NCBI RefSeq assembly: GCF_005239135.1
Contig: NZ_QKNX01000002.1
Location: 124,001-188,000, forward strand
Length of the DNA: 64,000 nucleotides
From: Natronomonas salsuginis
GTDB taxonomy: Archaea; Halobacteriota; Halobacteria; Halobacteriales; Haloarculaceae
Direction of reading: 5' to 3'
Shown here: piece by piece, positions 1 through 64,000 of the stretch
Layout of the letters: each line of letters begins with the position of its first letter
Position numbering within the stretch: position 1 is the first letter of the stretch
The notes under the pieces: model-generated
What the model was told of the DNA's origin: nothing
Seen by the model: the letters and a program-made list of their open reading frames with translations, nothing else
Databases searched by the model: none
Made by a program: the position numbers and the translations under genes

Positions 1-75
1 GAGTGGGCTCCGACGGCCGCACAGCCCGAGGCAGCCCCCGAGATGCCGAACGCTCCCGTGACCGCAGACGACTGA
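1..75 (+). CDS. C-terminal end of an unidentified protein (cut by window edge)
   Basis: An open frame enters from the left edge and stops at a TGA at 73-75. It gives 24 residues rich in Ala, Pro and Glu, ending PNAPVTADD. Third positions are mostly G or C, as in real genes here. The low-complexity acidic tail fits a haloarchaeal protein terminus, but nothing identifies the family. Confidence 0.4.
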   Translation, partial: EWAPTAAQPEAAPEMPNAPVTADD

Positions 76-403
76 GCTCCCCTTCGAACCGATCGCCGAA
101 TGGCTGTGTTAGCCCTCTCGTGGATGGAGCCATCCCGCCTCGAGGGAGTTGTGACGACTGACTTGTCAGCGCCCATCCACGGCCGTGTGGTGACTCCGGT
201 GCAATCTGTGTGTCCGGATGTATCCCACGACGCATTTGATATCGCAGAATTTGGTTTATACTGGCTGCTGCGGGTCCGACACCACATCTGCAGCGACCGC
301 GATTAAACGCACTGCGACGGTCACATCGAGTGGGTGACGGCTCGCCGCGGCCGCCAACGACCCCGGTTTGTCGCTTCAGCCGGCGATCCCGAGTCGGGTG
401 TTC
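76..403. other. Intergenic stretch with no recognised gene
   Basis: About 330 bases between the partial first gene and the PfpI-like gene. A 68-codon open frame at 100-306 has mixed codon use unlike its neighbours and no recognisable motif, so I do not call it. The right end leads into the promoter of the next gene. Confidence 0.5.
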
Positions 404-411
404 GATTTATC
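404..411 (+). promoter_or_regulatory. TATA box of the PfpI-like gene
   Basis: GATTTATC centred about 28 bases before the ATG at 435, the spacing expected for a leaderless haloarchaeal transcript. It supports the start at 435 over the longer open frame from 330. Confidence 0.5.
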
Positions 412-434
412 ATTCCGCGGGACGACGACCACGC

Positions 435-1016
435 ATGGACGTTGAGATACTCCTCTTCGACGGATACGACGAACTCGACGCGATCGGTCCGTACGAGGTC
501 TTCCGGCTCGCCGGCGCTCGAACCGATTCGATCGACGCCTCGCTCGTGACGCTCGACCCGACCGACGTGATCGAGGCTCGCAGCGGGCTCCGCGTCCAAC
601 CGGACGGCGTCGTCTCCGAGCACCCCGAGATGCTGTTGGTTCCCGGTGGCGGGTGGAGCGATCGCGATTCTCCCGGCGTCCGCCGCGAGTACGAACGCGG
701 CGAGATCCCGGACGCGCTCGCCGATCGATTTGACTCGGGAACGACGCTCGCGTCGGTCTGTACCGGGTCATTGCTGTTCGTCGCTGCGGGGGTCCTCGAG
801 GGCCGACCGGCCGCGACGCACCACACCGCACACGATGACTTCCGCGAGATGGGTATCGACCTCCGCGAGGAGCGGTTCGTCGACGACGGCCGGGTGCTCA
901 CGGCCAGCGGGATCACTTCGGGGTTCGATCTCGCGTTGCACATCGTCGAACGCGAGTGCGGCGAGGCGGTCGCCGACGCGGTCGCTCGCGAGTTGGAGTA
1001 CGAACGAGCCATTTAG
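435..1016 (+). CDS. DJ-1/PfpI family protein
   Basis: 193 residues with the class I glutamine amidotransferase-like fold of DJ-1/PfpI proteins. It opens with a beta strand and ILLFDGYDELDAIGPYEV, has the LLVPGGG strand near residue 67-73, and the nucleophile-elbow motif ASVCTGS with Cys109. Downstream His129-His130 could assist. Members are proteases, deglycases or transcription factor cores; this one lacks a C-terminal DNA-binding domain, so a stand-alone enzyme or stress protein is likely and the substrate is unknown. The exonuclease-like gene follows after 25 bases on the same strand and may be co-transcribed. Confidence 0.85.
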   Translation: MDVEILLFDGYDELDAIGPYEVFRLAGARTDSIDASLVTLDPTDVIEARSGLRVQPDGVVSEHPEMLLVPGGGWSDRDSPGVRREYERGEIPDALADRFDSGTTLASVCTGSLLFVAAGVLEGRPAATHHTAHDDFREMGIDLREERFVDDGRVLTASGITSGFDLALHIVERECGEAVADAVARELEYERAI

Positions 1017-1041
1017 GGGGCTGCCCGCCCGACGGAACGCT

Positions 1042-1773
1042 GTGCGGATCGAAAACACCTATATCGGGGTCGACGGCGTCGGAGAAACCACCGAGCGGAG
1101 CCTGTGGGAGTGCGGTGCGCTCACGTGGTCGGAGTTCGATCGGACGCTGTGCGGGAGTCAGACGGCGGATCGGATCGAGTCATTCATTGACCGTGCGCGG
1201 CCGCGGCTGGCCGACGGTGACTCGGCGTTCTTCGAGTCGGTGCTTCCCTCGAACGAGCGCTGGCGGCTCTATGAGGACTTCCGCGAGGAGGCGTGCTTTT
1301 TCGACATCGAGACGACGGGGTTGAACCACACCAACGACGTCGTCACGTGCGTGAGCGCACACCGCGGCGGCGACACGGAGACGCTCGTTCGCGGCGACGA
1401 CCTGAGCCGAGAGAACCTCTCGGAACTGCTCGACGCGCCCCTCCTCGTCACGTTCAACGGCGCGCGGTTCGACGTTCCGTTCCTCGAAACCTCGTTCGAC
1501 GTGGATCTCGATCGCCCGCATCTCGATCTCATGTACCCCTGCAAGCGCGTCGGGCTGACGGGCGGCCTGAAGGCGATCGAACCCGACGTCGGCGTCGAGC
1601 GGGATCGCCCGGACATCTCCGGGCGGGACGCCGTCCGTCTCTGGCACGAACACGAACGCGGCGTCGACGGCTCCCTCGAAACGCTCGTCTCGTACAACCG
1701 CGAGGACGCGGTGAACCTGCGAACGGTCGCCGACGAGGCGGTCGACAGGCTCGACCGGAAACTCCTCCCGTAG
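1042..1773 (+). CDS. RNase H-like (DEDD) exonuclease domain protein
   Basis: 243 residues from a GTG start. The C-terminal two thirds carry the DEDD exonuclease motifs: FDIETTG near residue 87 (Exo I), FNGARFDVPFL near 140 with a following LDLMYP Asp (Exo II region), and YNREDAVNL near 217 (Exo III). This matches the YprB-like RNase H-fold family, predicted 3'-5' nucleases. The N-terminal 80 residues are unassigned. A longer open frame upstream runs through the previous gene in another frame and is not coding. Confidence 0.8.
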   Translation: MRIENTYIGVDGVGETTERSLWECGALTWSEFDRTLCGSQTADRIESFIDRARPRLADGDSAFFESVLPSNERWRLYEDFREEACFFDIETTGLNHTNDVVTCVSAHRGGDTETLVRGDDLSRENLSELLDAPLLVTFNGARFDVPFLETSFDVDLDRPHLDLMYPCKRVGLTGGLKAIEPDVGVERDRPDISGRDAVRLWHEHERGVDGSLETLVSYNREDAVNLRTVADEAVDRLDRKLLP

Positions 1774-1811
1774 GACACAACCGATTTGTCCGTCGCCACA
1801 TCAGAGGTGGT

Positions 1812-2615
1812 ATGGACTGGCGGCTCATCTCCGAAGAACGACTCCCCGGCCCGCTCTCGATGGCCTTCGACGAGGTCGCCGCCGAGACGATCGCGTCGGG
1901 CGGCCCCGCGACGGTTCGACTCTATCGGTGGACGCCGAGCACCGTCTCGCTGGGCTACGGCAACGACGCCTCGATCGTCGACTGGGACCACTGCGCCGAC
2001 GCGAACGTCGACGTCACGCGCCGACAGACCGGCGGCGGGGCGATCTACCACGACTCGTTCGGCGACGTAGCCTACTCGATCATCGCGCCGAAGTCGGCGT
2101 TCCCCGGCGACGTCACGGAGAGTTACTGCGAACTCTTATCGCCCGTGTTAGCCGCCTTCGATTCGGTCGGGGCCGGCGTCGGGTTCGCGAGCGAGGAATC
2201 GGAGGCGCTGTGGAACCCGATCTGCTACCTCCGGTCGCTCGATCCGGCGCACGACCTCGTCGCTCCCGACGGCCGAAAGATCGCCGGCAACGCCCAGTAC
2301 CGAACCCGCGACGCGATCGTCCAGCACGGATCACTGACGTTCGATTCGGATCCGGCGCGCCGGCTGGCCCCGTTCGTCGACCCGCCGCTGTCCGCCGACG
2401 CGTTCGCCGACCGGGTCGGCGGGCTGACCGACATTCCGGGCGTCGACATCGACCGGTCGACGTTCGTTGACCTGCTCGAAACCAAACTCGTCGCGTGGGC
2501 CGACGCCACGATCGGCGAGTGGACGGACGCCGAACGCGAGCGCGCGGACGACCTCCGCGAACGCAAGTACGATCACGACCGGTGGGTGCGCGAGCGGGAC
2601 GATCCGACGGCGTGA
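1812..2615 (+). CDS. Lipoate-protein ligase family protein (LplA/BPL fold)
   Basis: 267 residues. The RRQTGGGAIYHD motif at 70-81 is the lipoate/lipoyl-AMP binding loop, and DGRKIAGNAQ with Lys156 is the catalytic lysine motif. The protein should transfer lipoate or octanoate to E2 or GcvH lysines. No ligase accessory domain is obvious at the C-terminus, which is a charged helix rich in Glu and Arg. Haloarchaea encode several paralogues, so the exact substrate is not settled. The ATG at 1812 follows a GGTGGT run. Confidence 0.85.
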   Translation: MDWRLISEERLPGPLSMAFDEVAAETIASGGPATVRLYRWTPSTVSLGYGNDASIVDWDHCADANVDVTRRQTGGGAIYHDSFGDVAYSIIAPKSAFPGDVTESYCELLSPVLAAFDSVGAGVGFASEESEALWNPICYLRSLDPAHDLVAPDGRKIAGNAQYRTRDAIVQHGSLTFDSDPARRLAPFVDPPLSADAFADRVGGLTDIPGVDIDRSTFVDLLETKLVAWADATIGEWTDAERERADDLRERKYDHDRWVRERDDPTA

Positions 2616-2684
2616 GTCCGGCGTCGACGTCCCGATGGCGTCGGATTCGAAGCTCCTATTGGCGTGCTCCTCCGATCCGATAGC

Positions 2685-3518
2685 ATGTTACGGATCGGGG
2701 CTCACACCTCCATCGCGGGGGGCGTCCACAACGCGGTCGAAGAGCAACTGGAGTACGACGGCAACTGCGGGCAGATCTTCAGCCACTCTCCGCAAGTGTG
2801 GCGCGAGCCGAGTATCGGCGGGGAGGACGCCGAGCGGTTCCGCGAGCGCTCGGCCGAGAACGACGTCGGTCCGTGGGTCATTCACACCTCCTATCTCGTC
2901 AACCTCTGTACGCCGAAAGACGACCTGCGAGAGAAGTCGATCGCCTCGATGCAGGCCGAACTCGACGCGGCAGATCTGTTGGACGTTCCCTACGTAAACG
3001 TCCACTTGGGCGCGCACACGGGCGCGGGCGTCGAAGGCGGCCTCGAAAACGCCGCCTCGGCGCTCGAAGAACTCGACGTCCCCGACGACGTGATGATCCT
3101 CATCGAGTCCGACGCGGGGAGCGGAACGAAACTCGGCGGCACGTTCGAGGAACTGGCCGGCGTCCTCGATCGCTGTGCGCTGGATCTCGGCATCTGTCTC
3201 GACACGGCACACCTGTTTGGCGCGGGCTACGACATCTCGACGCCGGAGGGCGTCGACGAGACGTTCGCCGAGTTCGACGACCTCGTCGGTCTCGACCGCC
3301 TCGAGTACGTCCACCTCAACGACTCGAAACACGAGTGTGGGACGAACAAGGACGAACACGCCCACGTCGGCGAGGGGCTCATCGGCGAGGCCGGCATGCG
3401 CGCGTTCGTCACCCACGACGCCGTCGCCGACGTGCCGTTCGTCTTGGAGACGCCGACGGAGAACGGGAAGTCGTTCGCCTGGAACGTCGAGCGCGTTCGA
3501 GAGCTTCACGGGGAGTGA
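2685..3518 (+). CDS. nfo: Endonuclease IV (deoxyribonuclease IV, AP endonuclease)
   Basis: 277 residues, the normal family length. It cleaves DNA 5' of abasic sites during base excision repair, using three zinc ions in a TIM barrel. The metal ligands are visible: His7 in GAHTS, the VNVHLGAH strand, [22 protein letters not shown], the HAHVGEG loop and the final LETPTENG. I chose the ATG that starts MLRIGAHTS because this is the family N-terminus; an upstream in-frame ATG adds seven unsupported residues. The methyltransferase gene follows on the same strand with its own promoter. Confidence 0.95.
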
Positions 3519-3535
3519 TCGACGGCGGACGCGGC

Positions 3536-3545
3536 GCTTTTATTC
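3536..3545 (+). promoter_or_regulatory. TATA box of the methyltransferase gene
   Basis: GCTTTTATTC centred 26 bases before the ATG at 3567, immediately downstream of the nfo stop codon. It suggests a separate leaderless transcript. Confidence 0.5.
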
Positions 3546-3566
3546 GCCACTCCCCAACGACGCCCA

Positions 3567-4346
3567 ATGCGGCACTTCGACGCCGAGTACCTGCGGGAGA
3601 CGCGCCGCGGTATGTGGGCCGACAGCCGCGCTGCCCTCGCCGATCTCGATCTCGGATCGTGCGACCGCGTCATCGACGTGGGCTGCGGCGAGGGGGCTCT
3701 GACGCGGGTGCTCCGCGAGGAGTGCCCCGGCGAGGTGATCGGCTGCGATCGCAATGTCGAGTTACTCTCCGAACTCGACGCCCCGGCCGTTCGCGGGGAT
3801 GCGTACGACCTCCCGTTCGCCGACGGGGGCGTCGACCTCGTCGTCTGCCAGGCGCTGTTGATCAACCTCGCCGATCCCGAGCGCGCGGTCCGAGAGTTCG
3901 CACGCGTCGCGTCCGATCGCGTCGCCTGTATCGAACCCGACAACGGGGCCGTCAGCGTCGAGTCGACCGTCGACGCCGAACGCGACCTCGCTCTGCGCGC
4001 GCGCCGTCGGTACCTCGACGGCGTCGAAACAGACGTCCAACTGGGTGCCGACGCCGCGACAGTCCTTGAAGACGCCGGGCTCTCCAACGTGCGCACGCGG
4101 CGGTACGAGCAGACGCTCGTCGTTGAACCGCCGTACAGCGACGCTGATCTCGAAGCGGCTAGCCGGAAGGCGAGCGGGGCGGGTCTGCGCGCACGCCGGG
4201 GGACCATGGTCGGCACCGAGGAGGCGCTCGACTCGCTCCGCACCGAATGGCGCGCGATGGGCAGGGACGCGGTCGAACAGGTACAGCGCGAGGAGTACCG
4301 CCGCACGGAGACGGTTCCGTTCTACGTCGCCGTCGGGGACGTGTAG
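3567..4346 (+). CDS. Class I SAM-dependent methyltransferase
   Basis: 259 residues. Motif I, VIDVGCGEGALTRVL, lies at about 35-49, followed by the acidic strand end IGCDRN and motif IV DLVVCQALLINL. These define the Rossmann-fold SAM methyltransferases of the UbiE/small-molecule type. The C-terminal half, with an Arg-rich helix, is a family-specific cap that may bind the substrate. The acceptor is unknown and the neighbours do not reveal it. It ends 21 bases from the convergent cobyric acid synthase gene. Confidence 0.85.
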   Translation: MRHFDAEYLRETRRGMWADSRAALADLDLGSCDRVIDVGCGEGALTRVLREECPGEVIGCDRNVELLSELDAPAVRGDAYDLPFADGGVDLVVCQALLINLADPERAVREFARVASDRVACIEPDNGAVSVESTVDAERDLALRARRRYLDGVETDVQLGADAATVLEDAGLSNVRTRRYEQTLVVEPPYSDADLEAASRKASGAGLRARRGTMVGTEEALDSLRTEWRAMGRDAVEQVQREEYRRTETVPFYVAVGDV

Positions 4347-4367
4347 CTCGAGGGGTTCGCTCGAACC

Positions 4368-5849
4368 TCAGAGTCCCAGCGCGTCGAGATCGATCTCCGC
4401 GACGAGTTTCGCGGCCCGATCGTACGGCGACTCCCGGTCACCCCTCGCTTCGGGTCGAGCCCGCCCCGCGGACGCGTAGACGGCCTCGGCGAACGCCTCG
4501 CGGGCGATCCGGTTCTCGAAGAGGCCGTGCAGGTAGGTCCCGAGCACGTCGCCGGCGGCGGCTCCCTCGCCGTCGAAGGGCCGATCGAGGTCCGCGAGGT
4601 GTTCGCTGTCGCCCATATGGATCTCGTAGCCGGAGACGGTCCCGGAGGCTCCGGATAGAGGACCACAGCCATCGAGATCCCGCTTGACGGCCTCGACGGT
4701 CTTCTCGGGACTGAATCGGGTTTCGACCGGCAGTACGCCCGCACCGTCGACCGTCTCGGCGTCGCCGGTCCCCTCAACGTTCGCGTTCGCCAACCGCTCG
4801 CCGAGCAGCTGGTAGCCGCCACAGAGGCCGACGATCGGCCCCTCGAACGCTCGAAGTTCCGCGTAGAGCCCGGCCTCGCGCGCGGCGATGGCGTCGTCGA
4901 CGGTGTTTTTTGTCCCTGTGAGCACTACGGCGTCGGCGTCGAGCGGAGCATCGAGCGGAACGAAGCGGACGCGGACGCCCCGCGTGCGCGCCAGCGGCTC
5001 GACGTCGGTGACGTTCGAGGCGCGGGGGAACCGCGGGACGGCGATCGTCACCGTCCGATCGGGGGCGACGCCGTCGTCGTCACCGATCGTTTCGGCCGAG
5101 CCGACGGCGGGCAGCGAGACGCTGTCCTCTTCGGGGAGCCCGGGGTCGTCGTAGGGGAGTACGCCGAGGACGGGCACGCCCGTCCGTTGCTCGATGCGAT
5201 CGAGCCCCGGTTCGAGGAGCGACCGATCACCGCGGAACTTGGTGATCGCGACGCCGACGACCCGGTCGCGGACGTCCTCGGGCAGTAGTTCGAGCGTCCC
5301 GAGGATGGACGCGAAGACGCCGCCGCGCTCGATATCCGCGACTAGCAGTACGTCGGCGTCGGCGAACCGCGCGGTCTCGACGTTGGCCAGATCGCGGTCG
5401 TGGAGGTTGATCTCGGCGATCGAGCCGGCCCCCTCGGCGACGATCACGTCGTGCGTCGCCGCCAGCCGCTCGTGCGCTTTCTCGGCGGTTTCCCTCGCTC
5501 GCTCCCAGTGTCTCTCGTAGTACTCCCCGGCGGCGAAGTGCTCGATCGCCTCGCCGTCGAGGACCAGTTGGGACTCGCCGTCGCCGCGGGGTTTCAACAG
5601 GACCGGATTGTGATCCGTCGTTGCCGGCACGCGGGCCGCGTTCGCCTGGACGTACTGTGAGACGCCGATCTCGCCGAATCCGTCGCCGTTCGCCCGGGCG
5701 ACCGCACGCGCGTTGTTGGACATGTTTTGGGCTTTGAACGGCGCGACGTCGACTCCCCTCTCGGCCAGATACCGACACAGACCGGCCGCGACCGTCGACT
5801 TGCCGACGTGGCTCGCGGTGCCGGCGACGAGGATCGTTCTGGCCTCCAT
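4368..5849 (-). CDS. cbiP: Adenosylcobyric acid synthase (CbiP/CobQ)
   Basis: 493 residues. It amidates side chains b, d, e and g of adenosylcobyrinic acid a,c-diamide, using glutamine and ATP. The N-terminal dethiobiotin synthetase-like ATPase domain has the [11 protein letters not shown] loop at 9-19 and the FKAQNMSNN segment. The C-terminal glutamine amidotransferase domain has the nucleophile elbow [10 protein letters not shown] near residue 345 and a late [10 protein letters not shown] with the catalytic His. I start at the ATG giving [11 protein letters not shown]; nine more in-frame residues upstream look unlike the family. CobA, another corrinoid enzyme, lies at 21.2-21.8 kb. Confidence 0.95.
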
Positions 5850-5943
5850 CGCTTTAGGCTTGGACTCGGCCGACAATACCTGTTGTGCCTCCGTGCTCTC
5901 CTGCGGGGAACGTTTATCAAACCGCTGTCCGAACGGCCGATCA

Positions 5944-7935
5944 ATGGACGACGGCGGACCGGTCGATATCGGAGCGTGGCTCGCCGAGCAGGAGTCGTTC
6001 GAGCCGCCGGAGTCGTTCGTCGAGGGGGCGAACGTCTCTGACCCGGATATTTATGATGAGTTTGCGGAGCGGTGGCCCGAGTGTTGGGAGCGCGCCGCCG
6101 AGCTGCTGACCTGGGATCGACCCTGGGATCGAGTGTTGGACGAGTCGGACGCGCCGACGTATCGGTGGTTCACCGGCGGCCGGCTCAACGCCGCCTACAA
6201 CTGCGTCGACAGACACGTTGAGGCGGGGCGGAAGAACCGCGCGGCGCTTCGATGGATCGGCAAACGCGGCGAGACGGAGACGCACACCTACGGGGATCTG
6301 AAACGGGAGACGGAGGCGTTCGCGGCCGCACTCTTGGAGCTAGGTGTCGAGGAGGACGATGTCGTCACGCTGTATCTGCCGATGATCCCCGAACTGCCGA
6401 TCGCGATGTTGGCGTGCGCGCGGATCGGCGCGCCGCACTCGGTCGTCTTCGCCGGCTTCTCCGCGAGCGCGCTCGAAACGCGCATGGAGCGCTCCGGTGC
6501 GGAGTATCTCGTGACCTGCGACGGCTACTACCGTCGCGGGGACGCGCTCAATCACAAGGGGAAAGCTGACCGGGCGGTCCGGCGGATCGATCGGGATATC
6601 GAAACCGTCGTCGTCGACCGACTCGGCGGTGGATTGCCCCACTCGCTCAGCGAGAACCAACACGACTACGACGACCTCGTCGAACGGAACCGATCGAACG
6701 TCGTCGAGCCGGTCGTTCGCGACGCCGAGGACGACCTCTTCGTGATGTACACGTCGGGGACGACGGGTGAGCCGAAAGCCGTTCGGCACACGACAGGCGG
6801 CTATCTCTCTCACGCCGCGTGGACGTCGCACGCGGTGTTGGACGTGAAGCCGGCGGACACGTACTGGTGTTCGGCCGATATCGGGTGGATCACGGGGCAC
6901 TCCTACATCGTCTACGGCCCGCTCGCGCTCGGCACCACGACGATCATCTACGAGGAGACGCCCGACTACCCCGAGAAGACCCGTATCTGGGAATTGATCC
7001 AGCGGTACGACGTGAACGTCTTTTACACGGCGCCGACGGCGATCCGTGCGTTCATGAAGTGGGGGTCGGAACATCCGCAGGGGTACGATCTGTCGTCGCT
7101 GCGGTTGCTGGGGACGGTCGGGGAGCCGATCAACCCGAAGGCGTGGAAGTGGTACTACAAACACGTCGGTGGCGAGGAATGTCCGATCGTCGACACCTGG
7201 TGGCAAGCGGAGACGGGGGGGATGATGATCACGACGCTGCCGGCGATCGGGGAGATGAAGCCGGGGTCGGCGGGGCCGCCGCTGCCCGGGATCAGCGCCA
7301 ACGTCGTCGACGAGGCCGGCGAGGAGGTCGCTCCCGGCGAGGCCGGCTTCTTGACGGTAGACAAACCGTGGCCCGGCATGCTTCGGGGGCTCGCCAGCGG
7401 CGACGGCGAGCGGTTCGTTTCGGAGTACTGGGAGGCGTACTCGGATCCTGACGCCGACGAGTGGGTGTACTTCCCCGAAGACGGCGCGAAGATCGACGAG
7501 GACGGCTACATCACGCTGCTCGGGCGCGTCGATGACGTGATCTCCGTCGGCGACGCCCGGATCGGAACGATGGAGCTCGAGTCGGCGGTCGTCGGCGTCG
7601 AGGGGGTCGCCGAGGCCGCCGTCACGGGCGCGGGTGGAACCCTCATCGTCTACGCGAGCACCGAACAGGGATACACCGGGGACGCGATCCTCGGCGAGGC
7701 GGTCGAGGCAGCGATCGAACGGAGTATCGGCGAGGTCGCGATCCCAGACCACATCGTGTTCACGCCGGAGTTGCCGAAGACCCGATCCGGGAAGATCATG
7801 CGACGACTGCTCGAAGGAATCGCAACCGGCGAGGAGTTAGGTGATATCAGCGCGCTTCGCAATCCCGAGATCGTCGGCGAACTTCGCGCCCGTCTCTCCG
7901 GTGACACCCGGTCGTATCTGGAGTCCGAAGACTGA
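5944..7935 (+). CDS. Acetyl-CoA synthetase-like protein with altered active-site motifs
   Basis: 663 residues, full Acs length, closely related to the acs at 10866. The N-terminal Acs domain, AMP-binding core and C-terminal domain are all present, and the acetylatable lysine motif [11 protein letters not shown] is intact. Key positions differ from the neighbour: the phosphate loop reads [13 protein letters not shown] instead of PKGVKH, WWQTET is WWQAET (Ala422), and the hinge loop INVSGHRLG reads ISVGDARIG (Gly536, Asp537, Ala538). The stretch after this loop has also lost the GDHEMKGEAVYVYV strand. In Salmonella Acs the glycine of this loop is needed for CoA access, so this protein may adenylate a substrate without efficient thioester formation. 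It is divergent from cbiP, 94 bases away. Confidence 0.85.
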
Positions 7936-8083
7936 TTTCGCTTCTATCCAAACTACCGAAACAATTCGGCGCACGGCACCCGAAACCGCGTAAAACAGCT
8001 TGGAACTCCGGATTCGAGCGCATCGACCGGTGTGTGACCAACGGCCAAAGAACTAAGACTTCGGAATTTCTGTGTAATACGAA

Positions 8084-10594
8084 ATGGCCGATCACCTCCG
8101 CCGACAAGAGTACGCGCGTCTCCGCGCGGCGGCCGAAACGACGCGGGAGCGGCTCGTCATTCGGCTCATCGGCGAAGCCGGCGTCAGGCCAGCCGAACAG
8201 ACCCGCGTTCGGCCCGGAGACGTCGATCGGCGTCGGTTCGGCGGCGTCACGCATCACTTTCTGTCCGTTCGGGACGACGACGATACGCCGTCCCGTCGAA
8301 CGTATCTCTCGGGAGAGCTGGCCCAGACGATAGACGAATACGCCGCGACCGCGGGAACGGATCCGGACGGCCGCCTGCTCGACATCACGCCGCGTCGAGT
8401 CCAGATGCTCGTCTCGGAAGTCGCCGATAGAGCGGCCGAGACGACCGGTGAATCGTGGTTCGCCGACCTTTCGAGCCGCGATCTCCGTCGGTATTTCGCC
8501 CGACGATTGCTCGTCGAGGAGGGGATCGACCCGCGGATCGTGGGAACGATCGGCGGGTGGGACCGCCTCGGGGCGCTCGAACCGTATCTCGAACCGGCCG
8601 ACGACGCAGCCGTCGCGGCCGCGTTCGGCGACTCGGATCGGTCCGCAGTCGACGGGTCCGGGCTGTCGCTCGACGAGAGCGATCGAGTCGTCGGGCTCGA
8701 ACTCGACGCCGACGGTCGAATCGTCGGTGCCGAGGGCGACGTTCGATCGACGCTCGAGTACGAACCGAACGCCGTCGTCGGAACGCCGTTCGGACGGCTG
8801 TTCACGGACGGTTCCCGCGAGCGTGCGAAACCAAAGGGGCTGCTCTCGTCGGCCAGTAGAGACGATCTCACGGTCGAAACGTGTTGGTTCCGGCGAGCCG
8901 ACGGCGAGCGAGCCCGCCTCTCGGCGCTCGTCTGCGCCCGACGCGGCGACGATCACCTCACGGGGTTCACCGCGGTTCTCTGGGATGCCGACGCCGATGA
9001 CGGTAACTGGACGGCGAGTACGTTCCGTCGAGCCGTCTCCGCCGCCGGACAGCCCGTCTGTTTTGCCACCGCCGACGGGGAACTCGAGTACGTCAACCTT
9101 GCCTTCGAGGAGCTGACCGGATACACCCAAAGCGAGGTCGTTGGCCGCCCGGCTGCCGACATTCTCAGCTCCGGGGAGGATCTCGAGGCCTACGACGAAT
9201 CGCTCCGGGGGACGGTGTCGGACGGGGAGCCGTGGGTCGGACAGGTGACGATCCGCCGAAAGAGCGGTGAGCGAGTGCATCTCCGCCAGACGGTCGCGCC
9301 GATCGGCGGCGGTGAGTTCGTCGTCATCGTCGCGACGGACGTGACCGAGCGGGTTCGACGCGAACGCGCACTCGCTCGTCGCTGCGAGACGCTCGAGGGG
9401 CTCGAAGGGCTGGTCGCGGACATCAACGCTGCCGGCCGGGAACTGATCGACGCATCGACCAGATCCGAGATCGAAGCCGCGGTCTGCGCCTCGCTCGCCG
9501 ACAGCGACGCGTATCTCGCCGCGTGGATTGGCGGCACAGCACCGGGTGATCCACAGCTGCGACCGCGGGAGGGGGCCGGGGCGGCCATCGTCGGTGACTC
9601 ACCGTTCACTACCGACGCCGGAGTGCTGTCATCGGCGCTCGAAACCGATCATCCCCGGGTCGCGGGCGGAGAGTTTTCGGCGGACGTCGCCGGTCCCTTC
9701 GATCCCGAGGACGTCTCCGACGCTCGCGCGGTCGGGGTCGTCCCGCTCGCGTACGGGGAGACAACGTACGGACTCCTCGTCGTGTTCACCGACCGCGGGA
9801 CCGCGTTCGGCGACCGCGAACGGACGCTCCTGTCCGATCTCGGAGCGCACGTCGGGCACGCGATCACCGCGATAGAGCGCCGGAATCTGCTGTTGGCGGA
9901 CACCGTCGTCGAGTTGGAGTTCAACTGCACCGATCGAGGTGCCTTTCTCGTCTCCGCGACGGCCGCACACGAGTGCACCTGCTCGATCGAGGCGGTCGTC
10001 CCCGTCTCGGAGGATTCGCTTTTGTTTTACGCGACGCTTTCGAACGCGTCCCCGGACGCGTTTCTCGATACGGCGACCGCGGCGCCGGGCGTCACCGACG
10101 GCCGCTACATCCGCGAGTACGACGACCGATCGCTGCTCGAGTTCACCGTCGAGGGGAGTTCTCCGGCGCTGACGCTGACCGAGCTGAGCGCGACGATTCG
10201 GGAGGGGGTCGCCGCCGCCGGCACACAGACCCTCCGGGCCGAGATCTCCCAGGAGATGAGCGTCAGATCGGTTGTCGAGGGGCTGCAGGCTTCGTTCCCG
10301 GACACCGCGCTTCGGGCGAAACAGGCGGTCGACCGCCCAGTCGAGACCGTCGCGGACTTTCAGGACTCGCTCGCGGAGACGCTCACGGACAAACAGCGCG
10401 CGGCGCTCCGGGCGGCGTACTTCGCCGGCTACTTCGATTGGCCGCGTGGATCGACCGCCGAGGAGGTCGCCGACTCGATGGGCGTCTCCTCGCCGACGCT
10501 CCACAACCACCTCCGGAAGGCCGAGCGAAAGCTCCTTTCGTCGTTCTTCGAGCACACGCGCGATCACATCGGCGGCGGTCCTCCGCACATCTGA
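8084..10594 (+). CDS. bat: Bat-like bacterio-opsin activator with integrase-like N-terminus, PAS, GAF and HTH-10
   Basis: 836 residues. About 1-185 resemble the catalytic fold of tyrosine recombinases: GEAGVRPAEQ, then DLSSRDLRRYFARRLL and a late YLEP tyrosine, but the usual HxxR histidine is Ser and the GH motif is GW, so recombinase activity is unlikely. A weak PAS-like segment follows near 210-300, a clear PAS near 310-430 (FEELTGYTQSEVVGRP), a GAF near 455-605, the BAT-specific domain near 610-760, and a C-terminal HTH-10 with LTDKQRAALRAAYFAGYFDWPR. This is the architecture of oxygen- and light-responsive regulators of opsin and retinal genes. A halorhodopsin gene with a matching promoter element is at 52.2-53.0 kb. 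Confidence 0.88.
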   Translation: MADHLRRQEYARLRAAAETTRERLVIRLIGEAGVRPAEQTRVRPGDVDRRRFGGVTHHFLSVRDDDDTPSRRTYLSGELAQTIDEYAATAGTDPDGRLLDITPRRVQMLVSEVADRAAETTGESWFADLSSRDLRRYFARRLLVEEGIDPRIVGTIGGWDRLGALEPYLEPADDAAVAAAFGDSDRSAVDGSGLSLDESDRVVGLELDADGRIVGAEGDVRSTLEYEPNAVVGTPFGRLFTDGSRERAKPKGLLSSASRDDLTVETCWFRRADGERARLSALVCARRGDDHLTGFTAVLWDADADDGNWTASTFRRAVSAAGQPVCFATADGELEYVNLAFEELTGYTQSEVVGRPAADILSSGEDLEAYDESLRGTVSDGEPWVGQVTIRRKSGERVHLRQTVAPIGGGEFVVIVATDVTERVRRERALARRCETLEGLEGLVADINAAGRELIDASTRSEIEAAVCASLADSDAYLAAWIGGTAPGDPQLRPREGAGAAIVGDSPFTTDAGVLSSALETDHPRVAGGEFSADVAGPFDPEDVSDARAVGVVPLAYGETTYGLLVVFTDRGTAFGDRERTLLSDLGAHVGHAITAIERRNLLLADTVVELEFNCTDRGAFLVSATAAHECTCSIEAVVPVSEDSLLFYATLSNASPDAFLDTATAAPGVTDGRYIREYDDRSLLEFTVEGSSPALTLTELSATIREGVAAAGTQTLRAEISQEMSVRSVVEGLQASFPDTALRAKQAVDRPVETVADFQDSLAETLTDKQRAALRAAYFAGYFDWPRGSTAEEVADSMGVSSPTLHNHLRKAERKLLSSFFEHTRDHIGGGPPHI

Positions 10595-10640
10595 GCGGTG
10601 TTCGTGATCCTCTGCCCCGATCGGCGTCGTCGGGGCGAGC

Positions 10641-10650
10641 GGTGTATAAA
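10641..10650 (+). promoter_or_regulatory. Orphan TATA-like element between bat and acs
   Basis: GTATAAATAC is the best TATA match in the 271-base gap but lies over 200 bases from the acs ATG, too far to be its core promoter. A transcript would start near 10672 and meet a T-rich run (TTTCATTTTAG) near 10727-10737. I see no open frame there. The rest of the gap holds a short CCCGAAATAGGG hairpin and the acs promoter. Confidence 0.25.
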
Positions 10651-10832
10651 TACTTTGAGGCTGCTGTGAGTGCCGAACATATTCGACGCAAAAATCGCCA
10701 ATCGGACGTTCAGTATTTCAATGATCTTTCATTTTAGTCCCCGAAATAGGGTTTCTCACGCCGTATCTACGTCGAATGGCTGTCGGAGCGTCGCTCTCGA
10801 TCGCGGCGAAGTTTGTATGTTTAGATCCCTCG

Positions 10833-10840
10833 CTTATTAG
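10833..10840 (+). promoter_or_regulatory. Probable TATA box of acs
   Basis: CTTATTAG centred about 30 bases before the acs ATG at 10866. No Shine-Dalgarno sequence precedes that ATG, consistent with a leaderless mRNA. Confidence 0.4.
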
Positions 10841-10865
10841 TACGCCATCTATTCGGTAGGACGTA

Positions 10866-12830
10866 ATGTCTGAACCGGAGGATACGAAACTGGAGGCACG
10901 GCTCGCCGAACAGGAGTCGTTCGAGCCGCCGGAGTCGTTCGTCGAGGAGGCGAACGTTTCGGACCCGGATATTTACGATGAGTTCGAGGAGAACTGGCCG
11001 GAGTGTTGGGAGCGCGCGGCCGAGCTGTTGACTTGGGAGGAGGAGTACGACGAGGTGCTCGTCGACGACGACGAGCCGTTCTACGAGTGGTTCACGAACG
11101 GAAAGCTCAACGCCTCGGCGAACTGTCTCGACCGCCACCTCGACGATCGCGGCGACGAACTCGCGATCCAGTGGGAGGGCGAACTCGGCGAGACGCGCGA
11201 GTACACGTACGAGGAACTCCACCGCGAAGTGAACGAGTTCGCGGCCGCACTCTCGGAGTTGGGCGTCGAGGAGGACGATATCGTCACGATGTACATGCCG
11301 ATGATCCCGGAACTGCCGATCGCGATGTTGGCGTGCGCGCGGATCGGCGCGCCGCACTCGGTCGTCTTCGCCGGCTTCTCCGCGGACGCGCTCGCGACGC
11401 GAATGAAATCGGCCGATTCGGAGTATCTCGTGACCTGCGACGGCTACTACCGCCGCGGCGACGGCCTCGACCACATGACGAAGGCCAACGAGGGGCTCGC
11501 CGACGTCACCCACGACACCACGACGGTCGTCGTCGACCGGCTCGGCGACGAACTCGAACACGAGTTGACGGAGAACCAACACGACTACGACGACCTCGTC
11601 GCCGACCAAGCGGGCGCGTCGCTCGAGCCGGTCGTCCGGGACGCCGAGGACATGCTGTTCCTCATGTACACGTCGGGAACGACGGGACAGCCGAAGGGCG
11701 TCAAACACACGACCGGCGGCTACCTCTCCTACGTCTCGTGGACGTCGCACGCGGTGTTGGACGTGAAGCCGGCGGACACGTACTGGTGTTCGGCCGATAT
11801 CGGGTGGATCACGGGGCACTCCTACATCGTCTACGGCCCCCTCGCGCTCGGCACCACGACCGTGATGTACGAGGGAACGCCCGACTACCCCGACAAGGAC
11901 CGCATGTGGGAGATCGTCGAGAACTACGGGGTCGACCAGCTGTACACGGCGCCGACGGCGATCCGTGCGTTCATGAAGTGGGGGAGTCGGTACCCCGAAC
12001 AGCACGATCTGTCGTCGCTGCGGTTGCTGGGGACGGTCGGGGAGCCGATCAACCCGAAGGCGTGGAAGTGGTACTACAAACACATCGGTGGCGAGGAGTG
12101 TCCGATCGTCGACACTTGGTGGCAGACCGAGACGGGGGGGATGATGATCACGACGCTGCCGGCGATCGGGGAGATGAAGCCGGGGTCGGCGGGGCCGCCG
12201 CTGCCCGGGATCAGCGCCAACGTCGTCGACGAGGCCGGCGAGGAGGTCGCCCCCGGCGAGGCGGGGTACGTGACCGTCGATCGACCGTGGCCCGGCATGC
12301 TCCGGACGCTGTATCGGAACGACGAGCGGTTCGTTTCGGAGTACTGGGAGGCGTACTCGGATTCCGACGCCGACGAGTGGGTGTACTTCCCCGAAGACGG
12401 CGCGAAGATCGACGAGGACGGCTACATCACCATTCTCGGGCGCGTCGACGACGTGATCAACGTCTCCGGCCACCGGCTGGGGACGATGGAGATCGAGTCG
12501 GCGGTCGTCGGCGTCGAGGGGGTCGCCGAGGCCGCGGCCGTCGGCGGCGACCACGAGATGAAAGGCGAGGCGGTGTACGTCTACGTCATCCTCGAGGACG
12601 GCTACGAGGAAGGCGCGGAGATGGAGGCCGCCATCGTCGAGGGCGTTGAGGAATCGATCGGTCCGATCGCCCGGCCCGAGGAGGTCATATTCACCCCTGA
12701 GCTCCCGAAGACTCGGTCCGGGAAGATCATGCGGCGGCTGTTGGAGGACATCGCGAACGGCGACGAGCTCGGCAACACGAGCACGCTTCGCAACCCCGAT
12801 GTCGTCAAAGATATCGCAAAAAAACTATAA
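10866..12830 (+). CDS. acs: Acetate-CoA ligase (acetyl-CoA synthetase)
   Basis: 654 residues. It converts acetate, ATP and CoA to acetyl-CoA, AMP and PPi through an acetyl-adenylate. All standard motifs are intact: TSGTTGQPKGVKHTTGG phosphate loop, DTWWQTETGG acetate and ATP pocket, GRVDDVINVSGHRLGT hinge loop, and the regulatory lysine in [11 protein letters not shown]. Only 18 AT-rich bases separate it from the Liv-type transporter genes, so enzyme and importer probably share a substrate pathway. DNA identity with the 5944 paralogue is patchy and locally near perfect. Confidence 0.95.
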   Translation: MSEPEDTKLEARLAEQESFEPPESFVEEANVSDPDIYDEFEENWPECWERAAELLTWEEEYDEVLVDDDEPFYEWFTNGKLNASANCLDRHLDDRGDELAIQWEGELGETREYTYEELHREVNEFAAALSELGVEEDDIVTMYMPMIPELPIAMLACARIGAPHSVVFAGFSADALATRMKSADSEYLVTCDGYYRRGDGLDHMTKANEGLADVTHDTTTVVVDRLGDELEHELTENQHDYDDLVADQAGASLEPVVRDAEDMLFLMYTSGTTGQPKGVKHTTGGYLSYVSWTSHAVLDVKPADTYWCSADIGWITGHSYIVYGPLALGTTTVMYEGTPDYPDKDRMWEIVENYGVDQLYTAPTAIRAFMKWGSRYPEQHDLSSLRLLGTVGEPINPKAWKWYYKHIGGEECPIVDTWWQTETGGMMITTLPAIGEMKPGSAGPPLPGISANVVDEAGEEVAPGEAGYVTVDRPWPGMLRTLYRNDERFVSEYWEAYSDSDADEWVYFPEDGAKIDEDGYITILGRVDDVINVSGHRLGTMEIESAVVGVEGVAEAAAVGGDHEMKGEAVYVYVILEDGYEEGAEMEAAIVEGVEESIGPIARPEEVIFTPELPKTRSGKIMRRLLEDIANGDELGNTSTLRNPDVVKDIAKKL

Positions 12831-12837
12831 CGATAAA

Positions 12838-12846
12838 TTAATATAA
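12838..12846 (+). promoter_or_regulatory. TATA-like box in the acs-liv gap
   Basis: TTAATATAA sits in the 18-base gap after acs and is centred 28 bases before the ATG at 12870. That spacing predicts a leaderless transcript starting at that ATG, so the transporter may have its own promoter besides any read-through from acs. Confidence 0.45.
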
Positions 12847-12869
12847 TAATGGTTAGTCAAAACGACAAC

Positions 12870-14288
12870 ATGGCGGAGAATGACACACAATCGCGACGCG
12901 ACGTGCTGAAGACAGCCGGCGCCGCCGGAGCGGCCGGTATCGCGGGCCTCGCTGGCTGTCTGGAAGGCGAGGGGAACGGCAACGGAAACGGCGGCAACGG
13001 GAACGGCAACGGGAACGGCGGCGGAAACGGCGGTGGCAACGGTGGTGGCGACGACTACCCGTCGCTCGGGAACTACCCAATCGAGGGCGACACCGCCGTG
13101 CTCGGTTTCAACGTTCCCCAGACCGGCCCCTACCAGGAGGAGGGTGCCGACGAACTCCGCGCGTACGAACTCGCCGCGAACCACCTCAACAACGGCGGCG
13201 GCTGGGTCGACCTGTGGGACGACCTCTCCGGCGACGGGGTCAACGGCTACGAGATCGACTACGTGACCGGTGACACGGCGACCGACGCCGACACCGCCCG
13301 CGAGTCCGGCGAACGGATGATCCAGCGGGACAACGTCATCATGTTCAGCGGCGGCTCCTCGAGTGCGACCGCGATCGCCCAGCAGGAACTCGCTCAACAG
13401 GAGAACGTCATGTTCATGTGCTGTCTGACGCACTCGAACGACACAACCGGCGGGGACTGCGTCCGCTACAGTTTCCGGGAGATGTTCAACGCGTACATGA
13501 CCGGACAGGCGCTCGCCCCGATCGTGACCGAAGAGTACGGCGAGGACCTCGAGTTCTACCAGCTGTACGCCGACTACACCTGGGGGCAGACCCAGCAGGC
13601 GTCGATGCGTCAGTTCTTCGAGGATGCGGGCTGGAGCGAGGTCGACTCCGTCCCCACGCCGCTGGGAACGAGCGACTACTCGACGTTCCTCTCGGAGGCC
13701 GTCGACTCCGGTGCGGACGTGCTCTTCTTGAACCACTACGGACTGGACGGCTCGAACTCGGTCTCCCAAGCCATCGATCAGGGTGTCAACGAGGAGATGG
13801 AGATCGTCGTCCCGCTGTACAACGTTCCGATGGCAGCCGGTGCCAGCGGCTCCATCGAGGGCATCTTCGGGACGGACGACTGGGACGCGAATCTCGATAA
13901 CGAGCCCACACAGGCGTTCGTGGAGGCGTTCCGTGATGAGTACGGGTCCACCCCGAGCTCCCCCGCGCGCATCGCGTACTCGGCGACGATGCTGTACGCC
14001 GCGGCCGTCGAGCGCGCCGGGACGTTCTACCCGCCCGAAGTCATCCGCGAACTCGAGGACTACGAGTGGGACAACGGCGGTATCGGCGAGGAGATCATGC
14101 GGGAGTGCGACCACCAGTCGATGCGCGACATCCTGGTCGTCCGCGGTCTCCCCGAATCCGAACAGGAACCGGACAACGGCCGGTACTGGGAGGTCGTCGA
14201 GCAGTCCGCCTACCCCGAAGACGTCGGGTACGAGTGCGACAGCGGCCCCGCTGCGGAGTGTGAACTCCCCGGATACGGCGACGAGTAA
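12870..14288 (+). CDS. Liv-type ABC transporter substrate-binding lipoprotein
   Basis: 472 residues. The N-terminus has a Tat signal (SRRDVLKTAG) followed by a lipobox LAGC with Cys30, so the protein should be exported folded and anchored to the outer face of the membrane. A linker of Gly and Asn repeats follows at about 31-60. The rest is a type I periplasmic-binding fold of the branched-chain amino acid/amide class, with VLGFNVPQTGPYQEEG and the central VMFMCCLTHSNDTTGG segment. An in-frame ATG at 12849 gives seven more residues, but the TATA spacing favours 12870. Ligand unknown; linkage to acs suggests a short-chain acid or related molecule. Confidence 0.9.
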   Translation: MAENDTQSRRDVLKTAGAAGAAGIAGLAGCLEGEGNGNGNGGNGNGNGNGGGNGGGNGGGDDYPSLGNYPIEGDTAVLGFNVPQTGPYQEEGADELRAYELAANHLNNGGGWVDLWDDLSGDGVNGYEIDYVTGDTATDADTARESGERMIQRDNVIMFSGGSSSATAIAQQELAQQENVMFMCCLTHSNDTTGGDCVRYSFREMFNAYMTGQALAPIVTEEYGEDLEFYQLYADYTWGQTQQASMRQFFEDAGWSEVDSVPTPLGTSDYSTFLSEAVDSGADVLFLNHYGLDGSNSVSQAIDQGVNEEMEIVVPLYNVPMAAGASGSIEGIFGTDDWDANLDNEPTQAFVEAFRDEYGSTPSSPARIAYSATMLYAAAVERAGTFYPPEVIRELEDYEWDNGGIGEEIMRECDHQSMRDILVVRGLPESEQEPDNGRYWEVVEQSAYPEDVGYECDSGPAAECELPGYGDE

Positions 14289-14340
14289 TCGGTCCGTCGG
14301 AGAGCCAACACAATCAGACTCCCCCTTATCCATTCATTAC

Positions 14341-14379
14341 ATGCAAACCAGCACACAATCGTCGGAGGTGGTTCCGTGA
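14341..14379 (+). CDS. Possible 12-residue leader ORF overlapping livH
   Basis: ATG to TGA encodes MQTSTQSSEVVP. Its stop overlaps the GTG start of livH as GTGA, and the Shine-Dalgarno GGAGGTG for livH lies inside it. The layout resembles translational coupling. It could also be chance, since no ribosome binding site for this ORF is visible. Confidence 0.3.
   Translation: MQTSTQSSEVVP
14363..14369 (+). promoter_or_regulatory. Shine-Dalgarno site that fixes the livH start
   Basis: GGAGGTG lies six bases before the GTG at 14376. It decides the non-ATG start of livH and shows that this internal operon gene uses a Shine-Dalgarno mechanism, unlike the leaderless genes around it. Confidence 0.6.
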
Positions 14380-15311
14380 GCGTCGTCGGAAACGTCATCG
14401 GATTCCTCATCCAGACGCTCGCAGTGTCGTCGATCTACATCCTGGTCGCCATCGGCCTGTCGATCACGCTCGGTACGCTGAAGTTCGTGAACTTCGCCCA
14501 CGCCGCGCTGTATCTGGCCGGCGTCTACATCGGGCTCATGATCGCGTTTGAGCTCCCCTTCTCCGGGGACATCGCGCGCAGCCTCGGGTTACAGAGCTTC
14601 GGGGTCGAGTTGGGCTTTCTGGCCGCGCTCATCCTCGTCCCGATCGTCGCGTTCGCCCTCGGGCTGTTGATGGAGCGGTTCGTCGCCCGGTCGTTCTACG
14701 ACCGGCCGGACACCGACCAGATTCTGGTGACGTTCGGAATTCTCCTGATCGTCCAGGAGCTCGCCAGGGCGTTCGTCGGCGGCCGGTCGATCACCTTCTC
14801 CCGACCGGGCTGGGCGACCGGGGCAGCCGACCTCGGTCCGCTCGGCACGTACTCCAGTTGGCGGTTGGCGATCATCGGGATCACGGCGATCCTTGTGGGT
14901 TCGGTGTTCCTCTACATCAAGTACACCGATGTCGGCCTCGCGGTGCGGGCCGGGACCGAGGACACGGAGATGCTCAACCTGCTCGGGGTTCGCTCGACGC
15001 GGCCGTTCCTCGTGATCTTCGGAGTCGGTTCGGGGCTCGCGGGCGCCGCGGGCGTCGTCGGCGGACCGGTCTTCAGCGTCGTGCCCGAGATCGGGGTCGA
15101 GGTGCTCGTCCCCGCGTTCCTCGTCGTCGTCGTCGGCGGCGTGGGGAGTATCGCCGGCTCGGTCGTCGGCGGCCTCCTGATCGGGGCCGTCGAGGTCGGC
15201 CTCCAGATGAACGCCCCCACGTGGTCGTCCGTTGGAATCTACGCGCTTGCGGCGATCGTCCTTCTGGTCCGGCCGGCGGGACTACTCGGCTCGGTGGAGG
15301 TAGGTGAATGA
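14376..15311 (+). CDS. livH: Liv-type ABC transporter permease (LivH family)
   Basis: 311 residues with about eight hydrophobic segments, the normal LivH topology. The family signature GLSITLGTLKFVNFAHAALY is at the N-terminus, and the coupling region is followed by the Gly-rich VVVVGGVGSIAGSVVGGLL. It starts at GTG 14376 behind a strong Shine-Dalgarno and overlaps livM by four bases (ATGA), so the two permeases are probably translated together and pair in the membrane. Confidence 0.93.
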   Translation: MSVVGNVIGFLIQTLAVSSIYILVAIGLSITLGTLKFVNFAHAALYLAGVYIGLMIAFELPFSGDIARSLGLQSFGVELGFLAALILVPIVAFALGLLMERFVARSFYDRPDTDQILVTFGILLIVQELARAFVGGRSITFSRPGWATGAADLGPLGTYSSWRLAIIGITAILVGSVFLYIKYTDVGLAVRAGTEDTEMLNLLGVRSTRPFLVIFGVGSGLAGAAGVVGGPVFSVVPEIGVEVLVPAFLVVVVGGVGSIAGSVVGGLLIGAVEVGLQMNAPTWSSVGIYALAAIVLLVRPAGLLGSVEVGE

Positions 15312-16390
15312 GCGAACCGACCGAATCCGCGACCCCGGCCGACGCCACCGACCACGGTCTGTTGGAGCGGTGGGACCACGTCCGCGAGCGGGAGTCGTTT
15401 TCGCTCCTCGCCGCGATCGCGTTTGTGATCGTCTTCCCGCTCGTGTTCACGAACCTCCCGGCATACAGCGGCTACATGACCCTCGTCGAGCTGATCTACA
15501 TCTGGGCGATCTTCGCGATCGGCTTCGACCTGCTCTTGGGGTACACCGGATTGCTGTCGTTCGGACACGCGATTTTCTGGGGCGGGAGCGCCTACGCCGC
15601 CGGCTTCGTGAGCGCCAACGTCACCGGATCGCCCCTGGTCATGGTGCTCGTCGGGATCGTCGTGGCGGTCCTGCTCGCGCTTTTCATTGGCTTCGTGTCG
15701 CTCCGGCGCGGCGGCATCTACTTCGCCATACTGACACTCTCGTTCGGGCAGATGATGTACTACCTCGCGCTGGGTCCGCTCGGCTGGCTCACCGGCGGCG
15801 AGGACGGGTTCACTGGCGTGAGCGTCGATCCCCTGCTCGGCGTCTTGGGATTCGACCGCGCGTTCGCCGGCGTGTTGGGGACGCTCCTTCACGACATCGC
15901 GTACGCCTTCTATGCGGTCTTTTTCCTGTTCGCCATCGCGATCGCGCTCCGGATCGTCCGGTCGCCGTACGGCGCGATCTTCGAGGCGATAAGCGAGAAC
16001 GAACAACGCGTCAACTTCCTCGGGCTCAACGTCTGGCGGTACAAGCTCGCGGCGTTCACGCTGTCGGGCGCGTTCGCCGGACTGGCCGGCGGCCTTCATA
16101 CGGTCCACGCCCAGTACGTCGCGATCGGGTCGCTGTACTGGATCACCAGCGGCGACATCGTGATCATGACCGTGCTCGGCGGCGTCGGGTCCGTGTTCGG
16201 CCCGGTTGCCGGGGTGATCGCGTTCCTCTACGTCGAGAATATCGTCTCCGGCGAGATCGCCTACTGGCTCTTGGTGCTCGGGCTGTTGTTCGTGGTCGTC
16301 GTCTGGCTGTTCCCGCAGGGCATCTGGGGGTTCGTCACCGACATCAGAGCCGCGATCCGCCCGAGCTCCGACCTGGAGGATGAGAACTGA
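15308..16390 (+). CDS. livM: Liv-type ABC transporter permease (LivM family)
   Basis: 360 residues with about ten membrane segments and a soluble acidic N-terminus of roughly 40 residues. The family motif GYTGLLSFGHAIFWGGSAY and the coupling loop SENEQRVNFLGLNVWRYKL are clear. The start overlaps the livH stop and the stop overlaps the livG start, so expression is coupled. It forms the second half of the translocation pore. Confidence 0.93.
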   Translation: MSEPTESATPADATDHGLLERWDHVRERESFSLLAAIAFVIVFPLVFTNLPAYSGYMTLVELIYIWAIFAIGFDLLLGYTGLLSFGHAIFWGGSAYAAGFVSANVTGSPLVMVLVGIVVAVLLALFIGFVSLRRGGIYFAILTLSFGQMMYYLALGPLGWLTGGEDGFTGVSVDPLLGVLGFDRAFAGVLGTLLHDIAYAFYAVFFLFAIAIALRIVRSPYGAIFEAISENEQRVNFLGLNVWRYKLAAFTLSGAFAGLAGGLHTVHAQYVAIGSLYWITSGDIVIMTVLGGVGSVFGPVAGVIAFLYVENIVSGEIAYWLLVLGLLFVVVVWLFPQGIWGFVTDIRAAIRPSSDLEDEN

Positions 16391-17145
16391 TGCTTCTGGA
16401 AACACGCGACCTCACGAAGCGGTTCGGCGAACTTACGGCCGTCGACGAGGTCGACCTCCGGATCGAGGAGGGCGACTCGTTGAGCATCATTGGCCCGAAC
16501 GGGGCTGGCAAGTCGACGACGATAAACCTGATCACCGGGCTGTTGGCTCCGACGGAAGGGAAGGTCCTCTACCGCGGCGAGGAAATCACCGGACAAAAGC
16601 CCCACCAGATCGTCCAGCGGGGCCTCAGCAAGTCGTTCCAGACGGCCTCGATCTTCCCGGAGATGACGGTCGAGCGGAACGCGATCGTCGCCTCGCTGGG
16701 TGCCGAACACGGCTCGTTCAGCTTGAACTTCCTCAAGCGACTCGTCGACTACGACGACGTCATCGAGCGCGCCGAGCGGACGATGAAGGACATGGGGCTC
16801 TACGAGCAACGCCACGTCGAGGCGCAGTCGCTGCCGTACGGCGACAAACGGCGGCTGGAGATGGCGCTCGCGTTGGCGAGCAATCCCGACCTGCTCTTTC
16901 TCGACGAGCCGACCGCTGGAATGTCACCCGACGAAACCGACGCGACGGTCGACCTCATCGAGCGGATCAAGGAGGAGCGCGGGGTCACGATCGTCCTCAT
17001 CGAACACGACATGGAGATCATTTTCCGCGTCTCCGATCGGATCGCCGTGCTCAACCGCGGCGCAAAGATCGCCGACGGCACGCCCGACGAGATCCGCGGC
17101 GATCCCGACGTTCAGGAGGCGTATCTCGGAGGTGTCGAACTGTGA
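16390..17145 (+). CDS. livG: Liv-type ABC transporter ATPase (LivG family)
   Basis: 251 residues. Walker A GPNGAGKST at 35-43, Walker B LLFLDEPTAGMSP and switch His in LIEHDM are present. The ABC signature is degenerate, reading SLPYGDKRRLEMA, as is usual in LivG proteins. The C-terminal GTPDEIRGDPDVQEAYLGG is the LivG tail. Overlaps with both neighbours show a tightly coupled operon. Confidence 0.94.
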   Translation: MLLETRDLTKRFGELTAVDEVDLRIEEGDSLSIIGPNGAGKSTTINLITGLLAPTEGKVLYRGEEITGQKPHQIVQRGLSKSFQTASIFPEMTVERNAIVASLGAEHGSFSLNFLKRLVDYDDVIERAERTMKDMGLYEQRHVEAQSLPYGDKRRLEMALALASNPDLLFLDEPTAGMSPDETDATVDLIERIKEERGVTIVLIEHDMEIIFRVSDRIAVLNRGAKIADGTPDEIRGDPDVQEAYLGGVEL

Positions 17146-17885
17146 GCCTGCTCGAACTCGACGGTGTGAACTCCTACTACGGCGAGAGTCACATCCTCCG
17201 TGACGTGACGATGGACGTCGAGGAGGGACAGATCATCGCCTTACTCGGCCGCAACGGGGCCGGGAAGACGACCACGCTCAGGAGCATCACGGGCGCTCGT
17301 CCGCCGGACGTTCGAAGCGGGACGATCCGCTTCGACGGCACCGATATCACCGGGAACCCCCCGGAGAACGTCTCCGCGTTGGGCCTCTCGTTGGTCCCGG
17401 AGGAGCGACGGATGTTCTCGAACCTCACGGTTCGCGAGAACCTCCACGTGCCGGACATCTCCCGAAACCTCCTGAACCGGCTCGGTCGGCCTATGGAGAC
17501 CGGCAAGACCGGCCTTTCTGACGAGGAGGTCTACGAGCAGTTCCCCCGTCTCGACGAGCGACGCGACCAGAAGGCCGGCACGCTCTCCGGCGGCGAACAG
17601 CAGATGCTCGCCATCGCTCGGACACTCAAGCAGGACACAGAACTCCTCATGCTCGACGAGCCGTCGGAGGGGTTGGCCCCCCAGATCGTCCAGGACGTCC
17701 TCGACATTATCCAGCGGATCGCCGATCAGGGGAAGACCATTCTGTTGGTCGAGCAAAACGCCGCCGCAGCAATGAAACTGGCTGACTACTGCTACGTTCT
17801 CGACCAAGGTTCCATCGTCTTCGAGGGGCCGTCCGAGGAACTGCAAGCGAACGACGAAGTCAGAAAGGAGTACCTCGGCGTATGA
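17142..17885 (+). CDS. livF: Liv-type ABC transporter ATPase (LivF family)
   Basis: 247 residues from a GTG overlapping the livG stop by four bases. Walker A GRNGAGKTT, a canonical LSGGEQQ signature, Walker B LLMLDEPSEGLAP and switch His or Gln region LLVEQNAAAA identify LivF. With LivG it drives import through the LivH-LivM pore. The stop overlaps the next ATG as ATGA, tying the thioredoxin-domain gene to the operon. Confidence 0.94.
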   Translation: MSLLELDGVNSYYGESHILRDVTMDVEEGQIIALLGRNGAGKTTTLRSITGARPPDVRSGTIRFDGTDITGNPPENVSALGLSLVPEERRMFSNLTVRENLHVPDISRNLLNRLGRPMETGKTGLSDEEVYEQFPRLDERRDQKAGTLSGGEQQMLAIARTLKQDTELLMLDEPSEGLAPQIVQDVLDIIQRIADQGKTILLVEQNAAAAMKLADYCYVLDQGSIVFEGPSEELQANDEVRKEYLGV

Positions 17886-18583
17886 GCGGCGACCCCGACG
17901 TCGTTTCGGGCGAGTACACACCCGGAGAACGACTCGACGTCCTCGAAGACGAGGAGGTCGTCACCGTCGACGAGGACGACCTGGTCACGCTCACATTAGC
18001 GTTCGAATCTACCCGCGGAATCTATCACGACTCCTACGCCGACGTTCCGGACGACGAATACCATCAGGCGGTTTCGGACGTCTTTGGGATCGATCCCGAG
18101 GACGCCGCCGATCGGCTCGACAAACTCGGGGTAACGCGCGAGCAGTTCATCGCGCTGCTCGCGTTGAACTCCCACCTCGACGGCGAGTACCCGCTCGTCG
18201 AGCGCGCGCACATGGCGATGATGATCGTCGATCTCGCGCCACCGTCGCCCGTTCCGGACGGCGTCACCGAGATCAACGACGACTCGTACGGGGCGTTCCT
18301 CGACGATCACGACCGGGCCGCGGTCATCGTCTGGAAGCGCTTTTGCGATCCCTGTCGGAACCTGAAAGAACAGCTCGACGAAATCGTCGCAGCTCTCCCC
18401 GACGACGTCGCGCTCGCGGGCGTCGACGGCGAGTCGACGCCGGAGTTCTGCCGGACGTTCGGCGTCGAGGCGGCACCGTCGATACTGCTCTTCGAGGGCG
18501 GGGAACTGCTGGAGTCGCTCCGCGGCTACCAGCGCCCGGAGACGATCGGATCGACGTCCTCGGACGTCTACGGTGACGGGTAG
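17882..18583 (+). CDS. Thioredoxin-domain protein coupled to the liv operon
   Basis: 233 residues. The C-terminal 100 residues are a thioredoxin fold with the CDPC redox motif at 155-158 (WKRFCDPCRNL) and the cis-Pro segment EAAPSILLF. The N-terminal 120 residues form an acidic helical domain, YADVPDDEYHQAVSDVFGI and so on, that I do not recognise. Four-base overlap with livF implies a link to transport, perhaps redox control or maturation of transporter or Acs. No signal peptide is visible, so it is cytoplasmic. Confidence 0.85.
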   Translation: MSGDPDVVSGEYTPGERLDVLEDEEVVTVDEDDLVTLTLAFESTRGIYHDSYADVPDDEYHQAVSDVFGIDPEDAADRLDKLGVTREQFIALLALNSHLDGEYPLVERAHMAMMIVDLAPPSPVPDGVTEINDDSYGAFLDDHDRAAVIVWKRFCDPCRNLKEQLDEIVAALPDDVALAGVDGESTPEFCRTFGVEAAPSILLFEGGELLESLRGYQRPETIGSTSSDVYGDG

Positions 18584-18614
18584 CGGACCGGTCGCGGTCA
18601 GTTTTTTCGTCGGC

Positions 18615-19421
18615 TCAGGCGTTCGGCCACTCGTCGGCGTCGAGCGGCTCGCCGCTCAAGAATGCCTCGATCCCGGTGTCGGCGTCCGCCGTCGTACACA
18701 GCGCGGCGAACTGTTCGTTCGAGTACTCGAGCGCGTCGGTGTATCCCAGCCCTTCCATCTCGTAGTACGCCTGCTTGCCGCGTCGGATCGCGGTCGGGCT
18801 CTTCGAGGCGATCGTCTCGGCGTACTCCATCGCCGCCTCGACGTGGCTGCCGGCCGGCGCGACGCGGTTCAGTAGGCCCCACTCGTGGGCGGTGTCGGCG
18901 TCGATCAACTCGCCGGTCAAGAGCAGCTCCAGACACCGCTTTCTGACCACGGCGTCCATGAGCGGCACCGCCGGCCCCATACAGAAGAGCCCCACCTTCG
19001 GTGCGGTCGCGCCGAACATCGTCCCCTCGGCGGCGACGGCGAGGTCGCAGGCCGCGACGAGCCCCAACCCGTTGGCGGCGGCGTGGCCGTGGGCGGCGGC
19101 GATCACGGGCGTTCCCATCTCGGTGATGGTCACGAACGGCTCCTCCATGCCGGCGACCCACTCCTCGTAGGCCGCTTCGTCGTCGAAGCGGGCGTGTTCG
19201 GTGAGGTCGATGCCGGCCGAGAAGGCCTTGCCGGCCCCGTCGACGACGACCGCTCGCACGTCAGCGTCGGCTTCGAGACGGCGGAGCGCCGAATCGAGCT
19301 CGGCGGCGAGCTCCGTACTGAATGTGTTCATCGCTTCGGGTCGGTCGAGCGTGATCCGGCCGACGTATCCCTCGGTGTCGACGATCACGGCGTCGGACTC
19401 GTCTCTGTCACCATCTGTCAT
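18615..19421 (-). CDS. Enoyl-CoA hydratase/isomerase family protein
   Basis: 268 residues with the crotonase fold. The oxyanion-hole segments are KAFSAGIDLTEHA and AHGHAAANGLGLVAACDLAVA. The catalytic Glu pair of enoyl-CoA hydratase is not plainly in place: the second position lies in ATAPKVGLFCMGP, so the reaction could be isomerisation or another crotonase reaction. The start MTDGDRDES was chosen because 53 upstream residues in the longer frame are Arg-rich and non-family. It is divergent from an acyl-CoA ligase, suggesting a shared role in acyl-CoA metabolism. Confidence 0.88.
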   Translation of the reverse strand: MTDGDRDESDAVIVDTEGYVGRITLDRPEAMNTFSTELAAELDSALRRLEADADVRAVVVDGAGKAFSAGIDLTEHARFDDEAAYEEWVAGMEEPFVTITEMGTPVIAAAHGHAAANGLGLVAACDLAVAAEGTMFGATAPKVGLFCMGPAVPLMDAVVRKRCLELLLTGELIDADTAHEWGLLNRVAPAGSHVEAAMEYAETIASKSPTAIRRGKQAYYEMEGLGYTDALEYSNEQFAALCTTADADTGIEAFLSGEPLDADEWPNA

Positions 19422-19560
19422 GATACTCGGGACGGGACGTTCGAACAAAAAGATTCGCGGTGGCGGTCCCGTCTGTCGGTTCGAATCCAGTCGGCCTCGA
19501 AACCATCCGGAATAATGGTGAATGTTCAAGTACCGCGGCCGTGCATACCGTACGTGTAAT

Positions 19561-21156
19561 ATGAAGCGCGAAATGCTCACGACCGATTTCCTCGATCGGG
19601 CGGTCGATCTCTACGACGACGTGACCGGAATCGTCGCCCACGACGGCACCGAATACACGTACGGCGAGGTCAACGACCGCGTCAACCGGCTGGCGAACGT
19701 CCTCACGACGCGCGGGATCGAACAGGGCGACAAGGTCGCGCTGCTCGCCCCGAACACGCACTACTTCATCGAGACGCTCTATGCGACGAACAAACTCGGC
19801 GCGGTGTTCGTCCCGATGAACTACCGGCTCACGCCCGGCGAACTCGAATACATCCTCAACGACTGCGACGCCGATCTGGTTATCTCCGACTACGACTACG
19901 CCGAGAATATCGAGCCGATCCGCGATTCGGTCCCCGCCGAGCACTTCGTCGGCTACGACACCGACAAGATCGACGGCGAGTGGGACGACTACGAGGACCT
20001 GTTGGCCGACTCCTCGCCAGACGAGCCAGACCGTCCCGACATCTCCGAGGACGACGACGGCAGCATCAACTACACCTCGGGGACCACGGGCGACCCGAAG
20101 GGCGTCGTTCGAACCCACCGGACGGAATCCTGGCACGCGCTGGTGCTCAACCAGCACATGGAGATCCGCGACGACGACAACTACCTCTGGACGCTGCCGA
20201 TGTTTCACTGCAACGGCTGGGGCCACACCTACGCCATCACGGGGACCGGCGGCACGCACATCTGTCAGCGGACGTTCGACGCCGAGGACACCTTCGAGCG
20301 CATCCGCGAGTACGACGTCAGTTTCCTCTGCGGAGCGCCGACGGTGCTCAACAACCTCATCCAGTACTACGAGAACAACGAGGTGGCGACGACGGGCGAC
20401 CGCGACGTTCGCATCACGACCGCCGGCAGCGCGCCGGCGACCGCGACGATCGAGACGGTCGAGGACGACTTCGGCTGGCGGATCCTCCACCTCTACGGGC
20501 TGACCGAGACCGCCCCGATCATCACGACCAGCAACTCGCCGCGACGGCTGGCCGAACGCGGTCGCGGACTCAAAGTCAACCAGGGCAGCGAGGTGCTTTG
20601 TACGGACGTCCGCGTCGTCGACGAGGACGGCAACGACGTGCCAGCCGACGGTACGACGATCGGCGAGATCGTCGTACAAGGTAACCAGGTGATGGACCGA
20701 TATCTCAACAAGCCCGACATTACGCACGAGGCGTTCAACGAGCGGATCGAGGGGTACTTCCATACGGGCGATCTCGCGACCATCGACGAGGACGGCATGA
20801 TCTCGATCCAGGACCGCAAGAAGGACATCATCATCTCCGGCGGGGAGAACATCTCCTCGATCGAGGTCGAGGACGCCCTCTACGACCATCCCGGGATCCT
20901 GAAGGCAGCCGTCGTACCCGTTCCGAGCGAGAAGTGGGGCGAGACGCCCAAGGCGCTCGTCGTCGAACAGCCCGACCCCGACCTCACCGAGGAGGAGGTC
21001 ATCGCCTTCGTGAAGGACAACCTGGCGAGCTACAAGGCTCCGACCAGCGTCGAGTTCGTCGACGACTTCCCGGAGACGGCCACGGGCAAGGTTCAAAAGT
21101 ACGAGATCCGCTCGAAGTACTGGGACGACGAAGAGCGGATGGTCGGCCAGGAATAA
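19561..21156 (+). CDS. Long- or medium-chain acyl-CoA synthetase family protein
   Basis: 531 residues of the AMP-forming ligase superfamily. The phosphate loop reads INYTSGTTGDPKGVVRTH, the A5 motif LYGLTETAP, and the hinge region GDLATIDEDGMISIQDRKKD with the final lysine in TATGKVQKYEIR. The length and PMFHCNGWGH motif fit the fatty-acyl-CoA synthase (AlkK-like) branch rather than Acs. The start at 19561 was preferred over an in-frame ATG 13 codons earlier. The divergent crotonase gene supports a role in fatty or branched acid activation. Confidence 0.9.
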   Translation: MKREMLTTDFLDRAVDLYDDVTGIVAHDGTEYTYGEVNDRVNRLANVLTTRGIEQGDKVALLAPNTHYFIETLYATNKLGAVFVPMNYRLTPGELEYILNDCDADLVISDYDYAENIEPIRDSVPAEHFVGYDTDKIDGEWDDYEDLLADSSPDEPDRPDISEDDDGSINYTSGTTGDPKGVVRTHRTESWHALVLNQHMEIRDDDNYLWTLPMFHCNGWGHTYAITGTGGTHICQRTFDAEDTFERIREYDVSFLCGAPTVLNNLIQYYENNEVATTGDRDVRITTAGSAPATATIETVEDDFGWRILHLYGLTETAPIITTSNSPRRLAERGRGLKVNQGSEVLCTDVRVVDEDGNDVPADGTTIGEIVVQGNQVMDRYLNKPDITHEAFNERIEGYFHTGDLATIDEDGMISIQDRKKDIIISGGENISSIEVEDALYDHPGILKAAVVPVPSEKWGETPKALVVEQPDPDLTEEEVIAFVKDNLASYKAPTSVEFVDDFPETATGKVQKYEIRSKYWDDEERMVGQE

Positions 21157-21174
21157 TCGCGGCCGCGTTCGGTC

Positions 21175-21840
21175 TCAGTACTCGGTGCCCTTCCGGGCGC
21201 GCTGGCCGGCGTCGATCGGATGCTTCTCTTTGCGGACGTTGGTGACGAGATCGGCCGAATCGACGAGGTAGTCGGGTCTCGCGTGGCTCCCCGAGAGGAC
21301 GAGTTCGAGGTCGTCCGGCTTCGTCTCGACCAACTCGACGACCGCCGCGGGATCGACGAGTTCCCTGTCCGCGGCGTAGAGTATCTCGTCGAGTACGAGC
21401 ATGTGGACGCCGTCTTCGGGATCGCCGCTGAGGTCGAACGGTGTCGAGAGATCTGCGTTAGCGGCGGCCGCGACCAACTCTTTGGCCCGTTCGAAGCCCG
21501 CTTCGGCCTGGCTCTCGTGATCGCGCTCGTCGCTGCCGTCGTTCATCGCGTGCCAGCCGTAGTGCCCGAGGTTCTCGTAGGTCAGGCCGGGCATCGCCGC
21601 GATGGCGTTGTACTCGCCGCGGACGTCCTCGACGCTGTCCGCGCCGCCCTTCATGAACTGGAGGACGTGGACGCGGTAGCCGTGGCCCGCCGCGCGAAAG
21701 GCCATCCCGAGCGTTGCCGTCGTCTTGCCCTTCCCGTCGCCCCACCACACCTGCGTGAGGCCGAACTCCTCGGGGGCCGCCGGTTCGATCGTTCGGGCCG
21801 CCGGTGTTCGCCCTCGCCCTGGCGTGTCTCGATCGGTCAT
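21175..21840 (-). CDS. cobA: Cob(I)yrinic acid a,c-diamide adenosyltransferase
   Basis: 221 residues. It transfers the adenosyl group of ATP to Co(I) corrinoids. The P-loop is GDGKGKTTATLG, followed by HVLQFMKGG and the conserved MLVLDEILYA strand, all typical of the CobA/CobO/BtuR family. The N-terminal 25 residues are a variable extension. It is convergent with the acyl-CoA ligase gene and shares the B12 pathway with cbiP at 4.4-5.8 kb. Confidence 0.95.
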   Translation of the reverse strand: MTDRDTPGRGRTPAARTIEPAAPEEFGLTQVWWGDGKGKTTATLGMAFRAAGHGYRVHVLQFMKGGADSVEDVRGEYNAIAAMPGLTYENLGHYGWHAMNDGSDERDHESQAEAGFERAKELVAAAANADLSTPFDLSGDPEDGVHMLVLDEILYAADRELVDPAAVVELVETKPDDLELVLSGSHARPDYLVDSADLVTNVRKEKHPIDAGQRARKGTEY

Positions 21841-21909
21841 ACCCGCCGTTCGTCGGGGTCGGATATCATACCTGCGGACCGCTCGCGGTGGCCGACGGCT
21901 CCGATGCGC

Positions 21910-22405
21910 TCACTCGACTTCGGTGAACACCGACGTGCCGCCCGACGTCCTGACCGCGTAGATCGTCAGCGGCTCCACCCCACGAAGCTCTCTTCCCGGC
22001 AGGTGCTGGGGCTTTCCCGGGACCGAGATCCGGCCGAACGACGTGCTGATCTCGAACACCGTCCCGATCGCCTCGAGGGGGACGGGCCCCTCCACGATGT
22101 ACGCACTGAACTCGACGGTGTGACAGCTTCGAACCGATTCGGGCACGCCGAGGGCGGTTTCGTCTCGGCGAGTGCGGTGGCGTCCGACGCCGGTTCGACA
22201 GAGACGTCGAAGCCGCGTCGTCCGAGATAGTCGGCGTACGCGCCGCAGCGCTCACACGACGGTTCGTGGTGTCGCGTGACGCCCTCGACCGGGATCGATC
22301 CGTTCCAACGCCAGCCACCGCTGCGCCCTCGCCGGTACAGCCCGCGAACCCGCCGCCGATCGCGGCGATGCCGGTCGCGATCGCGTGTCGGTGTGTCAAT
22401 CCCAT
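21910..22405 (-). pseudogene. DUF411 metal-binding lipoprotein, broken by two frameshifts
   Basis: Three consecutive reading frames add up to one DUF411 protein. The first gives a lipoprotein signal ending GGFAGC from the ATG at 22405. The second gives EPSCERCGAYADYLGRRGFDV, with the CxxC metal site of the family. The third, from about 22150, gives VPESVRSCHTVEFSAYIVEG and runs to the TGA at 21910. Each change is equivalent to one missing base. The family GHVP and PGMP motifs are also altered to EGPVP and PGKP. DUF411 proteins are thought to handle copper or similar metals. The open frames in each segment alone are not plausible proteins. Sequencing error cannot be excluded. Confidence 0.75.
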
Positions 22406-22488
22406 GTGCGAATCTCGGTTTCGACGCGAAAAAGCGACGCCCCGAATCCGACCGGGTGGGACGCAGCGGCGGTCGTGACGGTGGCGGC

Positions 22489-22914
22489 TTACTCTGCGAG
22501 CGTCGCGCCGAAATCGTCGATGGGGACGACCGAGTAGTCGACCGAAAGGATGTCGCTCGTCGCGCGGATTTTCCCGACGAACGTCGAGATGTCCTCGAGA
22601 GTTCCCTCGAGGATGAAAAGCTCCATGCAGTAGTGGTCGCCGACGTGGTTGTGGACGTTCGAGACGACCAGCCCCTCGTGGTCGTGGCGGATGCGCATCA
22701 TCCGCTCTTCCGCGCTCGACGTCTCGTGATCGAAGACGACGGTGACGACGCTCATCAGGTCGCGCCCCTCGAGCTTCTTGTCCTCGAACTCACCGAGCAG
22801 GTTTCTGGACGCTTCCCGGACGACCTCGCTGCGGCCCGTGTAGCCGTGCTCCTCGGCGAACTCGTCGAGCCGTTCCAGTAGCGAGTCGGGCATCGAAACG
22901 CTGACGACAGTCAT
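22489..22914 (-). CDS. nikR: Nickel-responsive regulator NikR
   Basis: 141 residues, normal NikR length. The N-terminal ribbon-helix-helix is [22 protein letters not shown] with GRSEVVREA. The C-terminal ACT-like domain keeps the four nickel ligands His77, His88, His90 and Cys96, offset by one from the E. coli residues (76, 87, 89, 95). It should bind DNA as a tetramer when nickel is bound. No nickel importer is in this window, so targets are elsewhere, although the decayed DUF411 gene is adjacent. A TATA box 26 bases upstream supports this ATG. Confidence 0.92.
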
Positions 22915-22933
22915 ATATTAATTCAGCAGCCTG

Positions 22934-22945
22934 ATTATATTAAGG
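22934..22945 (-). promoter_or_regulatory. TATA box of nikR
   Basis: CCTTAATATAAT on the minus strand is centred 26 bases before the nikR ATG. Between it and the start lies the imperfect repeat TCAGGCTGCTGA, which could be an autoregulatory operator. Confidence 0.5.
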
Positions 22946-22994
22946 ATTACGTGCGCTTGCCCGTTCTGTCGCGAAACGTTGTGAACCGCTCGAG

Positions 22995-23318
22995 CTACTC
23001 GGCCGGTTCGAACCGGTACGTGACTATCTCGCTCGCGTCGTCCCACTCGAAATCGCCCGGATGGACGCGCTCCATGCGCGCTTTGTACGCGTCGAGGGAG
23101 GGTGACCCCTCTCGTCGTGCGTCCTCGTCGGTCAGCGCACCGAGCGTTCGTTCGTCGACGGCACTCACCTCGAACTCGGTGCCGTTCAGATCGAACGTGT
23201 CGCCCACCTCGGCGTAGCGGTTCGCAGCCCCCCGGCTCAGTTGCGTGATCTCCCCATCGAGGACCGCCGTTTTCACGCGATCGTTCGGCAACAGCGCGTC
23301 CGGATCTATGTCGGCCAT
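22995..23318 (-). CDS. ASCH-like domain protein
   Basis: 107 residues. The layout LLPNDRVKTAVLDGEITQLSRG, YAEVGDTFDLNGTEFEVSAVD and a late FEWDDASEIVTYRFEP resembles the ASCH beta-barrel, a predicted RNA-binding domain. I am not certain of catalytic residues. A minus-strand TATA-like GCTATTAAGG at 23341-23350 is centred 27 bases before the ATG, which supports a separate leaderless gene. Confidence 0.65.
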   Translation of the reverse strand: MADIDPDALLPNDRVKTAVLDGEITQLSRGAANRYAEVGDTFDLNGTEFEVSAVDERTLGALTDEDARREGSPSLDAYKARMERVHPGDFEWDDASEIVTYRFEPAE

Positions 23319-23379
23319 GTCGACGCTTGGAGCGTGATGCCCTTAATAGCCCCCGAAAACGAGGCGGCACCCCGTCAAC

Positions 23380-24069
23380 TCACAGTCGCTCGCTTCGCGA
23401 GGCGACCACGTCGAGCCCCGGACTGTAGTAGTAGACCGGCTCCGAATCCGGCCGGTCGAAGCCGTCCGCCGACAGCAGCGTATCCGTCTCGATCTCGGCG
23501 CTCGCCGGATAGAGCGTCCACGGCTCGTGTTCGACGTCGGTGTACCGCATCGTTCCGTCCTGGGCCTCCGTGTAGAACCGGTAGCGCTCGACGAGGAACG
23601 CGCCGAACGGGTCGTCCGGTGCCGAGAACGGCTCGCCGGTGGGCCAGTAGGTTCCCTCGTAGCGGGCCGGCCGCGATCCGGGGTGGCGACGCCGGCTGTC
23701 GAACCGGACGCGGCCGTCCGTCCACTCCAGCGAGATTCGCGCGTAGTAGTACGGGAGGTGATGGAAGAGTCGGGCCCCGAGGACGCTCGCGACGCCCTGC
23801 GCGTCGAGGCTGAAGAAGTAGACGCTCGGGACGCCCTCGCGGGTCACGTACGTCCTGACGTTGAGTTCCGGAAGCCGGATCCCCAGCGCCTCGGGGACGC
23901 CCTTCGGTCGAACGGCGACGTTGGTGAACGGGACGACGGAGAGCCACGCCGACCCGTCGTACACGTCGGGCGCGAGTGCGTCGGGGAGGTGGGTGTCCAG
24001 TATCGCGGGGTCGATCGGCCAGTTCTCGAACAGCAGGTGTCGCCACCCCATCTCCAGCGGGAGGACCAT
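23380..24069 (-). CDS. DUF2071 (YqjF-like) family protein
   Basis: 229 residues. The order LEMGWRHLLFENWPIDPAIL, LPDALAPDVYDGSAWLSVVPF, LPELNVRTYV and a middle SVYFFSLDA follows the DUF2071 family closely. The family has an unknown, probably ligand-binding role. I start at the ATG giving MVLPLEMGW, since the longer open frame upstream is Arg-rich and runs antisense to the next gene. Function unknown. Confidence 0.85.
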   Translation of the reverse strand: MVLPLEMGWRHLLFENWPIDPAILDTHLPDALAPDVYDGSAWLSVVPFTNVAVRPKGVPEALGIRLPELNVRTYVTREGVPSVYFFSLDAQGVASVLGARLFHHLPYYYARISLEWTDGRVRFDSRRRHPGSRPARYEGTYWPTGEPFSAPDDPFGAFLVERYRFYTEAQDGTMRYTDVEHEPWTLYPASAEIETDTLLSADGFDRPDSEPVYYYSPGLDVVASRSERL

Positions 24070-24134
24070 GGGCTCACTCCGTGGGCCGCGACAAAATCTC
24101 TTTGGCCAACCGTCGTCCGACGACGCGGCGGCGA

Positions 24135-24494
24135 TCAGTTGAGCAGCCCGCCGACCGCGCCGCCGATCGCGCTGTCGATCGCGAGCAGTAGGGCGATCAC
24201 CGCACCGATCGCGAACACGCCGGCTCCGCCGAGGAGACCGAACGGACCACCGATCGCGACCCCGGCGACGGTGACGACGATCGCGAGAAGGATCGCGACG
24301 ACCAGCCCACCGAGCGCCCCGGCGAGCAGCCCGTGCCAGGCACCGCTGCCGATCCCGCCGCCCGCGACGTACCCGGCGGCGAACCCGCCGATGAGCCCCG
24401 CGCCAATGTGGCCGATGACCGGGATCGCGAAGGCGAAGACGCTCACGACGACTCCGACCAGAAACCCGACGAACACTGCTTTCCAATCGGTCAT
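24135..24494 (-). CDS. Small four-segment membrane protein (DUF5518-like)
   Basis: 119 residues that are nearly all membrane: four hydrophobic stretches linked by Gly-rich turns, starting MTDWKAVFVGFLVGVVVSVF. Haloarchaea carry many proteins of this pattern, annotated DUF5518, of unknown role. Third-position GC and a clean ATG at 24494 support it. Confidence 0.75.
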   Translation of the reverse strand: MTDWKAVFVGFLVGVVVSVFAFAIPVIGHIGAGLIGGFAAGYVAGGGIGSGAWHGLLAGALGGLVVAILLAIVVTVAGVAIGGPFGLLGGAGVFAIGAVIALLLAIDSAIGGAVGGLLN

Positions 24495-24555
24495 GCCCAA
24501 CTTAGATCGAGCGGACGGATATGGTTGCCGGCCGATTCGATCGACGGGAGCGCCG

Positions 24556-25206
24556 TCACTCGATGAGCATCTCGTCGCGAGCGGCCAGTCGAGAGCGGGG
24601 GAAGGCGTATCGCGGTCGGTCCTCGATGTCGGCGTCGGGGTCACCGCTGAACGGGTAGACGACTTCGACGACCGGGTCGTCGGCCGGATACCCCTCGTTC
24701 TTCGGGTACGCAGCGACCGTACAGTCAGCCGCTTCGACGTAGCGCTCGCTGGCCGCCTCGTCGGTCATCCGATAGACGACGACGGTGTCGCCTGTCTCAC
24801 GATCCGTGGCGAGGTCGCCGCGTTCGAGTCGGCAGTCGTCGCAGATGGGGATCGAGGCCGATTCCGGGACAAACGACGGCCGGCGACAGACCGCACAGTC
24901 GGCGCGGCGTCGTCCCGGCGGCGGGACGCGTCGCTCGGTGACCTCGATCGCGACGCGTCGGAGGTGCTTGCAGCGTTCACCGCGGATCTCGTGGTCCGGG
25001 CAGCTGCACGTGCCCGCGAACAGGTCGACGACGTACGTCGCTCCCGAGGCGCTGTCGACGGCGTATCGCCCGCGTTCCAGCGGTCGAACGGCCATCGGCT
25101 CGGTCCACGCTCTGGCCGCCCGTGCGCCGAGCCGTCCCGTATCGGGCGATAGCGGCCGACGCGACGGTGTGTCCGATGACGCGGGTGTGTATGCTGGATG
25201 CGTCAT
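24556..25206 (-). CDS. SWIM zinc finger protein
   Basis: 216 residues. The SWIM motif is YVVDLFAGTCSCPDHE with RGERCKHLRR, giving the CxC...CxH ligands. A second cluster, CAVCRRPSF and CDDC, is a likely zinc ribbon. SWIM domains bind DNA or proteins. The start is uncertain: an in-frame ATG five codons upstream at 25221 also exists, and a TATATAAA at 25209-25216 lies too close for either, so translation could begin at the internal ATG near 25095 (MAVRPLERG). Confidence 0.75.
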   Translation of the reverse strand: MTHPAYTPASSDTPSRRPLSPDTGRLGARAARAWTEPMAVRPLERGRYAVDSASGATYVVDLFAGTCSCPDHEIRGERCKHLRRVAIEVTERRVPPPGRRRADCAVCRRPSFVPESASIPICDDCRLERGDLATDRETGDTVVVYRMTDEAASERYVEAADCTVAAYPKNEGYPADDPVVEVVYPFSGDPDADIEDRPRYAFPRSRLAARDEMLIE

Positions 25207-25306
25207 TGTATATAAATGCACGCGCTCGACGGTATTGAGCCGTTCGGCGGACCGCGGGCGTAGAGCCGTCGGCGAACCGCGAACGCGCGCTGTGAGCGCC
25301 GCCCCG

Positions 25307-25315
25307 AATATAAAT
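25307..25315 (+). promoter_or_regulatory. TATA box of the small HalOD1-like gene
   Basis: AATATAAAT is centred 25 bases before an ATG-ACG-TGA minimal ORF at 25336-25344 and 35 bases before the gene's ATG at 25346. Transcription would therefore begin about ten bases before the gene. Confidence 0.5.
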
Positions 25316-25345
25316 GGTTAATTACTAGATACGCCATGACGTGAC

Positions 25346-25618
25346 ATGGATACGCTGCCGTCCCTCGAAGACGGCTCCACCCCGATCGTCTCGTACGCGG
25401 TCGACGACGACGAGACGATCGCAGAGGCCATCGTCGGGGCCTTCGGCGCCGTCGGCGTCGACACGTACGATCGCGACGACCCGCTGTACGAGTGGATCCC
25501 GATCGACCGTTTCGAACGGCTTGGATGGGGGCCAGGGCGACCGCTCCGCGTCTCGACGATCATCTGGGAGTACCCGACAGTGATCACGAACGAGGCAATC
25601 GAAATATACGACGAGTGA
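25346..25618 (+). CDS. Stand-alone HalOD1-like domain protein
   Basis: 90 residues. It follows the HalOD1 output-domain pattern: a helix with SYAVDDDETIAEAIVGAFGAVGVD, the DPLYEWIPIDRFERL segment, and a short beta hairpin ending TNEAIEIYDE. HalOD1 domains are haloarchaeal signal output modules, often alone as here. It is convergent with tgtA and stops 2 bases from it. The role is unknown. Confidence 0.7.
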   Translation: MDTLPSLEDGSTPIVSYAVDDDETIAEAIVGAFGAVGVDTYDRDDPLYEWIPIDRFERLGWGPGRPLRVSTIIWEYPTVITNEAIEIYDE

Positions 25619-25620
25619 CG

Positions 25621-27111
25621 CTATTCGTCGGGATGTTGGCTGTCGGCCCCCAGCGAGAGCACGTCGACGCCGTCCGGAAGCCGATCTATCGCCGATTCGG
25701 GCCACCCCCAATGGGCGACGGTGAACTCGGTGTCGGGGTTCGCTTCCGCTAGCCGAGCGACGCCCGCGGCGGCAGCTTCGTAGCCGCCCCGATCGAGTCG
25801 CTCGGGCCGTTCGATCGTCAGCGGATAGCTGTCCGAAAGCGCCGGCGGCACGGGACCGAACGGCGGATTGAGCCGCCACGTCTCGTCGAAGCGGCTGTTG
25901 TCGTCGCCCGCCGAGAGCAACACCCGATCGCCGTCGACCGAGAGCCGCCCGAGTCGGTCGTGATGGCGGCGGACCTCCGGTCGGCGTGCCGAGTCCGTGG
26001 AGAGGTAGAAAAACGAGCCCTTCGAGACGGGATCGACCCGCTCCAGCGCCGCCGAATCGTCGAGGAGCGCTCGGTAGCCGTCGACCATCGCCGGGTGGTT
26101 CCGCGCCCGCCGTTCGAGCAACTCGAAGAGATTCCCCTCGCGGACCGCCTGCTTCACTGTTCGGAGCTCCCGATAGCTGACGTGAAGGTTGTGTCGGGCC
26201 AACAGCTTTTCGCGTCGAGCCGCGGGTAGCGATCGGAGGGTTTCGGGCGTTCGCTCGGCGCACACCGGACACGAGCATGGAAAATAGTCGAGGTCGTCGA
26301 GGTGGTCCGTGCCGGCGACGGTGAGGTAGCGTCCGTCGCGAGCGTACAGCGCGTAGGCGGCCGAATCGAACAGATCGCAGCCGGCGGCGACCGCGAGCGC
26401 GAACATCATCGGGTGGCCGGCCCCGAACAGGTGGACGGGTGCGTCCGCGCCGAGCCCGCGCTTTGCGGCCCGGACGACGTCGACCATCTCGGCGTACCGG
26501 TAGCCGTTCATGAGCGGGACGACGGCCCCGACCGGGAACACGTCCAGACTCGTCTCGTAAGCGTGCGATGCGGCCGATTCGCGCAGGTCCGGGTACGTCG
26601 AGCCCTGGATCGGCGCGTTGACGAGCATCTCGCCGACGTCGACCGATTCGGCGGCGTCGAGCCGCGCTTTCGTCGTTTCGAGCTCCGATTCGGCCCGCTC
26701 GTGGGACACGCCGGGCGGCGTCGGGATGTCGATCGGCGTGCCGATGTGCGAACCGATGTCGCGCTGGAACTCGAGGATCTCGGCGTTCGTCACCGTGATC
26801 TCGCCGTACTCCGAAAGCTGAAACGAGCCCGAATCGGTCATGATCGCCCCGGAGAAGTCGTACAACTTGGCGAGCCCCTCCGAAAGCGCCCGCTCGCGGA
26901 ACTCCTTGCTCTTGTACAGGATGTAGCCGTTCGTGATCAGGATCTCCGCGCCGAACGCCGATTCGAGCGTCGCGGGCTCGACGGTCCGGAGGTGTGGATT
27001 GATGACCGGCAACAGCGCCGGCGTTTCGACGGTGACGCCCGCCCGCGGGACGGTCAACTCGCCGATCCGTCCGGCCCCGTCGGCGTCTCGGATCTCGAAG
27101 ATCTCACGCAT
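25621..27111 (-). CDS. tgtA: tRNA-guanine(15) transglycosylase (archaeosine synthesis)
   Basis: 496 residues. It exchanges guanine-15 of tRNA for preQ0, the first step of archaeosine formation. The barrel contains [15 protein letters not shown], whose Asp is the nucleophile region, and [23 protein letters not shown]. Zinc ligands are in CSCPVC and the downstream His. The C-terminal 120 residues are the haloarchaeal extension. The start giving MREIFEIRD fits a minus-strand TATA at 27134-27143. RaSEA at 31.6 kb acts later in the same pathway. Confidence 0.95.
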
Positions 27112-27202
27112 TGTCCGATCGACGGCACCGGGAGGGATAAGCCGATTGAAACCCCGGCGGCGGGTTCTCCCTCGCATTCGGCTGTAAACATATTCGCGCT
27201 CG

Positions 27203-27210
27203 GCTTTATC
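27203..27210 (+). promoter_or_regulatory. TATA box upstream of the TAG-interrupted gene
   Basis: CTTTATCG is centred 29 bases before the ATG at 27236, so the interrupted frame has a plausible leaderless promoter. Confidence 0.45.
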
Positions 27211-27235
27211 GCGCTCCTCCGGCTTACACCCGGTA

Positions 27236-27547
27236 ATGATCGATACGAAGCGGTTTCTCGATCGTCTCTCGTCAGACCGCGGCGCGGACTTCGAGTTCGG
27301 GGCCGATCTGACGAACGTGGAGATCCGCGAGGTGGCCAGATCGCTCAAGGCCCAGGGACTGTGCGGTCGTCGGATCGCGGAGCAGCGGCTCGGTCCGTAG
27401 TTCATCGCCAGCGACCGGTACGGCGAGCGCGAACTCGACCTCCTCGAAGAAGCCGCCGACGAGGAGTACGCGGATCTCGATGTGTGCGTGCGGACTCGAG
27501 GTGCCGAGTGCAGTCGGCTCCGCGGCGGCTATAAGCGATCTCGATAG
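27236..27547 (+). pseudogene. Small hypothetical gene interrupted by an in-frame TAG
   Basis: From the ATG at 27236 the frame codes for 54 residues ([20 protein letters not shown] onward) to a TAG at 27398-27400. The same frame then continues for 48 codons with the same strong GC third-position bias ([20 protein letters not shown] and on) to a TAG at 27545-27547. The bias on both sides argues for one former 103-codon gene. I do not recognise the family. The tail after about residue 83 loses the bias. The 494-base gap between tgtA and samp1 holds only this. Confidence 0.55.
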
Positions 27548-27605
27548 CCTCGTCCGCCCGATCGGGATGGCAAACGCCTAAGACGAGCGCTCGCCACCCT
27601 CCGGT

Positions 27606-27890
27606 ATGGAATGGCGACTCTTCGCGAACCTCGCAGAGGCCGCCGGCACCAAGCGCGCCGAGGTCGACGCGGCGGCCGGTGACACGCTCGGTGACGCCTT
27701 CGAACGGCTCCTCGGGGCCCATCCCGACCTCGAACCCACCGTCGTCGACTCCGACGGCGAGCTGCGAGAACACATTCGGCTGTTACACAACGGCGACGAC
27801 CCGTTCGCGAACGGTGAAGGGTTCGACACCGTCCTCGAGGCGGACGACCAACTCGCGCTGTTCCCGCCCGTCAGCGGCGGCCGCCGGTGA
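27606..27890 (+). CDS. samp1: SAMP1-type ubiquitin-like protein with GGRR tail
   Basis: 94 residues with the MoaD/ThiS beta-grasp fold. MEWRLFANLAEAAG and the end LALFPPVSGG match Haloferax SAMP1, which is conjugated to lysines after adenylation of its terminal Gly. Here two Arg codons follow the Gly-Gly (AGC GGC GGC CGC CGG TGA). The extra residues would block activation unless removed, as with ubiquitin precursors. SAMP1 also serves as sulfur carrier for molybdopterin or tungstopterin synthesis, which is relevant to the aldehyde ferredoxin oxidoreductase 1.2 kb downstream. Confidence 0.85.
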   Translation: MEWRLFANLAEAAGTKRAEVDAAAGDTLGDAFERLLGAHPDLEPTVVDSDGELREHIRLLHNGDDPFANGEGFDTVLEADDQLALFPPVSGGRR

Positions 27891-27957
27891 TGGATTAAGC
27901 CGGCGTTTGACGTCTCAGAAGAGATTCATCTTCGGATCGCCTGTGTACCGATCGACG

Positions 27958-28563
27958 ATGTCCTCCGACAGACGGACGCTGCTTCGACGGACCGCGCTCG
28001 GCATCACCGCTGTGCTCGCGGGCTGTCTCGATCGAAACGGACCGAGCGACGGGGACGAAGACGGAAACGTCGACTCGGACGACAAGCGTCCAACCGTCGA
28101 GTCGTCGGACACGCTTTCACTCGCATCCAATATCAGTCGTCCGTGGTGGGACGACGGAAACGAGGTCGGCCACGCGGTCCTCATCGACGGCGACGAACGC
28201 CAACGGGCGGCCTTCGAGTGGCTCGATCCCTCCGAACCCCAACGCGAGAGGGTGGGGACGTTCCTCTCGGGGATCGACTACGCGACCGAACGAGCACTCC
28301 TCGTCGAGTCGGTGGGGCCCAACGCCTGTTACGATCGACTCGAAATCGACTCGATCCGGGTCGAAGACGGGACGCTCCGAGCGGACGCGACGGTTTCGAA
28401 GCCGGACGCCTCGATGGGTTGTGCGGAGGTGATCACGTTTTCGTCGGCGGTCGCCCGGATCGCGTTCGAGGGGACGCCGCCGGACACGGCCACGGTCGAG
28501 GTGACGAACGGCTGGGAGGAGACGACGACCGTCCGAGCCGACATCGACGATCCGATCCCCTGA
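27958..28563 (+). CDS. Tat-exported hypothetical lipoprotein
   Basis: 201 residues. The signal DRRTLLRRTALGITAVLAGC has the Tat twin Arg and a lipobox Cys, and an acidic spacer follows. The mature part, with SRPWWDDGNEVGHAVLIDG and two Cys (NACYDRLEI and MGCAEVITF) that could form a disulfide, has no family I know. I chose the ATG next to the signal; the open frame upstream overlaps samp1 in another frame. It is convergent with a HalOD1 gene. Confidence 0.75.
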   Translation: MSSDRRTLLRRTALGITAVLAGCLDRNGPSDGDEDGNVDSDDKRPTVESSDTLSLASNISRPWWDDGNEVGHAVLIDGDERQRAAFEWLDPSEPQRERVGTFLSGIDYATERALLVESVGPNACYDRLEIDSIRVEDGTLRADATVSKPDASMGCAEVITFSSAVARIAFEGTPPDTATVEVTNGWEETTTVRADIDDPIP

Positions 28564-28580
28564 CCGGCCGTCGGCTCCGA

Positions 28581-28886
28581 TCACTCGATATCGATCCCGG
28601 CCGCCCCAGGTTCCATTTCGGGTCGCTCCTCGACCGTCACGGTGATCTCGTCCCCGCCGGTGACTCGGACTTCGTATCCATCGTAGACGAATTCGGTCGT
28701 TATCGCCGAGGCCCCCGTTCGTCTTCGACCGAACAGCTTATTTAGCGCGTCGGACTCAACGTAGTAGTACAGCGGGGGGAGGGCCGTCGTGTCGACGTTC
28801 GCCGTTTCCGCCACGGCTTCGATCACGGTTTCGCTGACGGCGGACTCGCCGTCGGTATTTATGTCGGGAACCATGATTGTCACCAT
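28581..28886 (-). CDS. HalOD1 output-domain protein
   Basis: 101 residues. It has the classic HalOD1 order: SETVIEAVAETANVDTTALPPLYYYVESDALNKLF, then a beta hairpin with EVRVTGGDEITVTVEER. The motif PPLY followed by an Asp-containing helix is diagnostic. An internal ATG at 28874 is possible, but a minus-strand TATA (GTTTATAC region, 28904-28912) lies 23-25 bases from 28886. It lies between the lipoprotein and the aldehyde ferredoxin oxidoreductase. Confidence 0.85.
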   Translation of the reverse strand: MVTIMVPDINTDGESAVSETVIEAVAETANVDTTALPPLYYYVESDALNKLFGRRRTGASAITTEFVYDGYEVRVTGGDEITVTVEERPEMEPGAAGIDIE

Positions 28887-29075
28887 TTTCGGTACGTTTC
28901 GTGTGTATAAACCGTTTGTGGCGAAAACTCACCGCGTTATTCAGCCACTTCGGTGTTTTATACTCCGATTTCGGGCGAAATATCTGTACTATCCACACTT
29001 TTGACGCTTGATTTCGCCCTGCAGTTGCTCGTTCGAATCGATCCCGTCGAAAAACGCGTCTGCCGGATCGTTCGT

Positions 29076-31022
29076 TCAGTCGTCGGCGGGCGCGGCCGAA
29101 TCGCCCGCAGAGACGCCGGTTCCGGGTCCGACGTCGATGTCGAGTTCGTCGAGCTTTTCGTCGGTGACGACGCCGTCGATCCAGCCACGCACGTCGTAGT
29201 ACTCGGCTTTCATCTCGTCGAGTTCGACGAGGCTGCCCTCGACGCCGCCCTGTCCGGGGACCGCGCCCTCGGCTCCCTCGACGAACCGCGCCGGGAGGTC
29301 GTCGTCCCCGCCGTCGAACCCGTTGAGGTTGTTGTAGTAGCGTTCGAGGGCGTAGATGCGTTCGCCCGCGGTCAGCAGTTCGTCCTCGGACACGTCGCGG
29401 CCGGTCATGCCGTTGTACTGGAGGACGTACTCCTCGATGCCCTCTGCGAAGGCGTTGAACTTGCAGATGTCGAAGCTGTCGGAGATGGCGTGCATGTCCT
29501 GGAACGTTGCGGTGAGCTCGCCTTTCCCCTCCCACTCGACGGGGTCGACCTTCTCCGGGATACCCAGGATTTCGGCAGCCGGCGTGTATCCGCGCAGGTG
29601 GCACGCGCCGCGGTTCGAGGTCGCGAAGGCGATGCCCATCCCTTTCATACAGCGGGGATCGTAGGCGGCGATCGTCTGGCCCTTCACCGCGAGGGAGTTG
29701 TCGTGGGCGTCCATGCGATCGGCGACGCGACGGGGGCCCTCCGCGAGCAGATCCGCGAGCTCGCCGTCGCGGTTCGCGATCCGCGTGAGCATCTCGATCA
29801 TCTCCTCAGAGTCACCCCAGTCGATCCCCTCACCGAGGTCGTCGAGTTTGCCTTCCTCGGTCATCTCCATCGCCATCGCGAGCATGTTGCCCGCCTCGAT
29901 GGTGTCCATGCCGTGGTCGTTGCAGCGCTGGAGCATGAGCGCGATCTCGTCGCGGTCGGTGTGTCCCGAGTTCGGACCGAGCGCCCACGCGGACTCGTAC
30001 TCGTAGGACTCGGTGCGGACGTTCATCTCCTCGCCCTTGTGCATCACGTCGACATCGACTTCCTTCTTGCAGGCGACCGGACAGGAGTGACAGGTCGGCT
30101 CGTCGACGAGGATGTTTTCGCGGACGTTCTCGCCGGATACCATCTCGGCATCGAACGCCTCGTCGTCGCTCCGGAAGCCGCCGCCGCGGGCGTCGCCCGT
30201 TGAGGTGAACTTGCCGTTCCTCGTCGGCAGCCCGGACATCTCCTCGGTCGCGTTCATGAGGACGTTCGTCCCGTACAGCGAGAGCCCGCCCTCGTTGGGC
30301 GCGGTCACGTCGGACTCCTGGATGAGCTGCATGGCCTGCTTGTGGCCCTGCTTGAACGTCTCCGAGTCGGCGGGTTTCGGCATCTTCGTCGTGGATTTGA
30401 CGACGACGGCCTTCAGGTTCTTCGAGCCCATCACGCAGCCGGTGCCGCCGCGGCCAGAGGCACGGTCGTCCTCGTTCATGATGCAGGCGTACCGGACGCC
30501 GTTCTCGCCGGCCTCGCCGATACCCATCACTGAGAGGTTCCTGCCGTACGCGCCGCTGACTTCCTCCTCGAGGGTATCTCGCGTCTCGTGGAACCCCATC
30601 CCCCACAGATGCGAGGCGTCGCGCAACTCGACCTCGCCGTCCTCGACGACGGCGTAAACGGGCTCGTCCGCTTTCCCCTCGAACAGCAGGCCGTCGAAGC
30701 CGGCCCACTTGAGCCGAGCGCCGGACCAGCCGCCGTGGTGGGAGTCGGTTACCGTCCCCGTCAGCGGCGATTTCGTACAGACGGCGATCCGACCGCTCAT
30801 CGTCACTTGCGACCCCGTTAGCGGCCCGTTCATCAACGCCAGGAGGTTCTCCGGGCCCATCGGGTCGACGTCGGGGCCTTGATCGAAGACGTACTTGACG
30901 CCGAGCCCCCGTGCGCCGATATATTTCTCCGCGTCCTCCTGATCGATACTCTCGTAGTCGACGCTTTCGTCCGTGAGGTCGACGCGCGCGATGTGGTCGT
31001 GAAATCCACCTAAATCTGTCAT
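29076..31022 (-). CDS. aor: Aldehyde ferredoxin oxidoreductase family (tungstopterin enzyme)
   Basis: 648 residues, normal AOR length. It oxidises aldehydes to acids with ferredoxin as acceptor, using tungsten-bis-pterin and one 4Fe-4S cluster. The N-terminal domain has ARGLGVKYVFDQG and SGRIAVCTKSPLTGT; the cluster ligands are CHSCPVACK and a late DICKF Cys. Haloarchaea have several paralogues, so the aldehyde is not defined. The start MTDLGGF was chosen over five extra upstream residues. Two perfect inverted repeats lie just upstream, and I see no clear TATA box, which suggests regulated expression. Confidence 0.93.
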   Translation of the reverse strand: MTDLGGFHDHIARVDLTDESVDYESIDQEDAEKYIGARGLGVKYVFDQGPDVDPMGPENLLALMNGPLTGSQVTMSGRIAVCTKSPLTGTVTDSHHGGWSGARLKWAGFDGLLFEGKADEPVYAVVEDGEVELRDASHLWGMGFHETRDTLEEEVSGAYGRNLSVMGIGEAGENGVRYACIMNEDDRASGRGGTGCVMGSKNLKAVVVKSTTKMPKPADSETFKQGHKQAMQLIQESDVTAPNEGGLSLYGTNVLMNATEEMSGLPTRNGKFTSTGDARGGGFRSDDEAFDAEMVSGENVRENILVDEPTCHSCPVACKKEVDVDVMHKGEEMNVRTESYEYESAWALGPNSGHTDRDEIALMLQRCNDHGMDTIEAGNMLAMAMEMTEEGKLDDLGEGIDWGDSEEMIEMLTRIANRDGELADLLAEGPRRVADRMDAHDNSLAVKGQTIAAYDPRCMKGMGIAFATSNRGACHLRGYTPAAEILGIPEKVDPVEWEGKGELTATFQDMHAISDSFDICKFNAFAEGIEEYVLQYNGMTGRDVSEDELLTAGERIYALERYYNNLNGFDGGDDDLPARFVEGAEGAVPGQGGVEGSLVELDEMKAEYYDVRGWIDGVVTDEKLDELDIDVGPGTGVSAGDSAAPADD

Positions 31023-31034
31023 AGTAATCGTTAG

Positions 31035-31046
31035 CACTAGCTAGTG
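31035..31046. promoter_or_regulatory. Perfect 12-base palindrome upstream of aor
   Basis: CACTAGCTAGTG is its own reverse complement and lies 13-24 bases from the aor ATG, where a repressor would cover the transcription start. Confidence 0.4.
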
Positions 31047-31075
31047 GCGCGCCATCGTGGTAACAATTGCCACTT

Positions 31076-31101
31076 CGACGTAACTGATGTACGTTACGTC
31101 G
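31076..31101. promoter_or_regulatory. Perfect 9-base inverted repeat in the aor-VanZ gap
   Basis: CGACGTAAC and GTTACGTCG are exact reverse complements separated by eight bases. The size suits a dimeric regulator, and it can serve either of the divergent genes. It could also form an RNA hairpin. Confidence 0.4.
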
Positions 31102-31184
31102 CTGGCGTTACGCCGGTGGGGCGAGCAGATGCGTGTCGCGGTACGAATCGCCGTTTTGAAACCCTCGAGCGCGTAGTGGCGGGC

Positions 31185-31595
31185 GTGACACACCTCCCAG
31201 CCGCCCCGAGGCCGCTCCGGTACGCCGGCGCGCTCGGCTGTGCGATCGTGATCCTCTACGGGTCGATCATAGAACCCGGCGACGGGGTCCCGCCGACCCT
31301 TTTCGGGATCGAATTCACCGTCTATTTGCACGTCACCGCCTACGCGGGTTTCACCAGCGCTATCGGGTACGCTGTGCTCTCGGCGGACCGTCGGACGCTC
31401 CTCGTCGCCGCCGCGATCGCGGCGCTGTACGGTGTGGGCGTCGAACTCGTCCAGGGAACGCTCCCCTACCGGACGATGTCCGCGCTGGATATGCTGATAA
31501 ACGCCGGCGGGGCGACGGCGGGGGCGGCGTGTTGGTGGCTCGTCGCGCCGCAGTTCGGGGGCAACCGCGGCGACCGACCGACCGCCGAAGCGTAG
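31185..31595 (+). CDS. VanZ-like membrane protein
   Basis: 136 residues with four membrane segments. The last part, YGVGVELVQGTLPYRTMSAL followed by DMLINAGGA, is the VanZ family signature (E-x-x-Q and D-x-x-x-N). Role unknown in archaea. The start is uncertain: I use the GTG at 31185 just before the first segment; the open frame extends further upstream into the palindromic region. Confidence 0.75.
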   Translation: MTHLPAAPRPLRYAGALGCAIVILYGSIIEPGDGVPPTLFGIEFTVYLHVTAYAGFTSAIGYAVLSADRRTLLVAAAIAALYGVGVELVQGTLPYRTMSALDMLINAGGATAGAACWWLVAPQFGGNRGDRPTAEA

Positions 31596-31646
31596 CGTAG
31601 CGGGGCTTTCGACACGGATTTACGGCCCGCCCGGCTAGTCCGGCCA

Positions 31647-32723
31647 ATGAGTCAGCCGACGCCGGAGGTCTACGAATCGGGACGGGGGATGGACGCCCAC
31701 AACGAGGTGATGCGCGAGATCCGGGCGCGAAACGATCGGAGCTACGACCCAACGGAGCCGACCCGGGTGTGGCTCGACGAGGACAACACGCCCGAGGGGG
31801 TCCGAGACTCGCTCACAATCATCCTCAACACCGGTGGCTGCCGGTGGGCCCGCGCGGGCGGGTGTACGATGTGCGGCTACGTCGCCGAATCGGTCGACGG
31901 CGGCAGCGTGGGCCACGAGAACCTGATGCGACAGATCGAGCACTGTCTCGACCACGGGACGGACAACGCCGACGAACCGGCGGAGCTCATCAAGATCTAC
32001 ACCTCCGGATCGTTCCTCGACGAGCGAGAGGTACCCGCCGAGACGCGCGCGGCGATCGCCGAGACCTTCGCCGACCGCGAACGGCTGGTCCTCGAATCGC
32101 TCCCGGACTTCGTCGACCGCGGGAAGCTCGCCGAGTTCACCGACCGCGGCCTCGCGGTCGACGTGGCGATCGGACTCGAAACCGCGACCGACCGGGTCCG
32201 CCACGACAGCGTCAACAAGTACTTCGAGTTCGCCGACTTCGAGGCCGCCTGCGCCGAGGCGCGCGCCGCCGACGCAGGCGTCAAGGCCTACCTGCTGATG
32301 AAGCCGCCGTTCCTCGCCGAACCCGACGCCGTCGCGGACATGAAACGCTCCGTCCGACGCTGTGCCGCCGTCGACGGCTGCCACACCGTCTCGATGAACC
32401 CCTGCAACGTCCAGCGCTACACGATGGTCGAGGAGCTGTATCACGACAGCGGCTACCGACCCCCATGGCTGTGGTCGATCCCCGAGGTGCTCGAAGCCAC
32501 CGCCGACGAAGACGTGCTCGTCGTCTCCGACCCCGTCGGCCACGGCTCCGATCGCGGCCCGCACAACTGCGGGGACTGCGACGACCTCGTCCAGCGGGCG
32601 ATCAAGGATTTCAACCTCCGACAGGATCCCTCGGTGTTCGAGGAGGTCTCCTGTGAGTGTGAGGCCACCTGGGCGTACGTGATGGACGAGGAGACGGCGT
32701 ACAATCAGCCGCTGGTGCGGTAG
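31647..32723 (+). CDS. raSEA: Archaeosine biosynthesis radical SAM protein RaSEA
   Basis: 358 residues. With ArcS it converts the lysine adduct of preQ0 in tRNA to archaeosine. The cluster-binding motif is GCRWARAGGCTMCGY, an unusually spaced radical SAM motif typical of this family, followed by IKIYTSGSFLD and VAIGLETATDRVR. A Cys-rich C-terminus, HNCGDCDDLV and VSCECEA, may bind another metal. A TATA-like GGATTTACGG near 31616-31625 supports the start. ArcS was not found in this window. Confidence 0.92.
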   Translation: MSQPTPEVYESGRGMDAHNEVMREIRARNDRSYDPTEPTRVWLDEDNTPEGVRDSLTIILNTGGCRWARAGGCTMCGYVAESVDGGSVGHENLMRQIEHCLDHGTDNADEPAELIKIYTSGSFLDEREVPAETRAAIAETFADRERLVLESLPDFVDRGKLAEFTDRGLAVDVAIGLETATDRVRHDSVNKYFEFADFEAACAEARAADAGVKAYLLMKPPFLAEPDAVADMKRSVRRCAAVDGCHTVSMNPCNVQRYTMVEELYHDSGYRPPWLWSIPEVLEATADEDVLVVSDPVGHGSDRGPHNCGDCDDLVQRAIKDFNLRQDPSVFEEVSCECEATWAYVMDEETAYNQPLVR

Positions 32724-32833
32724 CGGTCGCCGCTGTTTTCGACGCTGTTGGAATGGTTCGTGTACCGAGCAGTGCAATCCCGCGGTACTCCCCGGTGGGA
32801 AAGTTAAAGTCCACCAGCCCGTTATCCGCACCC

Positions 32834-33538
32834 ATGCGCGTGTTTTCCTCGCGAAGAGCTCGATGGCGAGGGATTCTCGCTTCGGTTCTCGTGGTCGCTG
32901 TGTTCGCCGTAGTGTACGTCTCTATTCGTCGGTTCGCCCCCTTCATCTTCGACACGCAAGCGCTCCGTACGTGGATCGCGCAGTTTGGCATCTTCGCGCC
33001 GCTCGTCTTCATCGCGATACAGGCGGCACAGGTCGTCATTGCGCCGCTCCCTGGTCAGATCCTCGCGCTCATCGCGGGCTATCTCTTCGGATCGGTCGCC
33101 GGCACCGTCTACAGCCTCGTCGGCGTCCTGATCGGCAGCGTCATCGCATTCAGTCTGGCAAAGCGGTACGGTCGCCCGTTCGTGGAGGATATCCTTCACG
33201 AAGACGTGATAACTCGCTTCGACGAGTTCGTCGATACGGTGGGACTTCCGGGGCTCATCGCCTTCGTCATCATTCCGGGGCTCCCCGACGACGCAGTTTG
33301 TTTTCTGAGTGGACTTACGAAATGGCGGCTTCGAACCTTTATAAGTGTCATCGCTATCGGACGTCTGCCCGCGTACGTTCTCACCGTCTACGCCGGCGGG
33401 GAATTTGCGAGCGGACGATTTCTCTCCGGACTACTGCTGGTTGGGATCGTGGTCGGGTTCTCGGTGGTCGGCTATTATAAACAGGAGGCGATCCGAGACG
33501 TGATACAACGTCTCGATCTCACGTTTCGGTCGGGCTAG
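32834..33538 (+). CDS. TVP38/TMEM64 (DedA-like) membrane protein
   Basis: 234 residues with about six hydrophobic segments. The VTT-domain signature is present as LPGQILALIAGYLFGSVAGT and the later GLPDDAVCFLSGLTKWRL with FISVIAIGRLPAYVL. These proteins are thought to act as lipid scramblases or transporters. I start at the ATG 32834, which has AAGTTAAAGT 28 bases upstream; the longer open frame adds 27 unsupported residues. Confidence 0.85.
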   Translation: MRVFSSRRARWRGILASVLVVAVFAVVYVSIRRFAPFIFDTQALRTWIAQFGIFAPLVFIAIQAAQVVIAPLPGQILALIAGYLFGSVAGTVYSLVGVLIGSVIAFSLAKRYGRPFVEDILHEDVITRFDEFVDTVGLPGLIAFVIIPGLPDDAVCFLSGLTKWRLRTFISVIAIGRLPAYVLTVYAGGEFASGRFLSGLLLVGIVVGFSVVGYYKQEAIRDVIQRLDLTFRSG

Positions 33539-33602
33539 CTCGGATCTCCCGTTGCGAGGATCTCCCAAGGCTCCCTCCACACGTTCCGCCCGGCGAAAGA
33601 CA

Positions 33603-33610
33603 ACCTTATC
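33603..33610 (+). promoter_or_regulatory. TATA-like box of the MATE leader transcript
   Basis: ACCTTATC is centred 28 bases before the ATG of the short leader ORF at 33635, the distance expected for a leaderless start at that codon. Confidence 0.45.
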
Positions 33611-33617
33611 TCTGTAA

Positions 33618-33633
33618 CTGAACATTCATTCAG
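33618..33633. promoter_or_regulatory. Candidate operator CTGAA-N6-TTCAG
   Basis: CTGAACATTCATTCAG has five-base inverted arms and ends one base before the leader ATG, so it would cover the transcription start. Drug exporters are often controlled by a TetR-type repressor at such a site; no repressor gene is adjacent. Confidence 0.4.
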
Positions 33634-33634
33634 C

Positions 33635-33703
33635 ATGGCCCCTCCCGACGTCGCGACACCCGATTCGGCGGATTCCACGAGCGAGCGTGACTCGGCCGAA
33701 TGA
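33635..33703 (+). CDS. Possible 22-residue leader ORF overlapping the MATE gene
   Basis: Encodes MAPPDVATPDSADSTSERDS-AE. Its TGA overlaps the ATG of the exporter as ATGA. It has a well-placed TATA box, and the MATE start itself lacks a Shine-Dalgarno, so ribosomes translating this ORF could reinitiate on the exporter. Confidence 0.4.
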   Translation: MAPPDVATPDSADSTSERDSAE

Positions 33704-35172
33704 GCGGCACGAGCCCCCGCGATCGCGCCGTCAACGTCACCGACGGTGAACTGATCAAACCGCTCGTCGTCCTCTCGATTCCGATTATCCTCACGAACGT
33801 GCTGCAGGTCGGCTACAACCTCGCCGACACGTTCTGGGTCGGCCGACTCGGCCAACCGGCGGTCGCGGCGCTGTCGTTCTCGTGGGCGATCGTCTTCTTG
33901 ATTATGAGCCTCTCGCTCGGCTTCTCGGTGGCGGGAACCGTGTTGGTCGCCCAGTACAAGGGCGCGGGCACGATCAACCGCGTGAGCCGGGTCGCGGGCC
34001 AGACGATCACGATCATCATCGGCGTCTCAGCGGTGTTCTCCGTCGTGGGCTTCGCGCTCGCGCCGCTGTTGCTCGAGTTGGTCGGCGCGGTCCCCGGCTC
34101 CGCCGAACACCGATTGGCCGTCGAGTACACCCGAACGATGTTCGTCGGCATCCCGTTCATCTTCGGCTTCTTCGTCTTCCAGTCGCTGCTGCAGGGGTGG
34201 GGCGACACGCGGACGCCGCTGTACCTCATGGCGTTCGGCGTCGCGCTGAACGTGTTCATCGATCCCTTCTTCATCCTCGGGTTTCAGGACAACGCCCTGT
34301 TCGCGTGGGTCGGACTGGAGGGGTTAGAGGCGACGCTGTACGAGGCGACCGGGTTCGCCGGCTTCGGCGTGCAGGGCGCGGCGCTGGCGACGATCGCCGC
34401 TCGCGGGATCGGTGCGTCGATCGGTTTTTGGCTGCTGTTTTCGGGCTCCGTCGGCATCGAACTCTCTTTCTCGGATCTCCGCCCCGAGACGGAGACGATC
34501 CGCACCCTCGTCCGCATCGGCGCGCCCGCGAGCGTCGAGGTCAGCACGAGCGCGCTGAGCGTGACGGTGCTGACGGCGCTCGTCGCCATCGCAGGCTCGG
34601 ACGCCGTCGCCGCCTACGGGATCGGCTCGCGGGTAACCTCGATGGTCGTGCTGCCGGCGCTCGGACTCGCCCGCGGCGTCGAGACCGTCGTCGGGCAGAA
34701 CCTCGGTGCCGAGCAGGTCGACCGCGCCAAACGCGGCGTCGCCGCTGCGGTGGTGATGATCACGGGCAGCCTGCTGCTATTCAGCGTCGCGATCTACGTC
34801 CTCGCGGATCCGATCATCGGGATCTTCATCGAGGGACCGGGCGCGGCGGTCGTCACCCGGATCGGCGGGGAGTACCTCCGGATCGTCGGCGCGACGTACG
34901 TCTTCTTGGGTGTGTTCTACGTCGTACAGGGCGGCTTCCGCGGGAGCGGGAGCACCCGGCTCGCGATGATCTTCGCGTTCTTCGGATTCATCGTCTTCCG
35001 GGCAGCGTTTGCGTACCTGCTCGCGGTTCCCGGCGGCTTCGGCGCGACCGGAATCTGGTACGGCGAGGCGATCGCGAACGTCTCGATGATGCTGCTCGCG
35101 GGCGGGTATTTCCTCCGTGGAACGTGGGCGAATCGCGTGATAGACCACTCCGACTCGGAGACGACGGCGTGA
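33700..35172 (+). CDS. MATE family efflux transporter
   Basis: 490 residues with twelve membrane segments in two similar halves. Typical motifs: YNLADTFWVGRLGQPAVAAL in helix 2 region, VLVAQYKGAG at the first loop, and GLARGVETVVGQNLGAEQVD in the second half. It should export cationic compounds in exchange for sodium or protons. It is convergent with purQ, six bases apart. The ATG overlaps the leader ORF stop. Confidence 0.92.
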   Translation: MSGTSPRDRAVNVTDGELIKPLVVLSIPIILTNVLQVGYNLADTFWVGRLGQPAVAALSFSWAIVFLIMSLSLGFSVAGTVLVAQYKGAGTINRVSRVAGQTITIIIGVSAVFSVVGFALAPLLLELVGAVPGSAEHRLAVEYTRTMFVGIPFIFGFFVFQSLLQGWGDTRTPLYLMAFGVALNVFIDPFFILGFQDNALFAWVGLEGLEATLYEATGFAGFGVQGAALATIAARGIGASIGFWLLFSGSVGIELSFSDLRPETETIRTLVRIGAPASVEVSTSALSVTVLTALVAIAGSDAVAAYGIGSRVTSMVVLPALGLARGVETVVGQNLGAEQVDRAKRGVAAAVVMITGSLLLFSVAIYVLADPIIGIFIEGPGAAVVTRIGGEYLRIVGATYVFLGVFYVVQGGFRGSGSTRLAMIFAFFGFIVFRAAFAYLLAVPGGFGATGIWYGEAIANVSMMLLAGGYFLRGTWANRVIDHSDSETTA

Positions 35173-35178
35173 CGATCA

Positions 35179-35853
35179 CTACTCGAACGCTTTCAGAATT
35201 CCCTGGCCGTCCGTCGGGGCGATGTCCGGGAGCGTGGCGCGCTCGGGGTGCGGCATCAACACGGCGACGGTATCGCGTTCGCCCATGATCCCCGCGACGT
35301 TGTGCTTCGAGCCGTTCGGGTTGGCCTCGTCCGTGACCTCCCCATCGGCGTCGCAGTACCGAAAGAGGACGCGGTCATCGTCCTCCAGCGTCGCCAGCCG
35401 GTCGTCGTCGATCTCGAAGCGCCCCTCGCCGTGGGCGATCGGGACTTCGATCACGTCGCCTTCCTCGTAGGCGGCCGTCCACGGCGTGTCGGCGTTTTCG
35501 ACGCGCAGATGAACCGGCTCGCACTGGAAGCGGGCGCTCCGGTTCGTGGTGAACGCGCCGGGGGTCAGCCCGCTCTCGGAGCCGATCTGCGCGCCGTTAC
35601 AGACGCCGAGCACCGGTGTGCCTGCGTCGGCGGCCGCTTTGACCTCGTCGAGGATCGGGGTCCGGGCGGCCATCGCTCCGGCCCGGAGGTAGTCGCCGTA
35701 GGAGAACCCGCCGGGGATGACGACGCCGGACGGATCGTCCGGAAGGCCGTCGGCGTGCCAGACGATCTCGGCGTCGATCCCGAGGTGATCGAGCGCGCGA
35801 AGGGCGTCGCGGTCGCAGTTCGAGCCGCCGAACCTGATGACGGCGACGGTCAC
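35179..35853 (-). CDS. purQ: Phosphoribosylformylglycinamidine synthase subunit PurQ
   Basis: 224 residues from a GTG start. This glutaminase subunit feeds ammonia to PurL in purine synthesis step 4. Nucleophile GVCNGAQIGS, the PGGFSYGDYLRAG segment and the terminal PHPERA with its His-Glu pair are intact. PurS is the next gene upstream on the same strand, and PurL is not in the window. The intergenic DNA carries a duplicated copy of the start region. Confidence 0.95.
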   Translation of the reverse strand: MTVAVIRFGGSNCDRDALRALDHLGIDAEIVWHADGLPDDPSGVVIPGGFSYGDYLRAGAMAARTPILDEVKAAADAGTPVLGVCNGAQIGSESGLTPGAFTTNRSARFQCEPVHLRVENADTPWTAAYEEGDVIEVPIAHGEGRFEIDDDRLATLEDDDRVLFRYCDADGEVTDEANPNGSKHNVAGIMGERDTVAVLMPHPERATLPDIAPTDGQGILKAFE

Positions 35854-35955
35854 AGTGAGCCCTCCGCGGGCGAACAGAGCGTGGCCGTTATGGTGGTGGC
35901 GACGGTCACAGCGAACCCTCCGTGGGTGAGCCGAGCGTCGCGGTTATGATGATCG
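35837..35955. repeat. Imperfect 56-base tandem duplication at the purS-purQ junction
   Basis: Two copies share GGCGACGGTCACAG, then AACCCTCCG- and GAGCGT-like blocks and GTTATG, offset by 56 bases. Copy one covers the purQ GTG start; copy two contains the same GTGACCGTCGCC start sequence on the minus strand but leads into a dead frame. Confidence 0.6.
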
Positions 35956-35965
35956 AAACCGTCAT

Positions 35966-36217
35966 CTACGCCTCGACGACCTCCACCTCGTAGTCGTGGA
36001 TGGTCGGATTCGCGAGGAGCCGTTCGGCCATCTCCGCGGCTCGCGCTTCCGCGGCGGCATCGTCGTCGGCGTCGAGATCGACTTCGAACCGGTCGGCCGA
36101 TCGGAGGTCGTCGAGTTCGAATCCGAGCCGTTCGAGCGCCTGCTGTGTGGTCTCGGCCTCGGGATCGAGGACGCCCCGCTTCAGCCGGACGGTCACGGTC
36201 GCCGTGTAGGCGGTCAT
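35966..36217 (-). CDS. purS: Phosphoribosylformylglycinamidine synthase subunit PurS
   Basis: 83 residues, the usual PurS length. TATVTVRLKRGVLDPEAETT and the end ANPTIHDYEVEVVEA are the family hallmarks. PurS bridges PurQ and PurL in the three-part enzyme. It precedes purQ by 112 bases. Confidence 0.95.
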   Translation of the reverse strand: MTAYTATVTVRLKRGVLDPEAETTQQALERLGFELDDLRSADRFEVDLDADDDAAAEARAAEMAERLLANPTIHDYEVEVVEA

Positions 36218-36285
36218 ACGTGAGGTAGCGCGTTCGTGCGTCAAAACGGTTGTGGGTTCGTTTTGTTGTACACGAACGTGGGTAT

Positions 36286-37230
36286 TCACTCGGCGATCGA
36301 GCCGATCACTCGCTCGTGCGCCGACCACAGATCCGCCGTCTCGACCGCCGCTTCGACGACGATCATCCGACCGTGACGCGACACCGACTCGATGTCGAGC
36401 GATTCCTCGCGGCCGGACACCTGCGTGGTGAGGTCCCACAGCTCCCTCGCCGACAGGGCCCCCGGGTCCGCCGCGACGCCGTACTGAACGTGGCTTCGTC
36501 GGTTCCCCACGCTCAAGGCGACGCCAAGCGCCTCGGCGTCCCGGACGACGGCCTCGACCCCGCTCGAACCGTCGAGCCGGTCGAGCAGCCGCGAACGCGT
36601 TTCGCCGCCGAGCGTCGCGTACGAGACGGCGTCGCCGGTCAATTCCGCTGCCGACTCGTCAGCCACCGACCCCGGCGATCGGTATGCGCCGCGTTCGATC
36701 GACGCGTCGACGTGCGCGAGGGCCTCGTCGACTCCTCGCCCGTAGCCGAGGACGACCCTGGACCCGCCGACGGCGGCGGCGCACGACGATGGAGCGTGCG
36801 TGAATCGCTCGAATCCACCGCCACCCGCGGTCGGGGTGTCGCCGAACTGTTCGGCTCCCCGTGCCACCAGTTCCGTTTTCAGCGTCTCGCCATCGAACGC
36901 TCCGTCGGCGATCGCACAGCCGCCGACGATCCGTCCGGCCTCGACCGCTACGCTCGCCGATACCGGCCCGAACTGCGCGGCATCGAGCGACGGGTGGCGC
37001 TCTCGGAAGTTCGCCCAGTGTCGCTCGGCGGGCGGCGGAAGTCCCACGCGGGCGCGCAGCGCCGGATCGACTCTCGCCGCGATCGTCGTGTCCGCGCCGG
37101 CCGCGAGGTCGGTATCGTACAGCGCGTTGGGGGCCGGTGCGCTGGCCGATCCCGTCCCGAACAGCCCCGTGAGCGTTCCTCCGGCCGCCACAGCGGCGAC
37201 GCCGCGGAGGAGCGACCTTCGGGGGCGCAT
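36286..37230 (-). CDS. Tat-exported hypothetical protein of the sppA operon
   Basis: 314 residues. The N-terminus RPRRSLLRGVAAVAAGG followed by an Ala-rich stretch and SASA resembles a Tat signal without a lipobox. The rest has alternating strand and helix segments and no motif I recognise. The start overlaps the stop of the preceding gene as ATGA, so it is coupled to it. Function unknown. Confidence 0.7.
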   Translation of the reverse strand: MRPRRSLLRGVAAVAAGGTLTGLFGTGSASAPAPNALYDTDLAAGADTTIAARVDPALRARVGLPPPAERHWANFRERHPSLDAAQFGPVSASVAVEAGRIVGGCAIADGAFDGETLKTELVARGAEQFGDTPTAGGGGFERFTHAPSSCAAAVGGSRVVLGYGRGVDEALAHVDASIERGAYRSPGSVADESAAELTGDAVSYATLGGETRSRLLDRLDGSSGVEAVVRDAEALGVALSVGNRRSHVQYGVAADPGALSARELWDLTTQVSGREESLDIESVSRHGRMIVVEAAVETADLWSAHERVIGSIAE

Positions 37231-38276
37231 CAGTTCGCGACCTCCCCGGACGGCGTCTGAGTCGGGGCCCCGCTCCCGGACGCCGGGGGCCGCGGCGGCG
37301 ACCCGGGCTGTGTCGCCCCCGGCGGTGTCGACTCGGCGGGCGTGTACGGCTCCTCGGGACCGTCAGTCAGGACGCCGAGGACGTTTCCGAGCAGCTGCTC
37401 GTTGTCCGCGCGGTTGTAGTTGAACGGTCGAACGATGTCCGCGTCGCCGATCACGACGACGTTACCGTTCTGGACCGCAGCGGCGTACTCGCCGGACTCT
37501 CGCGTGGTCGAGTAGTGCGTCTCGCCAGCGGCGGTCACGGCCGCGTTCGCGCCGTGGCTCTCGATCGGCGTGGCCCCATCGAGGACGACCCGGTCGACGC
37601 CGGCGCCGAGGTCGCCGCCGGTCCCCTCGGCGTAGACGCGCTGGTAGTTCGCGTCGTTCTCGTGCATGTTGTACAGATAGCCTTCGCCGACGGCCATCCC
37701 GAACCGCGAAGTGAGTTCGTCGATGTTCGAACGCCCCATCGCGCTCGCCGAGTCCGTGGCGAGCGCCACCGGGCCGCCGGCGTCGGCGAACGCCGCGATG
37801 GCCTCGTGATCGTCCTCGCTGAACTGCGACCCACCGACGATCAAGAGCGCATCCGCATCGGCCAGTTCGGCGTCCAGTCCACCACCGGCGGTCGCGGTAC
37901 CCGTCGGGCCGGCCTGCGCGCCGACGATGGTCGCCGGCACGCCGACCGGGACGGTTCCGCCGCCGCCGTGGATCCGGACCTCGTGTCCGTGGGCGACCAG
38001 CGCGTCGACGACCGGTTCGAGTTCGCTCGGATCGCCGTTCGTCGAGATGAGCACCGTCCGAGACGGCCCCTCGTCGAACTCGATCGTCCCGGATTTCGGA
38101 CGCAAGTTGGACTCCTCGACCAGCTCCTCGGAGGTGAAGTACTCCTTCTCGACGGTCGCATCGCTCCGTTCGGGCGGCGTGTCGGCGACGACGAAGCCGG
38201 CGACGGCGGCCCCGACGACGACGAGTGCGAGCGCACCGACGAAGACGCCGAGCCGTTTGCCTCGACCCTCAGGCAT
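37230..38276 (-). CDS. Membrane-anchored DUF4350/GldG-like protein
   Basis: 348 residues. One N-terminal membrane anchor (GVFVGALALVVVGAAVAGFV) precedes an outward domain with the order RTVLISTNGDPSELEPVVDALV, DALLIVGGSQFSEDDHEAIA and NVVVIGDADIVRPFNYNRADN. This resembles the Rossmann-like domain of DUF4350 and GldG proteins. The tail is Pro- and Thr-rich. It overlaps sppA by eight bases. Confidence 0.7.
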   Translation of the reverse strand: MPEGRGKRLGVFVGALALVVVGAAVAGFVVADTPPERSDATVEKEYFTSEELVEESNLRPKSGTIEFDEGPSRTVLISTNGDPSELEPVVDALVAHGHEVRIHGGGGTVPVGVPATIVGAQAGPTGTATAGGGLDAELADADALLIVGGSQFSEDDHEAIAAFADAGGPVALATDSASAMGRSNIDELTSRFGMAVGEGYLYNMHENDANYQRVYAEGTGGDLGAGVDRVVLDGATPIESHGANAAVTAAGETHYSTTRESGEYAAAVQNGNVVVIGDADIVRPFNYNRADNEQLLGNVLGVLTDGPEEPYTPAESTPPGATQPGSPPRPPASGSGAPTQTPSGEVAN

Positions 38277-39261
38277 CCGTTCTCACCTCCCCGTTTCGCC
38301 GGTCGTCATCGGCGGCCGTCGTCCCCTCGCCTGCAGTCGTCGCGATCGTCTCCTGCTCCGGCAGCGTCCCGTAGAGGGCGAGCGGCACTGGCGTTCGAAC
38401 GCCAGGAGTTGGATCGAGCATCGCTTCGACCTGCGCGGTCGCGGTCGAGTTGGCGTCCGCTTCGGCCAGGATCGGCAGTTCGCCGACGTCCGGCGTTGTG
38501 TCGAGTTCGACGACCTCGTAGCGGTCGAGCTCGGCGCGCTCGGCGGCGCGCTGGATCGCGGTGTCGGTCGTGCCGATCTCGTCGATCATCCCGTTGTTGA
38601 TCGCCTTCTGACCCGGATACACCTTCGCGTAGGCCAACTCCTCCTCGGTGAGCTCGAGGGTGTCACCGCGGTGTTCGAACACGGTTCCATAGAACCCCTT
38701 CACCATGATGTCCGCCATCTCGATGGCTTCTTCTTCCGTGTAGCCGCCGGATTTGTCCGGCCCCGACTGGATCGCCGTGCCCGTCGCACCCCCCGCGTCG
38801 ATGTACGCGAAGTTGATGCCGACGCTGCCGACCATCGCGCTCGGATTGGCGACGATCGCGTCGGCCGGCGCGCTCACGTAGTAGCCGCCAGAGGCGGCGA
38901 TCTGCGGGACGCTGACGACGAGCGGCATCTGTTCGGCCGTGCGCTCGACCTCGAGCGCGAGCGATTCGGTGGCCGATAGCCCGCCGCCGGGCGTGTTGAC
39001 CTTCAAAACGACCGCCTTGATCGACTCGTTCTGTCGAGCCGCCTGTAGCTGTTCTTCGACCGGTTCGGCGGTTATCGGTGCTATCGTCGCGCCGATCTCG
39101 ATGACGGCGACTTTGTCTGTCGTCTCCCCATACTCTTTCGCCGCCCCGTACGCGGCCGGTGCGGCGAACGCACCGACGAGTAACGCGACGACGATGATAA
39201 CTGTGTACGACCGACTCACTGTGTGGAGGGCTGATCGTACGCGGGCAACCAATTTTGCCAT
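38269..39261 (-). CDS. sppA: Signal peptide peptidase SppA (S49 family)
   Basis: 330 residues. One N-terminal membrane segment is followed by the protease domain. VVLKVNTPGGGLSATES and the nucleophile motif AASGGYYVSAPADAIVANPS carry the catalytic Ser; the catalytic Lys probably lies in a later helix, near YPGQKAI. It should degrade membrane-bound peptides. I start at MAKLVARV; three upstream residues are optional. First gene of a three-gene overlapping operon with two exported or anchored proteins. Confidence 0.9.
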   Translation of the reverse strand: MAKLVARVRSALHTVSRSYTVIIVVALLVGAFAAPAAYGAAKEYGETTDKVAVIEIGATIAPITAEPVEEQLQAARQNESIKAVVLKVNTPGGGLSATESLALEVERTAEQMPLVVSVPQIAASGGYYVSAPADAIVANPSAMVGSVGINFAYIDAGGATGTAIQSGPDKSGGYTEEEAIEMADIMVKGFYGTVFEHRGDTLELTEEELAYAKVYPGQKAINNGMIDEIGTTDTAIQRAAERAELDRYEVVELDTTPDVGELPILAEADANSTATAQVEAMLDPTPGVRTPVPLALYGTLPEQETIATTAGEGTTAADDDRRNGEVRTDA

Positions 39262-39428
39262 GCGGTACAATTTGACAGTTCGGGCAGAGGGTTAAATAAC
39301 CCCGTGCGTACAGCTCGGTTTTGCGCCATCGACGACCGCAGAGTCGGGTGCTTCGTTTCACTTCGACGCACGCTCGACGGCGCGCTCGACGATCGACCGC
39401 GGAAATCGTTTTCGGGTCGTTCGTGGTC

Positions 39429-41297
39429 TCACACCACCCCGGCTCCCGCGAAGGCGAGATAACAGATCACGACGAGCGCCGCCGAGTGCAACAGCGCCTC
39501 GTATCGACCGCGCGAGGCGCTGCCGGCGAACCAGCCGCACGCGAGCATCGTCGCCTGGGTGACGAGGTAGAACCGCCAGCCGTCGCGTTCGGCGTCGATC
39601 GCGCGCGGATCGATACCGACCGCCACGCTCTCGGGAGTGGCCAGCAGGTGCGCCATCCCGTCGAGGACGTACGCGTTCACGGCGACGACGAGCACGACGA
39701 TCACCGCCGCCAGCGCCCACCCGACGACGACGTAGACCAACATCGCCGATCGGAGCTTTCGCCGCTGGTGGTACAGCGAGCCGACCTCGACCTGTAGCGC
39801 CTCGAACGTCGTCTCGACGTCGCTGCCGACCGCTAGCGCGCCGGTAAGGAGCCCGATCGTCTGCGCCGCGAGCGGCGTCCCCACGCGCTCGGCGAACCGA
39901 TCCAGCGCCTCCCGCTGAGTGGCCGCTCCCTCACTTCCGGTCGTCAGTCCGAGCCGGAAGGCGAGATCCGAGATGTCGCGTTGGAGCGGGCCGAACGACT
40001 CCTCTCTCGCGACGGTCTCGATCGCGACACCGAACGGCGTTCCGAGCCCGACGTGTCCGGCGACGACGTAGACGAAGTCGCGTAGCGACCGATCCATCGC
40101 GTCGTCGAACTGCTCTCGCTTGATCGCGACCGTGCCGACCGGAAAGCCGTACGCTGCGTAGCTCAATAGGACGACGTTCGCGACCGGCGCGTCGAGCAGC
40201 CACAGGAGCCACGCCACGCCCACGGCGGGAAACGCGAACACGAACGCCGCGCTCGCCGGATTCGTCGTTGCGGTTCGCACCGTGCCGAGTCCCGTCGGTC
40301 GCTCGTAGCGCCGACTATGCGTCGACGGCCGCAGTTCGGCGACGAGAAGCGCGCCGGCCAGTCCGATCGCGAGGATGAACGCCACGCTCCCGTAGACGAG
40401 TATCGAGCGGATCGACGGGGCACCCAGAATGCCGATGTCGACCGTCGCCGACAGCTCCGGCGTGAGGACGCCGACGACCGTGACCGCCACGACGAACAGC
40501 GCGGGCAACACGAGCAACACCACGAACAGCTCGGCGAGCAGTTCCAGGTAGTCGCCGGATCGTTGGCGGGCCTGCGACCGCCGGTGTGACAGCAGTTGCG
40601 ACTCCATCCGCAGATACTCCTCCAGCGAGTCCGACCCCTGGCTGGCGTGTTTTCGGAACTGCAGCAAGAACGGTGAGAGCAGCTCTCTCGACGGGGTCTC
40701 TTTGGCGACGCGACGGAGGCCAGTGTCGAGACTGCCGGTCAGCGCGGCCGTTTCGAGTACCCGCTCGAACGAATTTCCCGTCTCGCCGTAGGCGTCCTGC
40801 GTGGCGACGTTTCGGAGCATCTCTCGCCGGCTCTCGCTCCCGTCGGCGAGCGTCCGCAGGTGGCGAACCGCCCCAGGAACGGTTCGTTCGATCCCCGCCC
40901 GGCGGGCGTTCGACCGCCAGCGCAGGCGCGTTCCTCCCGCCGCGATCGTGAGTCGCTTCGCGAGCGACCCCGCCGTGACGGCGACGGCGGCGACGGAGTA
41001 TTCCGACGGGATCGACCGACCGGCGAGCGCTCCCGGACGATCGCCGCCGAGCGCGATCGGTTCGGGGCCGATCAACGCGAGACCGAGGGCGGCGGTCGCG
41101 GCCGTGAGGCACGCGCCGACGATCCACGACAGGCCGTAGAGCCGCGAGAGATACATCTCGAACGAGACGGCGCGGTTCGTCCCCCGGTATCGCTCCCGGC
41201 CGATGCCGTGCCGCGACCGACCCGCGTGTCGCGAAAACAGCGCGTACAGCCCACGATCGATGCGGCTCCAGATCGTCTCCGACGTACGGTCACTCAT
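39429..41297 (-). CDS. pilC: Type IV pilus assembly membrane protein PilC (TadC/FlaJ-like)
   Basis: 622 residues with about nine membrane segments and two GSPII_F-like cytoplasmic domains, one near 140-260 (VPGAVRHLRTLADGSESRRE) and one near 380-500 (DRSLRDFVYVVAGHVGLGTP). It is the platform on which PilB drives pilin assembly. The start overlaps the pilB stop by eight bases. The length is typical of haloarchaeal PilC. Confidence 0.9.
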   Translation of the reverse strand: MSDRTSETIWSRIDRGLYALFSRHAGRSRHGIGRERYRGTNRAVSFEMYLSRLYGLSWIVGACLTAATAALGLALIGPEPIALGGDRPGALAGRSIPSEYSVAAVAVTAGSLAKRLTIAAGGTRLRWRSNARRAGIERTVPGAVRHLRTLADGSESRREMLRNVATQDAYGETGNSFERVLETAALTGSLDTGLRRVAKETPSRELLSPFLLQFRKHASQGSDSLEEYLRMESQLLSHRRSQARQRSGDYLELLAELFVVLLVLPALFVVAVTVVGVLTPELSATVDIGILGAPSIRSILVYGSVAFILAIGLAGALLVAELRPSTHSRRYERPTGLGTVRTATTNPASAAFVFAFPAVGVAWLLWLLDAPVANVVLLSYAAYGFPVGTVAIKREQFDDAMDRSLRDFVYVVAGHVGLGTPFGVAIETVAREESFGPLQRDISDLAFRLGLTTGSEGAATQREALDRFAERVGTPLAAQTIGLLTGALAVGSDVETTFEALQVEVGSLYHQRRKLRSAMLVYVVVGWALAAVIVVLVVAVNAYVLDGMAHLLATPESVAVGIDPRAIDAERDGWRFYLVTQATMLACGWFAGSASRGRYEALLHSAALVVICYLAFAGAGVV

Positions 41298-43461
41298 CGG
41301 CTCCGGCTCGCTGTCGGTGGATCCGCTCGATCGTTGCGGCCTCGTTCGTCCGGAGATCGTTCAAGAATCCGAAGAGCGCATCGCGGTCAGAGATCCCCTC
41401 ACGAACCAGGTACTCGACGTATCCGTGCTTCCGGTGGAACTCCGCTTCGACATCCGCGAGGGGACGGTCCGTTCGCGCCGCGAGGCGCTCCAGCGTCCGA
41501 CACGCCTGCGTGCTCGTCGGATCGCCGAGCTTCGGATGCCGGTAGGCGAACTCCCAGTCGCCGTCAGCGGTCCGATCTACGACCCGGTTGTAGTGGATCG
41601 CGCCCCCGGTCGTCGCTATCGTCTCCGTCGCTCCGTCGAGCCGCTCGGCCTCCTCCTCGGAGAGTACCTCGACCGCCGTCTCCACGTGGCGATCACCCTC
41701 AACGGACGCCGGGACGACGATGAGATCGATCTTCGAAAGCAGATGCGCCGGGACCTGCGCTCCAATCCGATCGAGAAGCGCGCCGACGCTCGCCGCTCGC
41801 GTGGTTCCCAACACGCCGTGACCGGTGCGCAACGCCGCGCCGAACGTCCCGAACGACGCCGGCGAGTCGATCTCGGCGATGACCTCGATGTCCGGATTGA
41901 GATCGCCCGTCTCGTCCATCAGATCCGACACTGAGACGTGCTTGAATTCATCTCGGTGCTCTCGCGTCACGAGTGACACGCCGGTTTCGTGTGGGACGAG
42001 CACCTCACCCGATCCGCCGTCGATGCTTATCGGGCGGGCGTCGTACCGGACGAACGGCAGGTGCGCGTTGAGCAACGTGGTCTTTCCGGCTCCCGTCGGC
42101 CCCGAAAAGAGCACGACGCCGGCGTGTTCGTACAGCATCCACAGGAGCGTGACGAGCTCCGTCGGCATCGAATCCGATTCGATGAGATCGACCGGCGTGA
42201 GCGCCTCCGGGGCCTGCTTTCGGATGGAAACGTACGGGCCGCCCTCGGAGACTGCCGGCAGCGCGACGGCGCATCGCATCGGCTGCTCGATCCCGTCCGG
42301 ATCGACGGTGAGCGTCGCGGTGGGTCGGTTCGCGGAGAGTTCGATTCCGTCGTCGGCCGCCAACTGCGTGACCACGTTGACGAACGCCGCCTCGGACTCG
42401 AAGACGAGGTTCGTCGGCTCCCGCCCGCTCCCACGGGGAACGACCTTGATTCGTTCGCCGACCCGGTTCGCCTCGATATCCTCCAGGTTCGGATCGAAAA
42501 TCGGCACCGTGAGCTGGCCATAGCCGACCAGATCCCGGAGAACGTAGTAGACGAGGTCGTCGACGCGACCGTCGGCGAACCGCCGATCGACTGACGGAAC
42601 CGCCAGCCCGTACGCCGCGAGCGCCGCGCGTACGCGACGGCCGAGCGTCCGAACCCACTCGCCGGCGTTTCTCGCCGCTAGCCGCCTCGACACGAGCTGT
42701 CGGCTGCGCTCGTGAACGGCTCGCAGTCGGTTTTCGAACGCCGCGTCGTCGTCGAGTCCCTCGATCCCGCCGTCCCAGATCTCTGCTTTGCACTCGGCGA
42801 TGAGTTCGTCGTCGCCGGGGAGTAGATCCGGTTCGAGCACCGCGTACTTCCGCTCGAAGGGATCGCCGCCGAGCACCCGTTCGCGGTATCGGACGACCGG
42901 GAGTTCGTAGCCCGCGAACTCGACGGTGTACCGTTCGATTCGCTCCGCGGTGAACCGTTCGGCGAACGCCGCGTCCTCGATCCCCGTTGTCGCGGGCGCG
43001 TAATCCGTGAGGTGTACCGCCAGCTCCTCCCCCGTGTCGTCGCTGATCTCGACGGCCGCATCGAGCGCGTGCGGCGTCAACCGCCCCAGACACCGAAGCT
43101 CGGCGAGCGCGTGGTAGTCGACGCGCCGACGGCCGGCCGGTCGCGACGACGTGAGCCGATCGATGATCCGCTCGTAGCGCTGGCCGAAGCCCGCCTCGAA
43201 CCGCGCTGCGGTCCCCTCTCGCGTTCGCGGGCGACGCAGTTTCGCACCGGCGAAGTGTTCGGTGATCGCTCGCAGATCCGCCGTATGGGCGGCCGAAAGC
43301 GACGGCTCTCGGACCGCGTAGACGAACTCACCTCCGTCGGCTTCGACTGTCGCGACAACGCCCGGGACGACTTCGTACTGATCGTACACGTCGGGTGCGT
43401 ACCACGCCTCGCGATCGTCCGGCGGCACCGGTGCAGATACTATTGGTATGTGGTCGCCCAT
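41290..43461 (-). CDS. pilB: Type IV pilus secretion ATPase PilB (VirB11-like)
   Basis: 723 residues. The C-terminal ATPase has Walker A GPTGAGKTTLLNAHL near 455, VEVNR-like Asp box region DGGSGEVLVPHETG, and Walker B-like DLNPDIEVIAEIDSP. The N-terminal 300 residues are the archaeal sensor and helical domains. It powers adhesion pilus assembly with PilC. The start at 43461 is backed by a TATA box 27 bases upstream, while the open frame extends 43 residues further. No pilin gene is adjacent. Confidence 0.92.
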   Translation of the reverse strand: MGDHIPIVSAPVPPDDREAWYAPDVYDQYEVVPGVVATVEADGGEFVYAVREPSLSAAHTADLRAITEHFAGAKLRRPRTREGTAARFEAGFGQRYERIIDRLTSSRPAGRRRVDYHALAELRCLGRLTPHALDAAVEISDDTGEELAVHLTDYAPATTGIEDAAFAERFTAERIERYTVEFAGYELPVVRYRERVLGGDPFERKYAVLEPDLLPGDDELIAECKAEIWDGGIEGLDDDAAFENRLRAVHERSRQLVSRRLAARNAGEWVRTLGRRVRAALAAYGLAVPSVDRRFADGRVDDLVYYVLRDLVGYGQLTVPIFDPNLEDIEANRVGERIKVVPRGSGREPTNLVFESEAAFVNVVTQLAADDGIELSANRPTATLTVDPDGIEQPMRCAVALPAVSEGGPYVSIRKQAPEALTPVDLIESDSMPTELVTLLWMLYEHAGVVLFSGPTGAGKTTLLNAHLPFVRYDARPISIDGGSGEVLVPHETGVSLVTREHRDEFKHVSVSDLMDETGDLNPDIEVIAEIDSPASFGTFGAALRTGHGVLGTTRAASVGALLDRIGAQVPAHLLSKIDLIVVPASVEGDRHVETAVEVLSEEEAERLDGATETIATTGGAIHYNRVVDRTADGDWEFAYRHPKLGDPTSTQACRTLERLAARTDRPLADVEAEFHRKHGYVEYLVREGISDRDALFGFLNDLRTNEAATIERIHRQRAGADE

Positions 43462-43483
43462 CCGTTTCGTCCTGTCCCCCGAT

Positions 43484-43493
43484 TTTATATAAA
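43484..43493 (-). promoter_or_regulatory. TATA box of pilB
   Basis: TTTATATAAA centred 27 bases before the pilB ATG, one of the strongest TATA matches in the window. It predicts a leaderless pilB-pilC mRNA. Confidence 0.6.
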
Positions 43494-43599
43494 TTCTCGT
43501 GGCGTAACGGAGGCGGACACGCGATCGAATCCTCCGCCGCACCGCGCCGCTCGAGATCCGTTCCCCTGCGTCTTTTTGCGTCTCGCCCACGCAGTACCG

Positions 43600-43932
43600 A
43601 TGATGACCGACGATTCGGAGACGGCCTTCGCGGAAGAGCGACGAAGCGCGCGGAAACTGCTGGGCGACGAGTCGATCACCGCGTTCTACCTCGGCGTCGT
43701 CCGCGACGGTGAAACCGCCGACACGACGTTCGCACAGACCGCGGACGACCCCGAGCAGGAGGGGTTACAGGCCCTGTCGTTGCTCGCGACACACGTGCGG
43801 ATCGTCGCCAACGAGGCGGGCGTTGATCCCTCCACCGTCGCCGGAGACGCCGCGACGCTCGCCGGCCGGATGGAGGAGCTGTCGCCCGGGGAACTGGCGA
43901 GCGTGGAGAACGACGGGGACGCGGATTCGTAA
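43600..43932 (+). CDS. Small acidic hypothetical protein
   Basis: 110 residues, or 109 if the second ATG is used. Helical, with AEERRSARKLLGDESITAFY and LSLLATHVRIVANEAGVDPS. Codon bias is good and a CTTTTTGCG lies about 26 bases upstream. It resembles haloarchaeal proteins of unknown role; no motif gives a function. It is divergent from pilB and precedes formamidase. Confidence 0.65.
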   Translation: MMTDDSETAFAEERRSARKLLGDESITAFYLGVVRDGETADTTFAQTADDPEQEGLQALSLLATHVRIVANEAGVDPSTVAGDAATLAGRMEELSPGELASVENDGDADS

Positions 43933-43970
43933 TCACCGCGCTCGCCCCCAACTCACGAGACGACCGGCCG

Positions 43971-43979
43971 GTTTTATGC
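43971..43979 (+). promoter_or_regulatory. TATA box of the formamidase gene
   Basis: GTTTTATGC centred 28 bases before the ATG at 44003. Confidence 0.5.
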
Positions 43980-44002
43980 GTGCTGTTCACTAACATGGAC
44001 GT

Positions 44003-45307
44003 ATGTCCCAACAAGTGCAGAAAGAACTCGAGGTCGACAGATACACGCTTGGACTCGTCGGTCCAGAGCAGAAGTGGGCGGGCACGGTGGCGGACGGCGG
44101 AACGGTGCGAACCCACACGCTGCCGGCGTGTTGGGGGCCGATGATCACGCCGGAGTTCCGCGGCGGCCACGAGGTGACGCGTCCGATCAGAGTCGAAAAC
44201 GCCGAGCCGGGTGATGCGCTCGTCGTCCGGATCAAAGACGTCGAGGTGACGAGCGTCGCGACCAGCACGGGCAGCATGCGCGAACGCGAGGGGGCGTTCG
44301 GCGACGATCCGTTCGTCGACCACGTCTGCCCGGAGTGCGGTACGAAGTGGCCCGAAAGCGTCGTCGAGGGGACCGGTGAGGAGTCGATCCGCTGTGCGGA
44401 GTGTGGCGCGAACGCCTCGTCGTTCGGCTTCGAGTTCGGCTACACCGTCGCCTTCGACGACGACCGGACCGTCGGCATCACCGTCGGCCCCGAAGGGGCG
44501 TCGGATCTCGCCGACCGGGCCGACGAGGCGATGGCGCTCCCTGACCACTCCCGACAGCACCCGATCCTCCTGTACAAACCCGACGAGATCCCCGGAACGC
44601 TCGGCCGGCTCCGGCCGTTCATCGGCAACATCGGAACGACGCCTCCGCGAGAGTTCCCCGATTCGCACAACGCCGGGGACTTCGGGCAGTTCCTGATCGG
44701 CGCGGAGCACGACTGGGGGCTCCCCGACGAGGCGGCGCTTTCGGACCGCACCGACGGCCACATGGATTCGAACGACGTCCGTCCCGGCGCGACGCTCATC
44801 TGTCCGGTGAAGATCGACGGCGCGGGGCTGTACGTCGGCGACCTCCACGCGAATCAGGGCGACGGCGAACTTTCCCTGCACACGACCGACGTGAGCGGTC
44901 GGACGGAACTGGAGGTCGAGGTGGTCAAAGACGTCGGCCTCGAGGGGCCGTTGCTGTTGCCGAACGAGGCCGACCTCCCGAACATCGCGAAACCGTACAC
45001 GGACGCCGAGCGCGAGGCCGGCGACGACCTTGCCGCCGAGTACGCCGTCGGCGATCTCGCAGACGCCGCGCCGATCCAGTTCGTCGGCTCCGGCGCGACG
45101 ATCAACGACGCGACGCAGAACGCATTCGATCGCGCGTCGACGCTGTTCGGAATGACGGAGGGCGAGGTCCGCGCCCGGTGTACGTTCACCGGCGGCGTCG
45201 AGATCGCCCGGCTGCCGGGCGTCGTCCAGCTCTCGATGCTCGCGCCGATGGAGCTGCTCGAGGCGTGCAGCCTCGACGGCGTCGTCCGCGAGCAGTACGG
45301 CCTGTAG
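44003..45307 (+). CDS. fmdA: Acetamidase/formamidase family enzyme with zinc ribbon insert
   Basis: 434 residues. The FmdA/AmdA fold is shown by LPACWGPMITPEFRGGHEVT, FIGNIGTTPPREFPDSHNAGDFG and DLHANQGDGELS. It hydrolyses formamide or acetamide to ammonia and the acid. Near 108-143 it carries an insert with two CxxC-type pairs, HVCPECGTKW and IRCAECGANA, which looks like a zinc ribbon. Downstream on the opposite strand are a ubiquitin-like protein and PurU. Confidence 0.92.
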   Translation: MSQQVQKELEVDRYTLGLVGPEQKWAGTVADGGTVRTHTLPACWGPMITPEFRGGHEVTRPIRVENAEPGDALVVRIKDVEVTSVATSTGSMREREGAFGDDPFVDHVCPECGTKWPESVVEGTGEESIRCAECGANASSFGFEFGYTVAFDDDRTVGITVGPEGASDLADRADEAMALPDHSRQHPILLYKPDEIPGTLGRLRPFIGNIGTTPPREFPDSHNAGDFGQFLIGAEHDWGLPDEAALSDRTDGHMDSNDVRPGATLICPVKIDGAGLYVGDLHANQGDGELSLHTTDVSGRTELEVEVVKDVGLEGPLLLPNEADLPNIAKPYTDAEREAGDDLAAEYAVGDLADAAPIQFVGSGATINDATQNAFDRASTLFGMTEGEVRARCTFTGGVEIARLPGVVQLSMLAPMELLEACSLDGVVREQYGL

Positions 45308-45322
45308 ACGGCCGCTGCGCCG

Positions 45323-45607
45323 TTACCGTCGGCCGCCCTGCATCGCGGGGAACAGCTGAATTCGGGCGTCCGGCGGGCAAGCGTCGTCGAGGTCGGCGCG
45401 CTCGCCGTCGACGAGGACTCGCACGCTGGTTCGAACGTCACCGCTCTCATCGAGCACGTCGCGCCGTGCTCGCGGATACGCCTCGAGGAACCGTTCGAGG
45501 GCGTCTGCGACGGTTTCGACGGTCCCCTCGTTCGATGCCGCCGGCTCCAACTCAATGGTCTTCTCGCCCGTCGCCGATCGAAGTTGGCCGTAGACGGTGA
45601 ACTCCAT
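45323..45607 (-). CDS. MoaD-like ubiquitin-like protein with GGRR tail
   Basis: 94 residues of beta-grasp type, MEFTVYGQLRSATGEKTIEL to RIQLFPAMQGGRR. As in the SAMP1 gene at 27.6 kb, Gly-Gly is followed by two Arg before the stop. It differs clearly from SAMP1 in sequence. It may be a sulfur carrier or a protein modifier. The start MEFTVYG fits the family; nine upstream residues in the frame do not. It is convergent with formamidase. Confidence 0.8.
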   Translation of the reverse strand: MEFTVYGQLRSATGEKTIELEPAASNEGTVETVADALERFLEAYPRARRDVLDESGDVRTSVRVLVDGERADLDDACPPDARIQLFPAMQGGRR

Positions 45608-45655
45608 GCTCGTCGATACACGGTCGGCTCGCAAGAAACGGGCGGTGTGTGGCCG

Positions 45656-46618
45656 TTACTCGACGCTTTCGCTCGAAACCGCCTCGCCGAGACCGTCGAC
45701 GGGGCGATCGGCGAGCATCTCGTCGACCGACCCCGGCAGGCCGAACTGGTAGCCGCTCGCGTCGGCGTCGTCGCGAAGCTCCGTCCGGCCGTGGTAGACG
45801 GAGACCGCCTTGTCGAGGTGGAGTCGGACGGCCTCCAACAGCGCCTCCGCTTCGAGCGGTTGGCCGCGGCGCTCCAGCTCCTCGACGTTCGCGCCGGGCG
45901 GCGCATCGAACGCTCGCTGGGTGATGATCGGTCCCTGATCGAGGTCCGTCGTCACGTAGTGAGCCGTGACGCCTGCGATGCGAACGCCCTCCTCTCTGGC
46001 CTGTCGGTACGGCTCCGCGCCGGGGAACGAGGGCAGAAGCGATGGGTGAATGTTGATGATCCGGTCCTCGTAGCGGAAGACGACGTTCGGGCTGAGGATG
46101 CGCATGTAGCGCGCCAACACGATGAGATCGGTATCGTACTCGTCGAGGAGGTCGAGGAGGTGCTCCTCGTCGGGGCTGCCCTTCTCGTCGCCGATGTCGT
46201 GGAAGTCGACGCCGTAGTGGTCGGCGAGCGGTTCGAGGTCGTCGTGGTTGCCGATGATGACGCTGATGTCCGCCCCCAGTTTCCCGTCCGCCCACGCCTC
46301 GAACAGCGCCTCCAGACAGTGCGATTCCTTGGTGACGAGGACGGCGATGGTCTGGGTCTCGCGGTCGGCCGGGAACCGGACCTGAATGTCGACGCCCAAC
46401 TCGTCGCCGAGCTCCGCGAGCGCTTCGCGGAGTTCCGCTTGAGTACAGCTCATCTCGGCGGTGTCGACGGTCATCGTCATCCGGAAGACCCGGTCGCGGA
46501 CCGCCTGGTCGAGGTCCTCGATGTTGATGTCGCGCTCGAAGAGCAGCGTCGTCACGCGGGCGATGAGCCCGGTCGAGTCCTCGCCGACGACCGTGATTTC
46601 GGTGTACTCCCGGCTCAC
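45656..46618 (-). CDS. purU: Formyltetrahydrofolate deformylase PurU
   Basis: 320 residues. It hydrolyses 10-formyl-THF to formate and THF. The N-terminal ACT domain has TVVGEDSTGLIARVTTLLFE. The catalytic domain has IIGNHDDLEPLADHYG and the formyltransferase core INIHPSLLPSFPGAEPYRQA and GVTAHYVTTDLDQGPII with the active Asn, His and Asp. The GTG at 46618 has GGAGGTG six bases upstream; a GTG at 46627 lies on that site and is less likely. Its start overlaps a leader ORF stop. Confidence 0.93.
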   Translation of the reverse strand: MSREYTEITVVGEDSTGLIARVTTLLFERDINIEDLDQAVRDRVFRMTMTVDTAEMSCTQAELREALAELGDELGVDIQVRFPADRETQTIAVLVTKESHCLEALFEAWADGKLGADISVIIGNHDDLEPLADHYGVDFHDIGDEKGSPDEEHLLDLLDEYDTDLIVLARYMRILSPNVVFRYEDRIINIHPSLLPSFPGAEPYRQAREEGVRIAGVTAHYVTTDLDQGPIITQRAFDAPPGANVEELERRGQPLEAEALLEAVRLHLDKAVSVYHGRTELRDDADASGYQFGLPGSVDEMLADRPVDGLGEAVSSESVE

Positions 46619-46656
46619 GACCGCCACCTCCGCGGGGGTTCGACGGGTGGAGTCAT
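46615..46656 (-). CDS. Possible 13-residue leader ORF overlapping purU
   Basis: ATG at 46656 encodes MTPPVEPPRRWRS and ends in a TGA overlapping the purU GTG as GTGA. A TATA-like TTTTGAAA is centred 25 bases before its ATG, and the purU Shine-Dalgarno lies within it. The leader would be translated first on a leaderless mRNA. Confidence 0.45.
   Translation of the reverse strand: MTPPVEPPRRWRS
46625..46631 (-). promoter_or_regulatory. Shine-Dalgarno site that fixes the purU start
   Basis: GGAGGTG on the minus strand, six bases before the GTG at 46618. It lies inside the leader ORF. Confidence 0.55.
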
Positions 46657-46677
46657 ACTACCGTTTGGGAGCCGGGG

Positions 46678-46685
46678 TTTCAAAA
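46678..46685 (-). promoter_or_regulatory. TATA-like box of the purU leader transcript
   Basis: TTTTGAAA centred 25 bases before the leader ATG at 46656, so the mRNA likely begins at that ATG. Confidence 0.4.
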
Positions 46686-46751
46686 GGGCGACGTTCCGCG
46701 TCGGTCTGCAAACGGCGTGTTCGCGGTCGGCGCGTCGATTCGACCCGACGC

Positions 46752-48744
<1,993 letters not shown>

Positions 48745-48780
48745 GACACGAGCTGTACGCGGAGTTCCAAAATAAGTACT

Positions 48781-49080
48781 GTCCTCCTCGTCGCGACCGG
48801 CGGCGGCGCTCTCGCCTCCTGGTTCGAGGACTGGGGGTGGAGCGTCTTCGCTCAGCGCGTCCAGCGCTCCCTGCGCGTTGACGTGTACGACCGACTGCAG
48901 GCCCAAGAGCGCGCGTACTTCACGCGTCGGCGGACGGGCGATCCGATAAGCGTCCTCAACAACGACGTCAACGCCTTGGAGACGTTCTTCGAGGACGACC
49001 TCAGCGCCACCGCGTGGATCCTCGCGACGGTCGTCGGCATCGGCGCAATTTTGGTGAGCCTCGACCAGACACTGACCGCG
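48781..49080 (+). pseudogene. Fragment of an ABC exporter membrane domain
   Basis: About 100 codons match the inner part of a type I ABC exporter: SWFEDWGWSVFAQRVQRSLR, DVYDRLQAQERAYFTRRRTG, DPISVLNNDVNALETFFEDD. Both the first membrane helices and the whole ATPase are missing and no start codon lies nearby. It sits in the 362-base gap between the hydrolase and acyltransferase genes. I read it as the remains of a deleted exporter gene. Confidence 0.75.
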
Positions 49081-49106
49081 ACGAGGAGCGCTGATCGGGC
49101 GTCGGA

Positions 49107-50036
49107 TCAGCTCTCGCCGGGCGGCGAGAGCGTTCGTCCGAACTCGTCGAACTCCTCGAAGGGCTCCGGGAACTCCGTCGGCAGGCGTCGGCCCTCGCGG
49201 TTGTCCGTGAGCGGTCCGAGATCGTCGGCGACGGGTTCCCAGCCGGGTTTGATCTTGACGCTTTTCGCGGGCGAGCCGGCCGCGATGTGGTGGGCCGGCA
49301 CGTCGCCGAGCGTCGTGGCTCCCGAGCCGACCATCGCGTTCTCGCCGATCCGGCAGCCCGCGCTGACCATCGCGCCGTAGCCAAGGCGGACGTCGTCTTC
49401 GAGGATCGTCTCGTAGTTCGTCACGTCGGTCTGGTCGACGGTGTCGTGCGCGTGGGTGTGGATGTGGGCCCGATCGGCGATCGAGACGCGGTCGCCGATC
49501 GACAGCGTTCCGCGATCGTCGAGCAGCACGTCGTTGTGGACGACGACGCTGTCGCCCATCTCGATGTTGTTCCCGCACTGGATCTTGATGCCGCCGAACA
49601 GCCGGAGGTTGTCGCCTGCCTCCGCGAACAGGTGGTTCGCGAGGACCTGTCGAAACGGGAGCGCGAACGCGAGGTTGTTTGCGAGCGGCGACAGGTCGAA
49701 CCCGTTCCACAGATAGCGGATGCATTTCGCCTCGCGCAGTTCCGACAGCTCCTGTTCGGCCCAGTGTTCCGTCTCGATGAGTGCGTTCCGCGGATCGTAG
49801 CTTCGGACCCGCACGCGAGCCATCGGGGCCAGCGTCTCCCCGTTTCGGTACCGACGGTACGCCGCGCTGTCGTCGAACAGGTCCGCGAGGATCTCTCCGA
49901 CAGCGGCGGCGGTGTCGTCGTCGGAGAGGCGGTCGTCGACGTACTCGATCGTTTCCTCGATCGACGCCTGTACGCTCGGTGGTACCTCGACGTGCCGCTT
50001 CGTCACGGCGTCATCACGAGCGGCGTCGAGATCCAC
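49107..50036 (-). CDS. Left-handed beta-helix acyltransferase
   Basis: 309 residues. From about 145 the hexapeptide repeat is clear: GGIKIQCGNNIEMGDSVVVH, RGTLSIGDRVSIADRAHIHT, VRLGYGAMVSAGCRIGENAM and the closing GDVPAHHIAAGSPAKSVKIKP with its catalytic-type His. The N-terminal 140 residues are helical. The acceptor is unknown, perhaps a sugar or metabolite. It starts at GTG 50036 next to a very AT-rich gap. Confidence 0.85.
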   Translation of the reverse strand: MDLDAARDDAVTKRHVEVPPSVQASIEETIEYVDDRLSDDDTAAAVGEILADLFDDSAAYRRYRNGETLAPMARVRVRSYDPRNALIETEHWAEQELSELREAKCIRYLWNGFDLSPLANNLAFALPFRQVLANHLFAEAGDNLRLFGGIKIQCGNNIEMGDSVVVHNDVLLDDRGTLSIGDRVSIADRAHIHTHAHDTVDQTDVTNYETILEDDVRLGYGAMVSAGCRIGENAMVGSGATTLGDVPAHHIAAGSPAKSVKIKPGWEPVADDLGPLTDNREGRRLPTEFPEPFEEFDEFGRTLSPPGES

Positions 50037-50169
50037 CCTTCTGTGCTTTTATTTTCGACCAATGTCTTCATATTTCCCAATTAGGTTGATGTACAATAGG
50101 TTTTTGGGATCAAAAATACACGATAAATGTATCTATGCTTATTTTAAATCTCAAATTAAACTATGACGG
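50037..50169. other. AT-rich gap between the acyltransferase and DHH genes
   Basis: 133 bases that are far more AT-rich than the surroundings, with runs such as TTTTTGGGATCAAAAA and AATCTCAAATTAAA. It holds the acyltransferase promoter (minus-strand AAAATAAAAG near 50050) and the end of the DHH gene transcript. No open frame or repeat of interest was seen. Confidence 0.5.
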
Positions 50170-51423
50170 TCAGTAGTCGCCGTTCATCGCCCCCAACAGC
50201 CGCTCGTCGAAGCGCTCGAAATCGGGTCCTCCCCGCTCTTCGCCCGCCATCTGGCTGACCGGGATCTGCCCGCCGGCCATGCGGGCGTGGCCCCCAGCAC
50301 TCGCCGTCTCGATGTGGCTCACCGCGCGCTGGAGCGCCTCGCCCATGTGGACGCGGTCGTCCTTCGAGCGCGCGGAAACGTGGACCGTGCCGTCGTTGAC
50401 GCCATAGAGGACGACCGCCGTCGTCCCCTCCAGTCGCATGAGCTCTTCGACCGCCTGCGAGAGCGCGTCGACCGTCCCGACCTCGCCGACGTTACAGATG
50501 CCGAACGACCCCTCGACATGCACGTTATTGATCGCGGTCGCTTTCACCCGCAACACGTCGTGTGATATCTCGGGCGTGGCGATCCTGTGGAGCAGGTCCT
50601 CGTCGATCGCCGGGAGCAGCGTCGCACAGACCCCGAAATCCTGTGACGTGCAGCCGCGCGTTAGGTTCTTCGTGTCCGACTGGATCCCGTAGGTGAGCCC
50701 GGTGGCGAGTTTGCGATCGACGACCAGCGGCTCGTCCTCCTCGCTGCCGTCGACGTCCGCGTCAGTCGGCTCGAAGACGGCGTCGAGATCGGTGAGATAC
50801 TCGGTGAGTATCGACGCGGTCGCCCCGCACGCCTCGCGCACGTCGGTGAACTCGTTGCCCGTCCCGTTCCCCGGGTGATGGTCGACGACGGCGATCGGCT
50901 CGACTCGCTCGGAGTCGACGAACCCGCGCGGCGTGTTGTGATCGACGAGCACGATCCCCTCCGGGTGTTCGATGTCCGAGGCCGCCTCGATCCGATCGCA
51001 GTCGAAGCCGAGCACCGTCCGGAACGCCCGGTTCTCCGGCCGCCGTATCTGTCCCGGATACTGGATCGTCGCGTCCGTCCCGACGCGCTCGGCGATCGCC
51101 TTCACCGCCATCGCCGACGCCATCGCGTCCGGATCGGGGTTCGGATGCATCAGGATCGTGATCGCCTCGTGTCCACCGATGAGCTGTCGAAACACCACGC
51201 CGGCCGGCCGCCGGAGCCACCGGACGAGCCGGTACAGGCCGTATAGGAGAATGAACCCGACGGCGGCGAGCACCGGGTACGTCAGCGGCTCGCCGGCGAA
51301 CGCGTCGATTGCCGGCTGGATCTGTGCGCCCCGCGACGCCGCGTCCGGACCATACCGGCTCACGCTCTCGAGTGCGGCGCTTCCGACGATCGCCGACGCC
51401 GCCGTTCCGTGCTCGATGCTCAT
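50170..51423 (-). CDS. Membrane-anchored DHH/DHHA1 phosphoesterase
   Basis: 417 residues. A membrane segment, TYPVLAAVGFILLYGLYRLV, lies near 50. The DHH domain follows: MHPNPDPDAMASAMA, VLVDHNTP and the VVDHHPGN motif. The C-terminal DHHA1 has AGGHARMAGGQIP. These enzymes cleave short RNAs or cyclic dinucleotides, but the substrate here is unknown. The ATG at 51423 has a TATA-like sequence at 51449-51456; a GTG six codons earlier is less likely. Confidence 0.88.
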   Translation of the reverse strand: MSIEHGTAASAIVGSAALESVSRYGPDAASRGAQIQPAIDAFAGEPLTYPVLAAVGFILLYGLYRLVRWLRRPAGVVFRQLIGGHEAITILMHPNPDPDAMASAMAVKAIAERVGTDATIQYPGQIRRPENRAFRTVLGFDCDRIEAASDIEHPEGIVLVDHNTPRGFVDSERVEPIAVVDHHPGNGTGNEFTDVREACGATASILTEYLTDLDAVFEPTDADVDGSEEDEPLVVDRKLATGLTYGIQSDTKNLTRGCTSQDFGVCATLLPAIDEDLLHRIATPEISHDVLRVKATAINNVHVEGSFGICNVGEVGTVDALSQAVEELMRLEGTTAVVLYGVNDGTVHVSARSKDDRVHMGEALQRAVSHIETASAGGHARMAGGQIPVSQMAGEERGGPDFERFDERLLGAMNGDY

Positions 51424-51553
51424 TGACGGTAAGGTATTCACAAGTTCCGATAAAAACCTTCGTGACCGTTCGCACGCCGTGGCGGACGGGCGATCCCCCC
51501 GTCGATCCGTCCCCGGAAACCGATCCTCTCCTACAAAATATATGTGTACACTA

Positions 51554-51647
51554 ACCGGTGACCTTCTCCTCGCGGTAGCCGGCGAGGCTTCTCACCGACA
51601 ACGTCGAGGACTTCGCAGCACTCGGAGTCGAGGTCGAGACGTACTGA
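51554..51647 (+). pseudogene. Remnant of a VapC-like PIN toxin C-terminus
   Basis: TGDLLLAVA in one frame is followed, one frame over, by RLLTDNVEDFAALGVEVETY and a TGA at 51645. These are the end motifs of VapC toxins (DxLIA, then TDN with DF). The rest of the gene is missing and the frame is broken. The 385-base gap between the DHH gene and the antitoxin gene holds this remnant and the antitoxin promoter. Confidence 0.55.
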
Positions 51648-51777
51648 GACGTGGATAGGTTGTGAGTCGTGAGTGCCGAGGCCCCGTATTTCACGGGCAG
51701 ACGGCGCCTCTCTGCGCATATATCCGTGGCCACAGTAGACAGAGGCCCCGGTCAGCTCATCGTCGGGGCAGACGCGG

Positions 51778-51784
51778 ATTTAAC
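51778..51784 (+). promoter_or_regulatory. TATA-like box of the antitoxin-like gene
   Basis: ATTTAAC centred 28 bases before the ATG at 51809. Confidence 0.45.
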
Positions 51785-51808
51785 AACGTTGCCAAGCAAT
51801 CACACAGT

Positions 51809-52060
51809 ATGGCCGCCGAAATTTCCGACCGAGTTCGAGAAATCGCGGAGGCTCGCGGCCTTCCGGAGTTCCAGGTATTCGAACGGGCACCCGACCGCGG
51901 GCTCAAAGACCTGTGGGAGGACCTCGTGCTCGCACAGTACCTCGATGGCGAGCTCGACCGCGAGGAAGCCATCGAACACGTCGGCCGGACGAAAGTCGAG
52001 CGGGCAGAGCGAGAGCGTGGGGTCATCGAGGGATACATCGACCGGGGCCTGAACGCGTGA
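51809..52060 (+). CDS. VapB-type antitoxin-like protein
   Basis: 83 residues: MAAEISDRVREIAEARGLPE, then FQVFERAPDRGLKDLWEDLV, LDREEAIEHVGRTKVERAER. It looks like the small helical antitoxins that precede PIN (DUF3368-type) toxins in haloarchaea. Its TGA overlaps a GTG as GTGA, the usual toxin coupling, but the toxin frame is truncated. It may now be an orphan. Confidence 0.65.
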   Translation: MAAEISDRVREIAEARGLPEFQVFERAPDRGLKDLWEDLVLAQYLDGELDREEAIEHVGRTKVERAERERGVIEGYIDRGLNA

Positions 52061-52152
52061 CGCTCACAGCAGTCTCGGACGCGAGACCAACGCCGGTGGC
52101 GAACGGGACGGCTGACGGAGGATCTGCCGGCTCTCGGTCGGTAGCACGGTAG
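52057..52152 (+). pseudogene. Truncated toxin stub after the antitoxin
   Basis: The GTG overlapping the antitoxin stop begins VTLTAVSDARPTPVANG and stops after 31 codons at TAG 52150. VSDA-x-P resembles the first strand and catalytic Asp of PIN toxins, after which the sequence departs from the family. The body of the gene is missing; hop follows on the other strand. Confidence 0.45.
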
Positions 52153-52161
52153 CCGAACGTT

Positions 52162-53010
52162 TCAATCGTTGGCTGGAGCAGCGCCGGGACCCAGCGGGTT
52201 CCCGGCGGCGCCGACCGTCGACTCGTTGGCGGCGACCCAGCGGAGTAACAGGAACGCGAAGACGTACTTCGCCCCGATGTCCAGCGCGGAGTAGGCCCAC
52301 GATGTCGCGCCGACCGAACTGACGATCGCCAGCCCCTCGACGCCCAGCGCCCAAACGATGGGGTATCCGAGCCAGAGGACGACAGTCAGCGCCCGCAGCG
52401 TCCCGAATATCTCGCTCGTTCCGGCCGCCTCGGCGTCGGCCGGCCACTGGACCACCAACGCGTACAGAACGACGATGAAGAAGGTGCAACTGACGACGTA
52501 GAACGCCCAGCGGAGCGCGTACGAGGACGTGATGAGCGCCGCTGCGAGGCCGGTAAGACACATCCCGATATCGGCCGCGACGACGACGAAGAGATCGCTG
52601 AGGTCGACGTCGGCCAGCAGACCCAGCGCGAGCAGGATCATCGGTGTCGACAGCGTCCACGTCAGATACCGTCCCCACTGACTCAACACCTCCTGACCGC
52701 CGAGTGCGTGTCCCGGCGGCATCTCGACGAGACCGACCGTCAGGCCCGACAGGAGGCCGAGGTAACTGGAGATGGACACCAGCGGAATCATGATCGTCGC
52801 CCCGAAGATCAGGCGGGCGCGGTCGGACCGGAGATTCCGACCCATGTAGACGAACAGCAGCGCCGACAGTCCCGCGAGCGCCACGTTCGCCCACAGCGAC
52901 GAACTCAACAGGACGTCGCCCCGGATCTGTTGCATCACGTCACCTTGTGTCGCTTGCAGCGGTACGCCCCCAGCGAACGGGACCGCGAGTTCGACTCCAT
53001 GTTGGATCAT
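52162..53010 (-). CDS. hop: Halorhodopsin (light-driven chloride pump)
   Basis: 282 residues with seven membrane helices. Helix C reads GRYLTWTLSTPMILLALGLL: Thr117 replaces the proton acceptor Asp85 of bacteriorhodopsin, Ser121 matches the chloride-site Ser, and Ala128 replaces Asp96. The retinal-binding Lys248 is in LDIGAKYVFAF, four after Asp244. These features define an inward chloride pump. The ATG at 53010 was used; a GTG four codons earlier is possible. The TATA box and Bat-type element upstream indicate control by oxygen and light. Confidence 0.96.
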   Translation of the reverse strand: MIQHGVELAVPFAGGVPLQATQGDVMQQIRGDVLLSSSLWANVALAGLSALLFVYMGRNLRSDRARLIFGATIMIPLVSISSYLGLLSGLTVGLVEMPPGHALGGQEVLSQWGRYLTWTLSTPMILLALGLLADVDLSDLFVVVAADIGMCLTGLAAALITSSYALRWAFYVVSCTFFIVVLYALVVQWPADAEAAGTSEIFGTLRALTVVLWLGYPIVWALGVEGLAIVSSVGATSWAYSALDIGAKYVFAFLLLRWVAANESTVGAAGNPLGPGAAPAND

Positions 53011-53036
53011 GCTCGTTAGCACTTCGTAGGGAGGGG

Positions 53037-53044
53037 TTAAAATA
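53037..53044 (-). promoter_or_regulatory. TATA box of hop
   Basis: TATTTTAA on the minus strand, 27-34 bases before the hop ATG. Confidence 0.6.
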
Positions 53045-53050
53045 CACCGT

Positions 53051-53065
53051 CCTAACCTGTAGGGT
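53051..53065 (-). promoter_or_regulatory. Bat-type upstream activating sequence of hop
   Basis: ACCCTACAGGTTAGG on the minus strand lies six bases upstream of the TATA box. It resembles the bop-family UAS of Halobacterium as I recall it (ACC, then GTT and GG about seven bases on). The Bat-like protein at 8.1-10.6 kb is the obvious candidate to bind it. Confidence 0.5.
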
Positions 53066-53127
53066 CTCGCCGATCTGTCGATGGCGTTGAGGGGAGACGG
53101 TAGACAACGACCGGCGGGCGGGATCGC

Positions 53128-53415
53128 TCATCCCGCCGCGTCGAATCGCTGCACGTCGACGAACTCGACTCGGACGTTCACGTCGCGGTCGGTCGGCTCC
53201 CGGATCGACGCCGCGAGATCGGACGCGAGCGTGGGATAGGACGCGCCGACCGGCCGGTAGAAGACGACAGTCACGTCCGGCGGCGCGGACCCGGACACGA
53301 CGACGAACTCCACACTGGTCGTGACCAGTTCGAGGTCATCGTACGCCCCGTCGTCGAGGATCGAGAGTGCCGACTCGCGGTGGGCTTCCGAGAGCAGCAA
53401 CTGCACCAGCCGCAT
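53128..53415 (-). CDS. Small hypothetical protein, possibly a DUF389 N-terminal-like domain
   Basis: 95 residues. MRLVQLLLSEAHRESALSIL and the strand pattern that follows resemble the soluble N-terminal domain of TIGR00341/DUF389 membrane proteins, but without the membrane part. A strong TATA (TATAAATA at 53441-53448) 29 bases upstream of the ATG supports a real leaderless gene. Function unknown. Confidence 0.6.
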   Translation of the reverse strand: MRLVQLLLSEAHRESALSILDDGAYDDLELVTTSVEFVVVSGSAPPDVTVVFYRPVGASYPTLASDLAASIREPTDRDVNVRVEFVDVQRFDAAG

Positions 53416-53440
53416 GCCTATCGCGGGCGGGGGTGGTACA

Positions 53441-53448
53441 TATTTATA
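53441..53448 (-). promoter_or_regulatory. TATA box of the small hypothetical gene
   Basis: TATAAATA on the minus strand, centred 29 bases before the ATG at 53415. Confidence 0.5.
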
Positions 53449-53542
53449 CGGGGATAACGGGGTCTGGGAAGCGGTAACCGCGGCTTGCTCGAAACGACGG
53501 GTGCGGGGAATATTCAAGACGGCGTCACGCGAACAGAGGCTG

Positions 53543-54475
53543 ATGTTCGAGGCGTCACCCACTGGGCTGGTCCGAAACCCGAACGTGTGGCGCTTGCTGT
53601 GGCGCGGGCTTCGACTGCGCCCGGCCGACTTCGCGCTCGGCGGCGACCGGGATCCGGAACTGCTCGGCGATCTCGCGCACCCGTTCGCGTCCGTCGAAGA
53701 CGTCTCGAACCGGCTCGAAACGCTCGAGGCGGCGCTCGTCGAACGCAGTGATCGGCGCGCGGTCTTTCTGACAGTGTACACGGAGATGACGGCGCAGACG
53801 GCTCGCGAGATCGACGCCGGGAGCTTCGACGATCCCGAGTGGATGTGCCGATACCTCGTCCGATTCGCGGAGCACTACCGGCGCGCGTTCGTCGGGTTCG
53901 AACGCGGCGAGTACGCCGACGTCCCGGACCCGTGGCTCGTCGCGTTCGGGAGCGCGGTCGGTGGGGACGCGCTCGTGATCCAGGACGCCTTTCTCGGCAT
54001 CAACGCCCACATCGTCTACGACCTCGCGCTGGCGCTCTCCGCGATCGGACTCGACCCGGGACGGGAGACGAAGTACGCGGACCACCGCCGCATCGACGCC
54101 ATACTCGCGCGTCTCGTGGCCGTCCAGCGGGAGTTGCTCGCCGAGCGGTACGCCCCCGGACTGGAGGCGGTCGGGGAGGGCATGGGGGGCCTCGACGAAC
54201 GGTGGTCCACATCGACGCTCCGGCGCGCGAGAGAGTTCGCCTGGCGGACCGCGGTCGTCCGGACCGACGCCCGCTGGAGCACGGTGCGGTCCTCCACTGG
54301 CTGGCTGCTCTCTCGGACCGCGACCGGCGGCGCGTCGGTGCTGTTGTCCCCCACCGCGAGCCCCTCGACGATGCGAGCCCTCCGAGCCATCGAGGCCACG
54401 GAGTTCGAGCTCGAATCGTACGCCCGAGCGTTTCACGGACGAGCGGTGGACGGGGGCGCGTCCATCGAGCGGTGA
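53543..54475 (+). CDS. DUF5995 family protein
   Basis: 310 residues. The mainly helical sequence has MCRYLVRFAEHYRRAFVGFE, then VGGDALVIQDAFLGINAHIV followed by YDLALALSAIG, the central His-containing helix of DUF5995. No known enzymatic role. The ATG at 53543 gives MFEASPTGLV; the open frame extends upstream across the divergent promoter region and is not supported there. Confidence 0.75.
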   Translation: MFEASPTGLVRNPNVWRLLWRGLRLRPADFALGGDRDPELLGDLAHPFASVEDVSNRLETLEAALVERSDRRAVFLTVYTEMTAQTAREIDAGSFDDPEWMCRYLVRFAEHYRRAFVGFERGEYADVPDPWLVAFGSAVGGDALVIQDAFLGINAHIVYDLALALSAIGLDPGRETKYADHRRIDAILARLVAVQRELLAERYAPGLEAVGEGMGGLDERWSTSTLRRAREFAWRTAVVRTDARWSTVRSSTGWLLSRTATGGASVLLSPTASPSTMRALRAIEATEFELESYARAFHGRAVDGGASIER

Positions 54476-54620
54476 GCGTCTGTCCGTCATCGACGCACAG
54501 ATCGACCAGAACCGGCGTCGAAGATGGCGAATTGTCGAGCACCGGTTCGTCGATCATCGACACGGAAAGAAGATACATTATGAGCCAGGAGCCCGCGTGT
54601 CGAAACAACGATCCGAAACC

Positions 54621-56045
54621 ATGTCTGGCAAGTACGACCTCATCATCGTCGGTGGCGGAATCAGCGGCGCGTCGCTTTTGTACACGACCGCGAAGTTCAC
54701 CGACATCGACTCCATCGCACTGATCGAGAAGGAGCCGGAGCTCGCGGCGATCAACACCCACCGGACGAACAACTCCCAGACGCTGCACTTCGGCGACATC
54801 GAGACCAACTACACCCTCGAGAAGGCCGAGGAGGTCAAGGAGGGCGCGGAGCTTCTCGCCGGCTATCTCGAACACTACGACGGCGACCGCGAGATGCACT
54901 CGAAGCGCGGCAAGATGGTGCTCGGCGTCGGCGACGAGGAGGTCGAGACGCTCGAGCGCCGCTACGACGAGGAGGGGTTCGGCGACCTCTTTCCGAAGCT
55001 CCGGGCGATCGGTCGCGAAGAGATCGCCGAGCTGGAGCCGAAGGTCGTCGAGGGGCGCGACCCAGACCGGGAGATGCTCGCCCTCCAGACGCCGGACGGC
55101 TACGTCGTCGACTACGGCGCCGTGACGGAATCGCTCGTCGAGCGCGCCGACGAAGAGGTCGGCGTCGACGTCTACACCGGCACGAAGGTGACGGACATCA
55201 CGCCGACGCTGGACGGCTACACGCTCGAAACTGACGCCGGACGATTCGACTGTGACGTCGCTACCGTCGCCGCCGGCTCCCACAGCCTCCAGATCGCGAA
55301 GGAACTCGGCTACGGCGAGGACAAGGTGTTGCTCCCCGTCGCCGGGAGCTTCTTCCTCGCGGACGATCTGCTGAACGGAAAGGTGTACACCCTCCAGATG
55401 AAGAAGCTCCCGTTCGCTGCCGTCCACGGCGACGCGGACGTGCACGATCAGTCGATCACGCGGTTCGGCCCGACCGCGAAGCTCGTTCCGGCGCTCGAAC
55501 GCGGCCGCATTTCGACGGTGAGTGACTTCGTCGACGTGTTCGGACTCAACGCGGCGTCGTTCCTCAGCTACGCCAACATCCTCTCGGACCGGATCTTGCT
55601 CCCCTACGTCCTGCGAAACCTCCTGTACGACCTGCCGAAGGTCGGCCCCAAGGCGTTCCTCCCGCACGTCCAGAAGGTCGTCCCGAGCGTCGAACTCGAC
55701 GACATCGAGCGCGCCAAGGGGTACGGTGGCGTCCGCCCGCAGATCGTCGACACCAAGAACAAGTCGCTCGACATGGGCGAAGCGAAGATCGTCGGCGAGG
55801 ACATCATCTTCAACATCACGCCCTCGCCGGGCGCGTCGACCTGTCTGAAGAATGCGATGAAGGACACGCGGACGCTGATGGATTTTTTCGACGGCGAGTA
55901 CGAGTTTGACGAATCGGCGTTCCGCGCGGACACGATCGACAACTTCCCGCGCGCGGACGACTCGACCGAGTTCGCCAGTTCGAACGCCGCCAACGGCGCA
56001 GGGAGCGTCGACGCCGTCGACGACGTGCCCGCGAGCGACGACTGA
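54621..56045 (+). CDS. FAD-dependent malate:quinone oxidoreductase-like protein
   Basis: 474 residues. The N-terminal dinucleotide motif is DLIIVGGGISGASLLY, followed by INTHRTNNSQTLHFGDIETN, which resembles the substrate loop of malate:quinone oxidoreductases. The late GGVRPQIVDTKNKSLDMGEA and NITPSPGASTCLKNAM fit the same family. It may pass electrons from malate or a similar 2-hydroxy acid to menaquinone. A GTG at 54597 is an alternative start, since AGATACATTA lies about 23 bases before it. Confidence 0.85.
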   Translation: MSGKYDLIIVGGGISGASLLYTTAKFTDIDSIALIEKEPELAAINTHRTNNSQTLHFGDIETNYTLEKAEEVKEGAELLAGYLEHYDGDREMHSKRGKMVLGVGDEEVETLERRYDEEGFGDLFPKLRAIGREEIAELEPKVVEGRDPDREMLALQTPDGYVVDYGAVTESLVERADEEVGVDVYTGTKVTDITPTLDGYTLETDAGRFDCDVATVAAGSHSLQIAKELGYGEDKVLLPVAGSFFLADDLLNGKVYTLQMKKLPFAAVHGDADVHDQSITRFGPTAKLVPALERGRISTVSDFVDVFGLNAASFLSYANILSDRILLPYVLRNLLYDLPKVGPKAFLPHVQKVVPSVELDDIERAKGYGGVRPQIVDTKNKSLDMGEAKIVGEDIIFNITPSPGASTCLKNAMKDTRTLMDFFDGEYEFDESAFRADTIDNFPRADDSTEFASSNAANGAGSVDAVDDVPASDD

Positions 56046-56072
56046 CGACGCGCGTTCGAATCGCGTCGAGTC

Positions 56073-56525
56073 TTACGCTTCGTAGCTGAAACTCACCGAC
56101 CGCAACTCGCTGTCCGAGCGGTCGCCGACGTACTCCTGTGCGACGCCCTGATCCGGCCTGATTTCGATGATGACGCGAGCCGTATCGACCGGGTGAGGGT
56201 AGTCGTGGCCCGAGTAGCGCCGCGAGAGCTCGTCGATATGCCCGCGAGCGCCCTCTTCGACGACGCCGTCGACGGTCCCCACGACCGTCATCCGCCGATA
56301 CGGGGCGTCGGGATCGATCATGCTCACGCTCACGCGCGGGTCGTGCTCGACGTTCCGGACCTTCCGCCGCCCGCGTTCGGAGTTGATCAACAGCCGGTCG
56401 ATTTCGGCGTCGTAGTCGACCCACACCGCCGAGTTGTGCGGCCGCCCGTCCGGGAGGAGCGTCGCGACGTGTGCGAACGTTCGCTTCTCGAAGAGGTCGT
56501 GGAAGTCCTCGGGGATCGTTGGCAT
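56073..56525 (-). CDS. Pyridoxamine 5'-phosphate oxidase-like flavin/F420 enzyme
   Basis: 150 residues with the split-barrel fold: FAHVATLLPDGRPHNSAVWV, LLINSERGRRKVRNVEHDPR and VSMIDPDAPYRRMTVVGTVD. The length and motifs fit TIGR03618-type F420-dependent oxidoreductases as well as PPOX proteins; cofactor not decided. It is convergent with the malate oxidoreductase-like gene and divergent from the spermidine synthase homologue. Confidence 0.88.
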   Translation of the reverse strand: MPTIPEDFHDLFEKRTFAHVATLLPDGRPHNSAVWVDYDAEIDRLLINSERGRRKVRNVEHDPRVSVSMIDPDAPYRRMTVVGTVDGVVEEGARGHIDELSRRYSGHDYPHPVDTARVIIEIRPDQGVAQEYVGDRSDSELRSVSFSYEA

Positions 56526-56609
56526 CGACGGCGAGAGACGGGGCGACGACTTGAGGGTGTCGGCGGGGCTTCGCCAAGGTTTATCTCCGAAACGCCGTAC
56601 GGCTAGTAC

Positions 56610-58178
56610 ATGAATCCCTCCCTGGGCCGGTCCCTCGACCGGGTGTCGGCCCCCGAACTCGCCGTGTTCGTCTCCGGGGTGGCGAGCATGGGCCTCGAGA
56701 TCCTCGCGGGGCGGATGGTCGCCCCCGAATTCGGCAGCAGCATCTACACGTGGGGGAGCATCATCGGCGTGTTCCTCGCGGCGTTGAGCCTCGGCTACCA
56801 CTACGGCGGCAAGCGGGCCGCGAGACGGGCGAGCGTCGATCGGCTGTCGTGGCTGCTCCTCGGGACTGCCGCCTACGTCGCGCTGTTGATCTTCGCCAGC
56901 GATCCGCTGTTGGCGGTGGGGTCGTCGTTCCCGCTCCCGAGTCGGTTCGCCTCGCTCCCGGCGATCACGCTGCTTTTTGGCCCGCCGACGTACTTGCTCG
57001 GCTTTATCAGTCCCTACGCGGCGGAGCTCTCCGACACCGAGGCCATCGGCGAGGCGTCGGGACGGGTGTACGCCGTCGGAACGATCGGCAGCATCCTCGG
57101 CGCGTTCGGCACGACGTTTCTCCTCATTCCCTCGCTCGGCATCGAGATGATCGCCTTCCTCTTCGGAGCGTTGCTCGTCGGCACGGCGTTTTTCATCCTC
57201 CTGCCGTCGATGGACCGCGAGCCGCTGTTCGCCACCGCCGGCGTCGCAATCTTGTTGGTCGCGGCCATGGGAAGCGGCGCGGTCGGCGTCTCGACCGGCG
57301 GCCAGATCGTCTATCAGACGCAGACGCCGTATCAGGAGCTCGAGGTCACGGACCTCGGCGACACGCGAACGCTGTATCTCGACGGCCAGCGACACAGCGC
57401 GATGGATCTGAACGATCCGAACCGACACGTCTTCGAGTATACGCGCTACTTCCACATGCCGTATCTGTTCGCCGAGGATCCCGACCAGATCGATCGGGTG
57501 CTGTTCGTCGGTGGTGGCGGGTTCACCGGACCGAAGCGGTTCGCGGCCGAGTACGACGCGACCGTCGACGTGGTCGAGATCGACCCCGAGGTCATCGACG
57601 TCGCGAAGGAGTACTTCAGGGCCGAGGAGTCCGAACGGCTCAACATATACAACGACGGCGGCCGGCAGTACCTCCAAGAGACGAACAAGACCTACGACCT
57701 GATCGTGTTGGACGCGTACAAGAAAGACAAGGTGCCGTTCGAGTTGACGACTGTCGAGTTCATGCAGTTGGCCAACGATCGGCTCTCCGAAGACGGATAC
57801 CTCTTTGCGAACATCATCTCGGCACCGACTGGCCCGGCCTCGGAGTTCTACCGGGCCGAGTATCGGACGATGGAGCAGGTGTTCCCGCAGGTGTACAGCT
57901 TCCCAACCGCTGGACCGGGCGTCATCCAAAACATCGAGGTCGTCGCGTCGAAGAACCCGGAGGTCGTGACCGAATCAGAGCTACAAGCGCGGAACGCCGA
58001 GCGCGACATCGGGATCGAGCTCGGCGACGAGATCGAGTCGTACCGCCGCGATGAGCCGACTGACGACGTCCCGATACTCACCGACGATCACGCGCCGGTC
58101 GATAGCCTCCTCGATCCGATGGTCGGGCAGCGATACGTCATCGAGCAGTCCCCGGCTGAGAACGCGACGGCCGACTGA
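56610..58178 (+). CDS. Membrane-anchored spermidine synthase-like protein
   Basis: 522 residues. About seven membrane helices (residues 15-235) precede a spermidine synthase domain with YQELEVTDLGDTRTLYLDG, LFVGGGGFTGPKRF, VVEIDPEVIDVAKEYF and the catalytic-type LIVLDAYKKDKVPFELTTVE. Such fusions are common in haloarchaea and bacteria; their role as true polyamine synthases is unproved. The aminopropyl acceptor is unknown. Confidence 0.88.
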   Translation: MNPSLGRSLDRVSAPELAVFVSGVASMGLEILAGRMVAPEFGSSIYTWGSIIGVFLAALSLGYHYGGKRAARRASVDRLSWLLLGTAAYVALLIFASDPLLAVGSSFPLPSRFASLPAITLLFGPPTYLLGFISPYAAELSDTEAIGEASGRVYAVGTIGSILGAFGTTFLLIPSLGIEMIAFLFGALLVGTAFFILLPSMDREPLFATAGVAILLVAAMGSGAVGVSTGGQIVYQTQTPYQELEVTDLGDTRTLYLDGQRHSAMDLNDPNRHVFEYTRYFHMPYLFAEDPDQIDRVLFVGGGGFTGPKRFAAEYDATVDVVEIDPEVIDVAKEYFRAEESERLNIYNDGGRQYLQETNKTYDLIVLDAYKKDKVPFELTTVEFMQLANDRLSEDGYLFANIISAPTGPASEFYRAEYRTMEQVFPQVYSFPTAGPGVIQNIEVVASKNPEVVTESELQARNAERDIGIELGDEIESYRRDEPTDDVPILTDDHAPVDSLLDPMVGQRYVIEQSPAENATAD

Positions 58179-58288
58179 TCGCCTCTCGCGTCGAGCGGCC
58201 CCTCCTCTAGCCAACGTTTTCAATGATTGGTGAGAACGGGGGGTATGGCCGACCTCCGATCACCGAACTGGAGCGCTGGGAGCCAACG

Positions 58289-59665
58289 ATGGTAGACGTC
58301 GCGCTCTCGGTCGGACAGATCCTGCTCGCGCTGTTCCTCGTGGTACTGAACGGCTTCTTCGTCGCCTCCGAGTTCGCGTTCGTCAGGATCCGATCGACCG
58401 TCGTCGAACGGCTCGCCGAGGACGGCGTCGCGGGCTCGAAGACGCTGACTGAAGTGACTGACAGCCTCGACGACTACCTCGCAGTCACCCAACTGGGGAT
58501 CACGATCGCATCGCTCGGGCTGGGGTGGGTCGGCGAACCCGCGGTCGCGGCGCTCATCGAGCCGACGCTGGCGGCGTACCTCCCGGCGAATCTCATCCAC
58601 CTCGTCGCCTTCGCGATCGGGTTCAGCATCATCACGTTCCTCCACGTCGTCTTCGGCGAACTCGCGCCGAAGACGATCGCGATCGCGCAAGCGGAACGGA
58701 TCTCGCTGCTCGTCGCGCCGCCGATGAAGTTCTTTTATTACATCTTCTACCCAGGGCTCGTCGTGTTCAACGGGACGGCAAACGCGTTCACGCGCATGAT
58801 CGGCGTTCCACCGGCCTCGGAGACGGACGAGACGTTCAAAGAGCGGGAGATCCGCCGGGTGCTGGCTCGGTCCGGCGAAGCGGGGCACATCGATGTGGCG
58901 GAAGTGGACATGATAGAGCGCGTGTTCGCGCTCGACGACACCACCGTCAGCGAGGTCATGGTTCCACATCCGGACGTGGTGAGCGTACCGGCGGACGCCT
59001 CGCTCGACGAACTCCGCGAGATCGTCTTCGAGGCCGGCCACACCCGGTACCCGGTCGTGAGGGCCGACGACGGCGACGAGATCGTCGGCTTCGTCGACGT
59101 CAAGGACGCCCTGCGGGCGAGCGAAATGGGAGAGGCCGACGTCACGGCTGGCGAGCTCGCCAGGGGAATCCTCATCGTCCCGGAGACGGTCGCGATCGAC
59201 GAACTCCTGTTGCAGTTCCGCGACGAACGCCAGCAGATGGCGGCGGTGATCGACGAGTGGGGCACACTCGAGGGGATCGCCACGGTGGAGGACGTCGTCG
59301 AAGCCATCGTCGGCGACCTCCGCGACGAGTTCGACCTCGACGAACGCGAACACACGATTCGCGAGAGAGACGGCGGTGGACACGACGTCGACGGGAGCGT
59401 CCCGCTGTCGATGCTCAACGAGTCGCTCGGCACGAGCTTCGAGAGCGACGGGTTCGAGACGATCGGCGGGTTCGTCCTGGAGCATCTCGGGCACGTCCCC
59501 GACGCCGGCGAGCACATCGAAACGGGCGGGTACGTCATCGAGGTCGCGAGGATGGACGGAACGCGGATCTCGGCGCTGGTGGTCCGCGAGCGTGATGAAA
59601 GCGAGAGCGACGAGAGCGGCGGAAGCGAGCGCGAGCCGTCCGACGACGGGACCGAGACGAACTGA
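58289..59665 (+). CDS. CNNM/CorC family transporter-associated protein
   Basis: 458 residues. A four-segment DUF21 membrane domain (VLNGFFVASEFAFVRIRSTV) is followed by two CBS domains (VSEVMVPHPDVVSVP and ARGILIVPETVAIDELL) and a C-terminal CorC_HlyC domain. Related proteins act in magnesium or cobalt efflux. I start at the ATG giving MVDVALSVG because it leads straight into the membrane part; an ATG 22 codons earlier gives a non-family tail. The end is a Glu- and Ser-rich tail. Confidence 0.88.
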   Translation: MVDVALSVGQILLALFLVVLNGFFVASEFAFVRIRSTVVERLAEDGVAGSKTLTEVTDSLDDYLAVTQLGITIASLGLGWVGEPAVAALIEPTLAAYLPANLIHLVAFAIGFSIITFLHVVFGELAPKTIAIAQAERISLLVAPPMKFFYYIFYPGLVVFNGTANAFTRMIGVPPASETDETFKEREIRRVLARSGEAGHIDVAEVDMIERVFALDDTTVSEVMVPHPDVVSVPADASLDELREIVFEAGHTRYPVVRADDGDEIVGFVDVKDALRASEMGEADVTAGELARGILIVPETVAIDELLLQFRDERQQMAAVIDEWGTLEGIATVEDVVEAIVGDLRDEFDLDEREHTIRERDGGGHDVDGSVPLSMLNESLGTSFESDGFETIGGFVLEHLGHVPDAGEHIETGGYVIEVARMDGTRISALVVRERDESESDESGGSEREPSDDGTETN

Positions 59666-59799
59666 CCCGACGATGGGGTCGGCCGGTCTCGGATGTGCAA
59701 GGCGGATCGAAAGGCGCGAGTGGATCGCCGCTGCTTCGGGGCACGAGTTTCTGGAACCGAAAACGTGATGATACTCGGTTCGGAGGGTACCGTCGAACC

Positions 59800-60105
59800 A
59801 TGCTTGTCGTTCGCGCGATGTTCCCGATCGATCCGGACCGGATGGACGAAGCGCTCGAGTTGGTCAATGATCTCGTCGACCACTCGAATCAAGAACCCGG
59901 GATAATCGACTACCGCGCCGCGGTCGACGTTCAGGACGAAACCCGCCTCCGGTTCATCGAACAGTACGAGGACGGTGACGCGTTCGAGGCCCACATCGGG
60001 ACGGAGCACTTCCAGGCGTTCGAGTCGAAATTACCCGAGTTGCTTGCCGGCGAGCTCGAAGTGACGCGCTTTACCGTCAGCGACGCGACCGAACTCGAAC
60101 TGTAG
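59800..60105 (+). CDS. Antibiotic biosynthesis monooxygenase (ABM) domain protein
   Basis: 101 residues, one ferredoxin-like ABM domain: MLVVRAMFPIDPDRMDEALE, EPGIIDYRAAVDVQDETRLR, then EQYEDGDAFEAHIGTEHFQA. It is probably a small monooxygenase or quinone-handling protein. The substrate is unknown. Confidence 0.85.
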   Translation: MLVVRAMFPIDPDRMDEALELVNDLVDHSNQEPGIIDYRAAVDVQDETRLRFIEQYEDGDAFEAHIGTEHFQAFESKLPELLAGELEVTRFTVSDATELEL

Positions 60106-60187
60106 CGTGCGTCCGGCGGCGACACCGCAGTCCCGAGAGCGGGAACTCGCCAGCAGATTTATCTGACCGTTCCGAGCCGTGTCTCAC

Positions 60188-61639
60188 ATGGTGGACGGGG
60201 ACGTCGATCCGTTTGGGGAGGGGGTGCCGCCCGAGTCGAGCGGCCGAAACGTCGGCGGCGAGTCGCCCGAAATCGATCCGGAGTCGATCAGCGACGAGGC
60301 GACGATTCACGACGACGAGACCGAGCTCGAGCGGACGATCGGGCTCACGGGCGGGCTCGCCATCGGTATCGGGACGATGATTGGGGCCGGGATATTCGTC
60401 TTCCCGGGGCTGGCAGCTGGAAACGCCGGTCCCGCTGCGGCACTCTCGTTTGCTATCGGAGGTGTAATCGCACTGCTCGTCGCCCTGCCGGCCTCGGAAC
60501 TCGCGACCGCGATGCCACGGAGCGGCGGCGGATACTTTTTCGTCTCCCGGAGCATGGGGACGGCGTACGGATCGGTCGTCGGTCTCGGACTGTGGCTGGG
60601 GCTCATCTTCGCGTCGGCGTTCTATCTCGTCGGCTTGGGCCACTACGCGGCAGCCGTCTTCGCCGAAGTCGGACTCATTTTCTCGGTCAGCCCGGTCGTC
60701 CCGCTCGGTTTGGTGTTCGGTGTTGCACTGACGGGATTGAGCATCGGCGGCACCGAAAATACGGCCAAGATACAGAATCTGGTCGTGGGGATCTTGCTCG
60801 TCATTCTGACGCTGTTTCTCACGTACGGCTCCCTCAACGCGCTCGGCGTGTTCGGTCGCGAAACCGCCCCCGAAGCGTTCTTCCCCAAGGGGGTATTTTC
60901 GGTGTTTAGCACCGCGGCACTCGTCTTTACGTCGTATCTCGGATTCGCACAGGTCGCGACCGTCGCGGGCGATATACAAAAGCCGAGCCGGAACCTGCCG
61001 CTCGCGATGGTCGGATCGGTGCTCGTCGTCGCGGTGTTCTACATCGTGACGATATTCGTCGCGACGAGCGCGTTCGGTGCGGATCGGCTCTCAGAGTTCG
61101 GCGAAACCGCGATGGTCGAAGTCGCTAGGGAGTTCGTCGGTCGCCCCGGCGCGGTCGCGATTCTCCTCGCCGGTCTGCTGGCGACGTTTTCGAGCGCGAA
61201 CGCGTCGATTCTCAGCGCCTCCCGAACCGTGTACGCGCTGAGCCGCGATGCGCTCTTGCCGAAGAAAGCGAGCGAGATCAATCTCAGATACGGGACGCCA
61301 CACGTCGCGTTGCTCGCGGCCGGGGGGCCGATCTTGCTGTTGGTCGCTACGGGTCAAGTGGAAGTCCTCGCGGAGGTCGCCTCCTTTCTCCATCTGATCA
61401 TGTACGGATTGATCTGCGTCGCCGTAATCGCCCTCCGACGGCGGGATCCGCCGTGGTACGAGCCGAGCTATCGGATTCCCGTGGTCCCGGCGCTACCAGC
61501 GGTCGGGGCGGCCGCGAGTTTCGGGTTGGTCGCGTTCATGCGACCCGCCTCGATCGGCATCGGGATCGGCGTCATGCTTATTTCGTACCTGTGGTATCGG
61601 TACTACGCCGGGACGGTCACACTCAAGGGGGCATTCTGA
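60188..61639 (+). CDS. APC family amino acid permease
   Basis: 483 residues with about twelve membrane segments after an acidic cytoplasmic N-terminus of 45 residues. [20 protein letters not shown] is the conserved first helix with the unwound Gly motif, and [20 protein letters not shown] is the helix 8 region. It should import an amino acid or amine. Two bases separate it from the universal stress protein gene, a usual pairing in haloarchaea. A GTG three codons earlier is possible. Confidence 0.92.
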
Positions 61640-61641
61640 TC

Positions 61642-62376
61642 ATGCACGAGAAGCCGACGATACTCCTGCCGGTCCGCATTCTCGAGGGGGAATCGCTACC
61701 GGAAGGCACGGGAAAGCTGCTCTCGAATGTCCGCGTACTGTTGCTCGGGTACCACGTCGTGCCCGAACAGACGGCGCCGGGGCAGATGCAGATGCAGTTC
61801 GAAGACCGGGCTCAGGACCGCCTGGCCGAACTCGAATCGGCGCTCGAATCCGCCGGCGCGACGGTCGAAACGCGGCTCGTCTTCACCCACGAGGGGCAGA
61901 AGACGATCGATCGGATGATCTACGAGCACGGCTGTCTGGCGGTGTTGGTCCCCGACATGGTTCGCGATCTCGATGACGTGTTGGTTCCGATTCGCGGGAC
62001 GGTCGGCGTCGACCGGCTCGTGCGCGTGGTCACGGGGTTATTCGCCGACACGGACGCCTCGATAACGCTGTTTCACGTCGCAGAACCGGACGAAACCGAC
62101 GAGGACGCGCGAACGTTGCTCGACGGCGTCGCCGATCGGCTCACCGACGTCGGCATCGACGAGGAGCGGATCCGGCTCACGATCAGGCGCGGGGACGGAG
62201 CGTTGGACTCGATCACCGAGGCCGCCGAATCGGCCGACGCGATCGTCATGGGCGAAACCGATCCCTCGATCGCCACGTTCGTCTTCGGAATGCCGGCCGA
62301 GAAGGTGGCGGACAGATTCGTCGGGCCGGTGTTCATCGTCCAGCGAGAGCGGCCGGACGGGATCGAGCGCGATTGA
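61642..62376 (+). CDS. Universal stress protein domain protein (permease partner)
   Basis: 244 residues. The C-terminal half is a UspA fold with the Gly-rich end GETDPSIATFVFGMPAEKVA and GPVFIVQR. The N-terminal half repeats a similar layout (LLLGYHVVPEQTAPGQMQMQ) and may be a second, degenerate Usp domain. Starting two bases after the permease stop, it likely regulates that transporter. Confidence 0.85.
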   Translation: MHEKPTILLPVRILEGESLPEGTGKLLSNVRVLLLGYHVVPEQTAPGQMQMQFEDRAQDRLAELESALESAGATVETRLVFTHEGQKTIDRMIYEHGCLAVLVPDMVRDLDDVLVPIRGTVGVDRLVRVVTGLFADTDASITLFHVAEPDETDEDARTLLDGVADRLTDVGIDEERIRLTIRRGDGALDSITEAAESADAIVMGETDPSIATFVFGMPAEKVADRFVGPVFIVQRERPDGIERD

Positions 62377-62569
62377 CCGCCGATCGTCGAAGATCGGTGA
62401 TCGATCGGTGTTCCGGGGGCTTTTAACGAACCAGTCGGTTTCGGAGACTCGAACCGACGGTCGGTCGTCTGTTCGCTGGATAGCTTTTTCATTGAAGATT
62501 TTCTACACAAGGGCGTTTGAATAGACATTCGAAGGCCTTATACGCGTACTCGGCATTCGTTTATTTGCA

Positions 62570-62764
62570 ATGGCAGACGGAAAAGTTGATTTCTTCAACG
62601 ACACTGGCGGCTACGGTTTCATTACGACTGAGGACTCCGACGAGGACGTGTTCTTCCACATGGAAGACGTTGGCGGCGAAGACCTTACCGAAGGCACCGA
62701 GATCGAATTCGAAATCGAGGACGCCCCCAAGGGCCCCCGCGCGACGAACGTCGTCCGCGTATAA
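62570..62764 (+). CDS. cspA: Cold shock protein
   Basis: 64 residues. The RNA-binding motifs are KVDFFNDTGGYGFITTED (RNP1-like) and DVFFHMEDV (RNP2). It is a typical haloarchaeal CspA that binds single-stranded nucleic acid. A TATA-like CCTTATAC at 62537-62544, centred 29 bases from the ATG, indicates a leaderless message. The 193-base gap before it holds no gene. Confidence 0.95.
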   Translation: MADGKVDFFNDTGGYGFITTEDSDEDVFFHMEDVGGEDLTEGTEIEFEIEDAPKGPRATNVVRV

Positions 62765-62776
62765 TCGATTCGAACA

Positions 62777-62791
62777 GCCGCCCCTGGCGGC
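62777..62791 (+). terminator. Hairpin downstream of cspA
   Basis: GCCGCC and GGCGGC pair perfectly around a three-base loop, 12 bases after the cspA stop, and a T-rich stretch ending ACGTTTTATT follows. It probably ends the cspA transcript. Confidence 0.45.
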
Positions 62792-62935
62792 ACAACAAAC
62801 TTCTACGTTTTATTCCGCGCCGAGCGGAACGATCGCATCCGGCGGGACGGTGTCACACCGCGTGTTCGAGAAAGAGCGACCGCTAACGAACCCATCGCCG
62901 TAGAACTAGACGCCCGTCTCGAGGACGAACGAGGG

Positions 62936-62960
62936 GTCCGCGCCCAGAACTAGCGCGGAC
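62936..62960 (-). terminator. Hairpin downstream of map
   Basis: GTCCGCGC and GCGCGGAC form a perfect 8-base stem with a nine-base loop, 12 bases after the map stop codon. No T-run follows, so it may act as a 3' stability element rather than a terminator. Confidence 0.4.
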
Positions 62961-62972
62961 GTTCGACAGCGA

Positions 62973-63866
62973 CTACTGCGAGCGCGTCGTCACTTCGCAG
63001 CCGTCCTCGGTGACGATGACAGTGTGCTCCTTTTGACTGACGAGGAATCCATCGTCCTCTTTGAGAACCGGATAGCCGTGGACGACGTTCTGCTGTTTGA
63101 GCCGGCGGAGCGCCATCTCCGCCCGACGGGTGTCGAGCCACCGGCGAGCGAACGGGAGCGTCTTGAACTGCTCGACGATCTGTTCGAGCGCTTGCCTGGC
63201 GTCCCGGTTTCGGACGCTCGCCTCGCGCTCGAGGGCGAAGATCTCCTCGTCGGCCCCCTCGTTGACCTTCCCGCCGCCGTCGGTCGCGAACGGCTCGATG
63301 GCGACGACGTCGCCGACCTCGAGTTCGACGCCCCGCTCGACCGCGCGGTTCGGGATGTTCGGCTCGGTGTGTTGGTCCCAGTGGCCCAGCCCGTGCCCCG
63401 AGAGGTTGACGACTGGATTGTAGCCGTAGCCGTCGATGACGGACTCGATCTCAGCGCCGATCTCGCCGGTCTGGATTCCCGGTTCGACCACCTCGATCGC
63501 GGCCTCGAGCGCCTCCGCGGGCGCTTCGGCGAGCTCGGGATGCCCGGAGAGGTCGACGGTGACGGCGGTGTCGGCGAGCCAGCCGTCCACGTGGACCCCG
63601 ATATCGAGGTTGATCATCTCCTCGCCGAACGTCGAGTCGTCGTCGGGTTCCGGCGTGGCGTGGGCGGCCTCCTCGTCGACGCTGATGTTGACCGGGAACG
63701 CGGGTTCGCCGCCGAGTTCGCGGATTCGATCCTCGGCGTACTCGGCGATAGCGAGGTGGCTCGCGCCGACCTCGACCCGCTCGGCGGTTTCGTCTCGGAC
63801 CCGTGCGAGAATCTCGCCGGCTTCGCGGTGTTTCTCGTACTGCTCGTCGGTGAGATCGACGCTCAT
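62973..63866 (-). CDS. map: Type II methionine aminopeptidase
   Basis: 297 residues, the archaeal type II length. It removes initiator Met using two metals. The ligands are in NLDIGVHVDGWLADTAVTVD (two Asp), SGHGLGHWDQHTEPNIP (His and Glu) and the terminal KEHTVIVTEDG Glu region. The type II helical insert is present near 200-265. The last 134 bases of the window, upstream of it, hold no clear gene. Confidence 0.95.
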   Translation of the reverse strand: MSVDLTDEQYEKHREAGEILARVRDETAERVEVGASHLAIAEYAEDRIRELGGEPAFPVNISVDEEAAHATPEPDDDSTFGEEMINLDIGVHVDGWLADTAVTVDLSGHPELAEAPAEALEAAIEVVEPGIQTGEIGAEIESVIDGYGYNPVVNLSGHGLGHWDQHTEPNIPNRAVERGVELEVGDVVAIEPFATDGGGKVNEGADEEIFALEREASVRNRDARQALEQIVEQFKTLPFARRWLDTRRAEMALRRLKQQNVVHGYPVLKEDDGFLVSQKEHTVIVTEDGCEVTTRSQ

Positions 63867-64000
63867 GCCCTGTCGTTCGCTGGGTCGAATGAAAGGGATT
63901 GCGTTCGAATCCGCGCGTGACCCGACGCAATCGCAACGCTTTCGACCGCCGGGACATCCGTTTGAAACAGTGGTACTTCCGACCGGCTTCGCGTTGCCCG

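Follow-up and report, generated by a model that had tools for sequence, protein, structure and literature searches.

The window analysed here, a stretch of 64,000 nucleotides from the genome of Natronomonas salsuginis (2.90 Mb, 12 contigs, 99.9% complete), encoded the ubiquitin-like small archaeal modifier 1 (SAMP1) at positions 27606–27890 of the plus strand. The translated protein of 94 amino acids (MEWRLFANLAEAAG...DDQLALFPPVSGGRR*) had the C-terminus FPPVSGG-RR-TGA. On the same strand, the codons of Gly91-Gly92 (GGC GGC, 27876–27881), the pair that is activated and after which cleavage is predicted, were followed by the codons of a tail of two residues, Arg93-Arg94 (CGC CGG, 27882–27887), and by the stop codon TGA (27888–27890). 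The translation, with both arginine codons in front of the TGA, confirmed the first-pass annotation of a SAMP1 ending in VSGGRR. The protein matched the NCBIfam SAMP1 equivalog model NF041918 over its full length (residues 1–92; 113.2 bits, cut-off 60) and the Pfam ThiS model (39.8 bits). It aligned with the Haloferax SAMP1 structures 2l83, 3po0 and 4hro over residues 1–92 (E = 2e-22), with the two arginines outside the alignment. The native sequence of these structures terminates at VSGG, as the earlier annotation had stated for Haloferax SAMP1. Judged by sequence matches only, the protein would have the beta-grasp fold of ThiS/MoaD, and its Gly-Gly is predicted to be open to an E1 enzyme only if the arginines are trimmed off. 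Downstream of the SAMP1 gene lay a 653-residue open reading frame (29076–31037, minus strand) resembling aldehyde ferredoxin oxidoreductase; a 2010 survey links such genes to ThiS-family ubiquitin-like proteins (Ubls) in other archaea (PMC2948915).

The genes with which SAMP1 would act were all located outside the window. A UbaA-like E1 (contig C2, 66862–67569; ThiF, 278 bits) was encoded about 2 kb from an HvJAMM1-type desampylase (C2, 69722–70114; NF041370, 166 bits, cut-off 130), which carried the JAMM metal motif HxHx(7)SxxD (HSHPHGPLEPSDTD). MoaE (94.9 bits) was found on contig C4 (114065–114388), and so was a second JAMM protease (127718–128026). At this locus (around C4 127700–128100), the latter adjoined a cytidylyltransferase-like gene, a neighbourhood matching the Jab-cytidylyltransferase tandem described in the 2010 survey (PMC2948915).

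In 20 genomes of the genus Natronomonas, FPPVSGG was kept in every SAMP1, while 16 of the proteins continued into a tail and 4 stopped at the Gly-Gly. The tails were RR (2), CRR, RRR, AR (3), GR (2), SRK, KVQ, CGAG, CEAG, SSVAQRPV, SGVSQTLV and DGGVAQRPV. SAMP3-like proteins of the genus stopped at FPPVAGG in 8 of 10 cases. Chance or a sequencing error was considered as the origin of the two arginines and rejected: the nearest tailed relatives, two further Natronomonas species, independently ended in VSGGRR-TAG and VSGGCRR-TGA, and an error is unlikely because the tails recur in independent species with different stop codons. The SAMP1 tail of Natronomonas is therefore real, and its sequence is not conserved. 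Arg-Arg as a specific signal was likewise dismissed as a general rule, since the tails are too diverse within the genus and across the haloarchaea; Arg-Arg is one tail among many variable ones.

The collection of SAMP1 C-termini suggested in the first-pass annotation was made on one set of 230 genomes, each a species of the haloarchaeal class. Up to any tail, the proteins ended in PPVSGG (227 of 230) or PPVTGG (3 of 230), so that the Gly-Gly was kept in all of them. Tails were present in 46 proteins, spread over 12 genera and four families (f1, f3, f4 and f9), and parsimony on the SAMP1 tree gave approximately 13 gains and 4 losses. Most tails were 1–8 residues long. Chance tails would be longer, with a median of 57 residues when untailed genes were read past their stop codon and 41 residues after a frameshift; short tails are thus favoured. 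Most tails look near-neutral. A few SAMP1 genes encoded much longer extensions after the Gly-Gly, of 113 (L128, genome G076), 47 (L077) and 37 (L317, genome G296) amino acids, which could be due to stop loss or assembly error or could be true precursors.

We consider it probable, on sequence evidence, that SAMP1 of N. salsuginis is made as a precursor that is cut after Gly92 by the desampylase before activation by UbaA. As translated, SAMP1 has Arg-Arg behind the Gly-Gly whose adenylation by UbaA is required. The desampylase, as a zinc protease of the JAMM type, would then hydrolyse the Gly92-Arg93 bond and bare the Gly-Gly end. Once activated by UbaA at Gly92, the mature SAMP1 could serve in sulfur transfer with MoaE and be conjugated to lysines. 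We infer the cleavage, its site and its timing before activation. With such trimming at hand, species with a desampylase would be under relaxed constraint as to where SAMP1 stops, and short, variable tails would arise repeatedly.

HvJAMM1 of Haloferax volcanii is known as a deconjugating enzyme that removes SAMP1 from its conjugates. It also separates SAMP1 from MoaE when the two are fused through a peptide bond, and mass spectrometry placed the cut exactly behind the Gly-Gly. This SAMP1-MoaE fusion supports growth dependent on the molybdenum cofactor (MoCo) only when jamm1 is present; the uncut fusion cannot do so (PMC4443979). The Natronomonas system resembles that of H. volcanii in its orthologous SAMP1 with the VSGG motif and in the desampylase equivalog, UbaA and MoaE encoded in its genome. 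In contrast, H. volcanii makes its SAMP1 free of a tail, so precursor trimming has no natural need there, and the cut of a peptide bond after the Gly-Gly is known from an artificial fusion.

A tail that has to come off should be found only in species with a protease able to remove it, and this prediction was put to the test. A desampylase, defined by the single model NF041370 at E ≤ 1e-8, was encoded in 215 of 292 genomes of the class. The co-occurrence was strict: tails were found in 46 of 162 desampylase-positive genomes and in none of 68 desampylase-negative ones (Fisher's exact test, p = 1.3e-8). Since relatedness inflates this value, the test was repeated by genus, within families, without large genera and by gains. 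At the genus level, tails occurred in 12 of 46 genera with the desampylase and in 0 of 20 without it (p = 0.013). Permutation within families gave p of about 1e-4, and with two genera left out, the biggest of the tailed and the biggest of the negative ones, the counts were 24 of 129 versus 0 of 53 (p = 1.7e-4). Desampylase-positive branches, 63% of the length of the tree, received all 13 inferred gains (p about 0.002). When only strictly independent, well-supported pairs on the SAMP1 tree (about 90 columns) were admitted, too few were left for a test. The link between tails and desampylase is a correlation, and in part a phylogenetic one. SAMP1 lacked a tail in most desampylase-positive species, and tails are gained and lost between sister species; the desampylase would therefore permit tails rather than require them.

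A different ubiquitin-like gene in the window bore on the same association. At 45323–45607 on the minus strand lay a SAMP1/MoaD-like paralog of 94 amino acids (counted from the ATG), which matched NF041918 close to its cut-off (61.2 bits, cut-off 60) and also ended in GG-RR (FPAMQGGRR). The paralogous family was patchy, being found in 42 of 194 genomes of the class (E ≤ 1e-15), and it was not found in the three sister species that this sample included. Of its members, 20 of 34 from genomes with the desampylase carried tails, and 0 of 8 from genomes without it (p = 0.004), these eight coming from only a few lineages. The tails included RR, SR, SRK, NGA, SVTHD and TVRDPAA. The family constitutes a modest independent repeat of the pattern seen in SAMP1.

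The trimming enzyme could be the product of some other gene that co-varies with the desampylase. Removal of the tail by another protease, be it a carboxypeptidase, a second, universal JAMM or general proteolysis, is quite unlikely in our estimation. In its favour, the tail-desampylase association is correlative, the proteases surveyed were JAMMs, and two C-terminal arginines are a plausible carboxypeptidase substrate. Yet 76 of 76 genomes tested had a weaker second JAMM or one or more Prok-JAB matches, including all 68 desampylase-negative ones, in which this JAMM scored roughly 36–50 bits (Pfam Prok-JAB) and was of the same kind as the second JAMM of the positive genomes. This second JAMM did not predict tails, as all 68 negative genomes had one and none had a tail; the association is thus specific to the HvJAMM1 type. 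A carboxypeptidase, for its part, would have to strip tails as different as S, RR, SVGR and SSVAQRPV and nevertheless halt exactly at the Gly-Gly, and the same dependence on the desampylase was seen in the paralogous family. The first-pass annotation had named a JAMM or a carboxypeptidase-like protease. The JAMM is favoured by the distribution of tails and by the cut that HvJAMM1 makes in SAMP1-MoaE, while nothing pointed to the carboxypeptidase.

The small size of a two-residue tail would also fit a SAMP1 that retains it and acts without a free Gly-Gly, either non-covalently or through an E1 that tolerates the extension. We regard this as very improbable. The Gly-Gly was intact in 46 of 46 tailed proteins, which would be unexpected if it were never exposed, and the SAMP1-MoaE fusion is inactive until cut by HvJAMM1 (PMC4443979). 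Tails were, moreover, missing wherever the desampylase was absent. The earlier proposal that this SAMP1 needs trimming gained support, as a prediction, from the Gly-Gly kept in every tailed protein and from the restriction of tails to genomes with the desampylase.

An addition to trimming by the desampylase, rather than a competitor for that step, is that the tail serves as an adaptive cap: it would keep the precursor inactive until it is trimmed, the level of desampylase would set the supply of SAMP1, and the final arginine would be part of the signal. We consider this unlikely. It is consistent with the shortness of the tails relative to chance read-through and with a bias at their last residue. 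In 8 of 12 genera, arginine was the last residue of 50% or more of the distinct tails, compared with an expected 17–25% (p = 0.0002–0.003, post hoc), and a final arginine was present in 27 of 43 distinct genus-tail strings of SAMP1. However, tails vary between sister species and were lost again four times, and arginine was not in excess in the paralogous family (about 5 of 20 tails). The final-arginine bias is unproven as a signal. The first residue after the Gly-Gly was serine or alanine in 28 of the 43 SAMP1 tail strings and likewise in most paralog tails, which could reflect a preference of the protease.

The letters of some tails may also be fixed by constraints on the DNA beside the stop codon, which would weaken the case for a cap. 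In Halorubrum-type genomes (genus g17; loci L260, L273, L280 and others), a conserved TAGATCGGTCGTTTCAAACG was located directly 3' of the SAMP1 tail and stop codon, with the next ATG about 30 bases further on. It resembles a promoter for the gene downstream, placed right against the stop codon of SAMP1, and its conservation at this position suggests a constraint at the DNA level on the tails of these genomes. In Halalkalicoccus and others, the DNA of the tail appears to run into the end of a convergent gene. At L116, L134 and similar loci, the stop codon of the gene convergent to SAMP1 appears to be supplied by the complement of the VSGG codons, and the 3' ends of the two genes would then overlap.

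Cleavage of SAMP precursors by JAMM proteases is already known from Caldiarchaeum subterraneum, in which CsJAMM cleaves the SAMP precursors Csub_C0702 and Csub_C1603 and CsRpn11 cuts CsUb-pre (PMC6043591). The two systems are alike in having archaeal Ubl precursors with residues past the Gly-Gly and in trimming by a JAMM, which in haloarchaea is a prediction. Caldiarchaeum belongs to another phylum. The haloarchaeal tails are short and highly variable, with polymorphism among sister species, and lineages that have naturally lost the protease offer a test of their presence. A bacterial parallel comes from thioquinolobactin synthesis in Pseudomonas, in which the JAMM protease QbsD processes QbsE, a protein ending in GG-CF. 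As predicted for the Natronomonas SAMP1, a dipeptide past the Gly-Gly of a sulfur carrier of the ThiS/MoaD fold is removed by a JAMM protease, but QbsE belongs to a dedicated biosynthetic cluster and is no general modifier. Ubl precursors are commonplace in eukaryotes, in which Atg8, for example, ends in Gly-Arg and is cut by Atg4. Atg8, SUMO and NEDD8 carry a short extension past the active glycine that has to be removed before E1 activation, as is predicted for the haloarchaeal tails. Their processing enzymes are cysteine proteases rather than JAMMs, and no shared ancestry of the processing enzymes is proposed. Eukaryotic precursor Ubls are listed in PMC11354881.

Outside subscription papers, the literature we searched contained no description of haloarchaeal SAMP1 occurring naturally as a precursor, of such a precursor depending on the desampylase, or of HvJAMM1 acting on precursors in haloarchaea, and the available part of the 2010 survey of C-terminal Gly-Gly motifs in archaeal Ubls does not mention residues after the Gly-Gly (PMC2948915). 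For genome annotation and diglycine proteomics, residues after the Gly-Gly should be treated as removable. Tails have been gained and the enzyme lost naturally within one archaeal class, which amounts to a replicated experiment on the mutual dependence of a Ubl precursor and its protease. Tentatively, and with more doubt than conviction, the desampylase may have a second job in the maturation of SAMP1 and the paralogous SAMP; the enzyme that undoes sampylation would then also be needed to start sampylation and to make MoCo in tailed species, with the tail as a cap tying the supply of SAMP to the level of desampylase. If the tails must be cut, deletion of the desampylase in Natronomonas or Halorubrum should, unlike in Haloferax, abolish both sampylation and the molybdenum cofactor.
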